From positions 1 to 64,000 of the forward strand of contig JAFKKG010000039.1 of assembly GCA_017305715.1 (NCBI GenBank): a stretch of 64,000 bases of DNA. Reading direction: 5' to 3'. Position numbers and translations under genes: made by a program. Shown piece by piece: positions 1 to 64,000 of the stretch; within the stretch, counting starts at the first letter, position 1; every line of letters begins with the position of its first letter. The stretch comes from Hyphomicrobiales bacterium (GTDB lineage: Bacteria; Pseudomonadota; Alphaproteobacteria; Rhizobiales; Xanthobacteraceae). Under the pieces are notes generated by a model. That model was given only the letters and a program-made list of their open reading frames with translations. It had not been told where the DNA came from and ran no database searches.

Positions 1-129
1 GACCACTCTCGACCGAAGATCGTTCGAATGCGCCGCCGTTCCCATTTCCAGCCTCCCCGAATCAGAGACCCCATGGACTCACGACAAACGCTCCAAAGGA
101 AGCAATCCGTCGATCACGTTTGATTCAAC
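1..129. other. left edge, no gene recognised
   Basis: No open frame or motif that I can support lies between the window edge and the stop codon of the beta-barrel fragment at 130. It may hold further eroded remains of that gene. Confidence 0.4.
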
Positions 130-703
130 TCACTTGCCGAATGCTCTAGTGCCGCGGTACGGTGCGCGAAACGGCGCCGCATACTGCTGCAGGTAGGTGG
201 TCTGAGCGCGCAGATTGAACCAGTCGTTTTCCAGCGGCTTCACGCCCTCGTCGAGCACTTTCCGGTCATCCCGGCCAAACCGATAGTTGAAGCCCAAGCG
301 TGCTGTGTGGACCGCCCAATCCGACGAGACCCGTTGCGCCGCTCCCGAGAATGTCACGCCTTGCGAGCCGAAACCTGTGCCGAGGTATTCGAGCCTGGCC
401 GACCAATTGAGCGACAATCCCAGTTCAGCCCCCGCGCCCCATGCGAGGCCGAGGCGGGTGAGATCGTGCGTCTCGCCGTCGGCGGCCGCGACCGATGCGA
501 GCGTCGACCGGTTGTAAGTCCACGCCGGGCCGCCCGTGGCGTAGAAAAGCCAGGCACCCGGCGCGTAGCCAAGGCGCGCGCGCACCGATCCGGAGGCTTG
601 CACCGCTTCCTTGAGCGTCGAGGAGTCCGGCGCACCGGGGACGGCGGCGGAGCCCATGATCGTGTTCGGAAAGGAGACGTCGGCCACGACGCCAAGAACC
701 AGA
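130..703 (-). pseudogene. outer-membrane beta-barrel protein fragment, cut by IS21
   Basis: Reading on the minus strand, the frame enters from the IS21 boundary at about 703 without a start of its own and stops at 130. The residues look like an Omp25-type barrel (SVRARLGYAPG, LYATGGPAWTY-type strands, YRFGRDD). It then turns into the beginning of a carbohydrate-porin-like segment (NDWFNLRAQTTYLQQY) that stops after a few residues (RGTRAFGK). The known arrangement in Bradyrhizobium relatives is a barrel followed by an OprB-like porin domain. Both the N-terminus (insertion) and most of the C-terminal porin are therefore missing here. Almost certainly non-functional. Confidence 0.65.
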
Positions 704-705
704 TG

Positions 706-754
706 TCAATCGGCGTTCAAATTTGACCCCGTATCGGCGTCCAATTTTGACCCC
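706..754 (+). repeat. IS21 left terminal repeats
   Basis: Two repeats: an outer copy at 706-730 ending AAATTTGACCCC and an inner copy at 733-754 (ATCGGCGTCCAATTTTGACC...). They are the inverse of the copies at 3122-3143 and 3154-3170. The stop codon of istB (706-708) lies inside the outer repeat. Confidence 0.75.
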
Positions 755-1569
755 TTTGGGCGACGGGTTTTGGCGGTAGCGCTCGCGCCGTCGGAGCTGG
801 TCGGGGTTGCGGAGACGGTGCGAGCGCGGGCTGCGTGATCGTCGTCGCGGCTTTTGAAGCGCCAGCTGTCGTTGCCGGTCTCGACGATGTCGCAGTGGTG
901 GGTCAGGCGGTCGAGCAGCGCGGTCGTCATCTTTGCGTCGCCGAACACGCTGGGCCATTCACCGAACGCCAGATTGGTGGTGACGACGATGGACGTTCGC
1001 TCGTAGAGCCGGCTGACAAGGTGGAACAGCAGCTGGCCGCCGGATTGAGCGAACGGCAGGTAGCCGAGCTCGTCGAGGACGATGAAGTCCATCCGGGTCA
1101 AATGCTCGGCGATGCGACCCTGCCGTCCGTTGCGGGTCTCGATCTCCAGGCGATTGACGAGGTCGACCACGTTGTAGAAGCGGCCTCGGGCGCCGGATCG
1201 GATGCAGCTTCTGGCAATGGCGATGGCCAGGTGGGTCTTGCCGGTGCCGGTCCCACCAACCAGGACGGCATTGCGTTGCTGGGCGATGAAGCCGCCGCCG
1301 GCGAGATCATTGACCAGGGTCTGGTTGATGGGGGTGCCATCGAACTGGAAGTCCTCAAGGTCCTTGGCAAGCGGCAGCTTGGCGATGGTGAGCTGGTACT
1401 TGATTGATCGGGCCTGCTTCTCATTGATCTCGGCGTTGAGCAGGTCGCCGACAATGCGCTGGGGTTCGTGCTGGCGCTTGATGGCAGTCGCCATGATCTC
1501 GTCGAAGGCGGCCTTCATGCCGTAAAGCTTGAGCTCACCCATGAGATCGAACAGTTGAGTACGCTCCAT
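706..1569 (-). CDS. istB: IS21 helper ATPase IstB
   Basis: The 287-residue protein matches the IstB/DnaC-like AAA+ helper of IS21 transposition, which assembles on target DNA and activates the IstA transposase. Visible are a Walker A ([11 protein letters not shown]) and a Walker B region ([14 protein letters not shown]), followed by the typical [15 protein letters not shown] sensor segment. It overlaps the last base of istA, the usual coupled arrangement. The C-terminal tail (about 25 residues rich in Ala/Thr/Arg) reads through into the terminal repeat, so the protein is a little longer than a typical IstB (about 250 residues). It appears intact. Confidence 0.92.
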
Positions 1570-3092
1570 TAGTTGGTTCTCCTGAGGTTGTCGTAACGGG
1601 CACAGTCGGCGATCGGCGCATGGCGCAATGTCAGGGCAGCCGGCGTCATGATGTTGGCTGGTGGGGCGGGCTCACGTTGCCGAGCCAGGATGTTGAGCAC
1701 GACGTCGGCGGAATGGACGCCGTGGGCGATCGCCTCGGCACAGGCCGCCTCGACGGCCGGCAGACCGTCGGTCAGAACCGCGTTGAGGATGTCGACCATC
1801 TGCCGATTGCCGTCGTCGGCGCTGGCGAGCTTGCGCCGTACACGTTCAATCGCCGCCGGCAGTACCCAGTCCTTGAAGGGGGCGCCGTTGCGCAAGGCGC
1901 CGGGTTTGCGAGCGAGCACCGGCACGTAATGCCAGGGATCGTAGGTTGTCTCACCGCGGCCGAATGAGCGCGGATGCTCGGCAACGATGCGTCCGTCCTG
2001 GCGGATTACGATGCGGTCGGCGTAGGCGTGAACCTCGACCGGCCGCCCGACTGCGCTGGCCGCGACCGAGTACTTGTTGTTGTCGAAGCGCACCAGGCAG
2101 GTCTTCGAGACCGATGCCGGCACCGCGTGGAATCCATCGAACCGTCCAGCATAGGGAACGAGCTTTGGCCGTTCCGCCTCGAACACCTCCCAGACCGTCT
2201 GTTCGGCCAGTTCCGGGTGGCGATGGGCTTTGGCGTAGGCAATGCACTTGTCCAACAGCCAGGCGTTCAGCTCGTCCAGGGTTTTGAACCGCAGCCGTGG
2301 CGTCAAGAATCGTTCGCGGACCAGCCCGACCTGGTTCTCGACCTGGCCCTTCTCCCAGCCCGACGCCGGCGTGCAGGCGACGGGATCGACGAGATAGTGG
2401 CTGCACATCTGCAGGAAACGGCGATTGTAGAGACGCCCTTTGCCGACGAAGATCGTCTCCACGGCGGTCTTCATGTTGTCATAAATGCCACGCCCACAGG
2501 TGCCTTTGAACAGCGCGAACGCCCGGTCGTGGGCGTCGAACACCATCTCCTGCGTCTCGCGCGGATAACAACGCACAAACAGCATGCGGCTGTGGCAGAG
2601 CCGGACATGGGCGGCCTTCACCATCACCGTCACGCCATTGAGCAGGACGACCTCATGGCTCCAGTCGAACTGATAGGCTTCTCCAGGCGCAAAGCTCAGC
2701 GGGACGTAGGCCGCCGCCGTCGATTGCCCGCGTTCCTTGCTCCACCGTCTGGCATAACGGCGCACAGCGTCGTAGCCGCCGTCATAGCCACGCCCGCGCA
2801 GCTCTTCGAAGATCCGGATCAATGTCAGCTGCTCGCGACCAGCCTTGGCCGCATTCCCTGCCAGCAATCCGTCGAGCTCTGCTGCCCATCGTCCCAGCTT
2901 CGGCCGCGGCTGGACCACACGCTCGTACTCGAAAGAGGTCTCTCCCGACCTCAGCACCTTCCGGACCGTGTTCCGCGACACCTTCAGGTCACGGGCGATC
3001 TCCTTGATCGTCTTGCCCTTGATAAAGTGCTCGCGCCTAATCCGGGCAATCGTCTCCACGATCAGCATTCCCAACCACCTGCTCCATTCCAA
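1569..3092 (-). CDS. istA: IS21 transposase IstA
   Basis: The 507-residue protein is an IstA-type DDE transposase. It has an N-terminal helix-turn-helix ([21 protein letters not shown]), a central integrase core containing the conserved [12 protein letters not shown] stretch and [13 protein letters not shown], and a C-terminal beta domain. Length is normal for the family. The alternative start at residue 9 (MLIVETI) is also possible. Uninterrupted, so the element may still be active. Confidence 0.92.
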
Positions 3093-3121
3093 AGCAGGCA
3101 GCGCAACAGACCAATCTGTAG

Positions 3122-3170
3122 GGGGTCAATTTTGGACGCCGATCCCCCGGCTTAGGGGGTCAATATTGCA
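3122..3170 (-). repeat. IS21 right terminal repeats
   Basis: The inner copy at 3122-3143 (GGGGTCAATTTTGGACGCCG...) and the outer copy at 3154-3170 (AGGGGGTCAATATTGCA) mirror the left-end repeats. The outer copy marks the outside boundary of the element. Confidence 0.75.
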
Positions 3171-3180
3171 GGCCGAACGA

Positions 3181-3425
3181 CAGTCCTCGCCCTTTTCGAA
3201 GTCCGCGCCGCTTTGAGGTCAAACCGCTGATGGTTCTGGGACCGTCCCGCTTCACGGCGACCACCGCTGCGGCGAGCAACTGCGGACATGCGCAGGTATA
3301 CTCCGATGGCGGAGAATAGTGATAGCTTGTGCCTTCGTCGCGCAGCGCGGTCGATGATGATGAAGTATGGAGGAGCGCCGGAGGCGACGATCTGCCCGGA
3401 CGACGTCAAGCTGATCAGCAGGCCA
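3181..3425 (-). pseudogene. decayed fragment of a nucleoside phosphorylase-like gene
   Basis: This stretch is a diverged partial copy of the intact gene at 49306-50094, in the same orientation. Shared runs include the CCCTTTTCGAAGTCCGCGCC region, the CGCTGATGGTTCTGGGACC region and the long block ending in GACGACGTCAAGCTGATCAG. Relative to the intact gene, roughly 165 bp are missing between about 3206 and 3216, and neither end of the gene is present. On the right it stops abruptly near 3425 where a CusA fragment begins. Confidence 0.8.
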
Positions 3426-3429
3426 CGCC

Positions 3430-3715
3430 AGTGTGCAGTTTCCGCCCCGGAATTACGTCGTCTGGAGCGGCCCGTTCGAGTATCTGGAGCGCGCTACCGC
3501 GCGGCTGAAGATCGTTCCGCCCAAAAATGATGACCGTCGTCGCGATCATGGGCCGCCTGATCCCGATCTTGTGGAGCACCGGTACCGGGTCTGAGGTCAT
3601 TCAGCGCATCGCCGTGCCGATGATCGGCGGCATGATCTCCTCGACCATCCTGACGCTCATCGTGAACCCCGCCGTCTATGCCTTAATCAAGGGATTTAGG
3701 CTAACCCACGGTCCG
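3430..3715 (+). pseudogene. CusA-type RND efflux pump fragment
   Basis: Two pieces of a Cu/Ag-type RND pump C-terminal half lie here. The first frame reads NYVVWSGPFEYLERATARLK, the periplasmic segment that precedes the last membrane block. A different frame from 3527 reads MMTVVAIMGRLIPILWSTGTG and [20 protein letters not shown], the final transmembrane segments. The intervening membrane helices are deleted and the frame is shifted. It is not derived from the intact czcA at 16305, whose corresponding segments differ ([12 protein letters not shown]). Confidence 0.8.
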
Positions 3716-4328
3716 GGCGTCGAGGTTTCGGAGAAGTTTGCTGGTCGCCAGGCAACAGTATTCGAACCGCGAATTGCAATTCTAACGCATTCAAGAAGCT
3801 CAGAACGGTGCTAAATCTGGGTATGCGAGGCGCCGCAAAGGCTCGGTAGAGACTTTCACGGGATCTAATTGTTTTTTTTGCAACCCGAGAAATATTTTCT
3901 TGAGCGTGCAAGGTCTCTGCCAACGCTTTTACTATGAGATCTAACTCGCGACTTCCGAAGGCGACCGTCAGCAACTGCGCAGTCGCTTTCGCATCAGCGC
4001 GACGCGCGTAATGGGCGCGGACGCTTGCTGGTTGGCGAGTTGCTGTGTTGATCGCTCGTTGACGATTAACTTGTACGACTAGCTGAAATCCCAAAACGCG
4101 CAACACGTTGATCATGGTGTTTAATGCAGGCCCTCTCTCACAGCGAAAGGCTCGATAAAGAGTGGTCCGGTCGACCCCCGCGTCCTGCGCTACCTTTATA
4201 ATACTGGGGGACGTAAGCACAGCGGCATCGATTGCGCCGCAGATCCGTTGCAAATCATTCGTTGCAAAAGCTGCGTTGAGCGACTTTTCCAATCGTTGGG
4301 TGAGGCCTGTTTTAGGCATTAGCGGCAA
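3696..4328 (-). CDS. two-domain antitoxin-like DNA-binding protein
   Basis: The 210-residue protein contains two homologous halves. Residues about 12-90 and about 115-195 each show the small antidote-type helix-turn-helix: a stretch of LxxAxxxxDLxxIxxA, then a helix pair ending in (S/T)R(E/T)(S/T)LYRAF, then a third helix (TVLSFLNALELQ or TMINVLRVLGFQ). This resembles the HI1420-like probable addiction-module antidote family, normally about 95-100 residues with one such unit, next to a RelE/ParE-like toxin. No toxin gene flanks it. It may be a stand-alone regulator built by domain duplication. The first unit has VDRTTLYRAF, the second RSRESLYRAF. Confidence 0.65.
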   Translation of the reverse strand: MPLMPKTGLTQRLEKSLNAAFATNDLQRICGAIDAAVLTSPSIIKVAQDAGVDRTTLYRAFRCERGPALNTMINVLRVLGFQLVVQVNRQRAINTATRQPASVRAHYARRADAKATAQLLTVAFGSRELDLIVKALAETLHAQENISRVAKKTIRSRESLYRAFAAPRIPRFSTVLSFLNALELQFAVRILLPGDQQTSPKPRRPDRGLA

Positions 4329-4410
4329 AAAGCGTTGGAGCGCACGACCGACCCTACCATTTCACTTTTCGCGAAGTATAGGCCAACTATTCGAGCAGTC
4401 AGTTCGGTGC

Positions 4411-4440
4411 AAAAACCCCCAGCAGTTTCCTGCCGGGGGT
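4411..4440 (-). terminator. rho-independent terminator of the porin gene
   Basis: Inverted repeat CCCCCAGCAG / CTGCCGGGGG with a four-base loop. Read on the minus strand it is followed by TTTTTG. It lies about 50 bp past the porin stop codon. Confidence 0.75.
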
Positions 4441-4492
4441 CCTTTAGATCGTGATCGCCATGGGTAGATAACGATCAGTGTGTGTATGACGA

Positions 4493-6187
4493 TCAGAAGT
4501 TACGTTGAACGCGGACGTTCAAGCTGACCGTGTCTTGGTCCTTGAACTCATAAGCCGCGCCATTCGGCTTCGGCGCAACGGCGTTCATTACCGTAGTGCC
4601 CGTGAACTTCTGGTCGAGGCGGAAGTACAAAACCTCGGCCGAGAACGTCAGGTTTTTCACGGGGGTCCAGCGGGTAACCAAGCCAACCTGATAAACGTTG
4701 TAGTCCGGGTTACAACTGTAATCCGCCGATTTTCCGGCCGGACCACCGGTTGCCGCGCTGGCGGTATAGACCGCACAGTACATGGCCTTTGCAGTCCCGT
4801 CATACCGTACTGCCGATGCGCTGCCGAACAGGCTGGACGCCCAGTACGGATCCCAATTGTGATTGAACGCACCACGGACACCGTAGGCTTCGGTCAGATG
4901 CAGCTTTCCGTCACCAATCGCACCGACTCCGGGAATGGCGAATCCGGCCGGAATGAACATCGCATCGGTCGCGACACCAAAGCCGACGCTGTTGTAAGCA
5001 CCGGGACGGCCCGAGCCGCTGAACATCGCGAAGTTGGGTGAGGCTCCGCTGGTGGAGATCACGTTCTTCGTGTTGCCCTTTGCATAGCTGACGTCCATCC
5101 TGATGTCGTCGCCGGCACCCGTCGGGAGGTTCTTGATCTGCAAGGCTGCCATCACCGAGCCGCCCCACTTCGAGTCGGGATGCCCGGAGGGCTCCGACGG
5201 ACCGAAGGGAGCCGGGGCTCCGATACCGGTCGGAACGCCGCTAATGGCGAGGCTGTTGTAGGAGGCGTTGACCTGATGCGCCGCGGCCGAAATCTGGAAT
5301 AGACCCCAAGCCTGATCGACGCGGATGTTACCGACAATATCCGGAGTCCACGTGCCAGCGTATGCGTTGGCCTGCGTACCGGTCGCACCTAGGAAGGCTG
5401 TTGGGACGCCGCCCGCACCCAGGACCGACGTGTTAAGCGGAGTCGCGAGGTTGTAAACAGCGGTACGACTAAAAACCGTTGGATCATCGAGACCGATGGT
5501 GCCGGACACGCCGTTGCCGAACTGCGTGGTGTACTGGATGTTGTTCACGCCGGTGACGGTGTCATGACCGCCGAGCAGGAACGACGAGTTGTTTCCAGGA
5601 TAACCATGCCAGGGAGAGGCATAGGCCGAGGCCGACTTACCAAAGGTGAAACCAGCGAACTGAATGAACACCATTTCGACCCCGAGGTAGCCGCCGCCGG
5701 GGCTGTCAAGCAGATTGGCGTTAGTCCCGAGAACACCGCCATTGTATTGCCCCCCGGCGACACCGTTGACCAAGCTAGTGTTCAAGCTGTTCGGGTTGCG
5801 GCTGGCACCCAGGGTGCTGAACTGGAAGTCGCCCTGGCCGAAGGTGCGGACAACGCCGTATTCAGTGGCGGTGCGGGTATCGATCGTGAGCGCCATACGG
5901 GACCGGGACGCGAAGTAATCGCGATAGCGATTCTGCTGGCCAATGTCGCCTGCCCACGCCGGGGCGTTGTAGATGCCGCCGTTGAATGTCGTATCAACGC
6001 GCAGATAGCCACCCAGCTTGATGCAAGTGTCGGTGCCCGGAATGTAGAAGAAACCGGCACCATATAGGGAGCAGATTCTCACGTACTCGACCGCTTTGGC
6101 CTTGACGGGAAGATCAGCTGCCTGCGCCCCCCCTATCGCGAGGAGACCCGCCGCTGAGCCGAGGATAAGGCTCTTAATCATCTTCAT
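4493..6187 (-). CDS. outer-membrane porin (rhizobial Porin_2 type)
   Basis: A general-diffusion porin of the alphaproteobacterial Porin_2 family, 564 residues from the chosen start. That start is ATG at 6187, preceded by GGAGGTT at good spacing. It gives a clean signal peptide (MKMIKSLILGSAAGLLAIGG, cleaved after AQA) and the typical mature start ADLPVKAKAVEYVRICSLYG. CSLYG...PGTDTCIKLGGYLRVDT is the hallmark of this family. The C-terminus ends in a strand finishing with Phe (NVRVQRNF), needed for barrel assembly. Stand-alone gene with its own terminator. Confidence 0.9.
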   Translation of the reverse strand: MKMIKSLILGSAAGLLAIGGAQAADLPVKAKAVEYVRICSLYGAGFFYIPGTDTCIKLGGYLRVDTTFNGGIYNAPAWAGDIGQQNRYRDYFASRSRMALTIDTRTATEYGVVRTFGQGDFQFSTLGASRNPNSLNTSLVNGVAGGQYNGGVLGTNANLLDSPGGGYLGVEMVFIQFAGFTFGKSASAYASPWHGYPGNNSSFLLGGHDTVTGVNNIQYTTQFGNGVSGTIGLDDPTVFSRTAVYNLATPLNTSVLGAGGVPTAFLGATGTQANAYAGTWTPDIVGNIRVDQAWGLFQISAAAHQVNASYNSLAISGVPTGIGAPAPFGPSEPSGHPDSKWGGSVMAALQIKNLPTGAGDDIRMDVSYAKGNTKNVISTSGASPNFAMFSGSGRPGAYNSVGFGVATDAMFIPAGFAIPGVGAIGDGKLHLTEAYGVRGAFNHNWDPYWASSLFGSASAVRYDGTAKAMYCAVYTASAATGGPAGKSADYSCNPDYNVYQVGLVTRWTPVKNLTFSAEVLYFRLDQKFTGTTVMNAVAPKPNGAAYEFKDQDTVSLNVRVQRNF

Positions 6188-6515
6188 GTTAACCTCCAAT
6201 TTGTTCTGTAGGGAAAGCCCCAAATCCGCGGGGCATAACGCCCTGAAGCCGATTCCCTTGCCCCTAAATCGCTTGATGGCTTCCGACCCGCCCGACCCAG
6301 CGCCGGGGATTTGCACGAACCGCCATCAACGAAACGTCTGGAAATCCAGCCGTCGTCAGCACAATGCATGCGCGAGTTATATTCGTAAATTAGTTTATCT
6401 ACTCACTTATCTTAATCTTACGCAGTGTGCTTTTCCTACAACAGGAGCAATCTTCCCCTTGTTGAAGGCAATCAATTGATCTAGTTACTAAAATTCAAAT
6501 TTTGCGAGGCCGGGC
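6188..6515. other. intergenic region upstream of porin and marR-like gene
   Basis: 328 bp between divergent genes, with an AT-rich stretch at about 6375-6510 that presumably holds the promoters. I see no clear palindromic operator that I can assign. Confidence 0.4.
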
Positions 6516-7058
6516 ATGGCTAAACGAATAGCGGCGTCGAAGCCGACAGGATCCGTCCGTGACGTCGAGAAGACGCGTTCAGCCAATGGCAGCAGCCAGA
6601 GGGACATCGTCCGAAGGTTTCTCTGGGACATTGCTTCGATCAATGTACACCTCGATGAAATACGCCACTTCTGGGCCCAAACTCTTGGAATAAGCGGGCC
6701 GCAATGGATGATCTTGATGGCCGTAGCGGATCTAGATCGAGGACAAGGAGTTCCGGTGAAGGACGTGTCGACGATGCTCCATGTCGATCCTTCATTTGTA
6801 ACAACTCAATCGAAGGTGCTTGAGAAGTACGGTTTCGTTCGCCGAATAACTTCCAGCCACGATGCGCGGGTTGTACTAATGTCCCTATCCGATAAGGCCT
6901 GCAAACAGGTCGCAAATCTCTCGTCACGGCAAGAGCAGCTCGATAAATTCATCTTCGCCGACTTCAACGATCGCACCCTCAAAGATATTGCCGACCAACT
7001 CGCTGCGCTCAAAGATCGCTTGGAAAAGGCTGCTTTGAAATTGGCGGCGGACATCTGA
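6516..7058 (+). CDS. MarR-family transcriptional regulator
   Basis: The 180-residue protein has a MarR winged helix between about residues 60 and 130: GISGPQWMILMAVADL, the recognition region VKDVSTMLHVDPSFVTTQ, and the wing VRRITSSHDARVVLMSLS. The SxDxR motif in the wing is typical of MarR. A 45-residue charged N-terminal extension precedes it. It is divergent from the porin gene, which could be its target, although no operator could be assigned. The ligand is not predictable. Confidence 0.82.
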   Translation: MAKRIAASKPTGSVRDVEKTRSANGSSQRDIVRRFLWDIASINVHLDEIRHFWAQTLGISGPQWMILMAVADLDRGQGVPVKDVSTMLHVDPSFVTTQSKVLEKYGFVRRITSSHDARVVLMSLSDKACKQVANLSSRQEQLDKFIFADFNDRTLKDIADQLAALKDRLEKAALKLAADI

Positions 7059-7199
7059 CGACCGCGATAGTAATTATCGTTAAAGTATCTCGCGCCAATT
7101 GACCTAATGCTAAGAAAACAGCACGGGCAGATCGGCGCTGCAAAAGCTATTTCCAAGATATCTTAATCGAGAACCGAAAGGCGGTGGCTTCGAGGACTT

Positions 7200-7322
7200 G
7201 ACCTGCCCCCGAACTTTCATCCGGCGGCGTTTAGAGTCTCGGCGGGTTTCACGTCGGCTGGCGCGGGTGGAGCAACATGCGATCGGCGGAGCTGGTCGGG
7301 GTTGCGCAGCCGATCGCATTTT
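7200..7322. other. likely insertion-sequence end fragment
   Basis: Contains a CGGAGCTGGTCGGGGTTGCG stretch that also occurs near the 3' end of istB at 793-812, and ACCTGCCCCCGAACTTTCAT, which looks like an IS terminus. A perfect 10-bp inverted repeat TGCGATCGGC / GCCGATCGCA (7278-7287, 7309-7318) frames the shared sequence. Probably a scar of a second IS21-like element. The rest of 7059-7346 shows nothing recognisable. Confidence 0.45.
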
Positions 7323-7346
7323 GCGGTGAGGTGGGCGGCATAACAA

Positions 7347-8570
7347 TCAAGCTGTCCCATCCATTTTCAACTGTTTGCGAATCCAGTCGAATACGAACTC
7401 TTTCGCGAGTGTCGGATTGTCCGTCTGACCAGGCGAGGCGCCAGTTTCTTCCGTTGAAAAAATCTTTAGGCTCGGATGCATTCCCAGCCGTTTATTCGAA
7501 TCGTAAGTATCCTTGGCGGTTTCAACGGCAATGTAATCGTGCTCTCCGATCGTTATTAGATGAGGACATTTTATTCCTTGTGTACCTAAGGCTGTGTCTC
7601 CAATCATCCAACCTATCTCGTCGACGGTCCTGCCGTCGCGGCCGTCAGTCATCCGGCTCATCGCGAACAAGCGCTCTTTTCGCCCCCAAAGCCCTCCATC
7701 GCAAACCGCCGCGGCAAAACGATGATCATGACTAGCGGCCCTTGTCGCGTAGGATGCGCCCAAGCCATCGCCGTAAATCGCGATCCTGGACGGATCAATG
7801 TCGCCGCGCGCGAGCAGATGATCCACCCATCGGCTGATGGGAACCTCCACGTCGGTGAAAGTTGTTAGCTTTTCCCCGTCCGCGACGGCCTGGAAACCGG
7901 GTAGATCAATCAAAAGTATTGACAAGCCGTTTCCTGCTGCATTCCTCGGCATCGTGTAAAGCAGGTCATCCTTACACACGTCCATCCCACCTACGCAGAT
8001 CACGACGGGCAATAAGGACTGCGCGCCGGGAGCCCTGATGAAATACCCTTCTAATTCGTAGTTGCCCTCGAATGGGACTTGGAGCACTTCTCCTTTGGGA
8101 CGAACATGCTCAAGATAACGTCGCGAACAATTTCTCATGTTTTGAATGAGCAATTTAAGCCTTGGATCGTCGTAATCCAGAAACGCTCCTGCAGTGCGAT
8201 AATAGTTCGATGCCCGCAACCAATTGCTGGTCGCTGCGTTCAGGCCGCCTTGTTCAAATGCTTCGTCGCCGCGCGCATTGTTAGTTTTGGCTACCTTCAT
8301 CCATGCATCATACCAACTTTCGTCATCGCCGGGCGCAATCAGCCTTGCGGTGAGAAAACATTCCGAAAGGGTGCTCGCCCCTTCTTGCGCGGAGGCGAGT
8401 ACCCGCATGAACTGAAGGGAATACTCTTCATTCTCGGGCCATTGAAACCATCCTGCGTCCTGGTAACAGGGCGGCGCTGATTGTACCGCGCGAGCAGTTA
8501 GCGATTTAGTGGCGCTGTCGCACCCAGGAGTTTTTGCACCGGCGTCCTTCTTTGCTTTTTTTGCGGCCAT
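7347..8570 (-). CDS. alpha/beta-hydrolase-fold protein lacking the usual nucleophile
   Basis: The 407-residue protein belongs to the alpha/beta hydrolases with a helical N-terminal cap, such as 2,6-dihydroxypseudooxynicotine hydrolase and FrsA-like proteins. The fold is recognisable from LPVVICVGGMDVCKDD (oxyanion region), SILLIDLPGFQ and the elbow AIYGDGLGASYATRAA at about residues 264-279. At the elbow (GxSxG in active members) residue 269 is Gly instead of Ser. The region where the catalytic His is expected reads ETGASPGQTDNP with no His. GEHDYI retains the likely acid. Starts at ATG 8570 behind GGGAG. Either a pseudo-enzyme or a branch with different chemistry. Confidence 0.7.
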   Translation of the reverse strand: MAAKKAKKDAGAKTPGCDSATKSLTARAVQSAPPCYQDAGWFQWPENEEYSLQFMRVLASAQEGASTLSECFLTARLIAPGDDESWYDAWMKVAKTNNARGDEAFEQGGLNAATSNWLRASNYYRTAGAFLDYDDPRLKLLIQNMRNCSRRYLEHVRPKGEVLQVPFEGNYELEGYFIRAPGAQSLLPVVICVGGMDVCKDDLLYTMPRNAAGNGLSILLIDLPGFQAVADGEKLTTFTDVEVPISRWVDHLLARGDIDPSRIAIYGDGLGASYATRAASHDHRFAAAVCDGGLWGRKERLFAMSRMTDGRDGRTVDEIGWMIGDTALGTQGIKCPHLITIGEHDYIAVETAKDTYDSNKRLGMHPSLKIFSTEETGASPGQTDNPTLAKEFVFDWIRKQLKMDGTA

Positions 8571-9695
8571 TTAAATCTCCCGAGTGTTTTGCAACTGAGC
8601 CGTCTCGGCGACGCTGCGGGCGTTGGGAATGACGGACGAAAGCAGCAGCCTGATCTCGGCGAAGGCACCGGTCGCGGTGTCCTTGGCTCGGCGTACGATG
8701 CCGGTCATCACCAGCTTGTTGATCGTCCGCTCCCCACCGGTCTTTGCGAGCGCCACAGGTCCTGCGATGATGTTGCCGGTCTTTTGGTGGAAGACGGGGA
8801 GCGGGATCGAAGCGCCAAGTTGCACGGCGTTTTCGTTCGTGTCCTGGAAGTGCCGCCATTTCGCCGAAACGCGCGCATCCAGATCGACCTTCAGACGCGC
8901 GATGATGAACTCCGCATTTCTCTGAGCGCTCACCGCCGTCCGTCGCACCAGTTGCGGATTGGCTGCGATTGCTTGAACGACAGCCTTGAAAGGCGGCGGC
9001 CGACCGACATTTGCTTGGTGTCCCACCGCCTCTACGAATCCCGGACTGCTCCCACCCGTTAGGATCTCAAGATCGCGGCGCGCGGTCGCAAGTCGCGTCT
9101 TTGCGCGCTCCCGTTCGACGCGGAATACGTCAGCGGCAACCTGCGCTGGCAGCGTCTCTGCCGGCAAAGATACGAACTCCGGAACGCGCTTTTGGTACAA
9201 TGGAATTGACAGATCGAAGCTCGCGGTCTGGTCGTCGAATATGCCGATCCGCCGCTGCGCGCTTACGGCGGTCATGAAGGTGATCGCTGTCTCAGACAGC
9301 ACTGCCAACCGCGTCGCCCCCCGCTGCCAGAGGGCCGTTCGGATGTCAGCCTCGCCGGGCTCGACACGTACCTCCCGGCTGCCCTCCAGTTCGACAAGCG
9401 GGCTGAGCTGGTGGCTGGTCTCGGCCGAACGAAAGCCCTTGTGCGGACTGGAGGCCGGCGCGTTGTCCAGTTCAAACGAAGCCCCCGGATTGGGAAGCGT
9501 CCCGACCCGCATGCGAAGCCTGCCCGCGCTGCGGATATTCCGCTCGGCTGGCGTCAAGCGTGGGTTTGCCGCCGGCGCACGCAGCAACGCCTGCGGCGTG
9601 GAAACGACGCGAGGCGATCCCTCGGCGGCCAACAACGAACCTGAAGAGACGAGCAACGCACAAAAGATGCGCGCGGCAGTAGGCAAAGGGGACAT
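8571..9695 (-). CDS. truncated CzcC-like outer-membrane factor (degenerate paralogue)
   Basis: The 374 residues align along their length with CzcC at 13736-15010 (for example ANPRLTPAERNI, RVERERAKTRLATARRDL, AKWRHFQDTNENAVQLGASI). The reading frame ends after SVAETAQLQNTREI, where the intact protein continues with ETILSGYSQGRFTLLELLDV. The last 50 or so residues, including the final barrel/helix segment, are therefore missing. Many conserved positions are altered (for example NAPASSPHKG for NALGSGPYKG), suggesting relaxed selection. Starts at ATG 9695 with a signal peptide. Probably non-functional as an efflux channel. Confidence 0.75.
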   Translation of the reverse strand: MSPLPTAARIFCALLVSSGSLLAAEGSPRVVSTPQALLRAPAANPRLTPAERNIRSAGRLRMRVGTLPNPGASFELDNAPASSPHKGFRSAETSHQLSPLVELEGSREVRVEPGEADIRTALWQRGATRLAVLSETAITFMTAVSAQRRIGIFDDQTASFDLSIPLYQKRVPEFVSLPAETLPAQVAADVFRVERERAKTRLATARRDLEILTGGSSPGFVEAVGHQANVGRPPPFKAVVQAIAANPQLVRRTAVSAQRNAEFIIARLKVDLDARVSAKWRHFQDTNENAVQLGASIPLPVFHQKTGNIIAGPVALAKTGGERTINKLVMTGIVRRAKDTATGAFAEIRLLLSSVIPNARSVAETAQLQNTREI

Positions 9696-9748
9696 TGGAA
9701 TGACCTGAAAACATGACGTACGCGCGGATTTCCGCGCGCGTTAATGTC

Positions 9749-10117
9749 TTAGGTCTGCAGTTTGGGGGGTGGCGGATCCAGCAACCGCGCTTCGAGGACT
9801 ATAACAATGTCACTCGGGAACGTTAAACCCACCCATACACTTACCGGATCGAAGACTTGGGCAGGAGCGGGCATAGCGACGGGGACGCATGAGTAGCAAT
9901 GCTCAACCACTGTCGGGGTCTTTTTCGAACCTTCGTCAGCCTTATCCGAAGGCGCGCTTGTGGTGATCGGTACGGACGTAAAAAGAGATTCCTCTGCGCA
10001 CGCAATCTCGCCAGCAAATCCAACCACCAGATATACCGCAGCAAGAAACGCCATTAGTACCCGCCTGAGACGGGTGGCTTGCGGTCTTGGCAGCTTTTGG
10101 CCGATTTGACGTCCCAT
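9749..10117 (-). CDS. small exported HCxxC protein, paralogue of 13299-13673
   Basis: The 122-residue protein starts with a basic stretch (KLPRPQATRLRRVLM) and a hydrophobic segment, has a conserved HCYSCVPV motif in the middle, and ends in LLDPPPPKLQT. The paralogue at 13299 shows the same organisation (HCYVCAPV, LDTPPPKHLI). Both sit directly upstream of a czcC-type gene, so a role in periplasmic metal handling is plausible, with the His/Cys cluster as a possible ligand site. Family name not recognised. Confidence 0.6.
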   Translation of the reverse strand: MGRQIGQKLPRPQATRLRRVLMAFLAAVYLVVGFAGEIACAEESLFTSVPITTSAPSDKADEGSKKTPTVVEHCYSCVPVAMPAPAQVFDPVSVWVGLTFPSDIVIVLEARLLDPPPPKLQT

Positions 10118-10160
10118 GTTCGCTGGTTAGCAAATTTAATTCTGTAACACTATAACGAAT
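10115..10160 (-). promoter_or_regulatory. promoter-proximal box shared with the intact czc operon
   Basis: Read on the minus strand, the 45 bases before the ATG contain TTATAGTGTT and AAATTTGCTAA ... AACATGG at nearly the same spacing as upstream of 13299 (TAATAGTGTT ... AAATTTGCTAA ... AACATGG). TATAGT could be a -10 element. Conservation in a decaying duplicate suggests shared ancestry and possibly shared regulation. Confidence 0.5.
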
Positions 10161-10691
10161 TCCGCTTCCGGATCTCCATGCGGCAAGGCGTTTGCACCTC
10201 CGGCCCTCCGCAAGGAAAAAGTGTTCATTTCACCGGACTGTTTTGCGTGGTCCAGACTAGGGTAAGTGGGCGACCGATGAGGCCGCCGCCTAGGCGCTCC
10301 CACACGTGGCGCCGCCAGCCGAAGCCGGACGGCTGGATCTGGAAGCAAACTATCGGATGCGGGCGGCGCAGGCCGCCGCTCGCGCCTCGGCGAACGGTCT
10401 CCCACCCCTCGGCTTCGGTGGGCAACGAAAGACTGTTTTTGCGACCCCCGCCAGCCGCGGGAACCTCCCGTTTGGCGACTCTGGCCCCCAGGGTCCCTCC
10501 TCACTCACCTTCCTTGCAAACCCTCCCACGGAGCTCCCGGCGTCGTCTTAGGCATGCCGACCGCCGGGACAGCCACCAGGCGCTCCCGTTTTCGGCTTCC
10601 CCCTCCGGGCGGTCAGGACGCCCTTCCTTTTCACGCCTTTGCCGTTTCGGGCGTAAGGCTTCCACGATCTGACTCGGTCCTTCCTAGCTCC
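10161..10691. other. GC-rich stretch without a supported gene
   Basis: About 530 bp with open frames in several directions but no recognisable protein motif or ribosome-binding site. It contains short GC-rich inverted repeats such as AGCCGAAGCCGGACGGCT near 10318. It lies between the decayed czc copy and small membrane-protein genes. Confidence 0.4.
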
Positions 10692-10826
10692 TCAATCTCT
10701 GCGAATCTTGCTTCCGGAAGTCAGATATTTAACCAGGGCCATTGCCGCCAATATTAAAACGACGATGACCAGCACGCACACAAGACCCATGCCCCAAGTC
10801 ATGGCAGGCGACATGCCGTTCATCAT
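10692..10826 (-). CDS. small single-span membrane protein (44 aa)
   Basis: Translation from ATG 10826 (GAGG eight bases upstream) gives MMNGMSPAMTWGMG, then a strongly hydrophobic helix (LVCVLVIVVLILAAMALV), then a basic tail (KYLTSGSKIRRD). Longer in-frame starts exist but lack this organisation. Function unknown. It lies downstream of the ECF sigma and small secreted protein genes, so it may belong to their regulon. Confidence 0.55.
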   Translation of the reverse strand: MMNGMSPAMTWGMGLVCVLVIVVLILAAMALVKYLTSGSKIRRD

Positions 10827-10923
10827 GGACGACCTCGCTTTGCTGACGGCCCGAGAGGTCGCGAACACCTCGACGGTTCGAGGCCGGCCGGAGCCACCGG
10901 CGTACAGGTGTTTCGCAGAACCA

Positions 10924-11187
10924 TCATCGGGACTTGGGACCGCCCTGATAGCGCCACGCTGATCCTCCGTCGCCCGGGGTCGTCGCGGGCTGCAGGCGTG
11001 ACGGTACCCGATCATGTGCGAACGCCGAATCCAAATCGCTTTGCGGGAGAGCAGTCTTGCTGTGTGCGCTCTGCCTGACCTCATTCGGCCAATAACTTCT
11101 ATCGGTTATCGTCGATCCCCCGAAAGCGGACGCCGAGGCCGCCATCAGCGGCAACAAGAGTGAAATCGTGAGAATTTTTTTCGTCAT
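10924..11187 (-). CDS. small secreted protein (87 aa)
   Basis: Starts with a signal peptide (MTKKILTISLLLPLMAASAS, likely cleaved after ASA), followed by a short polar mature region (DRSYWPNEVRQ, ending WRYQGGPKSR). GGAG precedes the ATG at 11187. No family recognised. It lies between the sigF/nrsF locus and a small membrane protein, all on the minus strand, and could be an output of the ECF system. Confidence 0.55.
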   Translation of the reverse strand: MTKKILTISLLLPLMAASASAFGGSTITDRSYWPNEVRQSAHSKTALPQSDLDSAFAHDRVPSRLQPATTPGDGGSAWRYQGGPKSR

Positions 11188-11299
11188 GGTCCGGCTCCAT
11201 CATTTCCTCGAAGCGCCGCAAGTGCGCTTCTAATGATGAGTTCGGCGCAAATTGTTGTCCGGTTACAAGCTCACGCTGACGTGACCGGCAAGTACGCAT

Positions 11300-11946
11300 T
11301 CACCAGCGCAATAGACGTGGCCCCATTGCTGCGCCTGCTAAGGTGCAAAGCACAATCGTACCGCCATGCCAGACCGCTACGAAAGGCAGGGAATCGTCCG
11401 GGCAATGCAGCGCATACGCCATTGCGCTCACGCCGCCCGCAACGAGTCCTGCGAAAGCACCCGTGCGAGCAAGGTTCGTAGGCGCCGCCTGTCGAACGGC
11501 CCAGATAGAGACAGCGAACGGAACGATCGCGATGACTGGAATGGCAACAAGACATTCGAGCCATTCGTCTCCGACGATCATCTTGTTCCAGTGCGAGCTT
11601 GGCGCCAGCCCGAGGCTGGTCGCTGCAAGCGCCGCAATGACGAGGAACGGCATGGCAACGAGATACGATTGAGGTTTTCGTTCTCCGCCCGGGCGCGCCA
11701 GCTTTGCGAGATAGACCAGCGCGAGGCTGGAGATCCCGACCGCAAATGAGACCTTTGCGGCAACGAAAACCAATGCGCCGGACCTCATCATATCCGGGCG
11801 GATGCCCAGCCCGAAGATCGTGATCGCCATGGCCAGAATTGAACCCGCCCCTAGTCTAGCGCGACCAGAAGCGTGCGAACGACCAGGCCGCGGTCGACCG
11901 GTTTGGGATTGGCACTGAGGAGGGCAACGAGATCGTCTGTCTTCAT
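11300..11946 (-). pseudogene. NrsF/DUF1109-type anti-sigma factor, frameshifted
   Basis: NrsF proteins are six-helix membrane anti-sigma factors for SigF-type ECF sigmas. The N-terminus reads from ATG 11946 (MKTDDLVALLSANPKPVDRG...RTLLVAL) and then meets TAG near 11850. The remainder continues in another frame (GAGSILAMAITIFGLGIRPD, ending at 11300). The family's two membrane-proximal cysteines are present (YALHCPDDSLPF; TIVLCTLAG). A single indel around 11850-11860 would restore one protein of about 215 residues. The 4-bp ATGA overlap with the sigma gene is intact. Alternatively the second part may be expressed from ATG 11830 without the cytoplasmic sigma-binding N-terminus. Confidence 0.75.
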
Positions 11947-12500
11947 GTCCGCGTTTCCCGGGCGATCAGGGAAGCCAGCGCTTTGAGCCCACGGTGGATG
12001 TTCACTTTAACCTCCGGTTCGGAAAGGCCGCAACGCTGTGCCGCTTCAGCTATGCTCAATCCTTCCAACTTTACGGCCTCGATGGAACACCGCATGTTTT
12101 TTGGCAATCGCTCCATCAGCCTCTTGACGTCGTACGTACTCTCGGTGCCGACATTGTCGTCGTGCGCCATGATCGTATCGGCCTCCTCGATGGGCACGTC
12201 GGTCCACGACGTGCGGGTCCGCCGCAGGAAGTCGATCAACTTGTACCGCGCGATCCCATGTACCCACGGCGTCAGAGCTTCGGCGGGATCATAGGTGTGC
12301 CGCCTGAAGTGGACGGCCAATACCGCCTCCTGAACTAGATCCTCCGCCTCTGCCACACCCCTTCCCATCCTGGCGAGCTTGCCCTTGTAGTACGCCCGCA
12401 AACGGCTGCTCAATCGCTCGAGCAGCGCGCGGTGCGCAGCAGCGTCGCCGTCCAGACTGGCAAGCATTAGCGCCTTGAGTACGATTTCGTGGGTCGTCAT
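11943..12500 (-). CDS. sigF: ECF RNA polymerase sigma factor, SigF type
   Basis: The 185-residue protein has ECF sigma regions 2 and 4. Region 2 is AEDLVQEAVLAVHFRRHTYD...PWVHGIARYKLIDFLRR. Region 4 is LEGLSIAEAAQRCGLSEPEVKVNIHRGLKAL. The variable linker (TDVPIEEADTIMAHDD) is typical of the group paired with DUF1109/NrsF anti-sigma factors. In Caulobacter the SigF/NrsF pair responds to chromate, cadmium and oxidants, which fits the metal-resistance neighbourhood. It overlaps the anti-sigma gene by ATGA. If that anti-sigma is truly broken, the sigma factor may be constitutively active. Confidence 0.85.
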   Translation of the reverse strand: MTTHEIVLKALMLASLDGDAAAHRALLERLSSRLRAYYKGKLARMGRGVAEAEDLVQEAVLAVHFRRHTYDPAEALTPWVHGIARYKLIDFLRRTRTSWTDVPIEEADTIMAHDDNVGTESTYDVKRLMERLPKNMRCSIEAVKLEGLSIAEAAQRCGLSEPEVKVNIHRGLKALASLIARETRT

Positions 12501-13254
12501 GCTTGCGTATCTTTGTTAGTTCGCTGGCCGGGCCAGTTTGGTTACAGCCCAAGGTCAAAGCCCGCGAAAAAACTCGGAGAGACCTGCTGCAACGCTTCGG
12601 CTAGGCCCCAATCTGCATGCCAGCGGAAATCCTGCCATACCTGACGTTCTCGGCCGAACTGGCGTGGGCCCCCAACCGGCAACCTCCAACGCGACCTCAG
12701 CGTGATTCTGCATGGTTGTTCTCGCCTGGAACGAACCATGGGTGATCGTGCCGCCATAAATAATGCCTGACTAACTTAGGTGTTGAAATAATAGATTAGA
12801 GGAATATAATGCCGACGTGAAGCTGACCCAGATCGTTGGGCGGCCCGTTTCGACCTAGGAGACGACAGAGCCGATCTTCAATGTTTAATACCTCCGAAAC
12901 CTCCGGCAGTGCCCTGCCGGAGGTTTTTAACTTGGGCGTTTGCAGGTACGTCGCGGAGCGCGGCTGAAATCTCAGTCAAGAAGCTGTAACCGATAAAAAG
13001 GGTTCTTGGATCATCATCAACGATCAGCGTGCGGGTCCACGGACGCACGGCTTTGGGGTCAAGTTTGCGTGAGATGCTCGGCCGGGAGCGGCGGCATCGG
13101 TCATCGATCCTCGCCATGTCAGCAATCAGAATTTGCTGGCGTCGCTGTAAGCTTCCTTTCGATCATGAAGTTGCGCTCGACTGCGCCCTACAGAAGGTCA
13201 ACCACCCCATGAGAACGAATTTTCGAAAGCGGAAGGTTCCCGGGTCCGCTGCCA
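12501..13254. other. intergenic region between sigF and the czc operon
   Basis: About 750 bp without a supported gene. It contains a strong hairpin terminator at 12898 and an AT-rich stretch (12755-12810). A minus-strand open frame at 12878-13117 contains RTLIVDDDPRTLFIGYSFL, which could be a remnant of an unknown protein, but the terminator runs through it and there is no good start. Confidence 0.4.
12898..12928 (+). terminator. strong intrinsic terminator hairpin
   Basis: Perfect inverted repeat AACCTCCGGCAG / CTGCCGGAGGTT with loop TGCC, followed by a T run (TTTTT) on the plus strand. No obvious plus-strand gene ends just upstream, so it may close an unannotated transcript or a lost gene. 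Confidence 0.7.
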
Positions 13255-13299
13255 ACATTGTAATAGTGTTCGAAAACGAAATTTGCTAAGCGGTAAACA
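13255..13299 (+). promoter_or_regulatory. upstream box of the czc operon
   Basis: TAATAGTGTT ... AAATTTGCTAA ... AACATGG, matching the box upstream of the paralogous minus-strand locus at 10115-10160 at nearly the same spacing. AATAGT may serve as a -10 element. Confidence 0.5.
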
Positions 13300-13673
13300 T
13301 GGAATATCGGGCCAGCCAAAGATTGCCGAGACCGCAAGCGTTGCGCGTTCGCCGTGTGCTGCTGATGTTTCTTGCCTTTGCGTATCTGTTCGTCGGTCTG
13401 GCCTATTCCGTTTCCTGCACGGAAGAGGCAGTAGAGTTCGCAATGTCTGTCGATACTGACCCCGTCTCGGACGGTAGGCCGGACGAAGGCGGCGCCAAGA
13501 AGAAGCCTGCCGCCGCGGAACATTGCTACGTTTGTGCGCCGGTTCTGATGCCTGCGCTCATCCCGGATGCCGTACCATCGGCCCGGCCGGTCAGACTGTC
13601 CTTCATCGCGCCGGCATTGCTGCTCGAAGAGCATCCTCGGCTCGATACGCCGCCCCCCAAACATCTGATCTGA
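13299..13673 (+). CDS. small exported HCxxC protein heading the czc operon
   Basis: The 124-residue protein has a basic N-terminus (RLPRPQALRVRRVLLMF), a hydrophobic segment likely acting as signal or anchor, an acidic stretch (EEAVEFAMSVDTDPVSDG), a conserved HCYVCAPVLMPA motif and a proline-rich C-terminus. It lies 62 bp upstream of czcC and has a paralogue at 9749-10117 in the same relative position. The His/Cys cluster may bind metal. No named family recognised. Confidence 0.6.
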   Translation: MEYRASQRLPRPQALRVRRVLLMFLAFAYLFVGLAYSVSCTEEAVEFAMSVDTDPVSDGRPDEGGAKKKPAAAEHCYVCAPVLMPALIPDAVPSARPVRLSFIAPALLLEEHPRLDTPPPKHLI

Positions 13674-13735
13674 AGCCTTAGCCGCAGCGCGCGACTCGAT
13701 CGCGTTGCAGTCTTTTCGCTATTCAGGTCGGTATC

Positions 13736-15010
13736 ATGTTCGTGGTTAAAGGGGCTTTGCGCCTGACGTGCGCACTGCTTGTACTAACAATTCCAGTCGC
13801 AGCGGCCGAGCGCTCTTCACGCTCGATCACGTTGCCGCAAGCGCTCCAGCGTGCATTGGCGGCGAACCCGCGCCTGACGGCGGCAGAACGGGATATCGGC
13901 ATTGCGAGCGGGCTCAGGATCCAGGCCGGTGCGCTGCCCAATCCGGACGTTTCGTTCGAACTCGATAATGCGTTGGGGTCGGGGCCCTACAAGGGCTTAC
14001 GCTCAGCCGAAACCAATCTGCAACTCAGTCAACTCGTCGAACTGGGCGGCAAGCGAGAGGCCCGTGTGGCGGCGGGTGAAGCCGGCATCGGGACCGCCGT
14101 CTGGCAGCGGCGGGCGACGCGGTTGGAGGTGCTGTCCGAGACGGCGATCGCGTTTATCACCATCATCAGCCTCCAGCGCCGCATCGAGATATTCGACGAG
14201 CAAATCGCCAGTTTCGACCCCCTCATTCCATTGCTTCAAAGGCGCGTCCAGGAGGGTGCTTCCTCGCCAGCCGAGACACTGAGGGCGCAAATTGCTGCCG
14301 ATCTTTTCCGCGTCGAGCGCGAACGAGCAAAAACTCAATTGGCTCTGGCGCGCCGTGATCTCGCGATCCTCATGGGTAACAGCAGCCCGAACTTCGGTAA
14401 CGTGGTCGGGCGGCTCACCAATATTGGTCAGCCGCCTCCGTTCCAGTCAATAATCCAGGCCATTGAGGCCAATCCGCAGTTGCTGCGCTGGACGGCGGTC
14501 ACCGCACAACGCAATGCCGAACTCCTCATTGCGCGCCTGAAAGCAATCCCCGACCCCCGCATATCTGCCGGCTGGCGGCACTTCCAGGATACCAACGACA
14601 ATGCGGTCAGGCTCGGCGTCTCGATACCGATCCCGGTGTTCGACCAGAACACTGGCAACATAATTGCCGCCCAGGAGACGCTCGCGAAGACCGATGCCGA
14701 GCGTGCCATCAACAAGCTTGTCCTGATCAGCATCGTCGGCCGAGCCTACGACACCCTGGCCGGTGCCTTGGCCGAGATCAAGTTGCTGCGCTCGTCGATC
14801 ATTCCCAACGCGCGTAGCGCTTCGGAGACGATCCTCAGCGGCTATTCGCAGGGCCGTTTTACCCTACTTGAGCTGCTCGACGTCCGGGGGGCGCTGTTGC
14901 AGGCGCTGCTGCGCGAACAGGAAGCCCTTCAGAACTTTCATATTGCCATCGCGACCATCGAAGGTCTTGCCGGTAACCCGTTTACGCTAACCCGCGAGAG
15001 CTCGAGATGA
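13736..15010 (+). CDS. czcC: CzcC-type outer-membrane channel (TolC family)
   Basis: The 424-residue protein is the outer-membrane factor of a heavy-metal RND pump. The N-terminal signal peptide is MFVVKGALRLTCALLVLTIP...AAAE. Two outer-membrane-efflux repeats are visible: ALQRALAANPRLTAAERDI opening the first and IIQAIEANPQLLRWTAVTAQ opening the second. SGYSQGRFTLLELLDVRGAL near the end is a family hallmark. It overlaps czcB by four bases. Together with CzcB and CzcA it would form a channel spanning the envelope and expelling divalent cations. Confidence 0.9.
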   Translation: MFVVKGALRLTCALLVLTIPVAAAERSSRSITLPQALQRALAANPRLTAAERDIGIASGLRIQAGALPNPDVSFELDNALGSGPYKGLRSAETNLQLSQLVELGGKREARVAAGEAGIGTAVWQRRATRLEVLSETAIAFITIISLQRRIEIFDEQIASFDPLIPLLQRRVQEGASSPAETLRAQIAADLFRVERERAKTQLALARRDLAILMGNSSPNFGNVVGRLTNIGQPPPFQSIIQAIEANPQLLRWTAVTAQRNAELLIARLKAIPDPRISAGWRHFQDTNDNAVRLGVSIPIPVFDQNTGNIIAAQETLAKTDAERAINKLVLISIVGRAYDTLAGALAEIKLLRSSIIPNARSASETILSGYSQGRFTLLELLDVRGALLQALLREQEALQNFHIAIATIEGLAGNPFTLTRESSR

Positions 15011-15946
15011 TCAAGAGACTGATCCGTTATTCCGCCTTCATGCTGGTCGCCGCAGCGCTCGCCTACGGCGGCTACCGGATGCTGCTGCCGGCGACCTCAA
15101 AACCGAGCCCGACCGAAAAATCGGAAAAGGATGAACGCTCAGACAGCGTCGTCCTGAGCGACGCCAAGATAGAGACGGCGGGAATCGAGCTTGCAAAAGC
15201 CTCAGCCGGCGTTTTGCAGGACAGCCTTCTACTGAACGGAATCGTCCAGCCCAATCAGGAATCGCTGGTCCAGGTGACACCTCGCTTCCCGGGGATCGTC
15301 CGCGACGTGCGCAAGCGGATCGGCGATGTCGTTCAGAAGGGCGATGTCCTGGCGATTATCGAAAGCAACCAGAGCCTGACGCAATATGAATTGAAGGCGG
15401 CGCTCGCTGGAACGGTCATCGACCGTCAGACTACCTTGGGAGAGTTTGTTTCCGAGCAGAGGCCCGCCTTTGTGATCGCTGACTTGTCGACGGTGTGGGT
15501 GGACTTCTCGGTGTACCGCCGCGATTTGAAGCGCGTCAGCATCCGCGATCAGGTTTTCATCGATCCAGCGGATGGCGGACCGGCAATCGAGGCCAAGGTT
15601 TCGTACCTGTCGCCGGTCGGCAGCAGCGATACCCAGAGTGCGGTTGCCAGAGCCATTGTTACGAACGCGGAACAACGGCTCCGTCCCGGGCTGTTCATCA
15701 CGGGTCGGCTTACGCTGTCGGCGAAGAAAGTCGGCGTCGCCGTGAAGGCCTCCGCTCTGCAGACCTGGGAGAACCGCACGGTCGTCTTCGTCCGCAACGG
15801 CGGGAAATTCGAAGCGCGCGACGTCGAGATCGGCGAGCGGGATCCGCAGCTTGTCGAGATCACCTTCGGCGTGCTGGATGGCGACGTCTATGCCGCACAG
15901 AACAGTTTCATCATCAAGGCGGAACTGGGGAAAGGATCGGGCGACA

Positions 15947-15954
<8 letters not shown>
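15007..15954 (+). CDS. czcB: CzcB-type periplasmic adaptor
   Basis: The 315-residue membrane-fusion protein links the RND pump to the outer-membrane channel. An N-terminal membrane/signal segment (FMLVAAALAYGGYRML) is followed by the lipoyl/barrel-sandwich halves (VTPRFPGIVRDVRKRIGDVV and LAGTVIDRQTTLGEFV) and a beta-barrel domain (GLFITGRLTLSAKKVGVAV). It is shorter than CusB-type adaptors, with no obvious metal-binding N-terminal extension. It overlaps both czcC (ATGA) and the following PII-like gene. Confidence 0.88.
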
Positions 15955-19882
<3,928 letters not shown>

Positions 19883-19890
19883 AGCGGACG

Positions 19891-20358
19891 ATGGCTACGG
19901 TTCCGATGTGGAGCGCACAGGAAACTTCAGGCTGCGACGGCCGCCACCCGACCCTCGCAGACCGTGGTGTCGATCGGAAGGTTCGACGTCCGATCCTGTG
20001 CTTCATGTTGTCCGCTATTACCTTAATGATGTCCTCCACGGCGGACCTGAGGGCAGAGGAGCGAACTGCCAAGATCGTCGGCCTGGGCGCCGCGACCTGC
20101 AAGCAGTTCAACGGCGACATCGCGTCCAATCCCAAGGTTCGAAGGGACTATCTAGCTTGGGCACAAGGCTTCATGAGCGGAATCATATTGAGCAGGCCCC
20201 CGGGCGTGGATGAAGGCCTCGATCTTAATCCGGCGACCTTCGACCTGATCACTCAGTTACGCTTCCTCGAAGATCACTGCGCGCGAAACGAGCCGTTCGA
20301 TTTTTCCGAGGCCGTCGAGGCGCTCTACAAGCGGCTCCGCCTGGAGGGCAAGACATGA
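19891..20358 (+). CDS. small exported protein, function unknown
   Basis: 155 residues with a central hydrophobic segment (ILCFMLSAITLMMSSTADLRA) that may be a signal sequence. If so, translation may begin later than ATG 19891, since about 37 polar residues precede it. The mature part has two cysteines (TCKQFN and DHCARN) spaced like the single disulfide of small helical periplasmic proteins (Rap1a/HdeA-like), and a conserved YLAWAQGFMSG helix. It lies nine bases after the previous gene in the czc operon. Confidence 0.55.
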   Translation: MATVPMWSAQETSGCDGRHPTLADRGVDRKVRRPILCFMLSAITLMMSSTADLRAEERTAKIVGLGAATCKQFNGDIASNPKVRRDYLAWAQGFMSGIILSRPPGVDEGLDLNPATFDLITQLRFLEDHCARNEPFDFSEAVEALYKRLRLEGKT

Positions 20359-20406
20359 ACGCACGCCACGCTGCACCCTCGACTTCGCGCTCCGGGAGCC
20401 CCAACC

Positions 20407-22593
20407 ATGACTGAAACCGCTATGCTCGCCAAAGTCCGTCTACGCGTGGAGGGCATGGACTGCACCTCTTGCGCAACAAAGATTGAAAATGCCCTGCACC
20501 GAATTCGCGGCGTCAGCGATGTGATCGTGTCGGTGTCGGCCGGGACGGTGACGGTCGTCTCCGACGACGACGAAGACCTAATCCGAAATCAGATCGTGAA
20601 ACTCGGATACAGGGTTACAGGCAGCGAATTTGTCGAGGGTGCATCCGCCCGAGCAGCGGGTGGCGGAGCGTCGCTGGAACCCCGGGTGGAAAGCCGTGAG
20701 CCCGCTGGCGGCGGCCAAACTTGGTGGCGGACAAGGAAAGGGATTCTCACCATCGCGTCGGGGTTGGCGCTGGCGACTGCCTTCATAATCGGCAAGGCCG
20801 CTCCGGCGACCGAGCACTGGGCGTTTCTGCTGGCGATGCTGGTAGGCCTCATTCCCATCGGACGTCGTGCCGTCGCCGCAGCGCGCGCCGGGACGCCGTT
20901 CTCGATCGAGATGCTGATGTCGATCGCCGCGGTCGGTGCGGTCATCATCGGAGCGACCGAAGAGGCAGCAACCGTCGTGTTCCTGTTTCTGATCGGGGAA
21001 CTCCTAGAGGGCGTCGCCGCAAGCCGTGCCCGTGCCAGTATCCAGGATCTCACCAAGCTCGTTCCGAAGACGGCCCGCCTCGAAGAAGACGGCCAGGTTC
21101 GTGAGGTGCAGGCCGACACCCTGGAAGTGGGGGCGACGATCCAGATAAGGCCCGGCGACCGGGTTTCCGCCGACGGTGTCATCCTGTCCGGAGAAAGCGC
21201 GATCGACGAAGCGCCGGTCACGGGAGAAAGCACGCCGGTCCGGAAGGGACCGGATGCGACCGTGTTTGCCGGTACGGTCAACGGCGATGGCCTGCTGCGC
21301 GTGCGGGTGACTGCCGCAGCAGCGGACAACACAATTGCACGCGTGGTGCGCCTCGTCGAAGAGGCGCAGGAGTCGAAGGCGCCGACGGAGCGGTTCATCG
21401 ACCGGTTTTCCAGCTTCTACACGCCGGGCGTGGTTGCGGCCGCCGCGTTGGTCGCGGTGGTTCCTCCCCTATTGTTCGGCGGGGAATGGAGCGGGTGGAT
21501 CTACAAGGGTCTGGCCATTCTGCTGATCGGGTGTCCTTGCGCCCTGGTCATCTCCACCCCCGCCGCAATCGCCGCCAGCCTGTCTGCCGGCGCCCGCCGG
21601 GGATTGCTGCTGAAGGGTGGCGCAGTTCTGGAACAGATCGGCAAGATCACCATCGCCTGCTTCGACAAGACCGGAACGCTCACCGCGGGCAAGCCCCAGG
21701 TCACGGACATCATGGGCTTTGCGCGCAGCCAGGCTGATGTCCTGCGTCTCGCTGCGGCGCTCGAGTCGGGGTCGAGTCACCCGCTTGCTACTGCAATTTT
21801 GTTTAGGGCGGCAGTACAGCAGATCTCGCTGCCGCCGACCTCAGACGCGAAGGCGATCGGAGGAAAAGGGATACGTGCGACCGTCGAAGGAGCGGAAGTA
21901 TTCCTGGGATCGCCCCAGGCCGTCGCGGAATTCTGTCCTCTAACATCCGAGCAGGAGACGCAGATTGCAGCCCTGAACGACGAGGGCAAAACGGTTTCGC
22001 TCGTGGCGGTCGACGGGAAAATTGCGGGTGCGATCGCGATGCGCGACGAACCCCGTCCGGACGCGAAAAGCGGGCTGAAGCTTCTCGCGGATGCGGGAAT
22101 CCGGACCGTGATGCTGACCGGCGACAATCGCCGAACCGCGGATGCGATCGGCAAGCAGCTGGGGATAAGCGTCGAGGCCGAGCTGCTGCCCGAGGACAAG
22201 CAGCGGATCGTGGGCCGGTTCCAAAAGGCAGGCTGGTCGGTCGCAAAGATCGGCGACGGAATCAACGATGCGCCGGCGCTGGCCGCCGCCGACGTCGGCA
22301 TCGCGATGGGCGGGGGTACTGACGTCGCGCTGGAGACGGCCGACGCCGCCGTGCTGCACGGGCGGGTCGCCGACGTGTTCGCCATGGTCGACCTATCGAA
22401 ACGGACGATGACTATCATCCGCCAGAACATCGCGGTCGCACTCGGGCTCAAGGCCGTCTTTCTCGTCACGACGGTCATCGGTCTGACCGGCCTGTGGCCC
22501 GCGATTCTCGCCGACACCGGCGCGACCGTGTTGGTTACGCTAAACGCCTTGCGCTTGCTCCAGTTGCCCACAACCGAGCCGTTCAAATCTTGA
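20407..22593 (+). CDS. zntA: P1B-type heavy-metal-translocating ATPase (Zn/Cd)
   Basis: The 728-residue P-type ATPase exports soft divalent cations from cytoplasm to periplasm, complementing CzcCBA. One N-terminal metal-binding domain has GMDCTSC (residues 15-21). The actuator loop carries TGES. The membrane metal site is CPC at residues 376-378. Phosphorylation site DKTGT lies at about 420, and the hinge GDGINDAPALAAADVG at about 616. The CPC site with a short HMA region fits the P1B-2 (Zn/Cd/Pb) subgroup. Substrate is inferred. Confidence 0.88.
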   Translation: MTETAMLAKVRLRVEGMDCTSCATKIENALHRIRGVSDVIVSVSAGTVTVVSDDDEDLIRNQIVKLGYRVTGSEFVEGASARAAGGGASLEPRVESREPAGGGQTWWRTRKGILTIASGLALATAFIIGKAAPATEHWAFLLAMLVGLIPIGRRAVAAARAGTPFSIEMLMSIAAVGAVIIGATEEAATVVFLFLIGELLEGVAASRARASIQDLTKLVPKTARLEEDGQVREVQADTLEVGATIQIRPGDRVSADGVILSGESAIDEAPVTGESTPVRKGPDATVFAGTVNGDGLLRVRVTAAAADNTIARVVRLVEEAQESKAPTERFIDRFSSFYTPGVVAAAALVAVVPPLLFGGEWSGWIYKGLAILLIGCPCALVISTPAAIAASLSAGARRGLLLKGGAVLEQIGKITIACFDKTGTLTAGKPQVTDIMGFARSQADVLRLAAALESGSSHPLATAILFRAAVQQISLPPTSDAKAIGGKGIRATVEGAEVFLGSPQAVAEFCPLTSEQETQIAALNDEGKTVSLVAVDGKIAGAIAMRDEPRPDAKSGLKLLADAGIRTVMLTGDNRRTADAIGKQLGISVEAELLPEDKQRIVGRFQKAGWSVAKIGDGINDAPALAAADVGIAMGGGTDVALETADAAVLHGRVADVFAMVDLSKRTMTIIRQNIAVALGLKAVFLVTTVIGLTGLWPAILADTGATVLVTLNALRLLQLPTTEPFKS

Positions 22594-22627
22594 GGAAGAC
22601 CTTGCTTGTTCCAACCCGGAGGACGAC

Positions 22628-23224
22628 TTGTTTCATGCATTGAGCCGACTGTTTATCACAAGGGCTGCGCGTCATGCGGTGGCCCAACCCGCAATCATCG
22701 CTCTGGCGTTCGGACTGACAACAGGCAGCGCATTCGCAGCGGCGGGCGACGCCGGCGGTACTACCAGGTTCGATCTGACGTTGCTTGTCCGGATCGGCGT
22801 TGCCGTCGCGCTGGCTTTCCCTATCGGATGGGAACGCGAGTTTCGCGGTTCGGAGGCCGGCGACCGTACCTTCATGCTCGTCAGCCTGGGAGCGGCCGCG
22901 TTTACCGCCGTTGGCGTTGAGAACTTCCCGGCGACGGCCGAGAAGGTGATGGCAGGCGTCGTCACCGGTGTGGGCTTTCTCGGGGGAGGGATGATCCTCA
23001 AGGACGGTGGCAACGTCCGCGGCTTGACCACTGCGGCCGCCATTTGGGCCACTGCGGCAGTCGGCATGCTCGCTGGGGTTGGCGAACTTCTCATAGCCGG
23101 ACTTGTGACCGGCATGGTGATCCTGATTCTTGAGTTCGAATTCCTACCTGTGATCGGCCGGCTCGATGCGCGGCGCTGGCGACCGAAGGAAGCTAAGCGG
23201 GAGGGAAACGGGCATGAATTCTGA
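22628..23224 (+). CDS. MgtC/SapB-family membrane protein
   Basis: 198 residues starting at TTG 22628, supported by GGAGG five bases upstream. No ATG lies before the family core. The core GVAVALAFPIGWEREFRGSEAGDRTFMLVSLG and VTGVGFLGGGMILK...GLTTAAAIWATAAVGMLAG is the MgtC/SapB signature (4-5 helices). Such proteins influence Mg homeostasis and F-ATPase activity. Placement behind a Zn/Cd ATPase suggests co-regulation with cation stress. It overlaps the next gene by 11 bp. Confidence 0.82.
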   Translation: MFHALSRLFITRAARHAVAQPAIIALAFGLTTGSAFAAAGDAGGTTRFDLTLLVRIGVAVALAFPIGWEREFRGSEAGDRTFMLVSLGAAAFTAVGVENFPATAEKVMAGVVTGVGFLGGGMILKDGGNVRGLTTAAAIWATAAVGMLAGVGELLIAGLVTGMVILILEFEFLPVIGRLDARRWRPKEAKREGNGHEF

Positions 23225-24527
23225 CAGCGGTCTCGGCACCCATCTCAACAGGTCGGCATTGAAGCGCTTTTTAATCCTCGTTGCGATGGCGGGGTTTGCC
23301 GCGCTCCCAGCGTTAGTTTTGCGGTCGGGAGGGTGGCGGCTTGGCCCAATCGCTGAAACGGCAATCTTCGGTGTGGCAATTCTTGCGGCCGGTTTTCTCC
23401 TGTCGTGGGGTGCGGAAGCCGCTGAGCGGCACATCGCACAGGGCCTGATTCTTGCGGTCGTCGCCCTGATAACGGTCCTCCCGGAGTATGCGGTCGATAT
23501 GTATTACGCTTTTCAAGCGGGGCAGGCCGGCCCGGAGTCGCCGTACGTCCATTACGCTGCTGCCAACATGACCGGCGCGAACCGACTGCTTGTCGGTGTC
23601 GCATGGCCGCTTCTGGCGCTGCTGCATTGGATCAAGGATCGGCATCGCGCCATCGAACTGACAAGCGACAACGCAATCGAAGTCTCGTTCCTTTTGCTTG
23701 CCAGCCTTTACGCGTTTGTCATTTTGCTCAAGGGCAATATTACCCTTTTCGATCTCACAGTATTGGTGGCAATCTATGGAGGATATCTCTGGCGCGTCCG
23801 CAACGTACAAAAAAACGATAAACCGGATGAAGGGGACGAGCCTGGTCCTGCCGCAGCGCTCAATGAATTGACGCTCCGGACGCAGTGGATGGTCATGGCA
23901 GGGCTCGGTCTCGCCGCCTGCGGAATTATTCTCTGGAGTGCCGAGCCTTTCGCGGAAGCCATGATCGAAGCGGGCCGTGCTCTCGGCATCAATGAATTTC
24001 TTCTCATCCAGTGGTTGGCTCCGCTCGCCAGCGAAGCACCCGCCGTATCTGTTGCCGTCCTGTTTGTTCTAAGAGGGCAGGCGGCGGGCGGACTCACCAC
24101 CATGATCAGCGACAAGATCAATCAGTGGACGCTTCTGGTCGGCATGCTACCGCTGGCGATGACCGTCGGAGCCGGCGGTGCGACAGCGCTGCCGTTGGAT
24201 GCGCGACAAATCGAGGAGTTTTTTCTCACTGCCTCGCAGTCCCTGTTCGGCGTCGCGCTGCTTGTGCGTCTGCGTTTCGGTCTATCCTCCGCGGCCGCAC
24301 TGGCGCTGCTGTTTTTGGTCCAGGTGAGCTTTGCCTACTATTTTAGAAACGACGAAATGCGCATGATCGCGACCCTGTCGGGCTTAGCCTGGATCTATCT
24401 GGCGCTTGCTTCGGTACTCTTCATATGGAACGGCCGCCGGTTGCTGGAGATAATCCGCTTCACTTTTCGGCTGCCGGCCGCGTCTGCAAATCCCAGGACA
24501 TCGGATCCGGCTCGAGGTGAACGCTGA
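23214..24527 (+). CDS. sodium/calcium exchanger-family (CaCA) membrane protein
   Basis: 437 residues from ATG 23214 (GGGAGG upstream). About ten hydrophobic segments surround two inverted alpha-repeats: ALITVLPEYAVDMYYAFQAG...AANMTGANRLLVG and QWLAPLASEAPAVSVAVLF...INQWTLLVGM. Acidic residues in both repeats (Glu in LPEYAVD and in ASEAP) correspond to the cation-coordinating positions of the family. A soluble loop (NDKPDEGDEPGPAAAL) separates the halves. It ends the metal operon. Transported cation unknown. Confidence 0.82.
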   Translation: MNSDSGLGTHLNRSALKRFLILVAMAGFAALPALVLRSGGWRLGPIAETAIFGVAILAAGFLLSWGAEAAERHIAQGLILAVVALITVLPEYAVDMYYAFQAGQAGPESPYVHYAAANMTGANRLLVGVAWPLLALLHWIKDRHRAIELTSDNAIEVSFLLLASLYAFVILLKGNITLFDLTVLVAIYGGYLWRVRNVQKNDKPDEGDEPGPAAALNELTLRTQWMVMAGLGLAACGIILWSAEPFAEAMIEAGRALGINEFLLIQWLAPLASEAPAVSVAVLFVLRGQAAGGLTTMISDKINQWTLLVGMLPLAMTVGAGGATALPLDARQIEEFFLTASQSLFGVALLVRLRFGLSSAAALALLFLVQVSFAYYFRNDEMRMIATLSGLAWIYLALASVLFIWNGRRLLEIIRFTFRLPAASANPRTSDPARGER

Positions 24528-24752
24528 TGTGTAGCCCTCAGGTGTCAGAAAGCTTGAGACAAGTATTCGCTCTTGGTCTGAAAAGCAGGAAGCACGATGG
24601 CGAATAGGAGAATTCTCTTGGCATAGACCACCATGTGAATCGCATGACTAGCTTTGGTGCGGACAGCCTGCAGTCGGCGCTGCGCGACAACTGGATTTCC
24701 ACGAACATAAATAATATCAACAATGGTCACTCGGTCAAATCAGGAGATCAAA
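24528..24752. other. intergenic region before the EncFtn-like gene
   Basis: About 225 bp between the exchanger stop and the EncFtn start. A minus-strand open frame (24545-24730) has no recognisable motif and no ribosome-binding site. The last 40 bp are AT-rich and probably hold the promoter of the EncFtn-like gene. Confidence 0.4.
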
Positions 24753-25067
24753 ATGGGCTTCGACCAATATCACGAACCGCCGGAAGAACTGTCGCAGGAA
24801 ATCCGCACCTTCGCTCGCATGATCACGTCGCCCATCGAGGAGGCGGAGGCGATCAGTTGGTATGAACAACGGATGTCGGTGGAGAAGGACGAGAGCGCGA
24901 AGGCGATCATGGCAAGCGCGCAAAAAGAAGAATTCAAGCACTTCGGCATGAACTTGGAATTTCTTTTGCGCAAGAAGCCGGACTGGCGGACGGAACTCCA
25001 GGGCATCCTGTTCACGAAGGGCGACATCGTGAAGCTGGGAGAGGCCGCCGAAAAGAAAGTCGATTGA
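24753..25067 (+). CDS. EncFtn-like (encapsulated-ferritin family) protein
   Basis: 104 residues starting at ATG 24753 (AGGAG eight bases upstream). The two-helix ferritin half-bundle of the EncFtn family is clear: SPIEEAEAISWYEQRMSVEKD, then KEEFKHFGMNLEFLLRKKPDW, then GILFTKGDIV. The Glu in the first helix and the E-x-x-H pair in the second match the ferroxidase ligands of Rhodospirillum EncFtn (Glu32, Glu62, His65), which forms annular decamers inside encapsulin shells. The C-terminus (KLGEAAEKKVD) lacks the Gly/Ser-rich encapsulin-targeting peptide and no shell gene is nearby. Iron oxidation or storage outside a shell is an inference. Confidence 0.78.
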   Translation: MGFDQYHEPPEELSQEIRTFARMITSPIEEAEAISWYEQRMSVEKDESAKAIMASAQKEEFKHFGMNLEFLLRKKPDWRTELQGILFTKGDIVKLGEAAEKKVD

Positions 25068-25088
25068 GCCGACAAGGAGGGCGTCGTC

Positions 25089-25373
25089 GTGGCGGAAAAA
25101 AGGTCCGACCCGCGGATGAGGGTGCTGAAAGCCGGAACGATTGCGTTCGGCGGCGGCGCCATCGACTGCACCGTCCGAAACGTGACTGTCTCCGGCGCCT
25201 TGCTTGAAGTCGAGAGTCCTGTCGGGATTCCGCAACGTTTCGTCCTCGTCATCCCTGCGGACCACATCTCGCGATCGTGCCGACTGATCTGGGCTTCCGA
25301 TCATCGGATCGGGGTCCGCTTCGATCGAACGGAAGATGGCGCGCCAGGTCAGACAAAAGGGGGTGCCCCTTGA
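25089..25373 (+). CDS. PilZ-domain protein (94 aa)
   Basis: GTG start at 25089 preceded by AAGGAGG. The short protein is a single PilZ-like barrel: basic N-terminal motif EKRSDPRMRVLKAGTI (RxxxR), then CTVRNVTVSGALLEVES (the NxSxxG-type segment here reads VTVSGA) and RIGVRF at the end. PilZ domains can bind cyclic-di-GMP through the RxxxR and D/NxSxxG motifs; both are partly kept, so binding is uncertain. 21 bp downstream of the EncFtn-like gene. Confidence 0.75.
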   Translation: MAEKRSDPRMRVLKAGTIAFGGGAIDCTVRNVTVSGALLEVESPVGIPQRFVLVIPADHISRSCRLIWASDHRIGVRFDRTEDGAPGQTKGGAP

Positions 25374-25869
25374 AAAGACTTCCGGCAATTCCAGCGGCGA
25401 GCGGGCTTTTTTTAGCCGGCCTTCTGGCGAGCGGGCAGGCGCAGGCCCGCGGCAGCATGGCCACGGAAAGACCTTGGGCGTCCGAGCACATCGGGGGGAC
25501 TCCCGACCGACATAAGGCGGGGAATCGTTGCGCGGGAGCGCGCGTGCGGCAACGCGGCAGCCGCTGGCCATTATTTCTCGGTGTCGATCGAGGCGGGAGG
25601 GCCTGCGCTTCGTGTCGCTGCATTTCGAGGACTTCGCCTGCACGAACCCGTGCAACCGTCTGCAACGGCGGCGGCTGTCTACACGAAGTCTACCTGGAAT
25701 CGGGCGGCCGGCATCGGCTTGTCTTCAGCACGCGCGCGCGGGACGTGAGGTTGACGAACGACGGCGACGTCATGGGCATCGAAGTCAGCCACGGAGCTTC
25801 CAAAAATGTTCTTCCGGTGGAACGGGCGCAGTTTCGGGCCGGCCGGCACCGTGAGGAATGGATCGTAGC
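25370..25869 (+). pseudogene. exported protein gene with several frameshifts
   Basis: Begins TTGAAAAGACTTCC at 25371 with a signal-peptide-like start (LKRLPAIPAASGLFLAGLLA...QAQA). A continuous protein can only be read by switching frames at about 25495 (run of six G), 25600 (GAGGGCC), 25650 and 25805 (AAAAA). The pieces read REMERACGN-type, SVSIEAGG, LRFVSLHFEDFACTNP, VCNGGGCLHEVYLESG and FFRWNGRSFGPAGTVRNGS. Several indels lie in homopolymers, so sequencing error should be excluded, but neighbours are also decayed. Confidence 0.65.
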
Positions 25870-25871
25870 GT

Positions 25872-26215
25872 ATGACATCGTCGATAATCGCGCATCTCCA
25901 CTTTTGGGCTGCGGATCTCGGTTTTTCGCCAATGGCGTTCGGCGACTGGGGCCGATACGCCAACCGGACGAACCTGTTGTCCCAATGCGGGCGTTTCCTG
26001 ATCTCGAAGGAGGAGGGTGCGCGCATTCTCGACGAGATGACCTCAGCGGTCGGCGGCGGTTGATACGGCGTGGCTCGCCAGGCGGGCGTTACCGAGAGGG
26101 ACAGTGAACTCATCCGCAGTGCCTTCGTCTACGAAGGTTTCGGGTACGATCTCAACGACCCTCGAATCAAAACGGACGATGCCGAAGAGTTGCCGACGGC
26201 GCGGATTGCCAAGTA
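25872..26215 (+). pseudogene. HipA-type toxin kinase, C-terminal fragment
   Basis: Two frames carry the end of a HipA-family Ser/Thr kinase: WGRYANRTNLLSQCGRF...EEGARILDEMTSAV, then after a frameshift near 26055 VARQAGVTERDSELIRSAF...YEGFGYDL, ending at TAG 26215. The last helices of HipA toxins have this layout (..ILDEM..V, WY..AR..GV...D...I..AF.YPGF). The catalytic lobe and the HipB antitoxin gene are missing. Confidence 0.65.
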
Positions 26216-26289
26216 GACCGCCGGGGGATGGGGCTGTGGACCCGTCGCGACCTTGTAGAGAGGCCTTGGACATTGTCCCCGTGTCGGTG

Positions 26290-26416
26290 ACTGTCCGGCG
26301 CGAGATTCTTAAAACCGAGGCCTCCTACGGTGGCGTTGGAAACTCACCCGAAGCGATTGATGGTTGCACCGCGGGACGATGCAGATTGTCGGGCACGCAG
26401 GCGCGCCCGGGCATGT
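26290..26416 (+). repeat. left copy of an imperfect direct repeat
   Basis: About 125 bp that match 49168-49301 in the same orientation, including AACTCACCCGAAGCG and the run GCAGGCGCGCCCGGGCATGT. Identity by eye is roughly 75-80 % with a few short gaps. The two copies bracket the 23-kb segment that contains Ku, Fic, the three-gene cassette and the DISARM-like operon. Origin unknown: an IS or TnpB-element end, an attachment site or a small repeated element are all possible. Confidence 0.65.
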
Positions 26417-26495
26417 TCGCCTGGAGCTTCCCAAACCTTCGGAGGCGCTCAAAAGGATGTTTTGAAACGCGTTACAAGGCTCGCCAGGCTCTTCT

Positions 26496-27000
26496 TCACT
26501 GGCGAAGGCTGTTCAACGGGATCGTGATGTGCACCGACAAGCCCTGCTGATGCCATGTCGATGCGATGGCGCCGCCGCTTCGAACGATGGTTGTGTCTAC
26601 CAATGCCGAGCCAAAACCCTTCTTCGCGGGAGCCGCCACCATCGGACCGCCGGTCTCGTCCCAGTTCACCGATAGGTTGTCGCCGTCCACCTGCCATCGA
26701 ACGGCGACGGAGCCGGTCGCACGGCTCAGGGCGCCATATTTTGCCGCATTGGTCGCGAGTTCGTGAAATACAAGCGCCAGGTTGTTCGTTGCCTGGTCGC
26801 CTAAAGTCACCTCCGGGCCGATTGCGTCGCAATGCGCGTGGTCGTAGGGCAAAAGAACTTTTCCGATAAGCTCCGACAGCCCGACGCCGGGGGCACCGCC
26901 GTCTCCGAAAGAACGCCGCACTAGGGCATTTGCATTGGCCAGCGCGTGAACCCGGCCCGACAACCGTACGGCCATCTCCTCCTTGGTGGCCGAGGTGCGT
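26496..27000 (-). pseudogene. HWE-type sensor histidine kinase, C-terminal fragment
   Basis: The frame contains the dimerisation/kinase region of an HWE/HisKA_2 kinase: RTSATKEEMAVRLSGRVHAL (H of the RxHAL box at the phospho-acceptor region), then LVFHELATNAAKYGAL (N box) and KKGFGSALVDTTIVRSGG (G box). There is no sensory part. At about 27000 it joins directly to an SRAP gene head in another frame. No start codon of its own that makes sense. The fragment ends normally at 26496. Confidence 0.7.
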
Positions 27001-27198
27001 GAAGGCCTTCGATGACGATGGCATGCCCCACCGCGCCGTGGCGAGCTCGCGGCCCTCGGCTCCGTTGCGCACGATCGGCGCCTGGTAGTCGGGAAACACG
27101 CCGGGCATCGGCGCCAGGTTGCCGACGTATCTGTTCACGACGCGGAACAGCGCGATGATGGCAGCCTGATTCGTAGTGATTGAGTACAGATTGCACAT
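27000..27198 (-). pseudogene. SRAP (YedK/HMCES) peptidase, N-terminal fragment
   Basis: Starts MCNLYSITTNQAAIIALFRV at 27198, giving the catalytic Cys2 of SOS-response-associated peptidases, which cross-link to abasic sites. GVFPDYQAPIVR and LATARWGMPSSSKAF follow, then the homology ends where HWE-kinase sequence begins. About two thirds of the protein, including the active-site Glu and His, are missing. It is the last gene of a minus-strand series behind a LexA box. Confidence 0.75.
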
Positions 27199-27210
27199 TC
27201 GCTTAGAGCC

Positions 27211-27753
27211 CTATCCTGGATCTTCGCCATCCTTGTGGGAGGCGATCCACACGCTCTGCGACGCCGACGGTCGCTTCACGTTATGCTTGGCGAGATATTC
27301 ATCCGGCGTGTTAAGGGCGGTTTGGAGGGCAAAGAGCCGATGGTTTCCGTCCAGGGGACTCAAACCGCTGGCGATCGGAAATAGCACTGGCGGTCGCTCG
27401 AATTCGCCGCTGACGACAAGAATGCCCAACTGTCGTTGGAACCGGGCAGGGCTGTTGTCGCCGCCGAATCCGTTGTCCTCGCCTTCGACCAACGCCTTGT
27501 ACAAGCTGTTCATCGTCTTGCGGGCGTCGATGGAAAGTTTTTCGAAACTGCAGTCGCGGGGTTCACGCTTCCAAGTCACGTCTTTCCACCATGAAATCGG
27601 GTGCGTGAGAAGCAACTCCCAGCGATGCCCGTCCGTCGGATCGGGTGGCGGCCATCCCATAGCTGGCTGATTGGCCAGTTTGAGCAGCCATTGTTCGATG
27701 ACGTCGTCCGGCCATTCCGGAAAGTCCGACTTGATATCTTGGAGCGAAACCAT
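27211..27753 (-). CDS. hypothetical protein with DGNHR motif
   Basis: The 180-residue protein has LSPLDGNHRLFALQTAL near residues 131-147, resembling the DGxHR loop of ParB/sulfiredoxin-like and DGQHR-type proteins, which can be nucleotide-binding. The N-terminus (SDFPEWPDDVIEQWLLKLAN) looks like a small helical domain. It sits 12 bp before the SRAP fragment and 38 bp behind the next gene, as part of a minus-strand operon. No definite family. Confidence 0.55.
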   Translation of the reverse strand: MVSLQDIKSDFPEWPDDVIEQWLLKLANQPAMGWPPPDPTDGHRWELLLTHPISWWKDVTWKREPRDCSFEKLSIDARKTMNSLYKALVEGEDNGFGGDNSPARFQRQLGILVVSGEFERPPVLFPIASGLSPLDGNHRLFALQTALNTPDEYLAKHNVKRPSASQSVWIASHKDGEDPG

Positions 27754-27791
27754 TCAGGACGCACCTTATCCGAGAACGCATGGTGGCCGAA

Positions 27792-28391
27792 CTACCGGCT
27801 CAAATTCCGCGCGGCTCGCGCCGCTTCGCTGTCGATCCTGATGTTAAACAACTCGGGGTTCGCCTGCAGTTCTTTGTGGAGGGTACCGTAGACGGCTTGG
27901 TAGATCTCCTGCAGCAGTTCGTTGGTCTCGATGAGCAGGGCCCCGAGGAGGGTAATGCCCTCGTCGAAGACCGTCTGGATGAGATGCACTGGCGGCTCGC
28001 CCTCTCGCATCGAGACGTCAAACGACTGCGTCGTCATGCGCATCATCTCTGTGTCCGAATGAGCCATGATCTTGTTCCGCATGTCCATGAGCCGGTCGTG
28101 CAGCGCCTGCCTGTCATTCGAAAGCTTGAGGCCCACCATTTTCATGGAAAGCGGCGCCGCCGCGCCTCTCGACTGGCTGAACGGCCGCGTGTAGGCGACA
28201 ACGAGCGTTGTTTCGTAGCATCGAAAGCGGCGGAGCTCGATCTTGGAATAGGCCATGGTCTCTTCGCATTCGTACAGAAACTCGCAGGCGCTCAACGCCT
28301 GCTGCAGATCGTTCAACGAATAGAGCAGACGTTGCCTGCGGCGTTCCGCATGCAGGATGATCTTGTCTTGGTCCGGCGACTGAGGAGACAT
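27792..28391 (-). CDS. alpha-helical protein with HEPN-like RNKIMAH motif
   Basis: 199 residues from ATG 28391 (MSPQSPDQDKII). Upstream in-frame starts would add an unlikely basic leader. The central helix DRQALHDRLMDMRNKIMAHSD carries R-N-K-x3-H, the RX4-6H signature of HEPN ribonucleases, usually embedded in helix 3 as here. No nucleotidyltransferase partner adjoins. Predicted all-helical and cytoplasmic. Possible RNA-cleaving defence component, but the motif alone is weak evidence. Confidence 0.5.
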   Translation of the reverse strand: MSPQSPDQDKIILHAERRRQRLLYSLNDLQQALSACEFLYECEETMAYSKIELRRFRCYETTLVVAYTRPFSQSRGAAAPLSMKMVGLKLSNDRQALHDRLMDMRNKIMAHSDTEMMRMTTQSFDVSMREGEPPVHLIQTVFDEGITLLGALLIETNELLQEIYQAVYGTLHKELQANPELFNIRIDSEAARAARNLSR

Positions 28392-28426
28392 GATCTCGGA
28401 TCTACCTTCTTGCAGGAAACCTATTG

Positions 28427-28873
28427 CTAATCCGAGGGACCGTACCGCGCCCGAAGAGCGAGTTGAAGCAGCGTCGCCGCCGGACGGCGTCCGGCTTTGG
28501 CGCATTTGCGGCAGCGCAGGCGGCTGGCAAGATCGTGTACGAAGGTGGTCGGTGGATGCTTGAGTGCTGCCAGGTCGACATCGTTGGGCGTCTTACACCG
28601 TGAACATTGGATTTCCAGCCACGGAAAGCCGCCGTTGATGGCCTGGTCGATCGTGGGTGACGGGTCGATCGGCTCCCCATCGCTCCACATCCGCTCATTC
28701 CAGCTTTCGCAAAGGAGTCGATCGGCCTGCTGCATCAGCGCTGCGGCTTTGCTGCGCATCTCCTCTGACTGCGCAGCCAGGATGCCGGTCATCGCGCGCG
28801 CCTTGCCAAGCTCCTTTGTCAGGGCCTTCCGGTGACTTCCCGAAAGCGGCGTGGGGTGGTGTTTCGGCGCCAT
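28427..28873 (-). CDS. zinc-ribbon protein of unknown function
   Basis: About 148 residues. CSRCKTPNDVDLAAL...LRCRKCAKAGRRPAATLLQL forms a CxxC...CxxC zinc ribbon near the C-terminus. The N-terminal half is a helical region (LTKELGKARAMTGILAAQSE) resembling short coiled coils. Start taken at ATG 28873 (MAPKHH); the in-frame ATG at 28885 adds only MDVR. Neighbouring gene 28911-29306 has a similar ribbon. Role unknown. Confidence 0.6.
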   Translation of the reverse strand: MAPKHHPTPLSGSHRKALTKELGKARAMTGILAAQSEEMRSKAAALMQQADRLLCESWNERMWSDGEPIDPSPTIDQAINGGFPWLEIQCSRCKTPNDVDLAALKHPPTTFVHDLASRLRCRKCAKAGRRPAATLLQLALRARYGPSD

Positions 28874-28910
28874 TCGGACATCCAAGTGCGGACTAAATTG
28901 GGGTGCAAGG

Positions 28911-29306
28911 CTAGGTCACATCGAATGCCGGCCAGCACCCGTCTTCTTCAAGCCTGCCGGTCCGTTGCTGGCAGGTGTTGTCGAGCAGCCGCTGCGCGAC
29001 GTCCTTCCAGACTGCGTTGCCGCCATACAATCGGACCGCATCGGCAGTCTGAATTTCCACGGTACGCTCGCAGCGCCGGCAGGAGACGCGCAACACGTGC
29101 CGCCGTATCTCCACAAGCCGTCGCTGCCGCATCGCGGCGCCGTCGGCCCGGGCGCGAGGGTCCTTGAGCAACGACTCCCAATAGGCGTCGGGGAGAGGCG
29201 CACCCGGAGCCGCAGCGGGGAGCGCCTGCCTTCGGGCAGATTCGGAGGCCAGCTTTTCCACCTTTTTTGGGTTCGGCATGCGCCAGCTTGCAGGTCGGTC
29301 AGTCAT
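28911..29306 (-). CDS. Cys-rich small protein, first gene behind the LexA box
   Basis: 131 residues with CRRCERTVEIQTADAVRLYG and a later Cys pair (NTCQQRTGRLEEDGCWP) that could complete a zinc site. N-terminal part is basic and proline-rich. Start at ATG 29306; ATG 29279 (MPNPKKVEKL) is an alternative. The LexA box lies 35 bp upstream, in promoter position. Similar small ribbon proteins are frequent in rhizobial genomes; function unknown. Confidence 0.6.
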   Translation of the reverse strand: MTDRPASWRMPNPKKVEKLASESARRQALPAAAPGAPLPDAYWESLLKDPRARADGAAMRQRRLVEIRRHVLRVSCRRCERTVEIQTADAVRLYGGNAVWKDVAQRLLDNTCQQRTGRLEEDGCWPAFDVT

Positions 29307-29340
29307 TCCAGATCGTAGGTCGGTCGGTCTTTCTAGACTA

Positions 29341-29355
29341 GAACATAACAGGAAC
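29341..29355. promoter_or_regulatory. LexA (SOS) box
   Basis: GAAC-ATAACAG-GAAC is a perfect GAAC-N7-GAAC, the direct-repeat LexA site used by Rhizobiales and other Alphaproteobacteria. It sits between the divergent genes 28911-29306 (35 bp from its start) and ku (about 120 bp from its start), so it may control either or both. Confidence 0.7.
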
Positions 29356-29476
29356 GTCGCTGTCCAGCACGCTCAGGCTTGGCCGAGAAAAAATGATCCT
29401 GTTGGGAAGGCGAAGATGTCGGAACTAAGGGGCCCTGTTCGTCTTGAATCCGGCATCAGTATTTGGAGTTCCCCGC

Positions 29477-30394
29477 ATGGCCCCCCGCGCGAACTGGAAA
29501 GGCTTCCTGCGCCTTTCGCTCGTCACCTGTCCCGTCGCGCTCTATCCGGCCACCTCGGAATCCGAAAAGGTCTCATTCAACCAGCTCAACCGGAAAACCG
29601 GCCACCGCATCAAGTACGCCAAGGTCGACGCCGACACCGGCGAGGAGGTCGCCAACGAGGACATCGTCAAGGGATACAAGGTCGACACGGACACCTACAT
29701 CGAGGTGACGAAGGATGAACTCGAAAACGTTGCGCTTGAGTCGACGCGAACAATCGAGATCGACGAATTCGTCGACCGCAGCGAGATCGACCCAAGGTAT
29801 CTGATCCGTCCCTACTATCTCGTGCCGGACGGAAAAGTCGGTCACGACGCCTTCGCGGTAATCCGCGAAACCATCCGCGAGATGAACAAGGTCGCGATCG
29901 GACGAGTGGTGCTGACCAACCGCGAGCACATCATCGCGCTCGATCCGCTTGACAAGGGTCTGATGGGAACGCTGCTCCGTTACCCCTACGAAGTCCGCTC
30001 CGAGAAGGAGTATTTCGACGAGATCCAGGACGTCAAAGTCACCAAGGACATGCTCGATCTCGCCAGGCACATCGTCAACCAGAAGGCGGGCCACTTCGAG
30101 CCGGACAGGTTCGAGGACCAGTATGAAACCGCTCTCGTCGATCTGATCAACGCCAAACGCGCCGGGAAGCCGATCACGGCGAAAGAGCGGCCCCGGGGCG
30201 AGAACGTGGTCGACCTAATGGATGCGCTGCGCAAGAGCATCGGCGCCGAGCCAGGCAAGGGTTCAAAGCCGGCAAAGAAGCCGCGCAAGGTCGCAAGCGG
30301 CCAGAAGGAAATGCTGATGCCGATCGCCGGGAAAAAGCCGAAGGAAGCTGCGGCGAAGAAGCCTGCTGCCAAACCGCAGCGGAAGTCGGCCTAG
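29477..30394 (+). CDS. ku: Ku DNA end-binding protein
   Basis: The 305-residue bacterial Ku homodimer ring binds broken DNA ends for non-homologous end joining, normally with LigD. Start is ATG 29477 (MAPRANWKGFLRLSLV), with GGAG upstream. Conserved stretches are VSFNQLNRKTGHRIKYAKVD, YEVRSEKEYFDEI and ALVDLINAKRAGKPI. The lysine-rich tail (KKPKEAAAKKPAAKPQRK) is the usual C-terminal extension in alphaproteobacterial Ku. ligD is not in the window. A nearby LexA box suggests damage induction. Confidence 0.93.
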   Translation: MAPRANWKGFLRLSLVTCPVALYPATSESEKVSFNQLNRKTGHRIKYAKVDADTGEEVANEDIVKGYKVDTDTYIEVTKDELENVALESTRTIEIDEFVDRSEIDPRYLIRPYYLVPDGKVGHDAFAVIRETIREMNKVAIGRVVLTNREHIIALDPLDKGLMGTLLRYPYEVRSEKEYFDEIQDVKVTKDMLDLARHIVNQKAGHFEPDRFEDQYETALVDLINAKRAGKPITAKERPRGENVVDLMDALRKSIGAEPGKGSKPAKKPRKVASGQKEMLMPIAGKKPKEAAAKKPAAKPQRKSA

Positions 30395-30467
30395 GATTCG
30401 TGAAGCATCCGGTGACGCGGGACGGTCGGTACTTCATCGGAGTTTGCGGGCTCTTGAGGTCGATGCC

Positions 30468-31610
30468 TCACATCGCGAAAGGTCGCGAAGGTGCCGGCGC
30501 CTTGAAGCGATCGAAGACGTCAAGCACCTCGTCGGCATGGAACAGACGGTTGCGACTGGAGTCGTCCGGTACGCTCAAGATACCCTCGTCCTGAAGCAAG
30601 CGGGCGGCTGTGCTGGCCGCGGCGAAACTGACGCCGAGATCCTTTTGCACCTCGCCCACGGTGAAGACGGGTTTCGCAATGGCATACGGATAGAGCCTGT
30701 GGACTACGCTGTTACTCCGGATCCGCGCGAAACGCCCCTTCCATTCCGTTTCGATCGCTTCAAGCCTGTCCAGGCGTACGATATTCGAATCGGCGGTCCG
30801 CCGCAGGAAGCTCAGCATCTGACGAACGTAGTTTGTTGGATTCCCTGAAATCCGGGCGTCCTTCAGAGTGTCGATATATAGCGACTTGTCATCGTGGACG
30901 GCCTCCCCGAAAAAAGCGCATGCCTTGTTGGTGAAGCCCTTGGCTCGCAGGACGATCGGCACCAGGAGTCGGCCTATGCGTCCGTTTCCGTCTGCGACCG
31001 GATGGATATGCTCAAACATCCAATGCGACAGCACCTGCCGGACGATTTCGCTCGTTCCGTCTTCGGAGGCGAGCGTGAAGGCACTCCAGTCTGACAGCGC
31101 GGCTTCTATTGAGGACGGTTTTGTGTAGCCGAACAAGGCGGACAGCGAATCCGGATCTCGGACGTAATTCGGAATCTTTTTGAACGTGCCGGCGCCCGCC
31201 GCCAGCATCTTGTTCGGATTGCCTTCGAAGAGTCGCTTATGAATTCGAAGGATCAGACCTTGGAGGTCGCCATGATCGAGTGTTTCGTCCAGCCCCGCGG
31301 CGGCCGCGGCGACGACCGCCGCATCATTACGATCCGGTGCCACGCGCAAGGCGCTTTCGTATTCCATCAGGTCTGTGAACGTGGTGGTGGATCCCTCCGC
31401 CCCGGAAGAGTGAACTGCATCCAGACGAGCGAAAAGGCGACCAACCGTCCCCATCTTGTCTAGAGCCGAGAGGCGGCGGTCGAACTCCCGCAACGAGGCA
31501 AGTGCTGGGTCCAATAGTCCAATAACGTCTTCCAGCCGGGGAAATGGGGGGACGCTCGGACGAAACAGCCGCCGACCCTCGTCATCATACTCGAAAGTGC
31601 CAGAAGTCAT
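30468..31610 (-). CDS. Fic-family AMP-transferase with inhibitory helix
   Basis: 380 residues from ATG 31610. Fic proteins transfer AMP, or related groups, onto target proteins. The active loop HPVADGNGRIGRLL (His at about residue 200) matches HxFx(D/E)GNGRxxR apart from Val for Phe. Residues SSGAEG (about 67-72) form an S-x3-E-G inhibitory motif, placed N-terminally as in class II Fic enzymes, so activity is probably gated. A C-terminal winged-helix part (PVFTVGEVQKDLGVSFAAAS) is also present. It has its own promoter region, with an inverted repeat at 31644-31676. Confidence 0.88.
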   Translation of the reverse strand: MTSGTFEYDDEGRRLFRPSVPPFPRLEDVIGLLDPALASLREFDRRLSALDKMGTVGRLFARLDAVHSSGAEGSTTTFTDLMEYESALRVAPDRNDAAVVAAAAAGLDETLDHGDLQGLILRIHKRLFEGNPNKMLAAGAGTFKKIPNYVRDPDSLSALFGYTKPSSIEAALSDWSAFTLASEDGTSEIVRQVLSHWMFEHIHPVADGNGRIGRLLVPIVLRAKGFTNKACAFFGEAVHDDKSLYIDTLKDARISGNPTNYVRQMLSFLRRTADSNIVRLDRLEAIETEWKGRFARIRSNSVVHRLYPYAIAKPVFTVGEVQKDLGVSFAAASTAARLLQDEGILSVPDDSSRNRLFHADEVLDVFDRFKAPAPSRPFAM

Positions 31611-31643
31611 AACAGCCACCCCGCATATTATGACTTTTACATG

Positions 31644-31676
31644 CAAGTTGTAATAAGGCAAGTTCCTGTTACAAGT
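31644..31676. promoter_or_regulatory. inverted repeat upstream of fic
   Basis: AAGTTGTAA and TTACAAGTT form a near-palindrome (one mismatch) separated by about 15 bp, 35-70 bp before the fic start. Possible operator of the Fic protein's own winged-helix domain or of another regulator. Low confidence. Confidence 0.3.
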
Positions 31677-31836
31677 TCTAGGCCGCATCAGCTTCGCGGC
31701 TTATCGGACCCGCCGGTTAACACCCGGTGATCGGCCCGCCCGACGCAGTCAGATTTCAACACGAAAATCCGAATATCCCCTATTTTGAAGGTACGGCTGT
31801 CCCGCTGACGGGGGCGGCGGTGCGGGGAAGTGTGCC

Positions 31837-32454
31837 ATGGCGAGAAAACTGAAGACCTACCAGACCTCGCTGGGCTTCTTCGACCTTGCGATCGCCGCCC
31901 CCTCGATGAAGGCGGCTCTGGAAGCGTGGGGTGCCGACAGCAATCTCTTCCACCAGGGCGCGGCCAAGGAGAGCGACGATCCGGACGTGATCGCTGCGAC
32001 GATGGCGAAGCCGGGCATCGTTCTCAGGCGTCCCGTCGGCTCCGACGGATCCTTTGGCGAGCATGCCCACCTGCCCACCAATCTGGGAAACACCGACTCA
32101 CCGAAGAAAGTTGCCCGCAAATCGCAAGACCGCCAACCGAAGAAGTCTCCCTCCCGGCCGGTCGACAAGTTGGCGGAGCGGAAGGCGGCACTCGCGTTTG
32201 AAAAGGAGCAGAAACGTCGCGAGCGTGAACGGGCCGAGGAGGAGGCCACCAGACAGAAGCAGCGTGATCGCCGGCAGCAGGCGGTCGACAAGGCACAGGC
32301 GGCGCTGGACAAGGCCGAGCGGGAACATACGGAGAAGGCCGAGGCGATCAACGCCGAGATCGAGGCGCTCGAGCAAAGATCGCGAGCTGAAGACGCCCGT
32401 TGGAATAGGGAGAAGGAGCAATTGGGCGCCGCGCTGCGGCGCGCACGGAGCTAG
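31837..32454 (+). CDS. conserved protein with C-terminal coiled coil
   Basis: 205 residues. The N-terminal half (ARKLKTYQTSLGFFDLAIAAPSMKAALEAWG...FHQGAA) is a conserved globular region found in rhizobial genomes. The C-terminal half (AERKAALAFEKEQKRRERER...) is a long charged coiled coil reminiscent of TolA-like stalks. No signal peptide, so likely cytoplasmic. It often neighbours Ku/LigD genes in related bacteria by my recollection; function unknown. Confidence 0.6.
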   Translation: MARKLKTYQTSLGFFDLAIAAPSMKAALEAWGADSNLFHQGAAKESDDPDVIAATMAKPGIVLRRPVGSDGSFGEHAHLPTNLGNTDSPKKVARKSQDRQPKKSPSRPVDKLAERKAALAFEKEQKRRERERAEEEATRQKQRDRRQQAVDKAQAALDKAEREHTEKAEAINAEIEALEQRSRAEDARWNREKEQLGAALRRARS

Positions 32455-32812
32455 GGTTGCCTTGGAGCGCTAAGTACCGGTCCACGCAAGGCACGCACCT
32501 TCCAGGACTGCACAAACCGGCGATCTTCCGCAGGGAGATGCGGCAACTCTTGCCGCCGACAAGTCGCTCGACCAGGGTTCTCGTCGGATTAGAGGCCGCT
32601 GGAAAGGCTTCGAGCGGAAAGCGCGCCGAGTTGCTCTCCCGTGTGCCCGGGCGCGCCGTGGGGCTTGCCCGGCGGGCCAGGAGGGGAAATCGGTCCAGAG
32701 CGCCGCCTTCAAACGGTGGAAAGGTCCGTGGTTGCCTCCCATATCCCAAAGGCGTCGCGCAGTGGCGCCGCGTCCCGAAGGGACCAGCGCATATTTCTCA
32801 TAGGGGCATGGT
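32455..32812. other. intergenic stretch without a supported gene
   Basis: About 355 bp. Frames on the minus strand are open but low in recognisable content. No RNA or repeat seen. A ribosome-binding-like AGGGG precedes the GTG start at 32813. Confidence 0.4.
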
Positions 32813-34663
32813 GTGAGCAGCGAGAGTGGGGAGCCGCGTGTCATTACGCTGACTGAGTTCGAAGCCTGTGCTCTCAACGAGCCCATTGCGCGCCTGAACC
32901 AGGTGAACATGCCGGCCATATCGATCGCCTATGCCGGCGCAGCCGCGGCTTCTCCATCTCCGTGCCAGGAAGTCTACGGCCTGCTCGCCAACATCTGCGG
33001 TATTCACCTCAGCCCCGGTGATCGCGGCAGGATATGGGGAGCCGGCGCCCAGCAAGGAGGCCGGCGGACCATGATTCCGAGCGACCTTCGAGGAAGCCAA
33101 TCTGACGTCCTCGAAAAAATCCTGCCAGGCATCCGGCACCCGGCGCTGCGAGCCCGCATCGCGGACGTCGTTTGGACCAACGATCTTCGCAAGGCAGCCG
33201 TGGCGAGCATCGCCATCGGGGCCTACTGCGACTGCGTGGAAGGGCTGGCGAGCGGCGCGCTGAAGGCAGCATTTCCGGTCGACGGGCGAAACCTGATCGA
33301 CGCGAAGGCGCCGGTGCTGCGTGCGTTGCAGATTGCGTCGGCGATCAAAGGGCGCAATGCGCCACTGCCCGAGCGCGTGACCAACTTGATGGCTGCTCTC
33401 TACCGCCAAGGCCTACAGGAGGCGCAGCCCGTAATCTTCAAAGGTATCGCGCAGATCAGCGTCGAGTACAGGCTCGTCGATCCAAAGCAGGCGGCGGTCG
33501 ACCTCGAAGCCGTCGCCGGCGCAAAGCCGGATCTGTACGCCGACGCCATCCGGACGGCTCTCGACTATGCAAGCGATTTGTATCGTCGGGCAGGCGACAG
33601 TGGCAGCGAGGACCGTTGCCAACTGGCTGCTGTACGGCAGTTGCTCCGGATGCGTGACGGGTGCAGCCAGGCCAGCGCGAAGGCATCGTGGGTAATGGAC
33701 GCGCTTCAACGGCTGCGTCGCATCCAGGGCGACGAAGCGTTGGCGCTCGAGACCGAGTTGGAAGTGGAATTGCGGCTTCTGCAACGGGCGTCCCTGCGTG
33801 AAATGGGCACGTTTTCGATGGACGTTCGGATGGACACCGAGCGCGATCGTATTCTGGGCCTTTTCGCGGAACTGGATTTCTCTGCGGCGCTGCAATCGTT
33901 TGCTCTATTGGAATCTTCGCCCAACACGGAGGATCTCAAAAGGCAAGCGACGGAGCGGGCCGAGCAGGAACCGCTGAGCGCGATGATGGGCGCGAAGCAC
34001 CTGGACGACGAGGGAAGGACCATCGTGAACACGGCCGCCGCCGGATCCGGAGACCCGCCGGAAGACTGGTTCATCCGGATGATCGGGCAAGCGGAATCCT
34101 ATCGTCGCGCGGTGCTTGTCGCCAACAGCATCGATCCGGTTCGGTTTCTGATCGGCAGGATGGTCGCCATCGAGGAGCGTCACTTCCGACCCATCGTGTT
34201 CCAATCACCGTTCGTGTCGCAGTTGCAGGCGCCGCTATACGCGCTGGGCTTCGCCCGGTTTTTTCAGGGCGATTTCGCCTCGGCGGCCTACATTCTGTTT
34301 CCTCAGTTGGAGGCGAGCTTCAGGCATGTGCTGAAGGCTCATGGGGTCGATCCAACGAAGCGGCGCGATGATGCCACCGAAGAAGATCGCAGCCTGGACG
34401 CGATTATCGGTAACCACCGCTCCGAACTGGTCGAGATACTGGGAGAGGCACTGCTGGACGAGTTGAACCGGATCTTCAACATCCAGCCGGGCCCCACGCT
34501 CCGGCATGACGTCGCTCATGGACAAATGTCGGCAGGCCAGTGCTACTCGGCGGACGTCATCTACGCCTGCTGGCTGCTGTACCGCATATGCTGCCTGTTC
34601 TTGCTGCCCAAATGGGAGGAATGGGTGCGCCCCGGCCTTGCGATCGAGGAGCCTGGACGGTGA
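32813..34663 (+). CDS. DUF4209-domain protein with HEPN-type motif
   Basis: 616 residues starting at GTG 32813 (AGGGG upstream). The N-terminal two thirds are predicted helical repeats (for example DRIRGLFAELDFSAALQSF-type helices). The C-terminal domain ends LRHDVAHGQMSAGQC (about residues 561-575): R-H-D-x2-H is the RX4H active-site pattern of HEPN ribonucleases, and DUF4209 is the family I associate with this ending (RHxxAHG). Such proteins commonly occur in defence islands and may cleave RNA on infection. No obvious partner gene on the same strand. Confidence 0.65.
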   Translation: MSSESGEPRVITLTEFEACALNEPIARLNQVNMPAISIAYAGAAAASPSPCQEVYGLLANICGIHLSPGDRGRIWGAGAQQGGRRTMIPSDLRGSQSDVLEKILPGIRHPALRARIADVVWTNDLRKAAVASIAIGAYCDCVEGLASGALKAAFPVDGRNLIDAKAPVLRALQIASAIKGRNAPLPERVTNLMAALYRQGLQEAQPVIFKGIAQISVEYRLVDPKQAAVDLEAVAGAKPDLYADAIRTALDYASDLYRRAGDSGSEDRCQLAAVRQLLRMRDGCSQASAKASWVMDALQRLRRIQGDEALALETELEVELRLLQRASLREMGTFSMDVRMDTERDRILGLFAELDFSAALQSFALLESSPNTEDLKRQATERAEQEPLSAMMGAKHLDDEGRTIVNTAAAGSGDPPEDWFIRMIGQAESYRRAVLVANSIDPVRFLIGRMVAIEERHFRPIVFQSPFVSQLQAPLYALGFARFFQGDFASAAYILFPQLEASFRHVLKAHGVDPTKRRDDATEEDRSLDAIIGNHRSELVEILGEALLDELNRIFNIQPGPTLRHDVAHGQMSAGQCYSADVIYACWLLYRICCLFLLPKWEEWVRPGLAIEEPGR

Positions 34664-34686
34664 CCACGTAATCCGGACAGGCCAGA

Positions 34687-34946
34687 CTAAGGCGGGCACT
34701 CCGGGCAGGTATCGCCGATCGAGTCCAGCACCTCCCGGACCTCCGCCGCCGCCGCGGCCGGAGAAACTCCCGGGGGCGGTTCAATGCGGGCAATGGAAAA
34801 CGCCCGCTCGCGCGCATGCGGATCGGCGCAATCCCGCGCCCAGCCGTGTCTTCGCACTCGCGGATGGCATGGGCCTCGTTCAGTACCGCAATCGCCCAGC
34901 CGCGCAGCGAGCGGATCGCCGTCCGTTTTTCCGTCGTCGTCAGCAT
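34687..34946 (-). pseudogene. small conserved protein gene with one frameshift
   Basis: Frame 1 from ATG 34946 reads MLTTTEKRTAIRSLRGWAIA...HAIRECED and then departs into low-quality sequence. A second frame continues HGWARDCADPHARERAF...VREVLDSIGDTCPECPP to the stop at 34687. One base insertion/deletion near 34845 would give an intact protein of about 85 residues with a CPEC end. The remainder of 34947-35188 holds no gene that I can support. Confidence 0.6.
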
Positions 34947-35188
34947 CGAAACTTTCCCTTAACACTGAACGAATCCTTGGGGCCCGCAATCGTTCCCGTG
35001 GCTGACACACGGCTGGGATTCCGAAATGCCCATCACGGTTTTCAGCGAGTTGCGTTGGCTTCGCAGGCGAGCATCGAGCCTTATCGATGCTCGCCTATGG
35101 TTGGCGGCGGACGCGCGAGGCAGAAACAGGTCCCGCCAACGCATTGAAGTCCAGTCGCGGAACCCGACCATGTGGGCTATCGTGAGGC

Positions 35189-35551
35189 ATGGCAAAAAAG
35201 GCGGACGGCTTCGAATTGAAGTTCACCCACCGCGGTAGTTGGATGGTCCAGCGGATAGCCGCCGGGCGGGTCATCGATGTGATTCCCGTGGCCTGGGCGA
35301 GGGATTTCCGTATCGATACGGCCACCGGCCGCAAATTTCAGAAGGTGAACTACCAGGATGTGGGCGACATGGAGGCCCGGCTAAACAACCCGGCGCCCTT
35401 CGCCTTCGCGCTGGCCGAGGCCAAGGATTATGCCGTACACCCCCATTCTGTGAAGGTTTTTCAGGGCGTGTATGAAGGGGCGGTGACCGGTAGCGTGTTT
35501 TCCGATCGAAGCCTGGAAATCGAAGTTTTGCGACGGCTGAAGGCAGGCTGA
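35189..35551 (+). CDS. hypothetical protein, first gene of a three-gene cassette
   Basis: 120 residues (MAKKADGFELKFTHRGSWMV...). Alternating hydrophobic/polar pattern suggests a mainly beta protein with a C-terminal helix (RSLEIEVLRRLKAG). Three bases separate it from the next gene. No family recognised. Confidence 0.6.
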   Translation: MAKKADGFELKFTHRGSWMVQRIAAGRVIDVIPVAWARDFRIDTATGRKFQKVNYQDVGDMEARLNNPAPFAFALAEAKDYAVHPHSVKVFQGVYEGAVTGSVFSDRSLEIEVLRRLKAG

Positions 35552-35554
35552 CCG

Positions 35555-35839
35555 ATGGCGAAGCGGAACGAGCCATACCGGAACTGCATCGTCGAGAGCT
35601 ACTATCCAGACGACACCTCGGGCCTCCATGGCCCGGTGCACATTCGTCCCATCGCCGGCCAGGCGTTTCCGACGCATCTTCACGTCGAATGCAACAAGGA
35701 TCTCTCGAATCCCCGGCTCTACAAGGTCGGCACGCTCTTCAGGATCCGGGCCAAATTGACCGACCGCGAAGGTAGCGGTGATTTCCTCTATTCGTATTTC
35801 GGCTGGCCCGTGGATGTAGTGAGCCCCGACGAGGTCTAA
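35555..35839 (+). CDS. hypothetical protein, second gene of the cassette
   Basis: 94 residues (MAKRNEPYRNCIVESYYPDD...). Predicted beta-rich with THLHVECNKD and DFLYSYFGWPVDVV. The stop codon overlaps the start of the next gene (TAATG). Function unknown. It shares a similar M-A-K-(K/R) start with the first gene but no clear homology. Confidence 0.6.
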   Translation: MAKRNEPYRNCIVESYYPDDTSGLHGPVHIRPIAGQAFPTHLHVECNKDLSNPRLYKVGTLFRIRAKLTDREGSGDFLYSYFGWPVDVVSPDEV

Positions 35840-36414
35840 TGCAGAAGGTACTGGACCATGTGGATCGAATCGTTCGTCCTGCGTTGCGCGACTATCTCGC
35901 CGCCGAAAGGGCGTTGAACACCGCCCATGATACCAAGGACAATGCGGCGATCGACGCGGCGCGCAGCGACGCCATGCGCAAGGCGCGGTCCGCTGCGAAC
36001 GAACTCCACCATCTGGCGGACTTCGTCCTCAACAATCCCCCGCCCGGCATGCCGTCATACCCCGACGTCGGGCCCCTCCGGCTGCACTTGAATCCGCACT
36101 GCGTCTTTCTCCGGACGACAACGTTGATCGACGATGTGCAACTGCTTAGAGCGGTCTCGGAGGCGTTAAAGCATTTCCACCTCGATCGGCCGGGTGCCAT
36201 GATCCAGGACGCCAACTCGGTGATCATGTTCGGCAGCGGTTGGGGCCAGATGCGGTACGGCGAAGGCAAGTACGGCGGAGCCGAGCAGGTGCTAGTCGTC
36301 CGGAAGACCGGCGAAAAACGTGCGCTGTCGTCGATCCTGCAGAACGTATTTGACGCCTGGCTGAGCCTGCTCGGACAGCCGCTGTTGCCGATTGGTGACT
36401 ACTCTCGGCCCTGA
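35839..36414 (+). CDS. hypothetical helical protein, third gene of the cassette
   Basis: 191 residues. N-terminal helices (VRPALRDYLAAERALNTAHD...ARSAANELHHLADFV) and a central LLRAVSEALKHFHLDRP helix resembling the A-x2-KHx-L helix seen in HEPN-like proteins. The C-terminal part is beta (SVIMFGSGWGQ, EQVLVVRKTGEKR). Its stop lies inside the loop of a TCGGCC/GGCCGA hairpin. Translational coupling with the two genes upstream implies a shared task. Confidence 0.6.
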   Translation: MQKVLDHVDRIVRPALRDYLAAERALNTAHDTKDNAAIDAARSDAMRKARSAANELHHLADFVLNNPPPGMPSYPDVGPLRLHLNPHCVFLRTTTLIDDVQLLRAVSEALKHFHLDRPGAMIQDANSVIMFGSGWGQMRYGEGKYGGAEQVLVVRKTGEKRALSSILQNVFDAWLSLLGQPLLPIGDYSRP

Positions 36415-36770
36415 CGGGCCGAGCTTCCGCTCTCGCGAGCGTCTTCTTCCTGCTTCCGGCCGGTAGTCCGGCTCGATTCACAGGCCATCCCCGGAAGTCC
36501 TCCGGTTGGGCTGATGCCTAGTTTGAGGATGTTCATCGCGGCGTTGACGTCGGCATCGAAGATGCTGCCGCAGTTGGTGTAGACGAAGCGGGACCGGCTG
36601 ATGCGGCTCTTCGCATCAACGGAACCGCAAGCATTGCAACGCTGCGATGTTTCCGCCGGGTCGACGACGATGATCCGGGATCCGAACCAGGGCGCCTTGT
36701 ATTCCAGCATGGTCCGGATCATCCGCGGCGACACGTCGAGAGGCAGTATGGACGATCTGGATCGCGAGAT
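36399..36770 (-). pseudogene. TnpB (IS200/IS605 OrfB) C-terminal fragment
   Basis: Reads IRTMLEYKAPWFGSRIIVVD, then the zinc-finger region QRCNACGSVDAKSRISRSRF...YTNCG and FDADVNAAMNILKLG. TnpB proteins are RNA-guided nucleases; this part holds the last catalytic Asp (in DADVNAA) and a four-Cys finger. The third Cys (expected CxxCG) is Tyr here (YTNCG). The guide-binding and N-terminal two thirds are missing. It lies between the cassette and drmC. Confidence 0.75.
36405..36422. repeat. hairpin at the TnpB fragment end
   Basis: TCGGCC / GGCCGA with a short loop, near the 3' end of the tnpB fragment and overlapping the stop of 35839-36414. It could be an end hairpin of the IS605-type element or a bidirectional terminator. 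No T run. Confidence 0.4.
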
Positions 36771-36856
36771 GAGATATTCCTCGCCGGAACAGGCTCAGCA
36801 GTAGCTGTTCGCCCTCTTGGAGATCCGCGCGCTGGTCGTCCGTGGGACAGCATCGA

Positions 36857-37717
36857 CTATCGCCTTTGCGCAGTGTGCATTCCGGATGGGCAGAGCGGAA
36901 TCGCGGAGGAGATTTTAACGACAGCACGCAATACGTTCGCCACCACCCTGGCCGAGCGCCCTTCGACCAGGAAACCGAGATCCATGGAGTGTCTGGCGAA
37001 CACCGTCATGTTGGCGCTGCCGACATAAGCGAGTTCGCTGTCGGCTAGGGCGACCTTGGCGTGGAAGGTCTCGAAACCGCCATCCGCCTCGATCGTGTAG
37101 TCGTAAGCCTCGAAGCCGAGAGCCGCCAACCGTGCTCCGCCATCAACAACAACGCGAGTGGCATCGCCCGCCCGGCGGACGACCAATCTCTTGTTGCAAG
37201 CACGGGTCCTCGCAAAGAGGGTCTCGACGAACTGGAGGCCTTCATGATTCAGGAACGGCGTCATGATGGTGAAGGCGTCGACCGCTCTATCCGCAACTGT
37301 CTGCAGCGCGTCCTTCGTCGAAACGAGCGAAGCGTGGGCAAAGCCGGTTTGCGAGAGCGCCACCGCGATGGCGCTGGGCGGCGGCGGCATCGTGACGATC
37401 GCGGTCGCCGTTTCCCGGGATACGATTTGCGAGCGCATCGCGGCAGCGCCGTCCAGGAACGGGATGACGGCCGGGGGCAGGGAGCCCGGACCCATTCTCC
37501 ATCCGGAGGCGATGGGCGTAAGCCATCCGCGGCGCACGAAGTCGGCTGCGACGCGCGCGAGAGTAGGGCGGGGCATGGACGGCAAACTGGAAGCATCGAT
37601 TGTGCCGGCTGGTGAGCGGTCGGCCATCGCTGCGGCAAGCTGCGCGGCCATCGCGCAGTCGTCTCCAAGTTCGGCAACGAGAGAACGCGACAGCGAGCTT
37701 CCGATCGTCGCGTTCAT
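36857..37717 (-). CDS. drmC: DrmC, phospholipase D-like DISARM protein
   Basis: 286 residues with a single PLD HKD motif near the C-terminus: FHAKVALADSELAYVGSANM (His at about 217; HxKx4D...GSxN). One HKD per chain means it would act as a dimer, as bacterial PLD nucleases do. Its N-terminal 130 residues are helical and carry PTLARVAADFVRRGWL, a winged-helix-like segment. Starts at ATG 37717, overlapping the drmB stop by four bases. In DISARM, DrmC is the PLD component, often dispensable for protection. Confidence 0.82.
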   Translation of the reverse strand: MNATIGSSLSRSLVAELGDDCAMAAQLAAAMADRSPAGTIDASSLPSMPRPTLARVAADFVRRGWLTPIASGWRMGPGSLPPAVIPFLDGAAAMRSQIVSRETATAIVTMPPPPSAIAVALSQTGFAHASLVSTKDALQTVADRAVDAFTIMTPFLNHEGLQFVETLFARTRACNKRLVVRRAGDATRVVVDGGARLAALGFEAYDYTIEADGGFETFHAKVALADSELAYVGSANMTVFARHSMDLGFLVEGRSARVVANVLRAVVKISSAIPLCPSGMHTAQRR

Positions 37718-39951
37718 GGCGCTGCGTCCGCTGCGGCTCTCGTTCGCCGGCGAGCGATTTCATAGTAGCCCGTGAGCTCCCTGCCTTCCATGTCCCACCG
37801 GGGAGAGCCGCGTCCGACGAGCACCGAACGCGACAGAAGCTCGTTGCGGGTAAGACAGGCCGTCTCGGGAATGAGCAGACAGTCGGGGCAGGCCCCGCCG
37901 CGGTGATTGCACACGCTCTCAGAGCCGCAACGCAGGCTTGCCGGGTCGACCATACGGTCGAGGACTTCGTTTCCGAAGGCGGAATCGCCTCTGTCGCGCC
38001 ACATGGACGACAGATTGCCGAGATCCATCGTCATGCCGCGGCGATAGACCAGGAAGGCGAGATCGGGAACGAAGATGTGCTCTCCGAACGACCCCAGATC
38101 CAGACCGGACATCGAGGCCGAGATGCCGAGAAGATGGTGCGCCATGGTGTGCAGCAGCGTGTAGATATAGGGGTAGGCGAGCCGCGGAACGTTGCGCTCC
38201 CGGCGGTACTCGTCGAGAAACCGCGAGAACCGGACATCCTGGTCGTGGTGCATCCGGGAGAATTCCTCGATCAGGCGTCCACCGAGACGGACGCCGGCCT
38301 CGGCAGGCGCAGGCCGGATCCCGTTCGCCTCAAGCCATTCGAGCACGCACGTTTCGTCGAGGCGGACGTAAAAGCCCTCGTTGGACTGGACAAGACAGAG
38401 CACGGGATGAAGGGCCCGGTCCCCGACCGCGACCTTGTCGAACAGGCGCAGCCGGACCGGCATCTCGGCCGTACCGGCCTTGTCCCGCGTAACGGTAGGC
38501 AGCGAACTGGTGCGGGTGTAGGCAAAGGTATATTCGCAGACGCGCACGTCGCGGACGAGACGCATTTCCGCGATTCCCAGCAGATCTCTGCGGATGCGCA
38601 CTTGCGCAAGCAGCCGCGCGCGTTCCTGGGGCTGCAGATCGTCCGGAAACAGGAATTCGTCGAGGATCGTCAGATCGACGGAGACGTCCTTGCCGTCCGG
38701 CATCTGCCTTCCGTGAAGGCGCTCCTCCGTGAGGGTCTTGTGTTCGAGGGCCATTCGCACCGGGTCGAACCGACGGACGTAATCGGTTCGTTCGCGGCAC
38801 GCGCGGTCTATCCCATCCACGGCCTGATGATGTCCGGCGAACACGGTCGCATTCCACTCGGCCTCGGTTCGAGCGGTCACGGCGCGTTGCGCGGCGATCA
38901 GTTCCGGCTCGACGCCCGTCATCCCTTCGAGCTGCGGGATGAAGTCGCGTATCCGCCGGTAGTTGTCCCACTGGGTCGACTGTCCGGCGGCCTGCAGGAG
39001 CCTTTCTTTTTCCGCATCGTCCATGTGCGTGGGCGGATAGCCGTATTCGCTCGACAGAAAAGCGCTCAACGGCGCCGTATGTGCCGATCCCAGCAACTGG
39101 ATGTAATGCTCCTGGTCGAACACCAGCAGTCTGTCACCGTGGACGTAGTAGACCGCGGAGGCACGGGCGGAGATCGGCTCCATGTTGATTTCGGCCGGCA
39201 ACGCCTGGTTCTGGGCAAGCAGGGGGCCGAGCTCTTCGAGGGTCGTGAGATCCCTTTGCTGCATCTGTCTCGGCAGCCTGCAAGTGACGCACTGGAACTC
39301 CCAGTTGCCCAACCGGCCCGGCGGACGATGGAGATAGAACCGATCCGATCCGCAGGACGTGCAGCGGTTCAAGTCCCGCACCGAGCCGTCGTGCCAAGAT
39401 CTGTAGTTCGGCGTGATCGCCTCGACGTTTCCTGACCAGTGTGCGAACACGACGTCCAACTGCTGCCAGTCGTTTTCGCAACCTTCCGGGCCCGATGGAC
39501 ACGCATGCCTGAAGCGCGCCGCCTCCTCGGCAAGGCGTTCGACCCGGTCGCTGTACCTGTGCAACTTGCAGCGCGTGCAGACGAACGAGAGCGGGAAGGG
39601 TACGTACCCGACGTGGTCGGGAACCTGGAAGGCGAGATCGCCGAGGCGGACGCGCACGGTGTCGTCGCTTATCACCCGTCCGTCCACCGCCAAGTTCAGC
39701 GGAACGATGTGTCTGAGGTTGGTACCGCGGGTCGCCCTCTGCGCCCATGCCTCGAAGTATTCCTGGATCTGCTCGGAGATCATCCGCTGGGTATTGGCCC
39801 GCAACTCGTCGCCGGCGATCCTGTTGCCGGGACTCGGTAGCGCGAAGCACGCTCCGGAGCCGCCTTCGAAGGTGAAGAGGCTGTGGGGGGCGTAGGCCGT
39901 CGCAAGTTGGCCCCGCGACCGCTGCATCGTGGGCGGATGGGAATTACTCAT
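37714..39951 (-). CDS. drmB: DrmB, DUF1998-domain DISARM protein
   Basis: 745 residues from ATG 39951. Zinc-binding Cys pairs are at VCTRC (about 120), RCTSC (about 195), QCVTC (about 220) and the C-terminal CNHRGGACPDCLL (about 679), the last being the hallmark of DUF1998 helicase-associated proteins. MAHHLLGISASMSGLDLGSF is the other DUF1998 signature. In DISARM the DrmAB pair is the core complex that binds and processes phage DNA. ATGA overlaps on both sides. Confidence 0.88.
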   Translation of the reverse strand: MSNSHPPTMQRSRGQLATAYAPHSLFTFEGGSGACFALPSPGNRIAGDELRANTQRMISEQIQEYFEAWAQRATRGTNLRHIVPLNLAVDGRVISDDTVRVRLGDLAFQVPDHVGYVPFPLSFVCTRCKLHRYSDRVERLAEEAARFRHACPSGPEGCENDWQQLDVVFAHWSGNVEAITPNYRSWHDGSVRDLNRCTSCGSDRFYLHRPPGRLGNWEFQCVTCRLPRQMQQRDLTTLEELGPLLAQNQALPAEINMEPISARASAVYYVHGDRLLVFDQEHYIQLLGSAHTAPLSAFLSSEYGYPPTHMDDAEKERLLQAAGQSTQWDNYRRIRDFIPQLEGMTGVEPELIAAQRAVTARTEAEWNATVFAGHHQAVDGIDRACRERTDYVRRFDPVRMALEHKTLTEERLHGRQMPDGKDVSVDLTILDEFLFPDDLQPQERARLLAQVRIRRDLLGIAEMRLVRDVRVCEYTFAYTRTSSLPTVTRDKAGTAEMPVRLRLFDKVAVGDRALHPVLCLVQSNEGFYVRLDETCVLEWLEANGIRPAPAEAGVRLGGRLIEEFSRMHHDQDVRFSRFLDEYRRERNVPRLAYPYIYTLLHTMAHHLLGISASMSGLDLGSFGEHIFVPDLAFLVYRRGMTMDLGNLSSMWRDRGDSAFGNEVLDRMVDPASLRCGSESVCNHRGGACPDCLLIPETACLTRNELLSRSVLVGRGSPRWDMEGRELTGYYEIARRRTRAAADAAP

Positions 39952-42900
39952 GAATTTGTTCCGGTATCGGCACCGACGTCGAGTTCGCTGCCGGAGCCTC
40001 GTCTGGCATTTACGCCGCGGTTGCGGATCATGACCACGGCATTGACCAATTGTTCGTCGGTGATCACCTTGTTCGTTTGCGAGCGCCGGCTTCCTTCGAT
40101 ACGTCCCTGGGCGTCGACGTCCCGCAGGCTTGTCATCGGCCGTACCAGACCGGTGTTGGTCGCCTTCCAGAAGTCGTTCAGGCCTCCGGTGTAGTTCTTG
40201 CTGTCGAGCACCTGCCGGATGCGTTCCACTTCGGAACGAGCCAGGTCTCCATAATATTCCGGATTGGTCGGCGAGCCGGTCGCGGCTCCTATGCCGATGG
40301 CGGCGCAGACGAAGCGGACGCAATCGTCGAAGTCCGGTCGGGAACGCAGCAGTCTTGCCGCGGCCTCCACGGTGGATGGCAGCGAAACCGAGCCTTTCTG
40401 ATCGTCCGGGGCGGCCATGAAGCGCTCGTTGTGCCGCACGCCGGCGAGCCAGGTCTGCAATATGGACGGAATCGTCCGGCCAATGGCGCGATCCGCCCAT
40501 CGTTCGACGGCGGGCGGAGAGATCATGCGTTCCAGCAATCGATGGAAGGACTCATGGACCTCGACGATGAACCGGTCCCGTCGGGTCTGCGGCGTCGGGA
40601 TCAGCAGGGAAAAACCCACGTGGGTACGGCCGACGCGCGACGACGCCTGGATGTATTCGGCGATGTCGGACGGCATTCCGGCGAACGCCATCGCGTTGAA
40701 GAACTCGACGTCGACGCCATGGGAGATTGCCGACGTCGCCACGATTCCGCGCAGCGCCGACGAAATGTCGTCGGACATCGGGTCGAACCTCTCTTCGGCG
40801 CGACGGATGACGGACTGGATGCCGGAAATGTCGACGCCCCCGGAAATGAGCTCCATGGAGAAGTCGGCGAGGGCGTATTCGTCGCCCATGGCGGAGTGGA
40901 TCTCCCGGACTTCCGTTTCCAACGCCGAGAGGATCTGGTCGCCGCCCTTCTTGTTCGTCACGTAGGTGAGCTCGATCCGATGCAAATCGACCAATTCCGC
41001 GAGCCGGTCATATCTTCCGTCGGCGGCCGCCCGTCCGAGCGCCGCGATCCGGCGATCCGACCATGGAGCCGTCGACACGCAGGCGATCATCTCGTTCGCG
41101 GCCCGGGCCCGCCGGGCAGGGTCGGTTGCGCTCAGGTCGCGCTGCCATCTGGTTATCGTGGCCGCATGCGCCGCCAGAACGGACAGCGTGGTGACCGTAT
41201 GGAGCCGGCCGTTGGTCATGAGGCTCGCGTACACACGTCCCCATGGGGCCGCCCGTTCCAGCCCGCGGGGCGTCGTGCCGGATTCTGCACGTACTGCCGC
41301 CGCAGCGCCGTCCGGCGCGAATGTCGCCATCCGGGTGTAGAAACCTTCGTGAAGGGCCGGCCCCGGATGGGGAAATTGCACGACTTTCCGCTGATAGAGC
41401 GCTCGCGTGTGCTTGGCGACGTCTACGGCCGTCGCCGTCGCCCCGATGACGTGGGGCAATCGGGGTCGGCCCGGGGCCGACGGGACCTGAACGACACGAT
41501 CCTTCAGCATCGGCGCCAGGCGGGTCAACCACTCAAACAGGGCGGTCTCGAAGATGCCGCCGAACGTGCCGAGGCTCTCTTCGAGCAGGTGCATCTCGTC
41601 CTGGACGATGAGGCTCGGGAACGGATCGAAAAAAACCTCATCGCCCGACCGGAACGATGGTGCCACCCGTCGAAAGCCTGCCGGCGTTTCGTTGGGTTGT
41701 TGGCCGCCGATCATGTGCAGGAGACCAAGGGGACCGTCCTGCACATGGCGGGCCATGCCGAACATGCCTGCAACGCGGTCGATCGTGTTGACGTTCTGAC
41801 CGAGGAGCGCGAGCTTGTCGATCGTGCCCAGCAAAACGGCCGGTGCCGACCGGTAGATATCGGTGTCGACCAGGAGAAAAGGAAGCGGTTCGCGCCCTTG
41901 AGGTCCCGTCGTCTCAATGTTCCACTCGCATCGGCCGTTGAAGCAGACGATGCCCAGTCGGTTGTGGCGCTGCGGATAGAGGCGAAGCCCGGTGTCCTCG
42001 GACGAATTGCAAAAGGGGCATCTCCGAAGCTTGTTCCAAGCTTCGTTGGCGATGACGTATTCGCGTGCCGCTGTTTCCTGCCCGTCGACGACCGGGATGC
42101 ACTTCATTTCGTCCGATAGCGTCCCGGACCTCTTCTCCGTGGCGTTTGGCGTATTGCCGCTCCCGACCCAGAACCCGATTTCGAAGACGGCACCGCCGAC
42201 GTTCTCGCGTCTTCGGACCATTTCCGCCTGCGCCAGCAGACGCGCAAGGCGTTGCGCCTGCTGCACGGTGAGAAGGCGCAGCGGATAGTGCATCATGGCC
42301 GTTACGCCACGGGACTTGCCGCGAAGCCGATCAAGGAAGAGCGCGAAGACGAGTACGCCGAAGAAGGCCTCTGTCTTGCCGCCGCCGGTTGCCATGTAGA
42401 GGAGGCTTGCGGCGTCCTCGTCGAACGCCGCATCGAACTCGCCCGCGAAGTCGGGAACGCGCGAAGCGAGGGTGGGCACGTGGGCCAGCACGAATGCGAG
42501 CTGGAAAAGACGCCACCCCGGTGGTTGATCCCGCGATGGCGGGTTCGCTCTTGAGAAGGTCCGATTCAGCAGCAGCCATGCTCGATAAGGTATCGCAGCC
42601 GCCGAAGTGGGATCGTCTTTCGAGGCTTGCTGGGATCGCGCGAGGAGGCGGATGCCCTTCCTGATGCGATCCGATTCGCGGCGCCATGCATGGAGGTCGT
42701 CTTCGAAGCGGGTTCGCTGCGCGGCTTCATCCGCGTCGCTCCCTTGCTCTCCGGGTTGGGTGATGACGGTGGTGCGCGCGACGCGCTCGATCCAGCTATT
42801 CATCTCCGTTGAAAGGGCTTCGAGCGTTCCGACTTGGGCGTCCGCCGACGACAGCGCGTCGTACTGCGTCATAACCGCGGCGATCTCGGTAGCTTGGGTC

Positions 42901-44156
42901 CGCGGGAGCACGTAGCGTGGCATCCAGGTGGTCCGGAGGCGCCTATCGGCGCCGTGAATCCCGAGGTCGTCGACGCCGCCGTTCACCCCGATCGCGGGCA
43001 TGGTCATGAATCCGGCGAGATGATAGCTGCGCCGGACGCGTTCCAGACGCATGGGACCGAGAGCGTCGGCGGGGATGTCGAGCGACAGCGAGACGCCATA
43101 GAGTCCGAATTCCTGGGTAGGATCGTTCTCTTGAAGGTTCTCGATGGCGATGCGCACCGAGAACGCGCCGTTCACGATCGGGTCGGCCAGGGCCTGTGCG
43201 AGAATCTGAACGTCGAAGTCCGGAACAAGATTGTTGTCGACAACCGGACGTGCCCGTACGCCGGCGAGGAAGCGGTCCCAATCCTCCCTGGACCAGAACG
43301 CTTCCGAAGGAGGATGCACGTTCCGCCATGCATTCTGCACTCCGTCGGACGAGCGCAGCCAGGTTCGATATGCCTCCCCGATAGCGTTTTTGAGCACCTG
43401 CTTGTAGGCAAGCGAAGCTACGGTCCAGGCATCGGGATCGCAGGGCAGGGGTAACTGGAACGGCGCGATCTCGACCGGCAGCCTGATCCATTTGAGTGGA
43501 ACGTCATAGCGCTGCGAGACGGCACTCGGGATCCGCAGTCTTTCGTTGCCTGCGGGCGCCTGTTGGACGGTCCCGTCGCCCCGCGGTGCGTCGTCGATTT
43601 CTGGGTCATCGCCGACAGCAGGAACGTCGGCTCCTCGCGGTATCACGACTCCCATCGCGAGATGCACTTCGCGGGATATCTGGGCGCGAATACGGAAACG
43701 TTCGCTGGCGGTCGTGCCTTGTGGAATTTCCGCCTGCACCCTTTGCCGGATGGCGTCCCTGATCTGCGTTCTGGCCCCCGGGCTGAAGCCGGGCTGGGGT
43801 ATCAGCCAGCCGTTGCGCGCAAAGAGTTCCTCCGTCGTAGGCAACGCACGCACGTATACATTGAACGCCGGTCGTACGACTAGAGTGCCGGTCGCGCCTG
43901 GGAGGATGCGGAAGTCAAGTCCGTGAGAAGCGATCCGGATATCGCTGGATTCGTCGTCGCCGTCCTCGTCCAGCCTGGGCAGGATGAAGCCGCTGGCGAG
44001 CTTTCTTGCCGGTCGTTCGTTGAAGACCAGTCTGCCGAAGTCGCCATCGCCGCTGACGACGACCCGCACACGCTCGAGCACCGCGTCGCAAACGGCCTCC
44101 TTAAGCTCCTGGCGCTCGTCCCACGACATTCCGGTCAGGGCATTCGGCTCGGCCAT
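39948..44156 (-). CDS. drmA: DrmA, SF2 helicase of a DISARM-like system
   Basis: 1402 residues. Superfamily 2 helicase motifs: Walker A MATGGGKTEAF (about 588), DEMH box (VQDEMHLL, about 851), GATATA (motif III), and QASSRVGRTHVGF (motif VI, about 1169). A zinc site (CPFC...CFNGRC, about 711-745) lies between motifs I and II. The first 550 residues are a large family-specific domain. Size and order fit DrmA, a DNA translocase that couples to DrmB. One base separates it from the upstream 898-residue protein gene. Confidence 0.88.
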   Translation of the reverse strand: MAEPNALTGMSWDERQELKEAVCDAVLERVRVVVSGDGDFGRLVFNERPARKLASGFILPRLDEDGDDESSDIRIASHGLDFRILPGATGTLVVRPAFNVYVRALPTTEELFARNGWLIPQPGFSPGARTQIRDAIRQRVQAEIPQGTTASERFRIRAQISREVHLAMGVVIPRGADVPAVGDDPEIDDAPRGDGTVQQAPAGNERLRIPSAVSQRYDVPLKWIRLPVEIAPFQLPLPCDPDAWTVASLAYKQVLKNAIGEAYRTWLRSSDGVQNAWRNVHPPSEAFWSREDWDRFLAGVRARPVVDNNLVPDFDVQILAQALADPIVNGAFSVRIAIENLQENDPTQEFGLYGVSLSLDIPADALGPMRLERVRRSYHLAGFMTMPAIGVNGGVDDLGIHGADRRLRTTWMPRYVLPRTQATEIAAVMTQYDALSSADAQVGTLEALSTEMNSWIERVARTTVITQPGEQGSDADEAAQRTRFEDDLHAWRRESDRIRKGIRLLARSQQASKDDPTSAAAIPYRAWLLLNRTFSRANPPSRDQPPGWRLFQLAFVLAHVPTLASRVPDFAGEFDAAFDEDAASLLYMATGGGKTEAFFGVLVFALFLDRLRGKSRGVTAMMHYPLRLLTVQQAQRLARLLAQAEMVRRRENVGGAVFEIGFWVGSGNTPNATEKRSGTLSDEMKCIPVVDGQETAAREYVIANEAWNKLRRCPFCNSSEDTGLRLYPQRHNRLGIVCFNGRCEWNIETTGPQGREPLPFLLVDTDIYRSAPAVLLGTIDKLALLGQNVNTIDRVAGMFGMARHVQDGPLGLLHMIGGQQPNETPAGFRRVAPSFRSGDEVFFDPFPSLIVQDEMHLLEESLGTFGGIFETALFEWLTRLAPMLKDRVVQVPSAPGRPRLPHVIGATATAVDVAKHTRALYQRKVVQFPHPGPALHEGFYTRMATFAPDGAAAAVRAESGTTPRGLERAAPWGRVYASLMTNGRLHTVTTLSVLAAHAATITRWQRDLSATDPARRARAANEMIACVSTAPWSDRRIAALGRAAADGRYDRLAELVDLHRIELTYVTNKKGGDQILSALETEVREIHSAMGDEYALADFSMELISGGVDISGIQSVIRRAEERFDPMSDDISSALRGIVATSAISHGVDVEFFNAMAFAGMPSDIAEYIQASSRVGRTHVGFSLLIPTPQTRRDRFIVEVHESFHRLLERMISPPAVERWADRAIGRTIPSILQTWLAGVRHNERFMAAPDDQKGSVSLPSTVEAAARLLRSRPDFDDCVRFVCAAIGIGAATGSPTNPEYYGDLARSEVERIRQVLDSKNYTGGLNDFWKATNTGLVRPMTSLRDVDAQGRIEGSRRSQTNKVITDEQLVNAVVMIRNRGVNARRGSGSELDVGADTGTNS

Positions 44157-44157
44157 T

Positions 44158-46854
44158 CTAGTCCCCGACCCTTACAGTGTTCACGTCCTCGACTACATCG
44201 ACGGATTCCATGACCTGCTGCCAGAGGCCCTGCATCGTCTTCCAGATGCCGGCCGATTCCGGGTCCAGGACGAACTGAACGACGCGCTGGTTGAACAGAT
44301 GTCCCTCCTGAGCCCGATACGACCGGGCAGGGAGCACTGCGAACTTCCAGTAGATGGAAGCAAGGCTCTCCTCGACTTCCACCGCCTTCATGAAAAGGCA
44401 AAAGCGCGGCCAGTCGCGCGCGGCCCCCGGAGCCCGGCTTCCCTCGAGCGAAGGGCGAGCAATGTCGGCGGTCATCCAGCGCGTTATGTTGTGAATCTCG
44501 TCTCCGGTCGAACGATCGATCTCGCGCATCCGGACGAGAACGTTCCGTCCCTTCTCCGCCAGCGAGCTACCCGGTATTTTGGACCGGATGTCGGCGACAT
44601 GCGCGTGGTAGGTCGCAAGCTGCATCTGGCTCTTTCGCGAGCCCGCGATCGCGAGCCGCAGCGGCTCGCGGATAGTCGCGTCCAGGACGAGAATCCGCTG
44701 ACCGGCCTGCACTTCTCGCGCCTGAATCCTCTCAAACGGCCGTAGCTCACCCGGTGACATCAACAGGATTTCGCCGCCCGGGCGGTAGTCCAGCCGAAGA
44801 CCGCTATGCATTGTCAGTTGGATCACGTCACCGCGGTAGGCCTCATCCGACTGCGTGAGGTCGACCTCCCGTTCCTTGATCACGCTGGTTACGCTGAATT
44901 CGGCTTCGGCCTGATCGAGGGCCTCGTCCGCTCCACCGCGCTTCAGGGCGGCGATGAGCGACTTTGCACGGCCCGCAAAGGCCGAGAATGCGTCGATCGT
45001 CTCGATCGAGGAAAGTTCGGCCGAAAGCAATGCGCTGCCGGCGGTGTCACCAAGGAGATAAGCCGTCTTAAGGGCGCTCCTCGTCGTGAGGAGCGCGTGG
45101 ATTGCCTCCGGAGTAGGGCCCACGACGATCAGCCGCTCGGGACGATCAGATGTCAGGTGCGATGCCAAGCCACGATGGTCGACGACCGAGCAGCGATAGT
45201 TGATCGCGCGATCGGATGCCAGGAACACTTCTCCGACGCGACGGTCCGGAAGCGAGACGGTCGTTCTCGGCGAATCCATGTCCGACGTCGCAAGCAATTC
45301 GACTAGCTTGGCGGCCACAGGCGTGTCCTGTTCCCAGCCCGAAACCTTGGCCTCGATTTTTTGAACGGCAAGCCTGACGTCGTTCGCAAAAACGGGATGG
45401 AGTTCGCCGGTTGCGATCAAGTCGGAAAGGACCATCTTCGGGCGGAACATTGCCCGCAGGGCCGCATCGAATTCCTCGTCCTCATCGTAGATGATATCCG
45501 CGATGTCCCGGGCTTCCGTGAGGCCGAGCGGAAGCGAGGCGCAGCGGCGGACGAAGGCGAGCGTGCGGGATACGGCTTCGGCAGCGCGAGAGGCACCCTC
45601 GTCGCGCATCCGACGACCCAAAACAACGAGTTCCTTCCGGATCGGCGCGAGCGAGGCGTCCTTGATGTCGGCTTGAAACGAGATAGGCGGTACTTCCGTC
45701 GGCACGTTCGGCGCGGCTCCTAGCAGGGTCGGGTGCTCGAGGTAGATGCCGAGTTGCTGCGCCTTTACCTTCGGGCGGCGAGTTTCCGCATGCCTCTTCA
45801 ACAGACGGAAGGCGCGCCGATGGACGAACGACTCCTCAGCGACGACGATGACACCCGGCCGCCGGCCCGCGATCGAATCCAAGGCGTCCAAAAGGGCCTC
45901 GAATCTTTTTTCCCAGTCGTCCTGGATCTCGGAACGACCTATGCGGGTCAGATCAGCGACAACCAGATCGAGACCTTGTTGCTCAATGCGAGGACATCCG
46001 AGATGTCGGGTCAAACCTTCAGGGCTATGTGCAGCCGGCAGTCCCAACAGGATGAAGGGTGCGCGCGTCGGGTCCCCTACCGCGCCCACATGTTCGACCA
46101 GACCGGCATTGGGTTCGCCCATCGATGTGTATTTTCGTACACGGCGCAGTATTTGTTCCGGAGCCGCTTGGTAAGCATGTGCGCCCCTCTGTCGGGTCGG
46201 AGAAAACACCGAAGTGGTTTCCAGAAGCGTAGGGCTTCGGATCACGATGGACTTGACGTTGCCGATTGTAGCCGAACTGGCGTGGCTCCTGACCAGGTCC
46301 CTGAGCCGCATCTCCAGCATGCACAGCGACTGATGGGCGAGCGAACTCGACTGCCACTCCGCTTTCGTTACGTCGTTGTAAGCGGCAAGGGATGCGCGAG
46401 CGATGTCGTCCGGATTGACCAGAATGGATCTCGCGGCGCGCAACGCTCCCTCGCGCCAAGGCCAGTAGCCGACGGTTGCATGCGCAAGACGGCCCGATGC
46501 GCGCGCTTCCCGGAGAAAGATGCAGGACGCGACGAACGCGCCTCCGGGCTTGGATGGCCACGAAATGATGGCTCTGGCGGCCGCATCCTTGACGCTCGCG
46601 AAAGCAGTCTCGATGAGCGGCCCTCCGGCGTCGACCGACAACCAGTTGGTAGGATCCGCCGTCGTGGCGTACCTGACGCCCGTGGGCGTCGAGACGCCAG
46701 GCCGTAAAAGGTGGTCCGGGGGCGCCGATGCCCGGGTCGCCTGCAGGAGCACGCGGATACGTTCGGTCTGGGCTCGCGACTGCTCCTGCCTGGCGAGCGG
46801 AGCCAGACCTCGCTCGGAGCGCCCGAACTTGTCGTTTTTGTTCCCGGGCTTCAT
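44158..46854 (-). CDS. unassigned 898-aa protein in a DISARM-like operon
   Basis: The 898-residue protein shows no Walker A (GxGKT) or SNF2 motifs and is not recognisable as DrmD. The middle has two Rossmann-like strand stretches (LDLVVADLTRIG and RPGVIVVAEESFV; later RPERLIVVGPTPEAIHALL). A beta-rich segment (RGDVIQLTMHSGLRLDYRPG ... GELRPFERIQAREVQAGQRI) precedes a helical C-terminus (NITRWMTADIARPS). It overlaps the methylase gene by ATGA and is followed one base later by drmA. Position and size suggest a DrmE-like role (class 2 DISARM); that is inference. Confidence 0.6.
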   Translation of the reverse strand: MKPGNKNDKFGRSERGLAPLARQEQSRAQTERIRVLLQATRASAPPDHLLRPGVSTPTGVRYATTADPTNWLSVDAGGPLIETAFASVKDAAARAIISWPSKPGGAFVASCIFLREARASGRLAHATVGYWPWREGALRAARSILVNPDDIARASLAAYNDVTKAEWQSSSLAHQSLCMLEMRLRDLVRSHASSATIGNVKSIVIRSPTLLETTSVFSPTRQRGAHAYQAAPEQILRRVRKYTSMGEPNAGLVEHVGAVGDPTRAPFILLGLPAAHSPEGLTRHLGCPRIEQQGLDLVVADLTRIGRSEIQDDWEKRFEALLDALDSIAGRRPGVIVVAEESFVHRRAFRLLKRHAETRRPKVKAQQLGIYLEHPTLLGAAPNVPTEVPPISFQADIKDASLAPIRKELVVLGRRMRDEGASRAAEAVSRTLAFVRRCASLPLGLTEARDIADIIYDEDEEFDAALRAMFRPKMVLSDLIATGELHPVFANDVRLAVQKIEAKVSGWEQDTPVAAKLVELLATSDMDSPRTTVSLPDRRVGEVFLASDRAINYRCSVVDHRGLASHLTSDRPERLIVVGPTPEAIHALLTTRSALKTAYLLGDTAGSALLSAELSSIETIDAFSAFAGRAKSLIAALKRGGADEALDQAEAEFSVTSVIKEREVDLTQSDEAYRGDVIQLTMHSGLRLDYRPGGEILLMSPGELRPFERIQAREVQAGQRILVLDATIREPLRLAIAGSRKSQMQLATYHAHVADIRSKIPGSSLAEKGRNVLVRMREIDRSTGDEIHNITRWMTADIARPSLEGSRAPGAARDWPRFCLFMKAVEVEESLASIYWKFAVLPARSYRAQEGHLFNQRVVQFVLDPESAGIWKTMQGLWQQVMESVDVVEDVNTVRVGD

Positions 46855-48539
46855 GCCGCCCTGCGGGTCGAAGCAGCGCGTCCGGACATCGTGTACGCGA
46901 GTTCGACTGCGGCCTCGAAGTCATCCGTCCTCTTGAGGGCGCTCCGCAGATGCCGGGGCGTCGGCAGCGGGAGATTCCGTAGCGCAGCAATGGAAATGCT
47001 CGACGTTCCCCCGACGCGCCGGAAGCGCTTGTCGACCGCGTCGCTGTTCAGCAGCATACTTAGAAGGGAAAGGTTCGCGCGCCGGCAGGGAATGAGCGCG
47101 ATCGTGTGATTTTCGCCGACGTATCCCTTGTATTTTTGCACGACCTTCCGCGGAACCACCGCGGCAATAAGACGTCGGGCCTGCCTGCTGTTGGTGGTGC
47201 GCTGCAGGAGGACGGACGGCTTTCGGATAACTCCAGAATGGATTTTTTCGAAGAGGACGAAGTCGACACCGCGACCGTCCTTGCTCCGCGGCAGGCAGGG
47301 CCTTCCCGGTTTGATGTTCGTGCCCCAAAAAAGCGGGAAGGCATTGCCGGACTTTTTCCCGCTCTGCAGACGATCCGGCTCGCGATTCCACACGAAATAG
47401 CCGGCCTTTGGATCGACACCGTAATCCGAGAGACGCCCGAGGCAGCTTTCGAACGCGCTGTCGTCCCCAGGCAGGATCCAGGGAGCCGTCGGAAGATCGT
47501 TGCCTGTCGTTACGACGCCGTTTTCCGCGAACTTCCAGTTCCGGTCGAGACGCCCGACCTTCGGGGCAAAAGTCTTGGTGACGGCGCGCGAGCTACCCTT
47601 CACACGGAAGATCGATACGCAGGCGTCCTGCTGAACGTCGTGAAAGACGTCCTTCCGTTCCAGCACGTCGATGCGCAGGACGTCCGCCCGACTTCGAATG
47701 TGCTCGCGCAGCCTTCCGAAGAGGGCGCCGGAAATGAAGCTCGACGGAGTGACGGTCGCAACCAAACCGCCGGGTTTCGTCATCCGGAAGGCGAGGTCCA
47801 TGAAGAGCGCATAGCGGTTCACGTGTCCCGGCGCGGAAAATGCGCTCCATTCGGCGGGAATTTCGTTGCCCAGGCCCAGGATCCGACCATATGGAGGATT
47901 CACGAAAACCGCGTCGTATTCGGCGACCTTACAGCCGGCCAGCGAGTCGCCAATCCGGATCAGCCTTCTCTTCGCCGCGCTGCGGGAAGCACTTAGACGG
48001 TCACGAACCAGCGCTTCACCCAATATCGCGAGATGAGGATCAATTTCGATCCCGGATATTCTAGCCCTGATGTCTTTGGGCTCGCACCCAAGCTCCGTCA
48101 TGCGACCCGCGAGGCTCGAAACGAAAGCGGCGCCTCCGGCAGCCGGGTCGATGACATTGGCCTTTCTGAGATCCAGATCGGCTTTCTCCGCCTGGCCGAT
48201 GAGGTGACGAACAATCGCCGGCGGAGTGAAATAAGTCGCCTTCTCGCGCCTCACTGCTGCGCTCATCAACAGCGTGTAAAAAGTGCTGATCCAATAGTGA
48301 CGGTCGTCGACGTCGAGCTTGTTTAGCTCGATGCGCAGGCTCGCGGTTGGCCGGCCGAACCTGGGGGTTTGGTCGCTGCGTTCCAAGAGAGACAGTGCAA
48401 GCGCCAGCCGGGTGCGTGACTGCAACCGATCGATCGTAGTGAAGCTGTTTTCGACATCGGAAATGGTAGCTCGAATGAGCGTCCGAAGTCTTTCGGGCGC
48501 CGCATCGCGCGCCATAAGATGGGCAACTTCCGCAATCAT
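46851..48539 (-). CDS. adenine-specific DNA methyltransferase (Eco57I type)
   Basis: 562 residues. SAM-binding motif I VIDPAAGGAAFVSSL (about 127) and catalytic NPPY (FVNPPYGRI, about 212) define an N6-adenine methylase. The C-terminal half (from about residue 330) looks like a target-recognition domain with NRQARRLIAAVV and GGTSSISIAALRNLPLP, as in Eco57I/TaqI-like enzymes. No nuclease motif seen. GGGGAGG precedes ATG 48539. It would protect host DNA. It is shorter than the DrmMI methylases I know. Confidence 0.85.
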   Translation of the reverse strand: MIAEVAHLMARDAAPERLRTLIRATISDVENSFTTIDRLQSRTRLALALSLLERSDQTPRFGRPTASLRIELNKLDVDDRHYWISTFYTLLMSAAVRREKATYFTPPAIVRHLIGQAEKADLDLRKANVIDPAAGGAAFVSSLAGRMTELGCEPKDIRARISGIEIDPHLAILGEALVRDRLSASRSAAKRRLIRIGDSLAGCKVAEYDAVFVNPPYGRILGLGNEIPAEWSAFSAPGHVNRYALFMDLAFRMTKPGGLVATVTPSSFISGALFGRLREHIRSRADVLRIDVLERKDVFHDVQQDACVSIFRVKGSSRAVTKTFAPKVGRLDRNWKFAENGVVTTGNDLPTAPWILPGDDSAFESCLGRLSDYGVDPKAGYFVWNREPDRLQSGKKSGNAFPLFWGTNIKPGRPCLPRSKDGRGVDFVLFEKIHSGVIRKPSVLLQRTTNSRQARRLIAAVVPRKVVQKYKGYVGENHTIALIPCRRANLSLLSMLLNSDAVDKRFRRVGGTSSISIAALRNLPLPTPRHLRSALKRTDDFEAAVELAYTMSGRAASTRRAA

Positions 48540-48874
48540 CAGTCCTCCCCAGCCGATGCCAAATTAGGCACAACAGCTTAAACAAGCAAAGGTTTTAGGA
48601 ATGGTGCACTGCACGTAGACGGCCGACGGCCTTCGGTCGAAGCCGCCGGCCATCGCGGATTGATCCTTTGGTCCAGCCGAAAGCATCCTCCTGCGTCGCA
48701 TCGGGGTAGGCCTGAATTTGTGGGCGTTTTGGATCATCATCCCTTCAGAATGGGAGGCTGTTTTAGCAAGACGCAAGGCTGCAGATGCCGAAACATGGGG
48801 AGAGCTAGGTGAAACGCGCGAAGCGGCTGCGACAACCACAACAGCCGATCGTTGGTTGCGCTCTCTCAGGCCCC
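48540..48874. other. promoter region of the DISARM-like operon
   Basis: About 330 bp upstream of the methylase. TGCC-TAATTT-GGCA (near 48558) is a short inverted repeat close to the start. No regulator gene is adjacent. The minus-strand frame at 48564-48884 shows no recognisable protein. Confidence 0.4.
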
Positions 48875-49090
48875 CTTGAACCACTTGGCGACATCCGGCA
48901 GCGTGGGGGCAAGCGGGTCACCGCGTTCGCCGTCGAAGGCGACCTCGACGCCATCAAGAGCAACACTTCGAGATCGAATGGCCGCCAAAAGGCGGGAGGA
49001 TGCCATCCTTTCCCGAGATCGACCGAGCGGCTTGGTTCGATCTACCGGTCGCGCACGTAAGATACTCAAAAGCCAGCGGACGCTTCTCGA
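48875..49090 (+). pseudogene. Nudix hydrolase C-terminal remnant
   Basis: Frame pieces PLGDIRQRGGKRVTAFAVEG and, after a frameshift, EIDRAAWFDLPVA followed by KILKSQRTLLDRLVD match the second half of rhizobial Nudix proteins (..DIRQ..GK.V.A.A.EGD..., ..FPEIDRAAWF...A...I...Q..FLDRL). The Nudix box itself is not present. Confidence 0.6.
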
Positions 49091-49121
49091 TCGGCTCGTT
49101 GACCCTCTCGCACACCGCAAG

Positions 49122-49141
49122 CCCGGCCCTTTAGGGCCGGG
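49122..49141. repeat. perfect hairpin near the islet right edge
   Basis: CCCGGCCC-TTTA-GGGCCGGG, 8-bp stem. Such TTTA-loop hairpins are common at ends of IS200/IS605/IS1341-type elements, so it may be a scar. It lies about 30 bp left of the direct repeat. Confidence 0.45.
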
Positions 49142-49167
49142 TCAAGGTGCGCCCTGATACCCGTCGG

Positions 49168-49301
49168 GGCTGTCCAACACAAGATTTTGCAAACCGGGGC
49201 CTCTGACGGTGAGCGTCGGAACTCACCCGAAGCGGATCGATGGCGCTGCACCGCTTGGGAAGTACGCAGATCGTCGGGTGCGCAGGCGCGCCCGGGCATG
49301 T
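49168..49301 (+). repeat. right copy of an imperfect direct repeat
   Basis: Matches 26290-26416 in the same orientation, with AACTCACCCGAAGCG and GCAGGCGCGCCCGGGCATGT shared. It ends five bases before the stop codon of the nucleoside phosphorylase-like gene. Confidence 0.65.
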
Positions 49302-49305
49302 CCGA

Positions 49306-50094
49306 CTATCCTTCGGCCAAAGCACCCACAATGCTGCCCAGGACCGCCAGTGCATCCACCGTGCCGTCGTCCTCGCCCTTTTCGAAGTCCGCGCCGTTTT
49401 GGGCCATCGTATTCGTTACATGAGCCAGGCAGAGGACCTTGCAGCCCGTCGCCGCGGCGAAGGCGTACAGAGCTGCAGCCTCCATTTCGACCGCGAGAAT
49501 GCCCTTGTCGGCTGCGGCCTGGATCGCTTCGCTGGTTTCGCGGAAAGGAGCGTCGGTGGTCCAGGTCGAACCGCTGATGGTTCTGGGACCGTTTCGCTTT
49601 ACAGCGACCACCGCTGCGGCGAGCAACTGCGGACATGCGCTCGCATACTCCGATGGCGGAGCATAGTGGTAGCTTGTGCCTTCGTCACGCAGCGCGCGGT
49701 CGATGATGATGAAGTATGGAGGAGAGCCGGAGGCGACGATCTGTCCAGACGACGTCAAGCTGATCAGCAGGCCACATCCGCTGGCGAAAAGCTCTTCAGC
49801 CACCAAAACGGCGAAAGCAGCGCCGACTGCTCGACCGACGATGCCGACTTCCCTTCCGGCGAGGCAGAAGACATCGAGTTCGGTGTGATAGCATGGCCAT
49901 CCTTTGAACGGCTTGGCGCGCCCGGTCCGGCGAAGATGGCGGACCAGATCGCCGTCCGGATCCAGCAGGCAAACGGAGGGAACGTCAGCCTCCTTGATGT
50001 TCTTCTGCCGTCGTGCTTCCCGCATTAACGCCGCGGGCACGAAAACCGAAGGCGCGGACGGGTTCTTGTTGTCGAGAATGGGAGGTAGGGCCAT
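49306..50094 (-). CDS. nucleoside phosphorylase-like protein (PNP/UDP family)
   Basis: The 262-residue protein is related to purine/uridine phosphorylases, which cleave nucleosides with phosphate. GREVGIVGRAVGAAFAVLVAEEL forms the ribose/phosphate region and ILAVEMEAAALYAFA is the conserved ribose-binding Met-Glu segment of the family. The N-terminus (LDNKNPSAPSVFVPAALMRE) and length fit the class. Substrate unknown. Fragments of a second copy lie at 3181-3425, so this gene has been duplicated in the genome. Confidence 0.8.
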   Translation of the reverse strand: MALPPILDNKNPSAPSVFVPAALMREARRQKNIKEADVPSVCLLDPDGDLVRHLRRTGRAKPFKGWPCYHTELDVFCLAGREVGIVGRAVGAAFAVLVAEELFASGCGLLISLTSSGQIVASGSPPYFIIIDRALRDEGTSYHYAPPSEYASACPQLLAAAVVAVKRNGPRTISGSTWTTDAPFRETSEAIQAAADKGILAVEMEAAALYAFAAATGCKVLCLAHVTNTMAQNGADFEKGEDDGTVDALAVLGSIVGALAEG

Positions 50095-50132
50095 CTATGT
50101 TTTGCACCGTAATTCGAAAGGAAGGAACCGTT

Positions 50133-50753
50133 GTGAACAATACCGACCGCCAGGCTCATTGGCAGAACGTATACGCGACGAAGGCCGAGAAGGAAGTGAG
50201 CTGGTTTCAGGAGAATCCGGCCCCGTCGCTAGATCTCATCGCCGCCACCGGCATCTCGACCGACGCAGCCATCATTGACGTCGGGGGCGGTGCTTCACGG
50301 CTGGTTGACAGTCTGCTCGAGCAGGGTTTCTGCCGGGTAGCAATACTCGACCTTTCCGCAAAAGCTCTTGAGGAAACAAAAAAGCGGCTCGGCCGGCGCG
50401 GAGACGGGGTCGACTGGATCGTCACGGACGTCACCACCTGGGAGCCTTCGAGCACGTATGACCTCTGGCACGATCGCGCCGCCTTTCACTTTTTGACGGA
50501 GCCAACCGACCGCGATGCGTACGTCGGTAGCCTGAAGAAGGCCGTCCGTCCCGGTGGTCATGTGATCATCGCGACTTTCGCTCCGGACGGCCCCGAAAGG
50601 TGCAGCGGGTTGCCGATCGTGCGCTACGATCCGGATGAGCTTGCCTCGACGCTCGGACCAGCCTTCAAACTGGTAGATTCTAAACGGCATGATCACATGA
50701 CTCCGGGCGGCAATACGCAGCGTTTCCAGTTCAGCCGATTTCTGCGAAGTTGA
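50133..50753 (+). CDS. class I SAM-dependent methyltransferase
   Basis: 206 residues from GTG 50133 (AAGGAA upstream), giving the typical start VNNTDRQAHWQNVYATKAEKEVS. SAM motif I is AAIIDVGGGASRLVD, then LDLSAKALEETKKRLG (motif II) and DLWHDRAAFHFL. Such small soluble enzymes are related to thiopurine/tellurite-type methylases (SAM methyltransferases with RHDHMTP near the end). The longer frame from 50013 overlaps the divergent gene and is unlikely. Substrate unknown. Confidence 0.8.
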   Translation: MNNTDRQAHWQNVYATKAEKEVSWFQENPAPSLDLIAATGISTDAAIIDVGGGASRLVDSLLEQGFCRVAILDLSAKALEETKKRLGRRGDGVDWIVTDVTTWEPSSTYDLWHDRAAFHFLTEPTDRDAYVGSLKKAVRPGGHVIIATFAPDGPERCSGLPIVRYDPDELASTLGPAFKLVDSKRHDHMTPGGNTQRFQFSRFLRS

Positions 50754-50755
50754 CT

Positions 50756-51133
50756 TCAGGACGGCTTGTTCCCACCCAGAGCCTTCTGAAGCGCAGGAAA
50801 ACCGCCGGCGACGTGAGCTACGTTCGTGAAGCCCATGTCCTTCAAGGCCTTGGCGCCCAACGCGGAGCGCGCGCCCGAACCGCAGTACAGCACCAGTTTT
50901 TTGCCGGGGCCGAGCTTCTGATTGTGAGAAGGGCTCCGGGTATCGACCTGAAATTCGAGAAGTCCGCGCGGCACGTGCACCGCACCTGGGAGAGAACCCT
51001 TTTCCACTTCGGAGGACTCCCGTAGATCGACAATGACGACGTTTTCGTCGTCCATGAGCTTGATCGCTTCCTCGGCCGTAAGCGTCTCGATCTGTCCGTT
51101 GGCATCGATCACAAGTTGGTTAGCGGTTTTCAT
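50756..51133 (-). CDS. rhodanese-type sulfurtransferase
   Basis: 125 residues from ATG 51133 (AAGGA upstream). A single rhodanese domain with active-site loop YCGSGARSALGA (Cys at about residue 84) and the VIVDLRESSEVEKGSLPGA start region. It transfers sulfane sulfur, probably glutathione persulfide here, fitting the adjacent persulfide dioxygenase and TauE/YeeE genes. Last gene of the BigR-led operon (37 bp after the dioxygenase gene). Confidence 0.85.
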   Translation of the reverse strand: MKTANQLVIDANGQIETLTAEEAIKLMDDENVVIVDLRESSEVEKGSLPGAVHVPRGLLEFQVDTRSPSHNQKLGPGKKLVLYCGSGARSALGAKALKDMGFTNVAHVAGGFPALQKALGGNKPS

Positions 51134-51170
51134 AACGAGTCCTTTCATGGTGTGACGTTTGGAGGTGCGA

Positions 51171-52085
51171 TCAATCGGCCCAAGGAGCGGGCTCAAGCGC
51201 GTCGAGCGGAATCTTCAGGAAACGCTTGCCGTTTTCTTCCAGTTCCGGCAATCGCCCGCCTTGGATGTTGACCTGAAGCGAGTGCAGGATGAGCTTGGGC
51301 ATCGGAAGTTCGCGGTCCCGGGCCTCGCGCAGCGCTATGAACTCTTCCTCGGTCTTCGCCTTCGTCAAGTGGATGTTCTCGACGCGTTGCCGTTCGACGG
51401 TGCTTTCCCAAAGGGGTTTCTTGCGTCCCCCGGGACAGTAGTCATGGCCCGTGAACAATCGAGTGTCGTCGGGAAGAGCCATGATCCTCTGAATGCTGGA
51501 CCACAGCGCGCGTGCGCTGCCGCCCGGGAAGTCCGCGCGGGCGGTACCGCCGTCTGGCATGAAGATCGTATCGTGGATGAATGCCGCATCTCCGACGAGA
51601 TAGGCGATCGAAGCCAACGTGTGGCCCGGCGTCAGCAGGACATCCACGTCAAGGTTGCCAATTCTAAACCGTTCGCCGTCGGAGAAGAGCTTGTCCCATT
51701 GCGAGCCGTCAATTGCGAACGTGTCGTCGTAATTATAAATTCGCTTCCACAGCTTCTGCACTTCGACGACCTTCTCGCCGATCGCGGTCGGCACGCCGGT
51801 CTTATCCTTGAGATAGCCCGCCGCCGAGAAGTGATCGGCGTGCGGATGCGTGTCCAGGATCCAGGTCAACCTGTAACCCTCGCGCTCGATGTGGGCCAGC
51901 AGGGCGTCCGCCGAAGTCGTCGCCGTCGCGCCGGAATTCGGATCGAAATCGAGGACGGGGTCGATAATGGCGCATTCCCGCGTTTCCGGATCGGCCACGA
52001 CGTACTGGACGCTCGACGTGCGTTTCTCGAAGAAACCGGTCACGACGGGACGGCCGCGGCCGTAGGTGGATTTCTCGTTCATCAT
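51171..52085 (-). CDS. MBL-fold persulfide dioxygenase (BLH/ETHE1 type)
   Basis: 304 residues from ATG 52085. Metal site THPHADH (HxHxDH) followed by LLTPGHTLASI and LFTGHDYCPGGRKKP, diagnostic of persulfide dioxygenases (iron, glutathione persulfide to sulfite). C-terminal NIQGGRLPELEENG is also typical. In Xylella and Agrobacterium the homologue (Blh) lies in the bigR operon and detoxifies H2S, exactly the context here. Confidence 0.88.
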   Translation of the reverse strand: MMNEKSTYGRGRPVVTGFFEKRTSSVQYVVADPETRECAIIDPVLDFDPNSGATATTSADALLAHIEREGYRLTWILDTHPHADHFSAAGYLKDKTGVPTAIGEKVVEVQKLWKRIYNYDDTFAIDGSQWDKLFSDGERFRIGNLDVDVLLTPGHTLASIAYLVGDAAFIHDTIFMPDGGTARADFPGGSARALWSSIQRIMALPDDTRLFTGHDYCPGGRKKPLWESTVERQRVENIHLTKAKTEEEFIALREARDRELPMPKLILHSLQVNIQGGRLPELEENGKRFLKIPLDALEPAPWAD

Positions 52086-52099
52086 TTCGTTTTTTCCTT

Positions 52100-52903
52100 T
52101 CATGGCGCCGGCGATGGTTGCCAGAAGCCCTTGGCTACGACGTAGACGCCAACCAGGATGACCAAGCTCGCGAAGACCAACGTAAGCGCCCGCTTCCGGG
52201 CGCCTAAAATCTTCCCGATCCGGACGCCGGCTACGCCTCCGACGAGACCGCCGAAAACGAACAGGCCGGCCATGGGCCAGTCGATGAGGCCTGAGACCGC
52301 GTAGCTCCCGGCCGTCGCCGCGCCGAATGCGCTCACGGCGAACAGCGACGACCCGATGGCGTTCGATAACGGCATCCCGGTCGCCAGCATCAGACCCGGC
52401 ACGATCAGAAAGCCGCCACCGATCCCGAAGAACCCCGAGAATAATCCGACGGTGAATCCTACGCCGATGAGAAGCGGAGCGAGCTTGCCGGCGGACTCCG
52501 TCGTCAATCTGACGTCGGGATCGCCTTCCGAGGACCGGGGCCGCAACATGAGCAGACCGACGAGGATCATCACCAGTCCGAACAACGCAAGAAGCCTCTG
52601 ACCGTCAACCGCCTTGGCCGCCGTCGAACCGCCGAAGGCGCCGACGACGCCGGCCGCCGCGAAGACGGCGGCGCAACCCCATTTGACGGTTCCGTTTTTC
52701 CAATGCGACAGCAGGTTTCCAGCCGCACTCGCCGCGACGGCGACCGCGCTGGTGCCGATGGCCACATGCGGGGACCTAACGCCGACCACGTAGACCAGCA
52801 GAGGAACTGCGAGGATCGAGCCGCCGCCGCCCACCAAGCCGAGCACGATGCCGACGACACCTCCCGAAATGAGAGTGAGCATGCTGGTGACGATATCCGG
52901 CAT
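52100..52903 (-). CDS. TauE/SafE-family sulfite exporter
   Basis: 267 residues from ATG 52903. About eight hydrophobic helices, with repeated motifs GLVGGGGSILAVPLLVYV and GFFGIGGGFLIVPGLMLA of the TauE/SafE family (PF01925). Likely exports sulfite produced by the persulfide dioxygenase. One-base overlap (TGATG) with the preceding gene, 14 bp to the dioxygenase gene. Confidence 0.88.
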   Translation of the reverse strand: MPDIVTSMLTLISGGVVGIVLGLVGGGGSILAVPLLVYVVGVRSPHVAIGTSAVAVAASAAGNLLSHWKNGTVKWGCAAVFAAAGVVGAFGGSTAAKAVDGQRLLALFGLVMILVGLLMLRPRSSEGDPDVRLTTESAGKLAPLLIGVGFTVGLFSGFFGIGGGFLIVPGLMLATGMPLSNAIGSSLFAVSAFGAATAGSYAVSGLIDWPMAGLFVFGGLVGGVAGVRIGKILGARKRALTLVFASLVILVGVYVVAKGFWQPSPAP

Positions 52904-53346
52904 CACACACCGACCTCGCGCGAAGAAGATCCAGCTTTGGCGGACCGAAGCGCGGCGAAAAGACCCATGCCCGCGAGCATGGCGACGACGAACGCCGATC
53001 CTTGCCAGAGACCGAACGGCAGCATGACCACTGCGGGGCCCGGGCACAGTCCCACCAGGCCCCAACCAATTCCGAAGAGGGCGGCGCCTCCGATCAGGCG
53101 CGCATCGAAATCCCGTCGATTCGGTATCTCAAGCCTGTCGCCGAGGACAGGGATGCCCCGGCTGTTCGCCACGGCATATCCGATAGCGGATGCGGCGGTG
53201 GCGCCGACCATCACGAAAGCGAGGCTCGGGTCCCATGACCCGGTGACGTCCAGAAATGCCAGCACCTTCGCAGGATTAACCATCTGCGAGACGATGAGCC
53301 CGAGGCCGAAGAGGAGTCCGGCGGCGAATGCGGAGAGGGCCAACAT
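52903..53346 (-). CDS. DUF6691/YeeE-like sulfur transport protein, subunit B
   Basis: 147 residues from ATG 53346. Four hydrophobic helices. Motifs GLIVSQMVNPAKVLAFLDVTG and GWGLVGLCPGPAVV, with the Cys of GLCPGPA, correspond to the second half of YeeE/YedE proteins (thiosulfate/sulfur uptake). Overlaps tauE by one base. Works with the preceding half as a split pair. Confidence 0.82.
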   Translation of the reverse strand: MLALSAFAAGLLFGLGLIVSQMVNPAKVLAFLDVTGSWDPSLAFVMVGATAASAIGYAVANSRGIPVLGDRLEIPNRRDFDARLIGGAALFGIGWGLVGLCPGPAVVMLPFGLWQGSAFVVAMLAGMGLFAALRSAKAGSSSREVGV

Positions 53347-53348
53347 CT

Positions 53349-53774
53349 CTATTGTCCGATCAGGTGACGGGTGATGAGCACCGTAACGACGGCGGTGATC
53401 ATGAAGACGCCGGTCGCGAGCACCGATCTCGGAGATCCGCGCGACAGGCCGCATACGCCATGGCCGCTGGTGCATCCCGATCCGAGCCGCGTGCCGAAGC
53501 CGACGAGTAAACCTGCGGCCATGATCATCCCCACTGCGGCGTCGAAAATGACCGGCGGCAGAGGACCGAAAAGGACGCTATAGAGCAGGGGCGCCAGCAA
53601 CACGCCGGCCACGAAGGCCGCCCGCCATGAGACCTCTCGGAGGTCGCGTTGAAACAGGCCCGCCACGATTCCGCTAATGCCCGCGATTCTTCCGTTGAGG
53701 TTCAATAGGAGCGACGCGGAAGCACCGATCATCAATCCGCCCGCGAGGGCCGATCCTGGGGTGAACTCGGTCAT
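53349..53774 (-). CDS. YeeE/YedE-family sulfur transport protein, subunit A
   Basis: 141 residues. Hydrophobic protein with [32 protein letters not shown] and [20 protein letters not shown], the Cys-containing pore motif of the family (PF04143). The two halves 53349 and 52903 form a full YeeE-like channel for thiosulfate or sulfide-derived sulfur. ATGA overlap with bigR. Confidence 0.87.
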
Positions 53775-54121
53775 CGGAGCGTTCCCCGTGGCTTACGGGC
53801 TTTGCGCGCGGTGCGGCAGAACAGGTCGTGAATCGTCGTGAAAAGCTTTTCGATGCGGGGGTCGGCGATGCGGTACCAAACCGTCTGGCCTTCCTTGCGG
53901 AACGTGACGATGCCCTCGTCGCGCATCTTCGAAAGATGTTGGGACAATGCCGACTGGCTTATGCCGACGGCGTCGACAAGAGCGCCCACCGTCGCTTCGC
54001 CGTATTCCACCAGCTTGCAGAGGATCATGAGGCGCCGCTCGTTGGCGAGCGCGCTCAGTATCCCCGCGACTTCCGTGGCGTTCTTCTGGAAGTCAGCGAA
54101 TTTCTTGGCATCGGGAACCAT
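53771..54121 (-). CDS. bigR: BigR/SqrR-type persulfide-sensing ArsR repressor
   Basis: 116 residues, ArsR/SmtB fold with SQSALSQHLSKMRDEGIV as recognition helix. The two cysteines that form a sulfur bridge in BigR/SqrR are present: ILCKLVEYGE and LFCRTARKA. The protein would repress the operon that follows until oxidised by persulfide. An AT-rich inverted repeat at 54136-54160 is the likely operator. Confidence 0.87.
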   Translation of the reverse strand: MVPDAKKFADFQKNATEVAGILSALANERRLMILCKLVEYGEATVGALVDAVGISQSALSQHLSKMRDEGIVTFRKEGQTVWYRIADPRIEKLFTTIHDLFCRTARKARKPRGTLR

Positions 54122-54135
54122 CGGGCTTCGTCCTC

Positions 54136-54160
54136 ATTAGTAAATTCTAAATTAGGTAAT
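54136..54160. promoter_or_regulatory. probable BigR operator/promoter
   Basis: ATTAGTAAATTCTAAATTA forms an AT-rich imperfect palindrome 15-40 bp before the bigR start in otherwise GC-rich DNA. BigR sites in related bacteria are AT-rich with similar ATTAG half-sites. Confidence 0.55.
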
Positions 54161-54246
54161 GCTTATATGATTGGCAAGCGTGAAACGAGAAGGCATCACG
54201 GAGTGGTGATTTGCCAGTCGCGCTCCGGCTAGAGAAGAAAGCGGCA

Positions 54247-54627
54247 ATGCACCCGAATCCTGCCCATGCCATTGGAACCGCGCCTCGGCAGACGAGCTTG
54301 TCTCGTTTCCTGCTGGCCGTGCTCTGCGTGGTGGGACTATGTGCAGTATTCCTGCAGCCAGCGTATGCACGCGGACTCCCGAAGGTGGACCAGGCCGCGA
54401 TCGCGAAGAACCTTGCGATCAAAGGCGGCAAGCCGTGCCAGCGCATGCATCCGGGTGCCGTGGGCACTTCGTGCAGCGCGGGCGCCATGGTCGGACTCGA
54501 AGCGACGAGTTCCGTCGTTGTCGAACCTCAGTCCTCCTCTGCCGCAGAAGCTCCCTTCGCCGACATGACGCTCCTGGTGCAGTGGCTCGGCGCTCTCCAG
54601 TTCAGGCCTCCCCGGGTCGCCGCATAA
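54247..54627 (+). CDS. small exported protein, function unknown
   Basis: 126 residues from ATG 54247 (MHPNPAHAIGTAPRQT). A hydrophobic signal segment (SRFLLAVLCVVGLCAVFLQP, cleavage near AYA) precedes a mature region with two cysteines (GKPCQRMHPG, GTSCSAGAM), possibly a disulfide pair. It precedes the L,D-transpeptidase and Scs genes on the same strand. No family recognised. Confidence 0.5.
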   Translation: MHPNPAHAIGTAPRQTSLSRFLLAVLCVVGLCAVFLQPAYARGLPKVDQAAIAKNLAIKGGKPCQRMHPGAVGTSCSAGAMVGLEATSSVVVEPQSSSAAEAPFADMTLLVQWLGALQFRPPRVAA

Positions 54628-54684
54628 CGTCGGCAGCTTCGCGCTGACGGCCGTATTGCGTCCATAGATCCCTGGAGAACAATC

Positions 54685-55416
54685 ATGATATCGCCGTTAG
54701 CCGCACTTCGTGCGGCGGCGCATCCGTTGCTGCGCGCGTTGTGCTCGGCCGGATTGACCGTACTGCTGGCCGCCTGCAACCAGGCGACGCTTCGGCAGGC
54801 GGCCTTCGCGCCTTCCCTACCACCACAATACGCCGCGCTTTCGGACAGCGCCGTCCGTGTCCCGGCGGTCGAAGCCGAGACCATCGACCCGAAATTCGTC
54901 AAGCAGCGCGTGCGGTATGCCGCGAGGTATCCTGCCGGCACCGTCGTCGTCGATCCCTATGCCAAATTTCTGTACCTGGTGCAGGAAGGCGGCTTCGCTC
55001 TCCGCTACGGCGTGGGCGTGGGACGCGAGGGGTTCGGATGGACCGGAACGGCGGACATCCGCCGCAAGGCGCAGTGGCCGACCTGGACACCGCCTTCCGC
55101 CATGGTGGCCCGTCAGCCGGAGCTCAAGCAGTACCGGCAGGGCATGGCCGCGGGTATTGCCAACCCGCTGGGAGCGCGAGCTCTTTATCTGTACCAGGGC
55201 GGCAAGGATACGCTCTACCGCATCCACGGCACCAATGAGCCGGATAGCATCGGTAAAAACGTGTCCAGCGGATGCATCCGGCTGTTGAATCAGGACGTGA
55301 TCGATCTTTTCAACCGCGTGCCCGTCGGATCCAAGGTCGTCGTTCTCTCCGAGGCAGAATCGCGTTCGACCTCGTCGGTCGCAGCCGGGACGTCGATCAC
55401 GGCGGAGGTGCGCTGA
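54685..55416 (+). CDS. L,D-transpeptidase lipoprotein
   Basis: 243 residues. A signal with lipobox ([10 protein letters not shown], modified Cys at about residue 32) anchors it to the envelope. YkuD domain from about residue 80, catalytic H-x14-S-x-G-C-I-R region: [20 protein letters not shown] with Cys nucleophile. L,D-transpeptidases cross-link peptidoglycan or attach outer-membrane lipoproteins. Precedes scsB by one base, so redox maintenance of its catalytic Cys by the Scs proteins is plausible. Confidence 0.85.
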
Positions 55417-55417
55417 T

Positions 55418-57511
55418 ATGAGGAGGAACATCATACTGCGCACCGTCGCCGGCTTCGCTGTCGGCGTCTTCGCTGTATCCGCCGCGTTAGGCCAGACCTT
55501 CACGCCTGCGGCAGCAAAGAAGCCGGATATCAAGGCCGACCTCACGGTGGGCGGTTCGACGGCGGCGGCCCCAGACGAGACATGGTTGGGAGTCCACCTC
55601 AATCTCGGGCCTGGTTGGAAAACTTACTGGAAATCGCCGGGCGACGCGGGCCTGCCGACCGAGTTCGACTGGTCCGGTTCGTCAAATCTGGCCGACGCGG
55701 AAGTGCAGTGGCCTGCGCCATCCCGGCTGTCCATCCTAGGATTTGAGACGGTCGGATACACGCACGAAGTGCTCTTTCCGGTGAGGCTCAAGGTCCGCGA
55801 TCCGCACGTCGAGGCTCGCATCCGCCTCAAGCTCGTGGTGTACGCCTGCAGCGCCATCTGCGTCCGGGAAGAGCGCATGCTCGACGCCACGATCCGGCCG
55901 GGTGCGGGAGGCCCATCCCAGGGGGCCATCGACGCCTGGCGTTCGAAGGTGCCTGGGCCCACGTCTGACGTGCTCTCCGTCCTTTCGATCGAGCGTTCCT
56001 CGACGGGACCCGCGTCGCTGCGGATCGAGGTCTCCTCAAATAAGCCTCTTCTCGCACCCGACGCATTCATCGAGAGCGATCCCCCGCTGAGCGGAGACAA
56101 GCCGGTCGTGACGTTCGATCACGGCAACCGCGCGACGCTCACCGTCGACCTGCCCGGCGAGACCGCGAACAGCATCCGCAACCGGACAGTGAAGGCCACG
56201 GTGGTCTCCGGCGGCGAGAGCATGCTGGCGCTTTCACCAGCCGTACGGGCCGGAGAGAGCGGGAGTTTGCCGGCGTCCGTCGATCCCCGGCCGGCCTCCG
56301 CGCCGTCAACTCTACTCGCACTCATCGGCATCGCGCTCGCCGGCGGTTTCATCCTGAACCTGATGCCGTGCGTATTTCCGGTGCTCTCGCTGAAGCTTCT
56401 ATCCTTCGTTCACGGCAGCACGGCCGATAAGAGACAGGTGCGCAGGGGGTTCTCGGCAACGGCGGCCGGCATCCTCCTGTCGTTCCTTGCTCTCGCGGGC
56501 GTGCTGGCAAGCATGAAGGCGGCAGGCGCGAGCGTCGGCTGGGGCATTCAATTCCAACAGCCGGTGTTCCTGGCGGGAATGGCGATCGTCCTGTCGCTGT
56601 TCGCCGCCAGCCAGTTCGAACTCCTTCATCTCAATGCGCCAACCGCGCTGCTGACGAAAGTGAGCGGGATCATCGCGGGCGGGACGTCCACGACGTCGCA
56701 TTTTTTCAGCGGTTTCGTGGCGACCCTCCTCGCAACGCCGTGCTCGGCTCCTCTTGTCGGAACGGCCGTAGGCTTCGCGTCGTCGCAAGGGACTGGCGAG
56801 ATTTTGGTCATCTTCGCATCCCTCGGCATCGGCATGGCGTCGCCATATCTGATCGTTGCCGCTTTTCCTGGCTTAGCGAAGTTCATCCCAAGACCGGGGC
56901 CATGGCTGGCGCGTGTCAAACGGGTTTTCGGAATCGCGCTGCTGGCGACGGCCGGCTGGCTACTGATGGTACTCGGCGAGGTCGCAGGCACGACGCTGGC
57001 TCTCTCGGTCGGCGCCGCGTTGGCCTCGGCACTCGCCGTCCTCGGCTTGGCGAAGGGGGCACCACCCAGGATGGTCGCGGGGGCGGGCGCGGCGATCGCG
57101 GTCCTCATTGCAGCTCTTGCTGCTTTCACACCGGACCATCGATCGCCCGCCCAGCAGATTCCCTGGCGCACGTTTTCGGCCCAGGAACTGCAGTTGCTTG
57201 TCGCTGCAGGTCGCACGGTGTTCGTGGATGTCACCGCAGACTGGTGCATCACCTGCAAGATCAACAAGGTTCTTGTGATCAACGGGCAGGAGATCGCGGG
57301 GCGGCTCTCCTCGGACGTGGTGCCCCTGCGCGCCGACTGGACCAAACCGGATCCGGAGATCGCGCGGTTTCTTAACAAGTACGGCCGCTACGGAATTCCC
57401 TTCAACATCGTCTTCGGCCCTGCGGCTCCTGACGGCATCGCGCTTTCCGAAATCCTTTCCACATCGTCCGTGTCGGCTGCGTTCAATGACGCGGCGGCAC
57501 GTTCCAAATAG
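55418..57511 (+). CDS. scsB: ScsB/DsbD-family thiol:disulfide reductase
   Basis: 697 residues. N-terminal periplasmic domain with CSAICVREERM. The membrane part has about eight helices (from about residue 290) with the redox-active pair in NLMPCVFPVLSLKLL and ATPCSAPLVG. C-terminal thioredoxin domain with WCITC (about residue 610). It moves electrons from cytoplasmic thioredoxin to periplasmic targets. Starts one base after the L,D-transpeptidase stop. Confidence 0.87.
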   Translation: MRRNIILRTVAGFAVGVFAVSAALGQTFTPAAAKKPDIKADLTVGGSTAAAPDETWLGVHLNLGPGWKTYWKSPGDAGLPTEFDWSGSSNLADAEVQWPAPSRLSILGFETVGYTHEVLFPVRLKVRDPHVEARIRLKLVVYACSAICVREERMLDATIRPGAGGPSQGAIDAWRSKVPGPTSDVLSVLSIERSSTGPASLRIEVSSNKPLLAPDAFIESDPPLSGDKPVVTFDHGNRATLTVDLPGETANSIRNRTVKATVVSGGESMLALSPAVRAGESGSLPASVDPRPASAPSTLLALIGIALAGGFILNLMPCVFPVLSLKLLSFVHGSTADKRQVRRGFSATAAGILLSFLALAGVLASMKAAGASVGWGIQFQQPVFLAGMAIVLSLFAASQFELLHLNAPTALLTKVSGIIAGGTSTTSHFFSGFVATLLATPCSAPLVGTAVGFASSQGTGEILVIFASLGIGMASPYLIVAAFPGLAKFIPRPGPWLARVKRVFGIALLATAGWLLMVLGEVAGTTLALSVGAALASALAVLGLAKGAPPRMVAGAGAAIAVLIAALAAFTPDHRSPAQQIPWRTFSAQELQLLVAAGRTVFVDVTADWCITCKINKVLVINGQEIAGRLSSDVVPLRADWTKPDPEIARFLNKYGRYGIPFNIVFGPAAPDGIALSEILSTSSVSAAFNDAAARSK

Positions 57512-57521
57512 AGGTCACACC

Positions 57522-58157
57522 ATGAAGAAAATGATCATCGCCGTCGCCATCGCAACCAGCGTCGCCTTCGGAAGCTTCGTCGGTCTTTCAACCTTCGCCC
57601 AGGGGCAGAGCGCCGATTCCTTCAGGGAGAGCGTCCTGCGCGATCCCGACGTTCCGTCGATGGGCAATCCCCAGGGAGACATCACCATTGTCGAGTATTT
57701 CGACTATCAGTGCCCGTACTGCAAGAAAGTCGCTCCGGAGCTGATCAGAATCGCCAAGGAGGATGGAAAGCTGCGCATCGTGATGAAGGATTGGCCGATC
57801 TTCGGCGCAGCCTCGCAATATGCCGCGAAGATGGTCCTCGCGGCCAAATATCAGAACAAGTACCATGAAGCGCATTCTGCCCTCATCGGAGCGACCACGA
57901 AGCTAAGCGAGCAGATCGTCAAGGACCTGCTCTCAAAAGCTGGCGTCGACGTCGACCAAGCCGTGAAGGACATGGCGACATACCAACCTGCCATCGAGGC
58001 GCTGTTGGCCCGCAACAATGAACAGGCTGAGGCCTTCGGCTTTCAGGGCACTCCCGCCTTCATCGTCGGTACGTTCCGTGTACCTGGCGTGCTCGATGCG
58101 GCTGGGTTCAAGCAGGCCATCGCGGACGCGCGGGCTGCGGCACGCAAGCAGAAATAG
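57522..58157 (+). CDS. scsC: ScsC-type DsbA-family thiol oxidoreductase
   Basis: 211 residues, signal peptide MKKMIIAVAIATSVAFGSFV...FAQ. Thioredoxin fold with DYQCPYCKKV active site and cis-Pro loop GFQGTPAFIVG. Together with ScsB it forms a disulfide-reductase or isomerase pair, known to protect against copper. GAGG precedes ATG 57522. Confidence 0.85.
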   Translation: MKKMIIAVAIATSVAFGSFVGLSTFAQGQSADSFRESVLRDPDVPSMGNPQGDITIVEYFDYQCPYCKKVAPELIRIAKEDGKLRIVMKDWPIFGAASQYAAKMVLAAKYQNKYHEAHSALIGATTKLSEQIVKDLLSKAGVDVDQAVKDMATYQPAIEALLARNNEQAEAFGFQGTPAFIVGTFRVPGVLDAAGFKQAIADARAAARKQK

Positions 58158-58163
58158 ACGCGG

Positions 58164-58192
58164 TGAGACGCCGCCTCAAGGCGGCGGGTCTC
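58164..58192 (+). terminator. hairpin at the end of the scs operon
   Basis: GAGACGCCGCC-TCAA-GGCGGCG-GGTCTC forms a long GC-rich stem (one bulge) 7 bp after the scsC stop. Downstream sequence is only weakly T-rich, so it is a probable but imperfect terminator. No supported gene lies between here and 58521. Confidence 0.55.
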
Positions 58193-58521
58193 ATTCTGGT
58201 GCGGCAGCGGCCAGCGACCGCTCGGTTTCGGTCGTGCCGGACCCGGTCCTCGCAGCCGCCGTGGGGAACTGGTTCGACACACGGCCGAAATAGGCTGGTT
58301 GTGCACGCGCGAAAAGTGGTACACAGTGGTGGCCACAAAGTCTTTGCTGGCCATTCAGAAAAGCCCGTTTTCATTGACTTTCTTGAGCGCTCGCGCGCCT
58401 TGGCTGGGATTCCCTCCCTCTCCGCCATTGGCCGCCGATACTACGCTAGAGCCCGATATGTTGAGAGTGGCGGCGGCAGCTTACGACCCCGTTTCTGCCA
58501 TTGGTCGCACAAGAACGAGCT

Positions 58522-59106
58522 TTATGGTCCAGCAAGGCTGCCTGGCTCGTCTTTGGCGCCCAACCCCCTGAAGATGAGCGCTATTATCCTCGCCGCCTGC
58601 GCATCCCTTCCCGGATGGGATGGGATTTGCCAAAGGACTCCAAGAAGCATCAAGACATCGTCGGCATTTGCACCACGATCAATCGCACCCGCGGCCTCAC
58701 ATGCAGCGATGAGTGAACGCACCGCCAACACCATTTGCTGATAGGTCTTGCGTTTATCATCCTCGGAAGTGGCCCCTTGCAGAAGCCTAACTACTCCGCG
58801 CTTCATTGCGCTGGAATCGGCCACCTGGGCGCACCACAGACGGAATGCCTCAAGCGGAGGATGCTCCTGCAAAAGGGTGGATGCGAGAACCGCAACGGCG
58901 CTGATCTCCTTGCGATAAATGGCCAGGGCCAGCGCTTCCCGCGTCGGAAAGTGGCGATAGAGTGTGCCTTGCCCAACTCCGGCTGCCTTGCTGATAGCGC
59001 TGAGCGGCGTTTCGGGATCGGCGGTCAGGGCCTTTCGTGCCACCTCAAGTATGCGGTCACGGTTGGCGCGGGCGTCTGCTCGCAACCCGTCCTCTTCTGC
59101 AGCCAT
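58522..59106 (-). CDS. TetR-family repressor
   Basis: 194 residues. N-terminal HTH RANRDRILEVARKALTADPETPLSAISKAAGVGQGTLYRHFPTRE (about 13-56), typical for TetR. The C-terminal half shows no clear ligand signature. It is transcribed away from the aldo/keto reductase gene, with two operator palindromes between them, so it very likely represses that gene and itself. Confidence 0.87.
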   Translation of the reverse strand: MAAEEDGLRADARANRDRILEVARKALTADPETPLSAISKAAGVGQGTLYRHFPTREALALAIYRKEISAVAVLASTLLQEHPPLEAFRLWCAQVADSSAMKRGVVRLLQGATSEDDKRKTYQQMVLAVRSLIAACEAAGAIDRGANADDVLMLLGVLWQIPSHPGRDAQAARIIALIFRGLGAKDEPGSLAGP

Positions 59107-59121
59107 ATCGCCCCTTGACTA

Positions 59122-59139
59122 AACGGACAATTGTCCGTT
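59122..59139. promoter_or_regulatory. TetR operator 1 (perfect palindrome)
   Basis: AACGGACAATTGTCCGTT, an 18-bp perfect inverted repeat 16 bp before the tetR start. Confidence 0.8.
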
Positions 59140-59152
59140 ACTTATCGCTAAG

Positions 59153-59166
59153 CGGACACTTGTCCG
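59153..59166. promoter_or_regulatory. TetR operator 2
   Basis: CGGACA-CT-TGTCCG repeats the half-sites of operator 1 with a two-base centre mismatch. It lies 25 bp before the start of the aldo/keto reductase gene, inside its promoter region. Confidence 0.75.
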
Positions 59167-59190
59167 AATATAGCGAATGTGGAGACGGAC

Positions 59191-60258
59191 ATGCAATATG
59201 CCAAGCTCGGCCGGACGGGCCTCGATATTTCGCCTATCGCTATTGGCTGTATGGGGTTCGGGGACCCATCACGAGGCTACCCTTCCTGGTCACGCGACGA
59301 GGAAGCAAGCCGACGCCTCCTTCGCCACGCACTCGAGGCGGGCATCAATTTCTTCGACACCGCCAATCTGTATTCAAACGGTTCCAGCGAGGAGATCCTC
59401 GGGCGGTCACTGAAGGACTTCGCGCACCGCGAAAACGTTGTGATCGCCACCAAGCTCAGCGCCCCGATGCGCGACGGGCCCAATAGTATTGGGCTATCGC
59501 GCAAGGCGATCATGACCGAAGTCGATATGAGCCTCGGGCGCCTGGGCACCGACTATATCGACCTCTACCAAATCCATCGTCGTGACAGGACCACCCCCTG
59601 GGAAGAAACGCTCGAGGCCCTGAGCGATGTCGTCAAGGCCGGCAAGGTCCGGTACCTCGGTGCATCATCCATGATGGCTTGGGAGTTCGGCAAAGCGCTA
59701 CACCTGCAGAAATCCAACGGCTGGGCCCGCTTCGTGTCGATGCAGGATACCTACAATCTTCTCGACCGCGAAGAAGAGCGCGAGATGCATGCGCTTTGCA
59801 TCGATGAAGGGGTGCAGACCATTGTCTATAGCCCTCTCAACCGTGGTCGGCTGGCCCGACCGTGGGGAGCGATCACGGCAAGGGCGGAAACCGAAGCGGT
59901 CTACAATCTGGGTGCAGCCACTGCCGGCAGCGACAAGCTGATTGTCGATGCGGTGGGGGCCATTGCGGAAGAACGGGGCGTCGGCCGCTCAATGATTGCG
60001 CTGGCCTGGTTGCGTCGCAATCCAGCGGTGGCGGCTCCGATCGTCGGTGCGCTGAAAGCAGAACATATCGACGACGCTGTGGCCTCCCTATCGATCAGCC
60101 TCACCGACGACGAGGCAGCTAGGCTGGAGGCACCCTATACGCCGCGGCCCGACCGTCAGGGAGTGTCAGACCCGGCCATGCTGCGTCGCGCAGCCGAAGC
60201 AGCCACGGGACACAGCGTCAGCCGTCTCCCAGTCCGTGAACTGAGCAAGGTGACATGA
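59191..60258 (+). CDS. aldo/keto reductase
   Basis: 355 residues from ATG 59191 (GGAGACGG upstream). (beta/alpha)8 reductase of the AKR superfamily, NADPH dependent. The start MQYAKLGRTGLDISPIAIGCMGFGD is typical, with NFFDTANLYSNGSSEEILG holding the catalytic Asp/Tyr, IHRRDRTTPWEETL carrying the His, and an NADPH end motif VGALKAEHIDDAV. Probably a detoxification enzyme for aldehydes, induced when the TetR ligand is present. Confidence 0.88.
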   Translation: MQYAKLGRTGLDISPIAIGCMGFGDPSRGYPSWSRDEEASRRLLRHALEAGINFFDTANLYSNGSSEEILGRSLKDFAHRENVVIATKLSAPMRDGPNSIGLSRKAIMTEVDMSLGRLGTDYIDLYQIHRRDRTTPWEETLEALSDVVKAGKVRYLGASSMMAWEFGKALHLQKSNGWARFVSMQDTYNLLDREEEREMHALCIDEGVQTIVYSPLNRGRLARPWGAITARAETEAVYNLGAATAGSDKLIVDAVGAIAEERGVGRSMIALAWLRRNPAVAAPIVGALKAEHIDDAVASLSISLTDDEAARLEAPYTPRPDRQGVSDPAMLRRAAEAATGHSVSRLPVRELSKVT

Positions 60259-60623
60259 ACCTTGCTCGTTCTGGCGACTGACATGTCATCTTCGAGGGCT
60301 GGTGTGCTTTCTGCATTTCACCTCCTGAAGCTGCCTGTCCGCTGTCACCCCAATTGCTTCCATCCGCTCGCGCCTCAATCTTGGAGGGCTATGGCGTAGG
60401 CGTAGTTCTCCGTTTCTTCGGCTTCGGCCCGCCATACCCGTCGCCCTAGGGCTTCGCGTCGCAGGCCATCCGGAGACTCGCACCGTGTGGCGTGTGGTAT
60501 GTCTATTTTCCCAAACCGAGTAGCAATGACATCCATGTCGGCTCGACGATGTGCGGCGTCGCGTCGAGAATCGTTTGGCTGGGATCGATGCCGGCAAGAA
60601 CTTCATTTCATAGGAGATGCTGA
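60259..60623. other. intergenic stretch, nothing recognised
   Basis: About 365 bp. Contains small open frames without motifs. Sequence near 60575-60610 (GGGATCGATGCCGGCAAGAA) could be a scar of a mobile element, but I cannot support this. Confidence 0.35.
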
Positions 60624-62207
60624 ATGAATACCGGCGCGCCGGCTGAACAGCCGCACGGGGACGGGTTTGCCATTTTGCTCTATCTCGGTGCTTTCGTCAC
60701 CGGTGCGATCGTGATGGGTTTCGAAATGCTGGGATCGCGCTATCTCGCCCCGTCGTTTGGCGCCGGCATCTATACCTGGGCTGCCCTGATCTCGACGGTG
60801 CTGGCGGCGCTCTGCGCCGGCTACTTTGTCGGAGGGTATGCCGCCGACCGTTATCCGTCCCCGGCCGTGCTCGGCGCCACCGTGGCCGTCGGCTCGGTTT
60901 ATTTGCTGCTGTTGCCAGCATTTTCCGATTCCGTGCTGCAATTTTTTGCCTGGCAGATCGACGACATCAAGTGGGGGAGCCTCGCCGCCGCGACGGCGAT
61001 CATGCTGTTCCCGGTGACGTTTCTCGGGATGTATTCTCCCTTCGCGATCCGCCTGTTGATGCATTCGAAGCAGAGCGCCGGCATGGTGTCCGGAACGGTC
61101 TATGGCATCTCCACGGCCGGCAGCATCCTTGGCACACTCGCGACCACGTTCTTCCTGATCCCGCTGATCGGAACGCGAGCCATCACGATTGCGCTCGGCA
61201 TTGTGGGATTGTTCGTTGCAGCGCTGCTGATCGTTTCTTCGAGGTGGCGACGGCCGGTGCGGCTTGGCGTCCTGGTGGCGTTGCTCGCGTTGCAGGCGGC
61301 CATGCTTCCGCCGGCGCGCGCCGAAGAAACGTTCGATCCGCAGATTCGCGCCAATATGCTGGCGCGCAAGGACGGCCAGATCGCGCATCTAGAGACCGTC
61401 TACAACGACATCTTCGTGACCAAGGCCGCGAATGTCCTCACCTTGAGCTTCCAGTGGAAGGGCTGGCATTTCGACGAGTCGCAGGTGAATCTTGCCGACC
61501 CCGACGATCTGCCGCTGCTCTATCAACGCACCATGACGGTCGCCGCGATCTTTCCGCCGGCGATCAAGCGCGTGCTGGTGCTCGGCCTCGGCGCCGGTTC
61601 CATTCCGGTCTATCTGCAGCGTATTCTCCCCGATGCAATGATCGACTCCGTCGAACTCGATCCCGGCGTGATCGACGTTTCCAAGAAATATTTCGGACTG
61701 CGCGAAACCAAAACATTCCGTCTCATCGAAAGTGACGCCCGTGTGTTTCTGAACCGGCATGCCGAGCCGTATGACATCATCTTTGTCGACGCCTTCACCG
61801 GCAGCTACATTCCGTTTCATCTGATGACGAAGGAGTTTTATGAGCTGGTGCGCAGCCGCCTTGCGCCTCATGGCGTGGCGGCATTCAATTTCATTCCCGA
61901 GGAAGGTCTTTTCGACAGCAATATTCGCACGGCGAAGCTGGCCTTCGAAAACCTCGATTTCTTCACCTCGGACAACCGGAAAAACGTGATCGTGCTTGGG
62001 CGGCTCGAGTCATTGTCGGAAGCCGAGGCGCTGCAAAAAGCGCAGGCCGCTCAGGCGCGCTACAAGTTTCGTTTCGATGTGTCGCAGATGGTCGCCGAAA
62101 AACGCATTCCGATGCCGAAAGCGCTGGGGGGTGCGGTGCTGACCGACGATTTCTCGCCCGCCGACGTCCTGGCGGCAAGCGGCCGGAAGTACCGGCGCGA
62201 GAAGTAG
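60624..62207 (+). CDS. fused MFS/spermidine synthase-like protein
   Basis: 527 residues. The N-terminal half has about eight hydrophobic segments (FVTGAIVMGFEMLGSRYLAP is the family's opening motif). The C-terminal half is a SAM-type fold of the spermidine-synthase family: KRVLVLGLGAGSIPVYLQ (motif I), IDSVELDPGVIDVSKKYF, and DIIFVDAFTGSYIPFHL. GDPF-like substrate residues are not obvious, so polyamine activity is uncertain. Such fusions are common in Bradyrhizobium. Confidence 0.78.
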   Translation: MNTGAPAEQPHGDGFAILLYLGAFVTGAIVMGFEMLGSRYLAPSFGAGIYTWAALISTVLAALCAGYFVGGYAADRYPSPAVLGATVAVGSVYLLLLPAFSDSVLQFFAWQIDDIKWGSLAAATAIMLFPVTFLGMYSPFAIRLLMHSKQSAGMVSGTVYGISTAGSILGTLATTFFLIPLIGTRAITIALGIVGLFVAALLIVSSRWRRPVRLGVLVALLALQAAMLPPARAEETFDPQIRANMLARKDGQIAHLETVYNDIFVTKAANVLTLSFQWKGWHFDESQVNLADPDDLPLLYQRTMTVAAIFPPAIKRVLVLGLGAGSIPVYLQRILPDAMIDSVELDPGVIDVSKKYFGLRETKTFRLIESDARVFLNRHAEPYDIIFVDAFTGSYIPFHLMTKEFYELVRSRLAPHGVAAFNFIPEEGLFDSNIRTAKLAFENLDFFTSDNRKNVIVLGRLESLSEAEALQKAQAAQARYKFRFDVSQMVAEKRIPMPKALGGAVLTDDFSPADVLAASGRKYRREK

Positions 62208-62235
62208 CGCGATGGCGCGCCGGTATTCGTGCAGC

Positions 62236-64000
62236 TTACGCCGAACCGCGATTCCGCAGCCGGTGCCGTTCCGCGAACGCGACATACCAGTCGAGACAGC
62301 CAGGATTGGCCATCGCGTCCCGGTTGATGACCTTTTCGATGTCGTGGCCGAGCAGCAGCTTCTTGATCGGCAATTCCTGTTTCTTGCCGGACAGCGTTCG
62401 CGGGATTTCGGGTACGGCGATGATCTCGTTCGGCAGAAACCGGCGTGATAGTCCGGCCTCGATCGCGGCATTGATCCGCGCCTGCATCGCGCCGTCGAGC
62501 GCCACCCCATCGCGCAGCACCACGAACAGCGGCATGTAGCTTTCGCGGCCGAGATATTCGAGGTCGACGACCATCGAGTCCAATATTTCCGGCAACGCCT
62601 CGATCGCCGAATAAAGTTCGCTGGTTCCCATCCGCAGGCCGTGCCGGTTGATGGTCGCGTCGCTGCGGCCGTAGATCACACAGAATCCGTCGGCGTGGAT
62701 CTTGAGCCAGTCGCCATGACGCCAGACCGGGCCGCGGCCGGAGCCGTCGAAATTGTCCGGATAGGTTTCGAAATAGCTGGCGCGGTAGCGCTGGCCGCCG
62801 TCGTCGTTCCAGAATCGCAGTGGCATCGAGGGCAGCGGTTCGGTGCAGACGAGTTCGCCGACTTCCTCGATCACGGCGCGACCACGCTCGTCGAAGGCCT
62901 CGACCGCGGCGCCAAGCAGGCGGCATTGCATCAGCCCCGGGGTCTGCGGCAGTTCGCGGGTCGCGCCGATGAACGCGCCGGCGAAGTCCGTCCCGCCGGA
63001 CATGTTGGCCCACCACATTTCGGCATGAACAGGATTGTGGTTGACCTCGGCAAGCCTGGCGAAGCGCGCGTTGAACCATTGCTGGGTGTCGGCAGAGAGC
63101 GGCGATCCCGTCGAGCCGAGCGCGCGCAGTTTTGTGAGGTCACCGGCATCGGCGAGATCGATGTCAGCCTTGGTGCAACTGGCAAAGAAGGCCGCACCCG
63201 CGCCGAAGAACGTTGCCCTGGTTTTCGCGACAAAGCGCCACAGCGTCGACCAGTCCGGATTTTCCTTCGAGCCGCCCGGGCTGCCGTCAAAGATGCAGCA
63301 GGTCGTTCCGTTCAGGAGGCCTGCGACCTGGCAATTCCACATGATCCAGCCGGTCGAACTGTACCAATGGTAGCGCTCGCCCAATGAAGCCGGCTGATAG
63401 CTGCAGCCGATGTCGTTGTGCAGCACGTTCAGCGGCAGCGCCACGATGATGACGCCACCATGGCCGTGCACGATCGGCTTGGGCAGGCCGGTGGTGCCGC
63501 TCGAATAGACGATCCAGAGCGGATGATCGAACGACAGCCAGGCCGGTTCGAAGGCGTCGATCTCCGCCCCGGCCGCCGACAGGATGGTTGCGAGCCGGGT
63601 GTCAGGGCTTGCGGAGGACTCGGGCGCATCGCTGTGGATGATGCAATGCTCCACGGTCGGCAACGACCGGCGCAATTCCTCGACCACCTGACGCCGGTCG
63701 TGCCGCCGGCCCGCATAGGTCACGCCGTCGCATGCGATCAGCATTTTCGGCTCGATCTGCTTGAAGCGGTCGATCACGGCGGGGGCTGCCATATCGGGGG
63801 CGCAGACGCTCCAGATGGCGCCAATGCTCGCGCTGGCGAGAAAGGCGATGATCGTCTCGGGAATGTTCGGCAGATAGGCGGCGACGCGATCGCCGGAGTG
63901 GACGCCCTGTGCCGTCAAGTGAATCGCCAGGGCTGCGACTTTCCGGCGCAGTTCCGGCCAGCTGGTTTCCGTCAGGATGCCGTCCTCGCCGCAACTGACG
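62236..64000 (-). CDS. acsA: acetoacetyl-CoA synthetase, 5' end beyond window
   Basis: Reading runs past the right edge: the final codons before 64000 read VSCGEDGILTETSWPELRRK, which is upstream of the apparent start at 63918 (a TTG that is really Leu). About 588 residues are present. AMP-binding core IVYSSGTTGLPKPIVHGHGG, the ANL signature, and YHWYSSTGWIMWN fit acetoacetate-CoA ligase (AcsA/AacS) rather than acetyl-CoA synthetase. C-terminal FLPNEIIAVPEIPRTLSGKK contains the catalytic Lys loop. It lets the cell use acetoacetate, for example from PHB breakdown. Confidence 0.85.
   Translation of the reverse strand, partial: VSCGEDGILTETSWPELRRKVAALAIHLTAQGVHSGDRVAAYLPNIPETIIAFLASASIGAIWSVCAPDMAAPAVIDRFKQIEPKMLIACDGVTYAGRRHDRRQVVEELRRSLPTVEHCIIHSDAPESSASPDTRLATILSAAGAEIDAFEPAWLSFDHPLWIVYSSGTTGLPKPIVHGHGGVIIVALPLNVLHNDIGCSYQPASLGERYHWYSSTGWIMWNCQVAGLLNGTTCCIFDGSPGGSKENPDWSTLWRFVAKTRATFFGAGAAFFASCTKADIDLADAGDLTKLRALGSTGSPLSADTQQWFNARFARLAEVNHNPVHAEMWWANMSGGTDFAGAFIGATRELPQTPGLMQCRLLGAAVEAFDERGRAVIEEVGELVCTEPLPSMPLRFWNDDGGQRYRASYFETYPDNFDGSGRGPVWRHGDWLKIHADGFCVIYGRSDATINRHGLRMGTSELYSAIEALPEILDSMVVDLEYLGRESYMPLFVVLRDGVALDGAMQARINAAIEAGLSRRFLPNEIIAVPEIPRTLSGKKQELPIKKLLLGHDIEKVINRDAMANPGCLDWYVAFAERHRLRNRGSA

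Follow-up and report, generated by a model that had tools for sequence, protein, structure and literature searches.

Five genes on the minus strand of the window (the whole stretch of 64,000 nucleotides of the Hyphomicrobiales bacterium contig JAFKKG010000039.1 analyzed here), at positions 36857–48539, probably constitute a separate subtype of the antiviral DISARM systems, one that pairs an NPPY methylase, probably of the adenine type, with a DrmE that has diverged strongly. They encode, in this order, the methylase (46851–48539, 562 aa), a protein of 898 aa referred to below as X (44158–46854), the DrmA helicase (39948–44156, 1402 aa), DrmB (37714–39951, 745 aa) and the PLD-type nuclease DrmC (36857–37717, 286 aa). 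All five ORFs lie where the initial annotation had placed them, and reading of the junctions confirmed the compact layout it had described: 4-bp ATGA overlaps join methylase/X, DrmA/DrmB and DrmB/DrmC, and a 1-bp gap separates X from DrmA (TAG-A-ATG). The sole correction concerns DrmB, whose longest ORF starts at 40500, inside DrmA; the ATG compatible with the operon is at 39951. Beside the operon, at 29444–34660, lie genes for Ku (29444), for a protein of the Fic family and for a DUF7380/DUF4209 protein. No tRNA was found within the window, and no empty site defining island borders was established via two flanking genes in 26 genomes of the genus, where the flanking gene for a sulfite exporter shows poor conservation and the flanking Ku gene is multi-copy in most genomes.

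DrmA, DrmB and DrmC were identified by both PADLOC and NCBIfam models, in each case with scores below the curated NCBIfam cut-offs, and are therefore divergent members of their families: DrmA (NCBIfam DISARM_DrmAS: E-value 5.4e-104, 349 bits vs. cut-off 950; PADLOC: 3.3e-89), DrmB (PADLOC: 5.2e-15; NCBIfam: 1.4e-8, 34 bits vs. cut-off 240) and DrmC (PADLOC: 2.1e-8; NCBIfam: 9.1e-10, 38.5 bits vs. cut-off 133). DrmA exhibits the motifs TGGGKT (aa 590–595), QDEMH (aa 852–856) and QxxSRxGR, and bears a Cys4-type insert (C713, C716, C738, C743); among related DrmA proteins of at least 1000 aa, GGGK[ST] and QxxSRxGR are each present in 85/85 and [QH]DE[AM]H in 79/85. The Cys pattern of DrmB is kept in 83/85 proteins. 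DrmC has one HxKx4D motif (HAKVALAD...GSANMT), and HxKx4[DN] is kept in 64 of the 66 family members of at least 170 aa. Profile comparisons with the haloarchaeal counterparts gave E-values of 2e-107 for DrmA (1157 columns), 5.3e-37 for DrmB (595 columns) and 4.3e-18 for DrmC (167 columns), while with bacterial DrmB only C-terminal columns align, 212 with a single class 1 protein and 214 with a single class 2-type protein. The core features of DISARM are present, i.e. a YprA-type DrmA helicase with intact motifs, a separate gene after it for DrmB (OB-CON-DUF1998) and a PLD-family DrmC. Bell 2025 (PMC12458937), in the part bearing on these families, gives separate helicase and DUF1998-type genes followed by a PLD protein as DISARM features and describes an N-terminal four-helix bundle in DrmC. 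The same account lists ARMADA, BRIGADE, TALON and Druantia as defense operons that likewise possess a YprA-type helicase; in contrast to these, the present operon has one gene for the helicase and another for the DUF1998-type part, with the PLD protein after them.

The methylase matches Pfam Eco57I (2.5e-9), PADLOC MTase_II (1e-99) and, with 63.2 bits and hence below the cut-off of 353.5, the NCBIfam adenine methylase family TIGR02987. It is Eco57I/Alw26I-like and contains FTPP, DPAxGGA and NPPY; NPP[YFW] occurs in 80/80 family members of at least 400 aa, and the C-terminal half is conserved as well (VRxPxVxLQRTTNxxQ and GFVxENH in an alignment of 22 sequences). The NPPY motif reported in the initial annotation is present, and the adenine type assigned there is to be read as probable, the likely target being N6-adenine.

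According to profile-profile comparisons, X is a divergent and distant DrmE, homologous in its C-terminal half. The HMM search that had been proposed for it was empty: X matched no family model of PADLOC, Pfam or NCBIfam, the DrmD and DrmE models gave 0 matches in 45 full-length members (NCBIfam and Pfam, HMMER), and PADLOC gave none for 6 aligned members at E-values up to 10. Among 59 C-terminal fragments of X, DrmE_C is the family with the largest number of matching members, 4/59, all weak (best E-value 0.041). The hhalign comparison of 77 full-length X proteins (including the duplicate contig L008/L062) with five DrmE proteins gave Prob 97.6, E-value 4.8e-12 and score 110.3 over 361 columns, and four haloarchaeal DrmE alone gave 1.4e-10. 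As controls, the reversed profile scored 25.4, 60 column shuffles at most 19.3 and 60 block shuffles at most 42.5. The DrmE profile consists of the four haloarchaeal proteins and G098, drawn from an NF038316 search and from plasmid DISARM loci; the Halobacterium DrmE reaches 103.6 bits with NF038316 (cut-off 80) and 46.1 bits with Pfam DrmE_C (cut-off 27), and G098 reaches 117.3 bits with NF038316. Two segments of X match DrmE separately and in the same order (aa 430–640, E-value 1.7e-7; aa 640–740, E-value 7.7e-7), and no match was obtained for the N-terminal half (aa 1–489) or for aa 740–898 alone (E-value 0.035). Single sequences compared with X by hhalign (G098, the Rubrobacter protein with Prob 16, and the L. 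plantarum protein) were not significant. X lies directly before DrmA, the place of DrmE in haloarchaeal DISARM. The initial annotation regarded X as unassigned and as a replacement for DrmD; it can be assigned to DrmE because of the profile match, this position and a predicted SF2 core devoid of Walker A (see below). Two other identities were considered and rejected: DrmD, for which no model matched, hhalign against the DrmD of locus L103 gave Prob 0.1 and Walker A is absent from X, and another known defense protein, for which PADLOC gave no match with X or the 6 aligned members. By hhalign, X did not match DrmA either.

Viral contigs yielded no relatives of the Halobacterium DrmE or the L. 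plantarum protein, and 4 pattern matches with 0 relatives for X. Plasmids yielded no relatives of the G098 DrmE, only itself for the Rubrobacter protein, and 3 records of the same species for the L. plantarum protein. DrmE_fam (NF038316) matched in 0/1, 2/398, 0/5 and 0/199 sampled genomes.

X recurs together with the other four genes. When contigs of GTDB genomes were scanned with the alignment of DrmA, 350 relatives were found, of which the best 80 were used for locus counts, with gene HMMs seeded from operons of this same type. Among these best 80, X or pieces of it are present at 76 loci (fragmented in L010, L014, L036 and L077, cut in L053) and missing at four: L016, L037 and L041, where the contig ends and the sequence starts inside DrmA, and L079. 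At the last of these (L079:9770–18037) no X lies upstream, DrmA is 5'-truncated (match from residue 134), and DrmB, DrmC and the methylase follow; this operon is possibly decaying. Methylase-family matches occur at 77 of the same 80 loci; those in L026, L052, L069 and L088 have the opposite orientation, and the one in L026 is weak (214 bits). At the remaining L024, L041 and L053 the operon reaches the contig end on one side. In the locus table of 89 rows (duplicates included, with each ORF extended to its first possible start codon, which exaggerates overlaps), the commonest order is methylase-X-DrmA-DrmB-DrmC (47/89), followed by X-DrmA-DrmB-DrmC-methylase and methylase-X-DrmA-DrmB (10/89 each). 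In 82 of 86 loci (window included; L001, L007 and L012 dropped as duplicates; L008/L062, one contig, both counted), X shares the strand of DrmA and either overlaps the DrmA ORF or stops no more than 100 bp ahead of it, the other 4 having no X match; the arrangement is therefore beyond chance. On plasmids, tblastn with X yielded five relatives. All of them immediately precede a gene for a DrmA-like helicase, which is followed by DrmB-type genes, and 4/5 have an N-6 methylase within the operon; in R. phaseoli (L006) the order is X-DrmA-DrmB-DrmC, and the only methylase-like ORF, weak and reversed, lies beyond it. The hosts of the best 80 are mostly Proteobacteria (Alpha-, Beta- and Gammaproteobacteria), plus three Acidobacteriota, one Geobacteraceae and one Ignavibacteriota bin. 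The system is rare, with 1/385 sampled genomes of the class and 2/299 of the phylum, the organism's own genome being counted in each.

In the published gene lists, as set out in PMC9252829, DISARM type I comprises DrmA, B, C, D and MI and type II DrmA, B, C, E and MII; the corresponding section of PMC9142583 gives DrmMI as an adenine and DrmMII as a cytosine methylase. The present gene set fits neither list and recurs as a lineage of its own, which bears out the earlier suspicion of a mixed or new subtype. Class 1 systems such as L103 share DrmA, the C-terminal part of DrmB and a methylase not of the C5 type, but the L103 DrmD has GLGKT and DEAH, neither of which is found in X. Class 2 systems, represented by the haloarchaeal DrmE-bearing examples L102, L106, L107 and L108, likewise have a DrmE-family gene before DrmA-DrmB-PLD, and the DrmE, DrmA, DrmB and DrmC profiles match; they differ in possessing a cytosine methylase (L102 and L107; none seen in the L106 and L108 stretch) in place of the NPPY enzyme, which is Eco57I/Alw26I-like and not a DrmMII as in class 2, while X is below detection of the DrmE models and the present DrmA is on its own long branch. 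In the DrmA tree (44 rows, 27 of them chosen from this type; quick IQ-TREE with SH-aLRT only, long branches flagged, midpoint root for drawing only), the 27 sampled DrmA of this type form one clade (SH-aLRT 100, stem 2.41), with the haloarchaeal DrmE systems, Rubrobacter and Roseomonas on its side and class 1 L103 and the bacterial class 2-type L091 and L093 on the other. An ordinary class 2 DISARM that had exchanged its cytosine methylase for a different one, with no separate subtype, would agree with the relation of X to DrmE and with the matches of DrmA, DrmB and DrmC to haloarchaeal DrmE-bearing systems; we consider it unlikely, since the long-stem clade is separated from those bacterial class 2 systems that were included in the tree, the methylase family accompanies X across phyla in the 77 of the best 80 loci called with this family's HMM, and none of the DrmE models recognizes X. 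Given the unlisted gene set, the DrmA clade and the DrmA and DrmB matches, we classify the operon as a subtype of DISARM that belongs to neither class 1 nor class 2 as these are defined.

Several related loci were seen in passing. The operon of a Stygiobacter bin (L028, Ignavibacteriota metagenome) falls among alphaproteobacterial rows of the DrmA tree, indicating either transfer or a wrongly binned contig. A Rubrobacter tropicus plasmid (L104:2400–13573) carries a DUF1156-methylase-like protein (weak; 57 bits, cut-off 1000), a DrmE-like protein (839 aa, sub-threshold DrmE_C match, 21.4 bits, cut-off 27), DrmA, DrmB and a PLD protein, and is possibly a further DISARM subtype. On plasmids of Rhodococcus, Azospirillum and Rhizobium rhizogenes (L096, L097 and L098), DrmA-DrmB pairs adjoin NERD-domain genes, in L097 and L098 also UvrD-type helicases, with no annotated DrmC, DrmD or DrmE beside the pairs; these are DISARM-like operons of another kind. 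An ORF of 1792 aa at L092:5113–10491, upstream of DrmA- and DrmB-sized ORFs, partly matches DrmE_fam (605–836, 1.3e-22) and is perhaps a DrmE fused to something large.

The structure prediction suggested for X in the initial annotation gave a confident model. This AlphaFold (AF2) model (pLDDT 86.0, pTM 0.80) contains an SF2 helicase core with two tandem RecA domains, for which Hef, XPF and WRN are tied as nearest structures (Foldseek/VIA, rows spanning aa 54–646); the helicase domain of XPF is ATPase-dead, and the likeness to all three is one of fold only. The RecA1-like half (aa 54–400; 45655–46695, this and the following on the minus strand) has strands at aa 93–100, 126–131, 267–271, 297–301, 334–339, 365–372 and 392–398, and the RecA2-like half (aa 527–640; 44935–45276), which aligns with DrmE, at aa 531–535, 556–559, 574–578 and 597–603. 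We infer that aa 99–106 (WPSKPGGA; 46537–46560) occupy the place of the Walker A loop, from the strand-loop-helix order in the model, and that aa 301–304 (DLTR; 45943–45954), after strand 297–301, occupy that of motif II. The former has no GK[ST], W99 and P100 being conserved in 76/77 proteins each, and the latter has Asp in 66/77 with no Glu next to it. The absence of Walker A reported earlier was borne out: the pattern occurs in 2/77 X proteins, around residues 736 and 543, far from the motif I place. With neither the Walker A nor the DExx of active SF2 enzymes, X matches them in predicted fold only.

The C-terminal part of the model resembles the Hint fold of inteins and Hedgehog, again in fold only: aa 657–725 (44680–44886) form the first part of the β fold and aa 885–895 (44170–44202), where the alignments with inteins end, its last strand. 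Inserted between them, and setting X apart from the Hint domain, is a helical stretch (aa 726–884; 44203–44679) with the most conserved residues of the protein (Y749 and W793 in 77/77). Active Hint domains and inteins need an N-terminal Cys or Ser; of these only Cys was counted, and it occurs at aa 655–668 in 0/59. A His, as in block B of active Hint, is found somewhere in aa 684–697 in 20/59, its position not kept. Searches by sequence found no credible solved relatives of X or of one DrmE; the C-terminal profile of X against solved structures gave five inteins among seven sub-threshold rows (E-values 0.05–0.77). In the model, X thus looks like a catalytically dead SF2 helicase core followed by a degenerate Hint-like domain.

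X could also have arisen independently of DrmE, as a dead helicase of SF2 origin that DISARM-like operons acquired, sharing with DrmE an arrangement of RecA2 and Hint but not descent, as might be argued from its N-terminal half, which has no sequence match to DrmE, and from the empty HMMER searches of 45 members. That two consecutive segments, one including the unusual Hint-like domain, match DrmE in order, that X adjoins DrmA as DrmE does and that it matches no other helicase tested (DrmA, DrmD) makes this improbable, slightly more so than a class 2 system with a swapped methylase. Least probable of all is that X serves as the sequence-specific site-recognition subunit of the methylase in an R-M-like system with DrmABC as the restriction module, which the adjacency of the two genes in the commonest order would favor, but at other loci the methylase gene comes last in the operon or is oppositely oriented while X stays with DrmA, and the conserved C-terminal half of the methylase itself could be its recognition part.

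For the reading of X as a diverged DrmE, a mechanism can be proposed by analogy. In the portion of Bravo et al. (PMC9142583) dealing with mechanism, DrmAB is autoinhibited and activated by 5'-overhang DNA, ATP hydrolysis is needed, the ATPase is reduced on methylated DNA, and DrmC is apparently non-essential. The methylase would mark host DNA as self, and DrmA-DrmB would act as an ATP-driven translocase loading on unmodified invading DNA that bears ends or single strands. The motor motifs of DrmA, the HxKx4[DN] of DrmC and the NPP[YFW] of the methylase are conserved, so these activities should be live, DrmC presumably acting as a nuclease. ATPase activity of X is not expected from its sequence; like the helicase domain of XPF, X may be a structural subunit that binds DNA and partners without hydrolyzing ATP, and it might help DrmAB to recognize target DNA or couple it to DrmC or the methylase, a slot comparable to that which the SNF2 helicase DrmD would fill in class 1. 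These roles of X, and any role of its Hint-like part, are inferred.

Searches of the open-licence PMC literature found no description of a third DISARM class and none of DrmE as a helicase. The broader proposal, that the operon represents a third class and that DrmE is a pseudo-helicase, i.e. an SF2 core without ATP hydrolysis joined to a domesticated, dead Hint domain with a helical insertion, appears to us evenly balanced. If true, every DISARM class would pair the DrmAB motor with a second subunit of helicase fold, which would be active in class 1 (DrmD) and inactive in both class 2 and the present operon. DrmD and DrmE are described in the relevant part of PMC9142583 as less-conserved components, whose interplay with DrmAB is still to be studied; the confidently predicted fold of X offers a testable hypothesis for DrmE generally, namely a dead helicase with a Hint-like domain. 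The operon would also add to DISARM a subtype whose X protein escapes all tested models and whose DrmA, DrmB and DrmC fall below the NCBIfam cut-offs, although it is present in Alpha-, Beta- and Gammaproteobacteria, Acidobacteriota and others.
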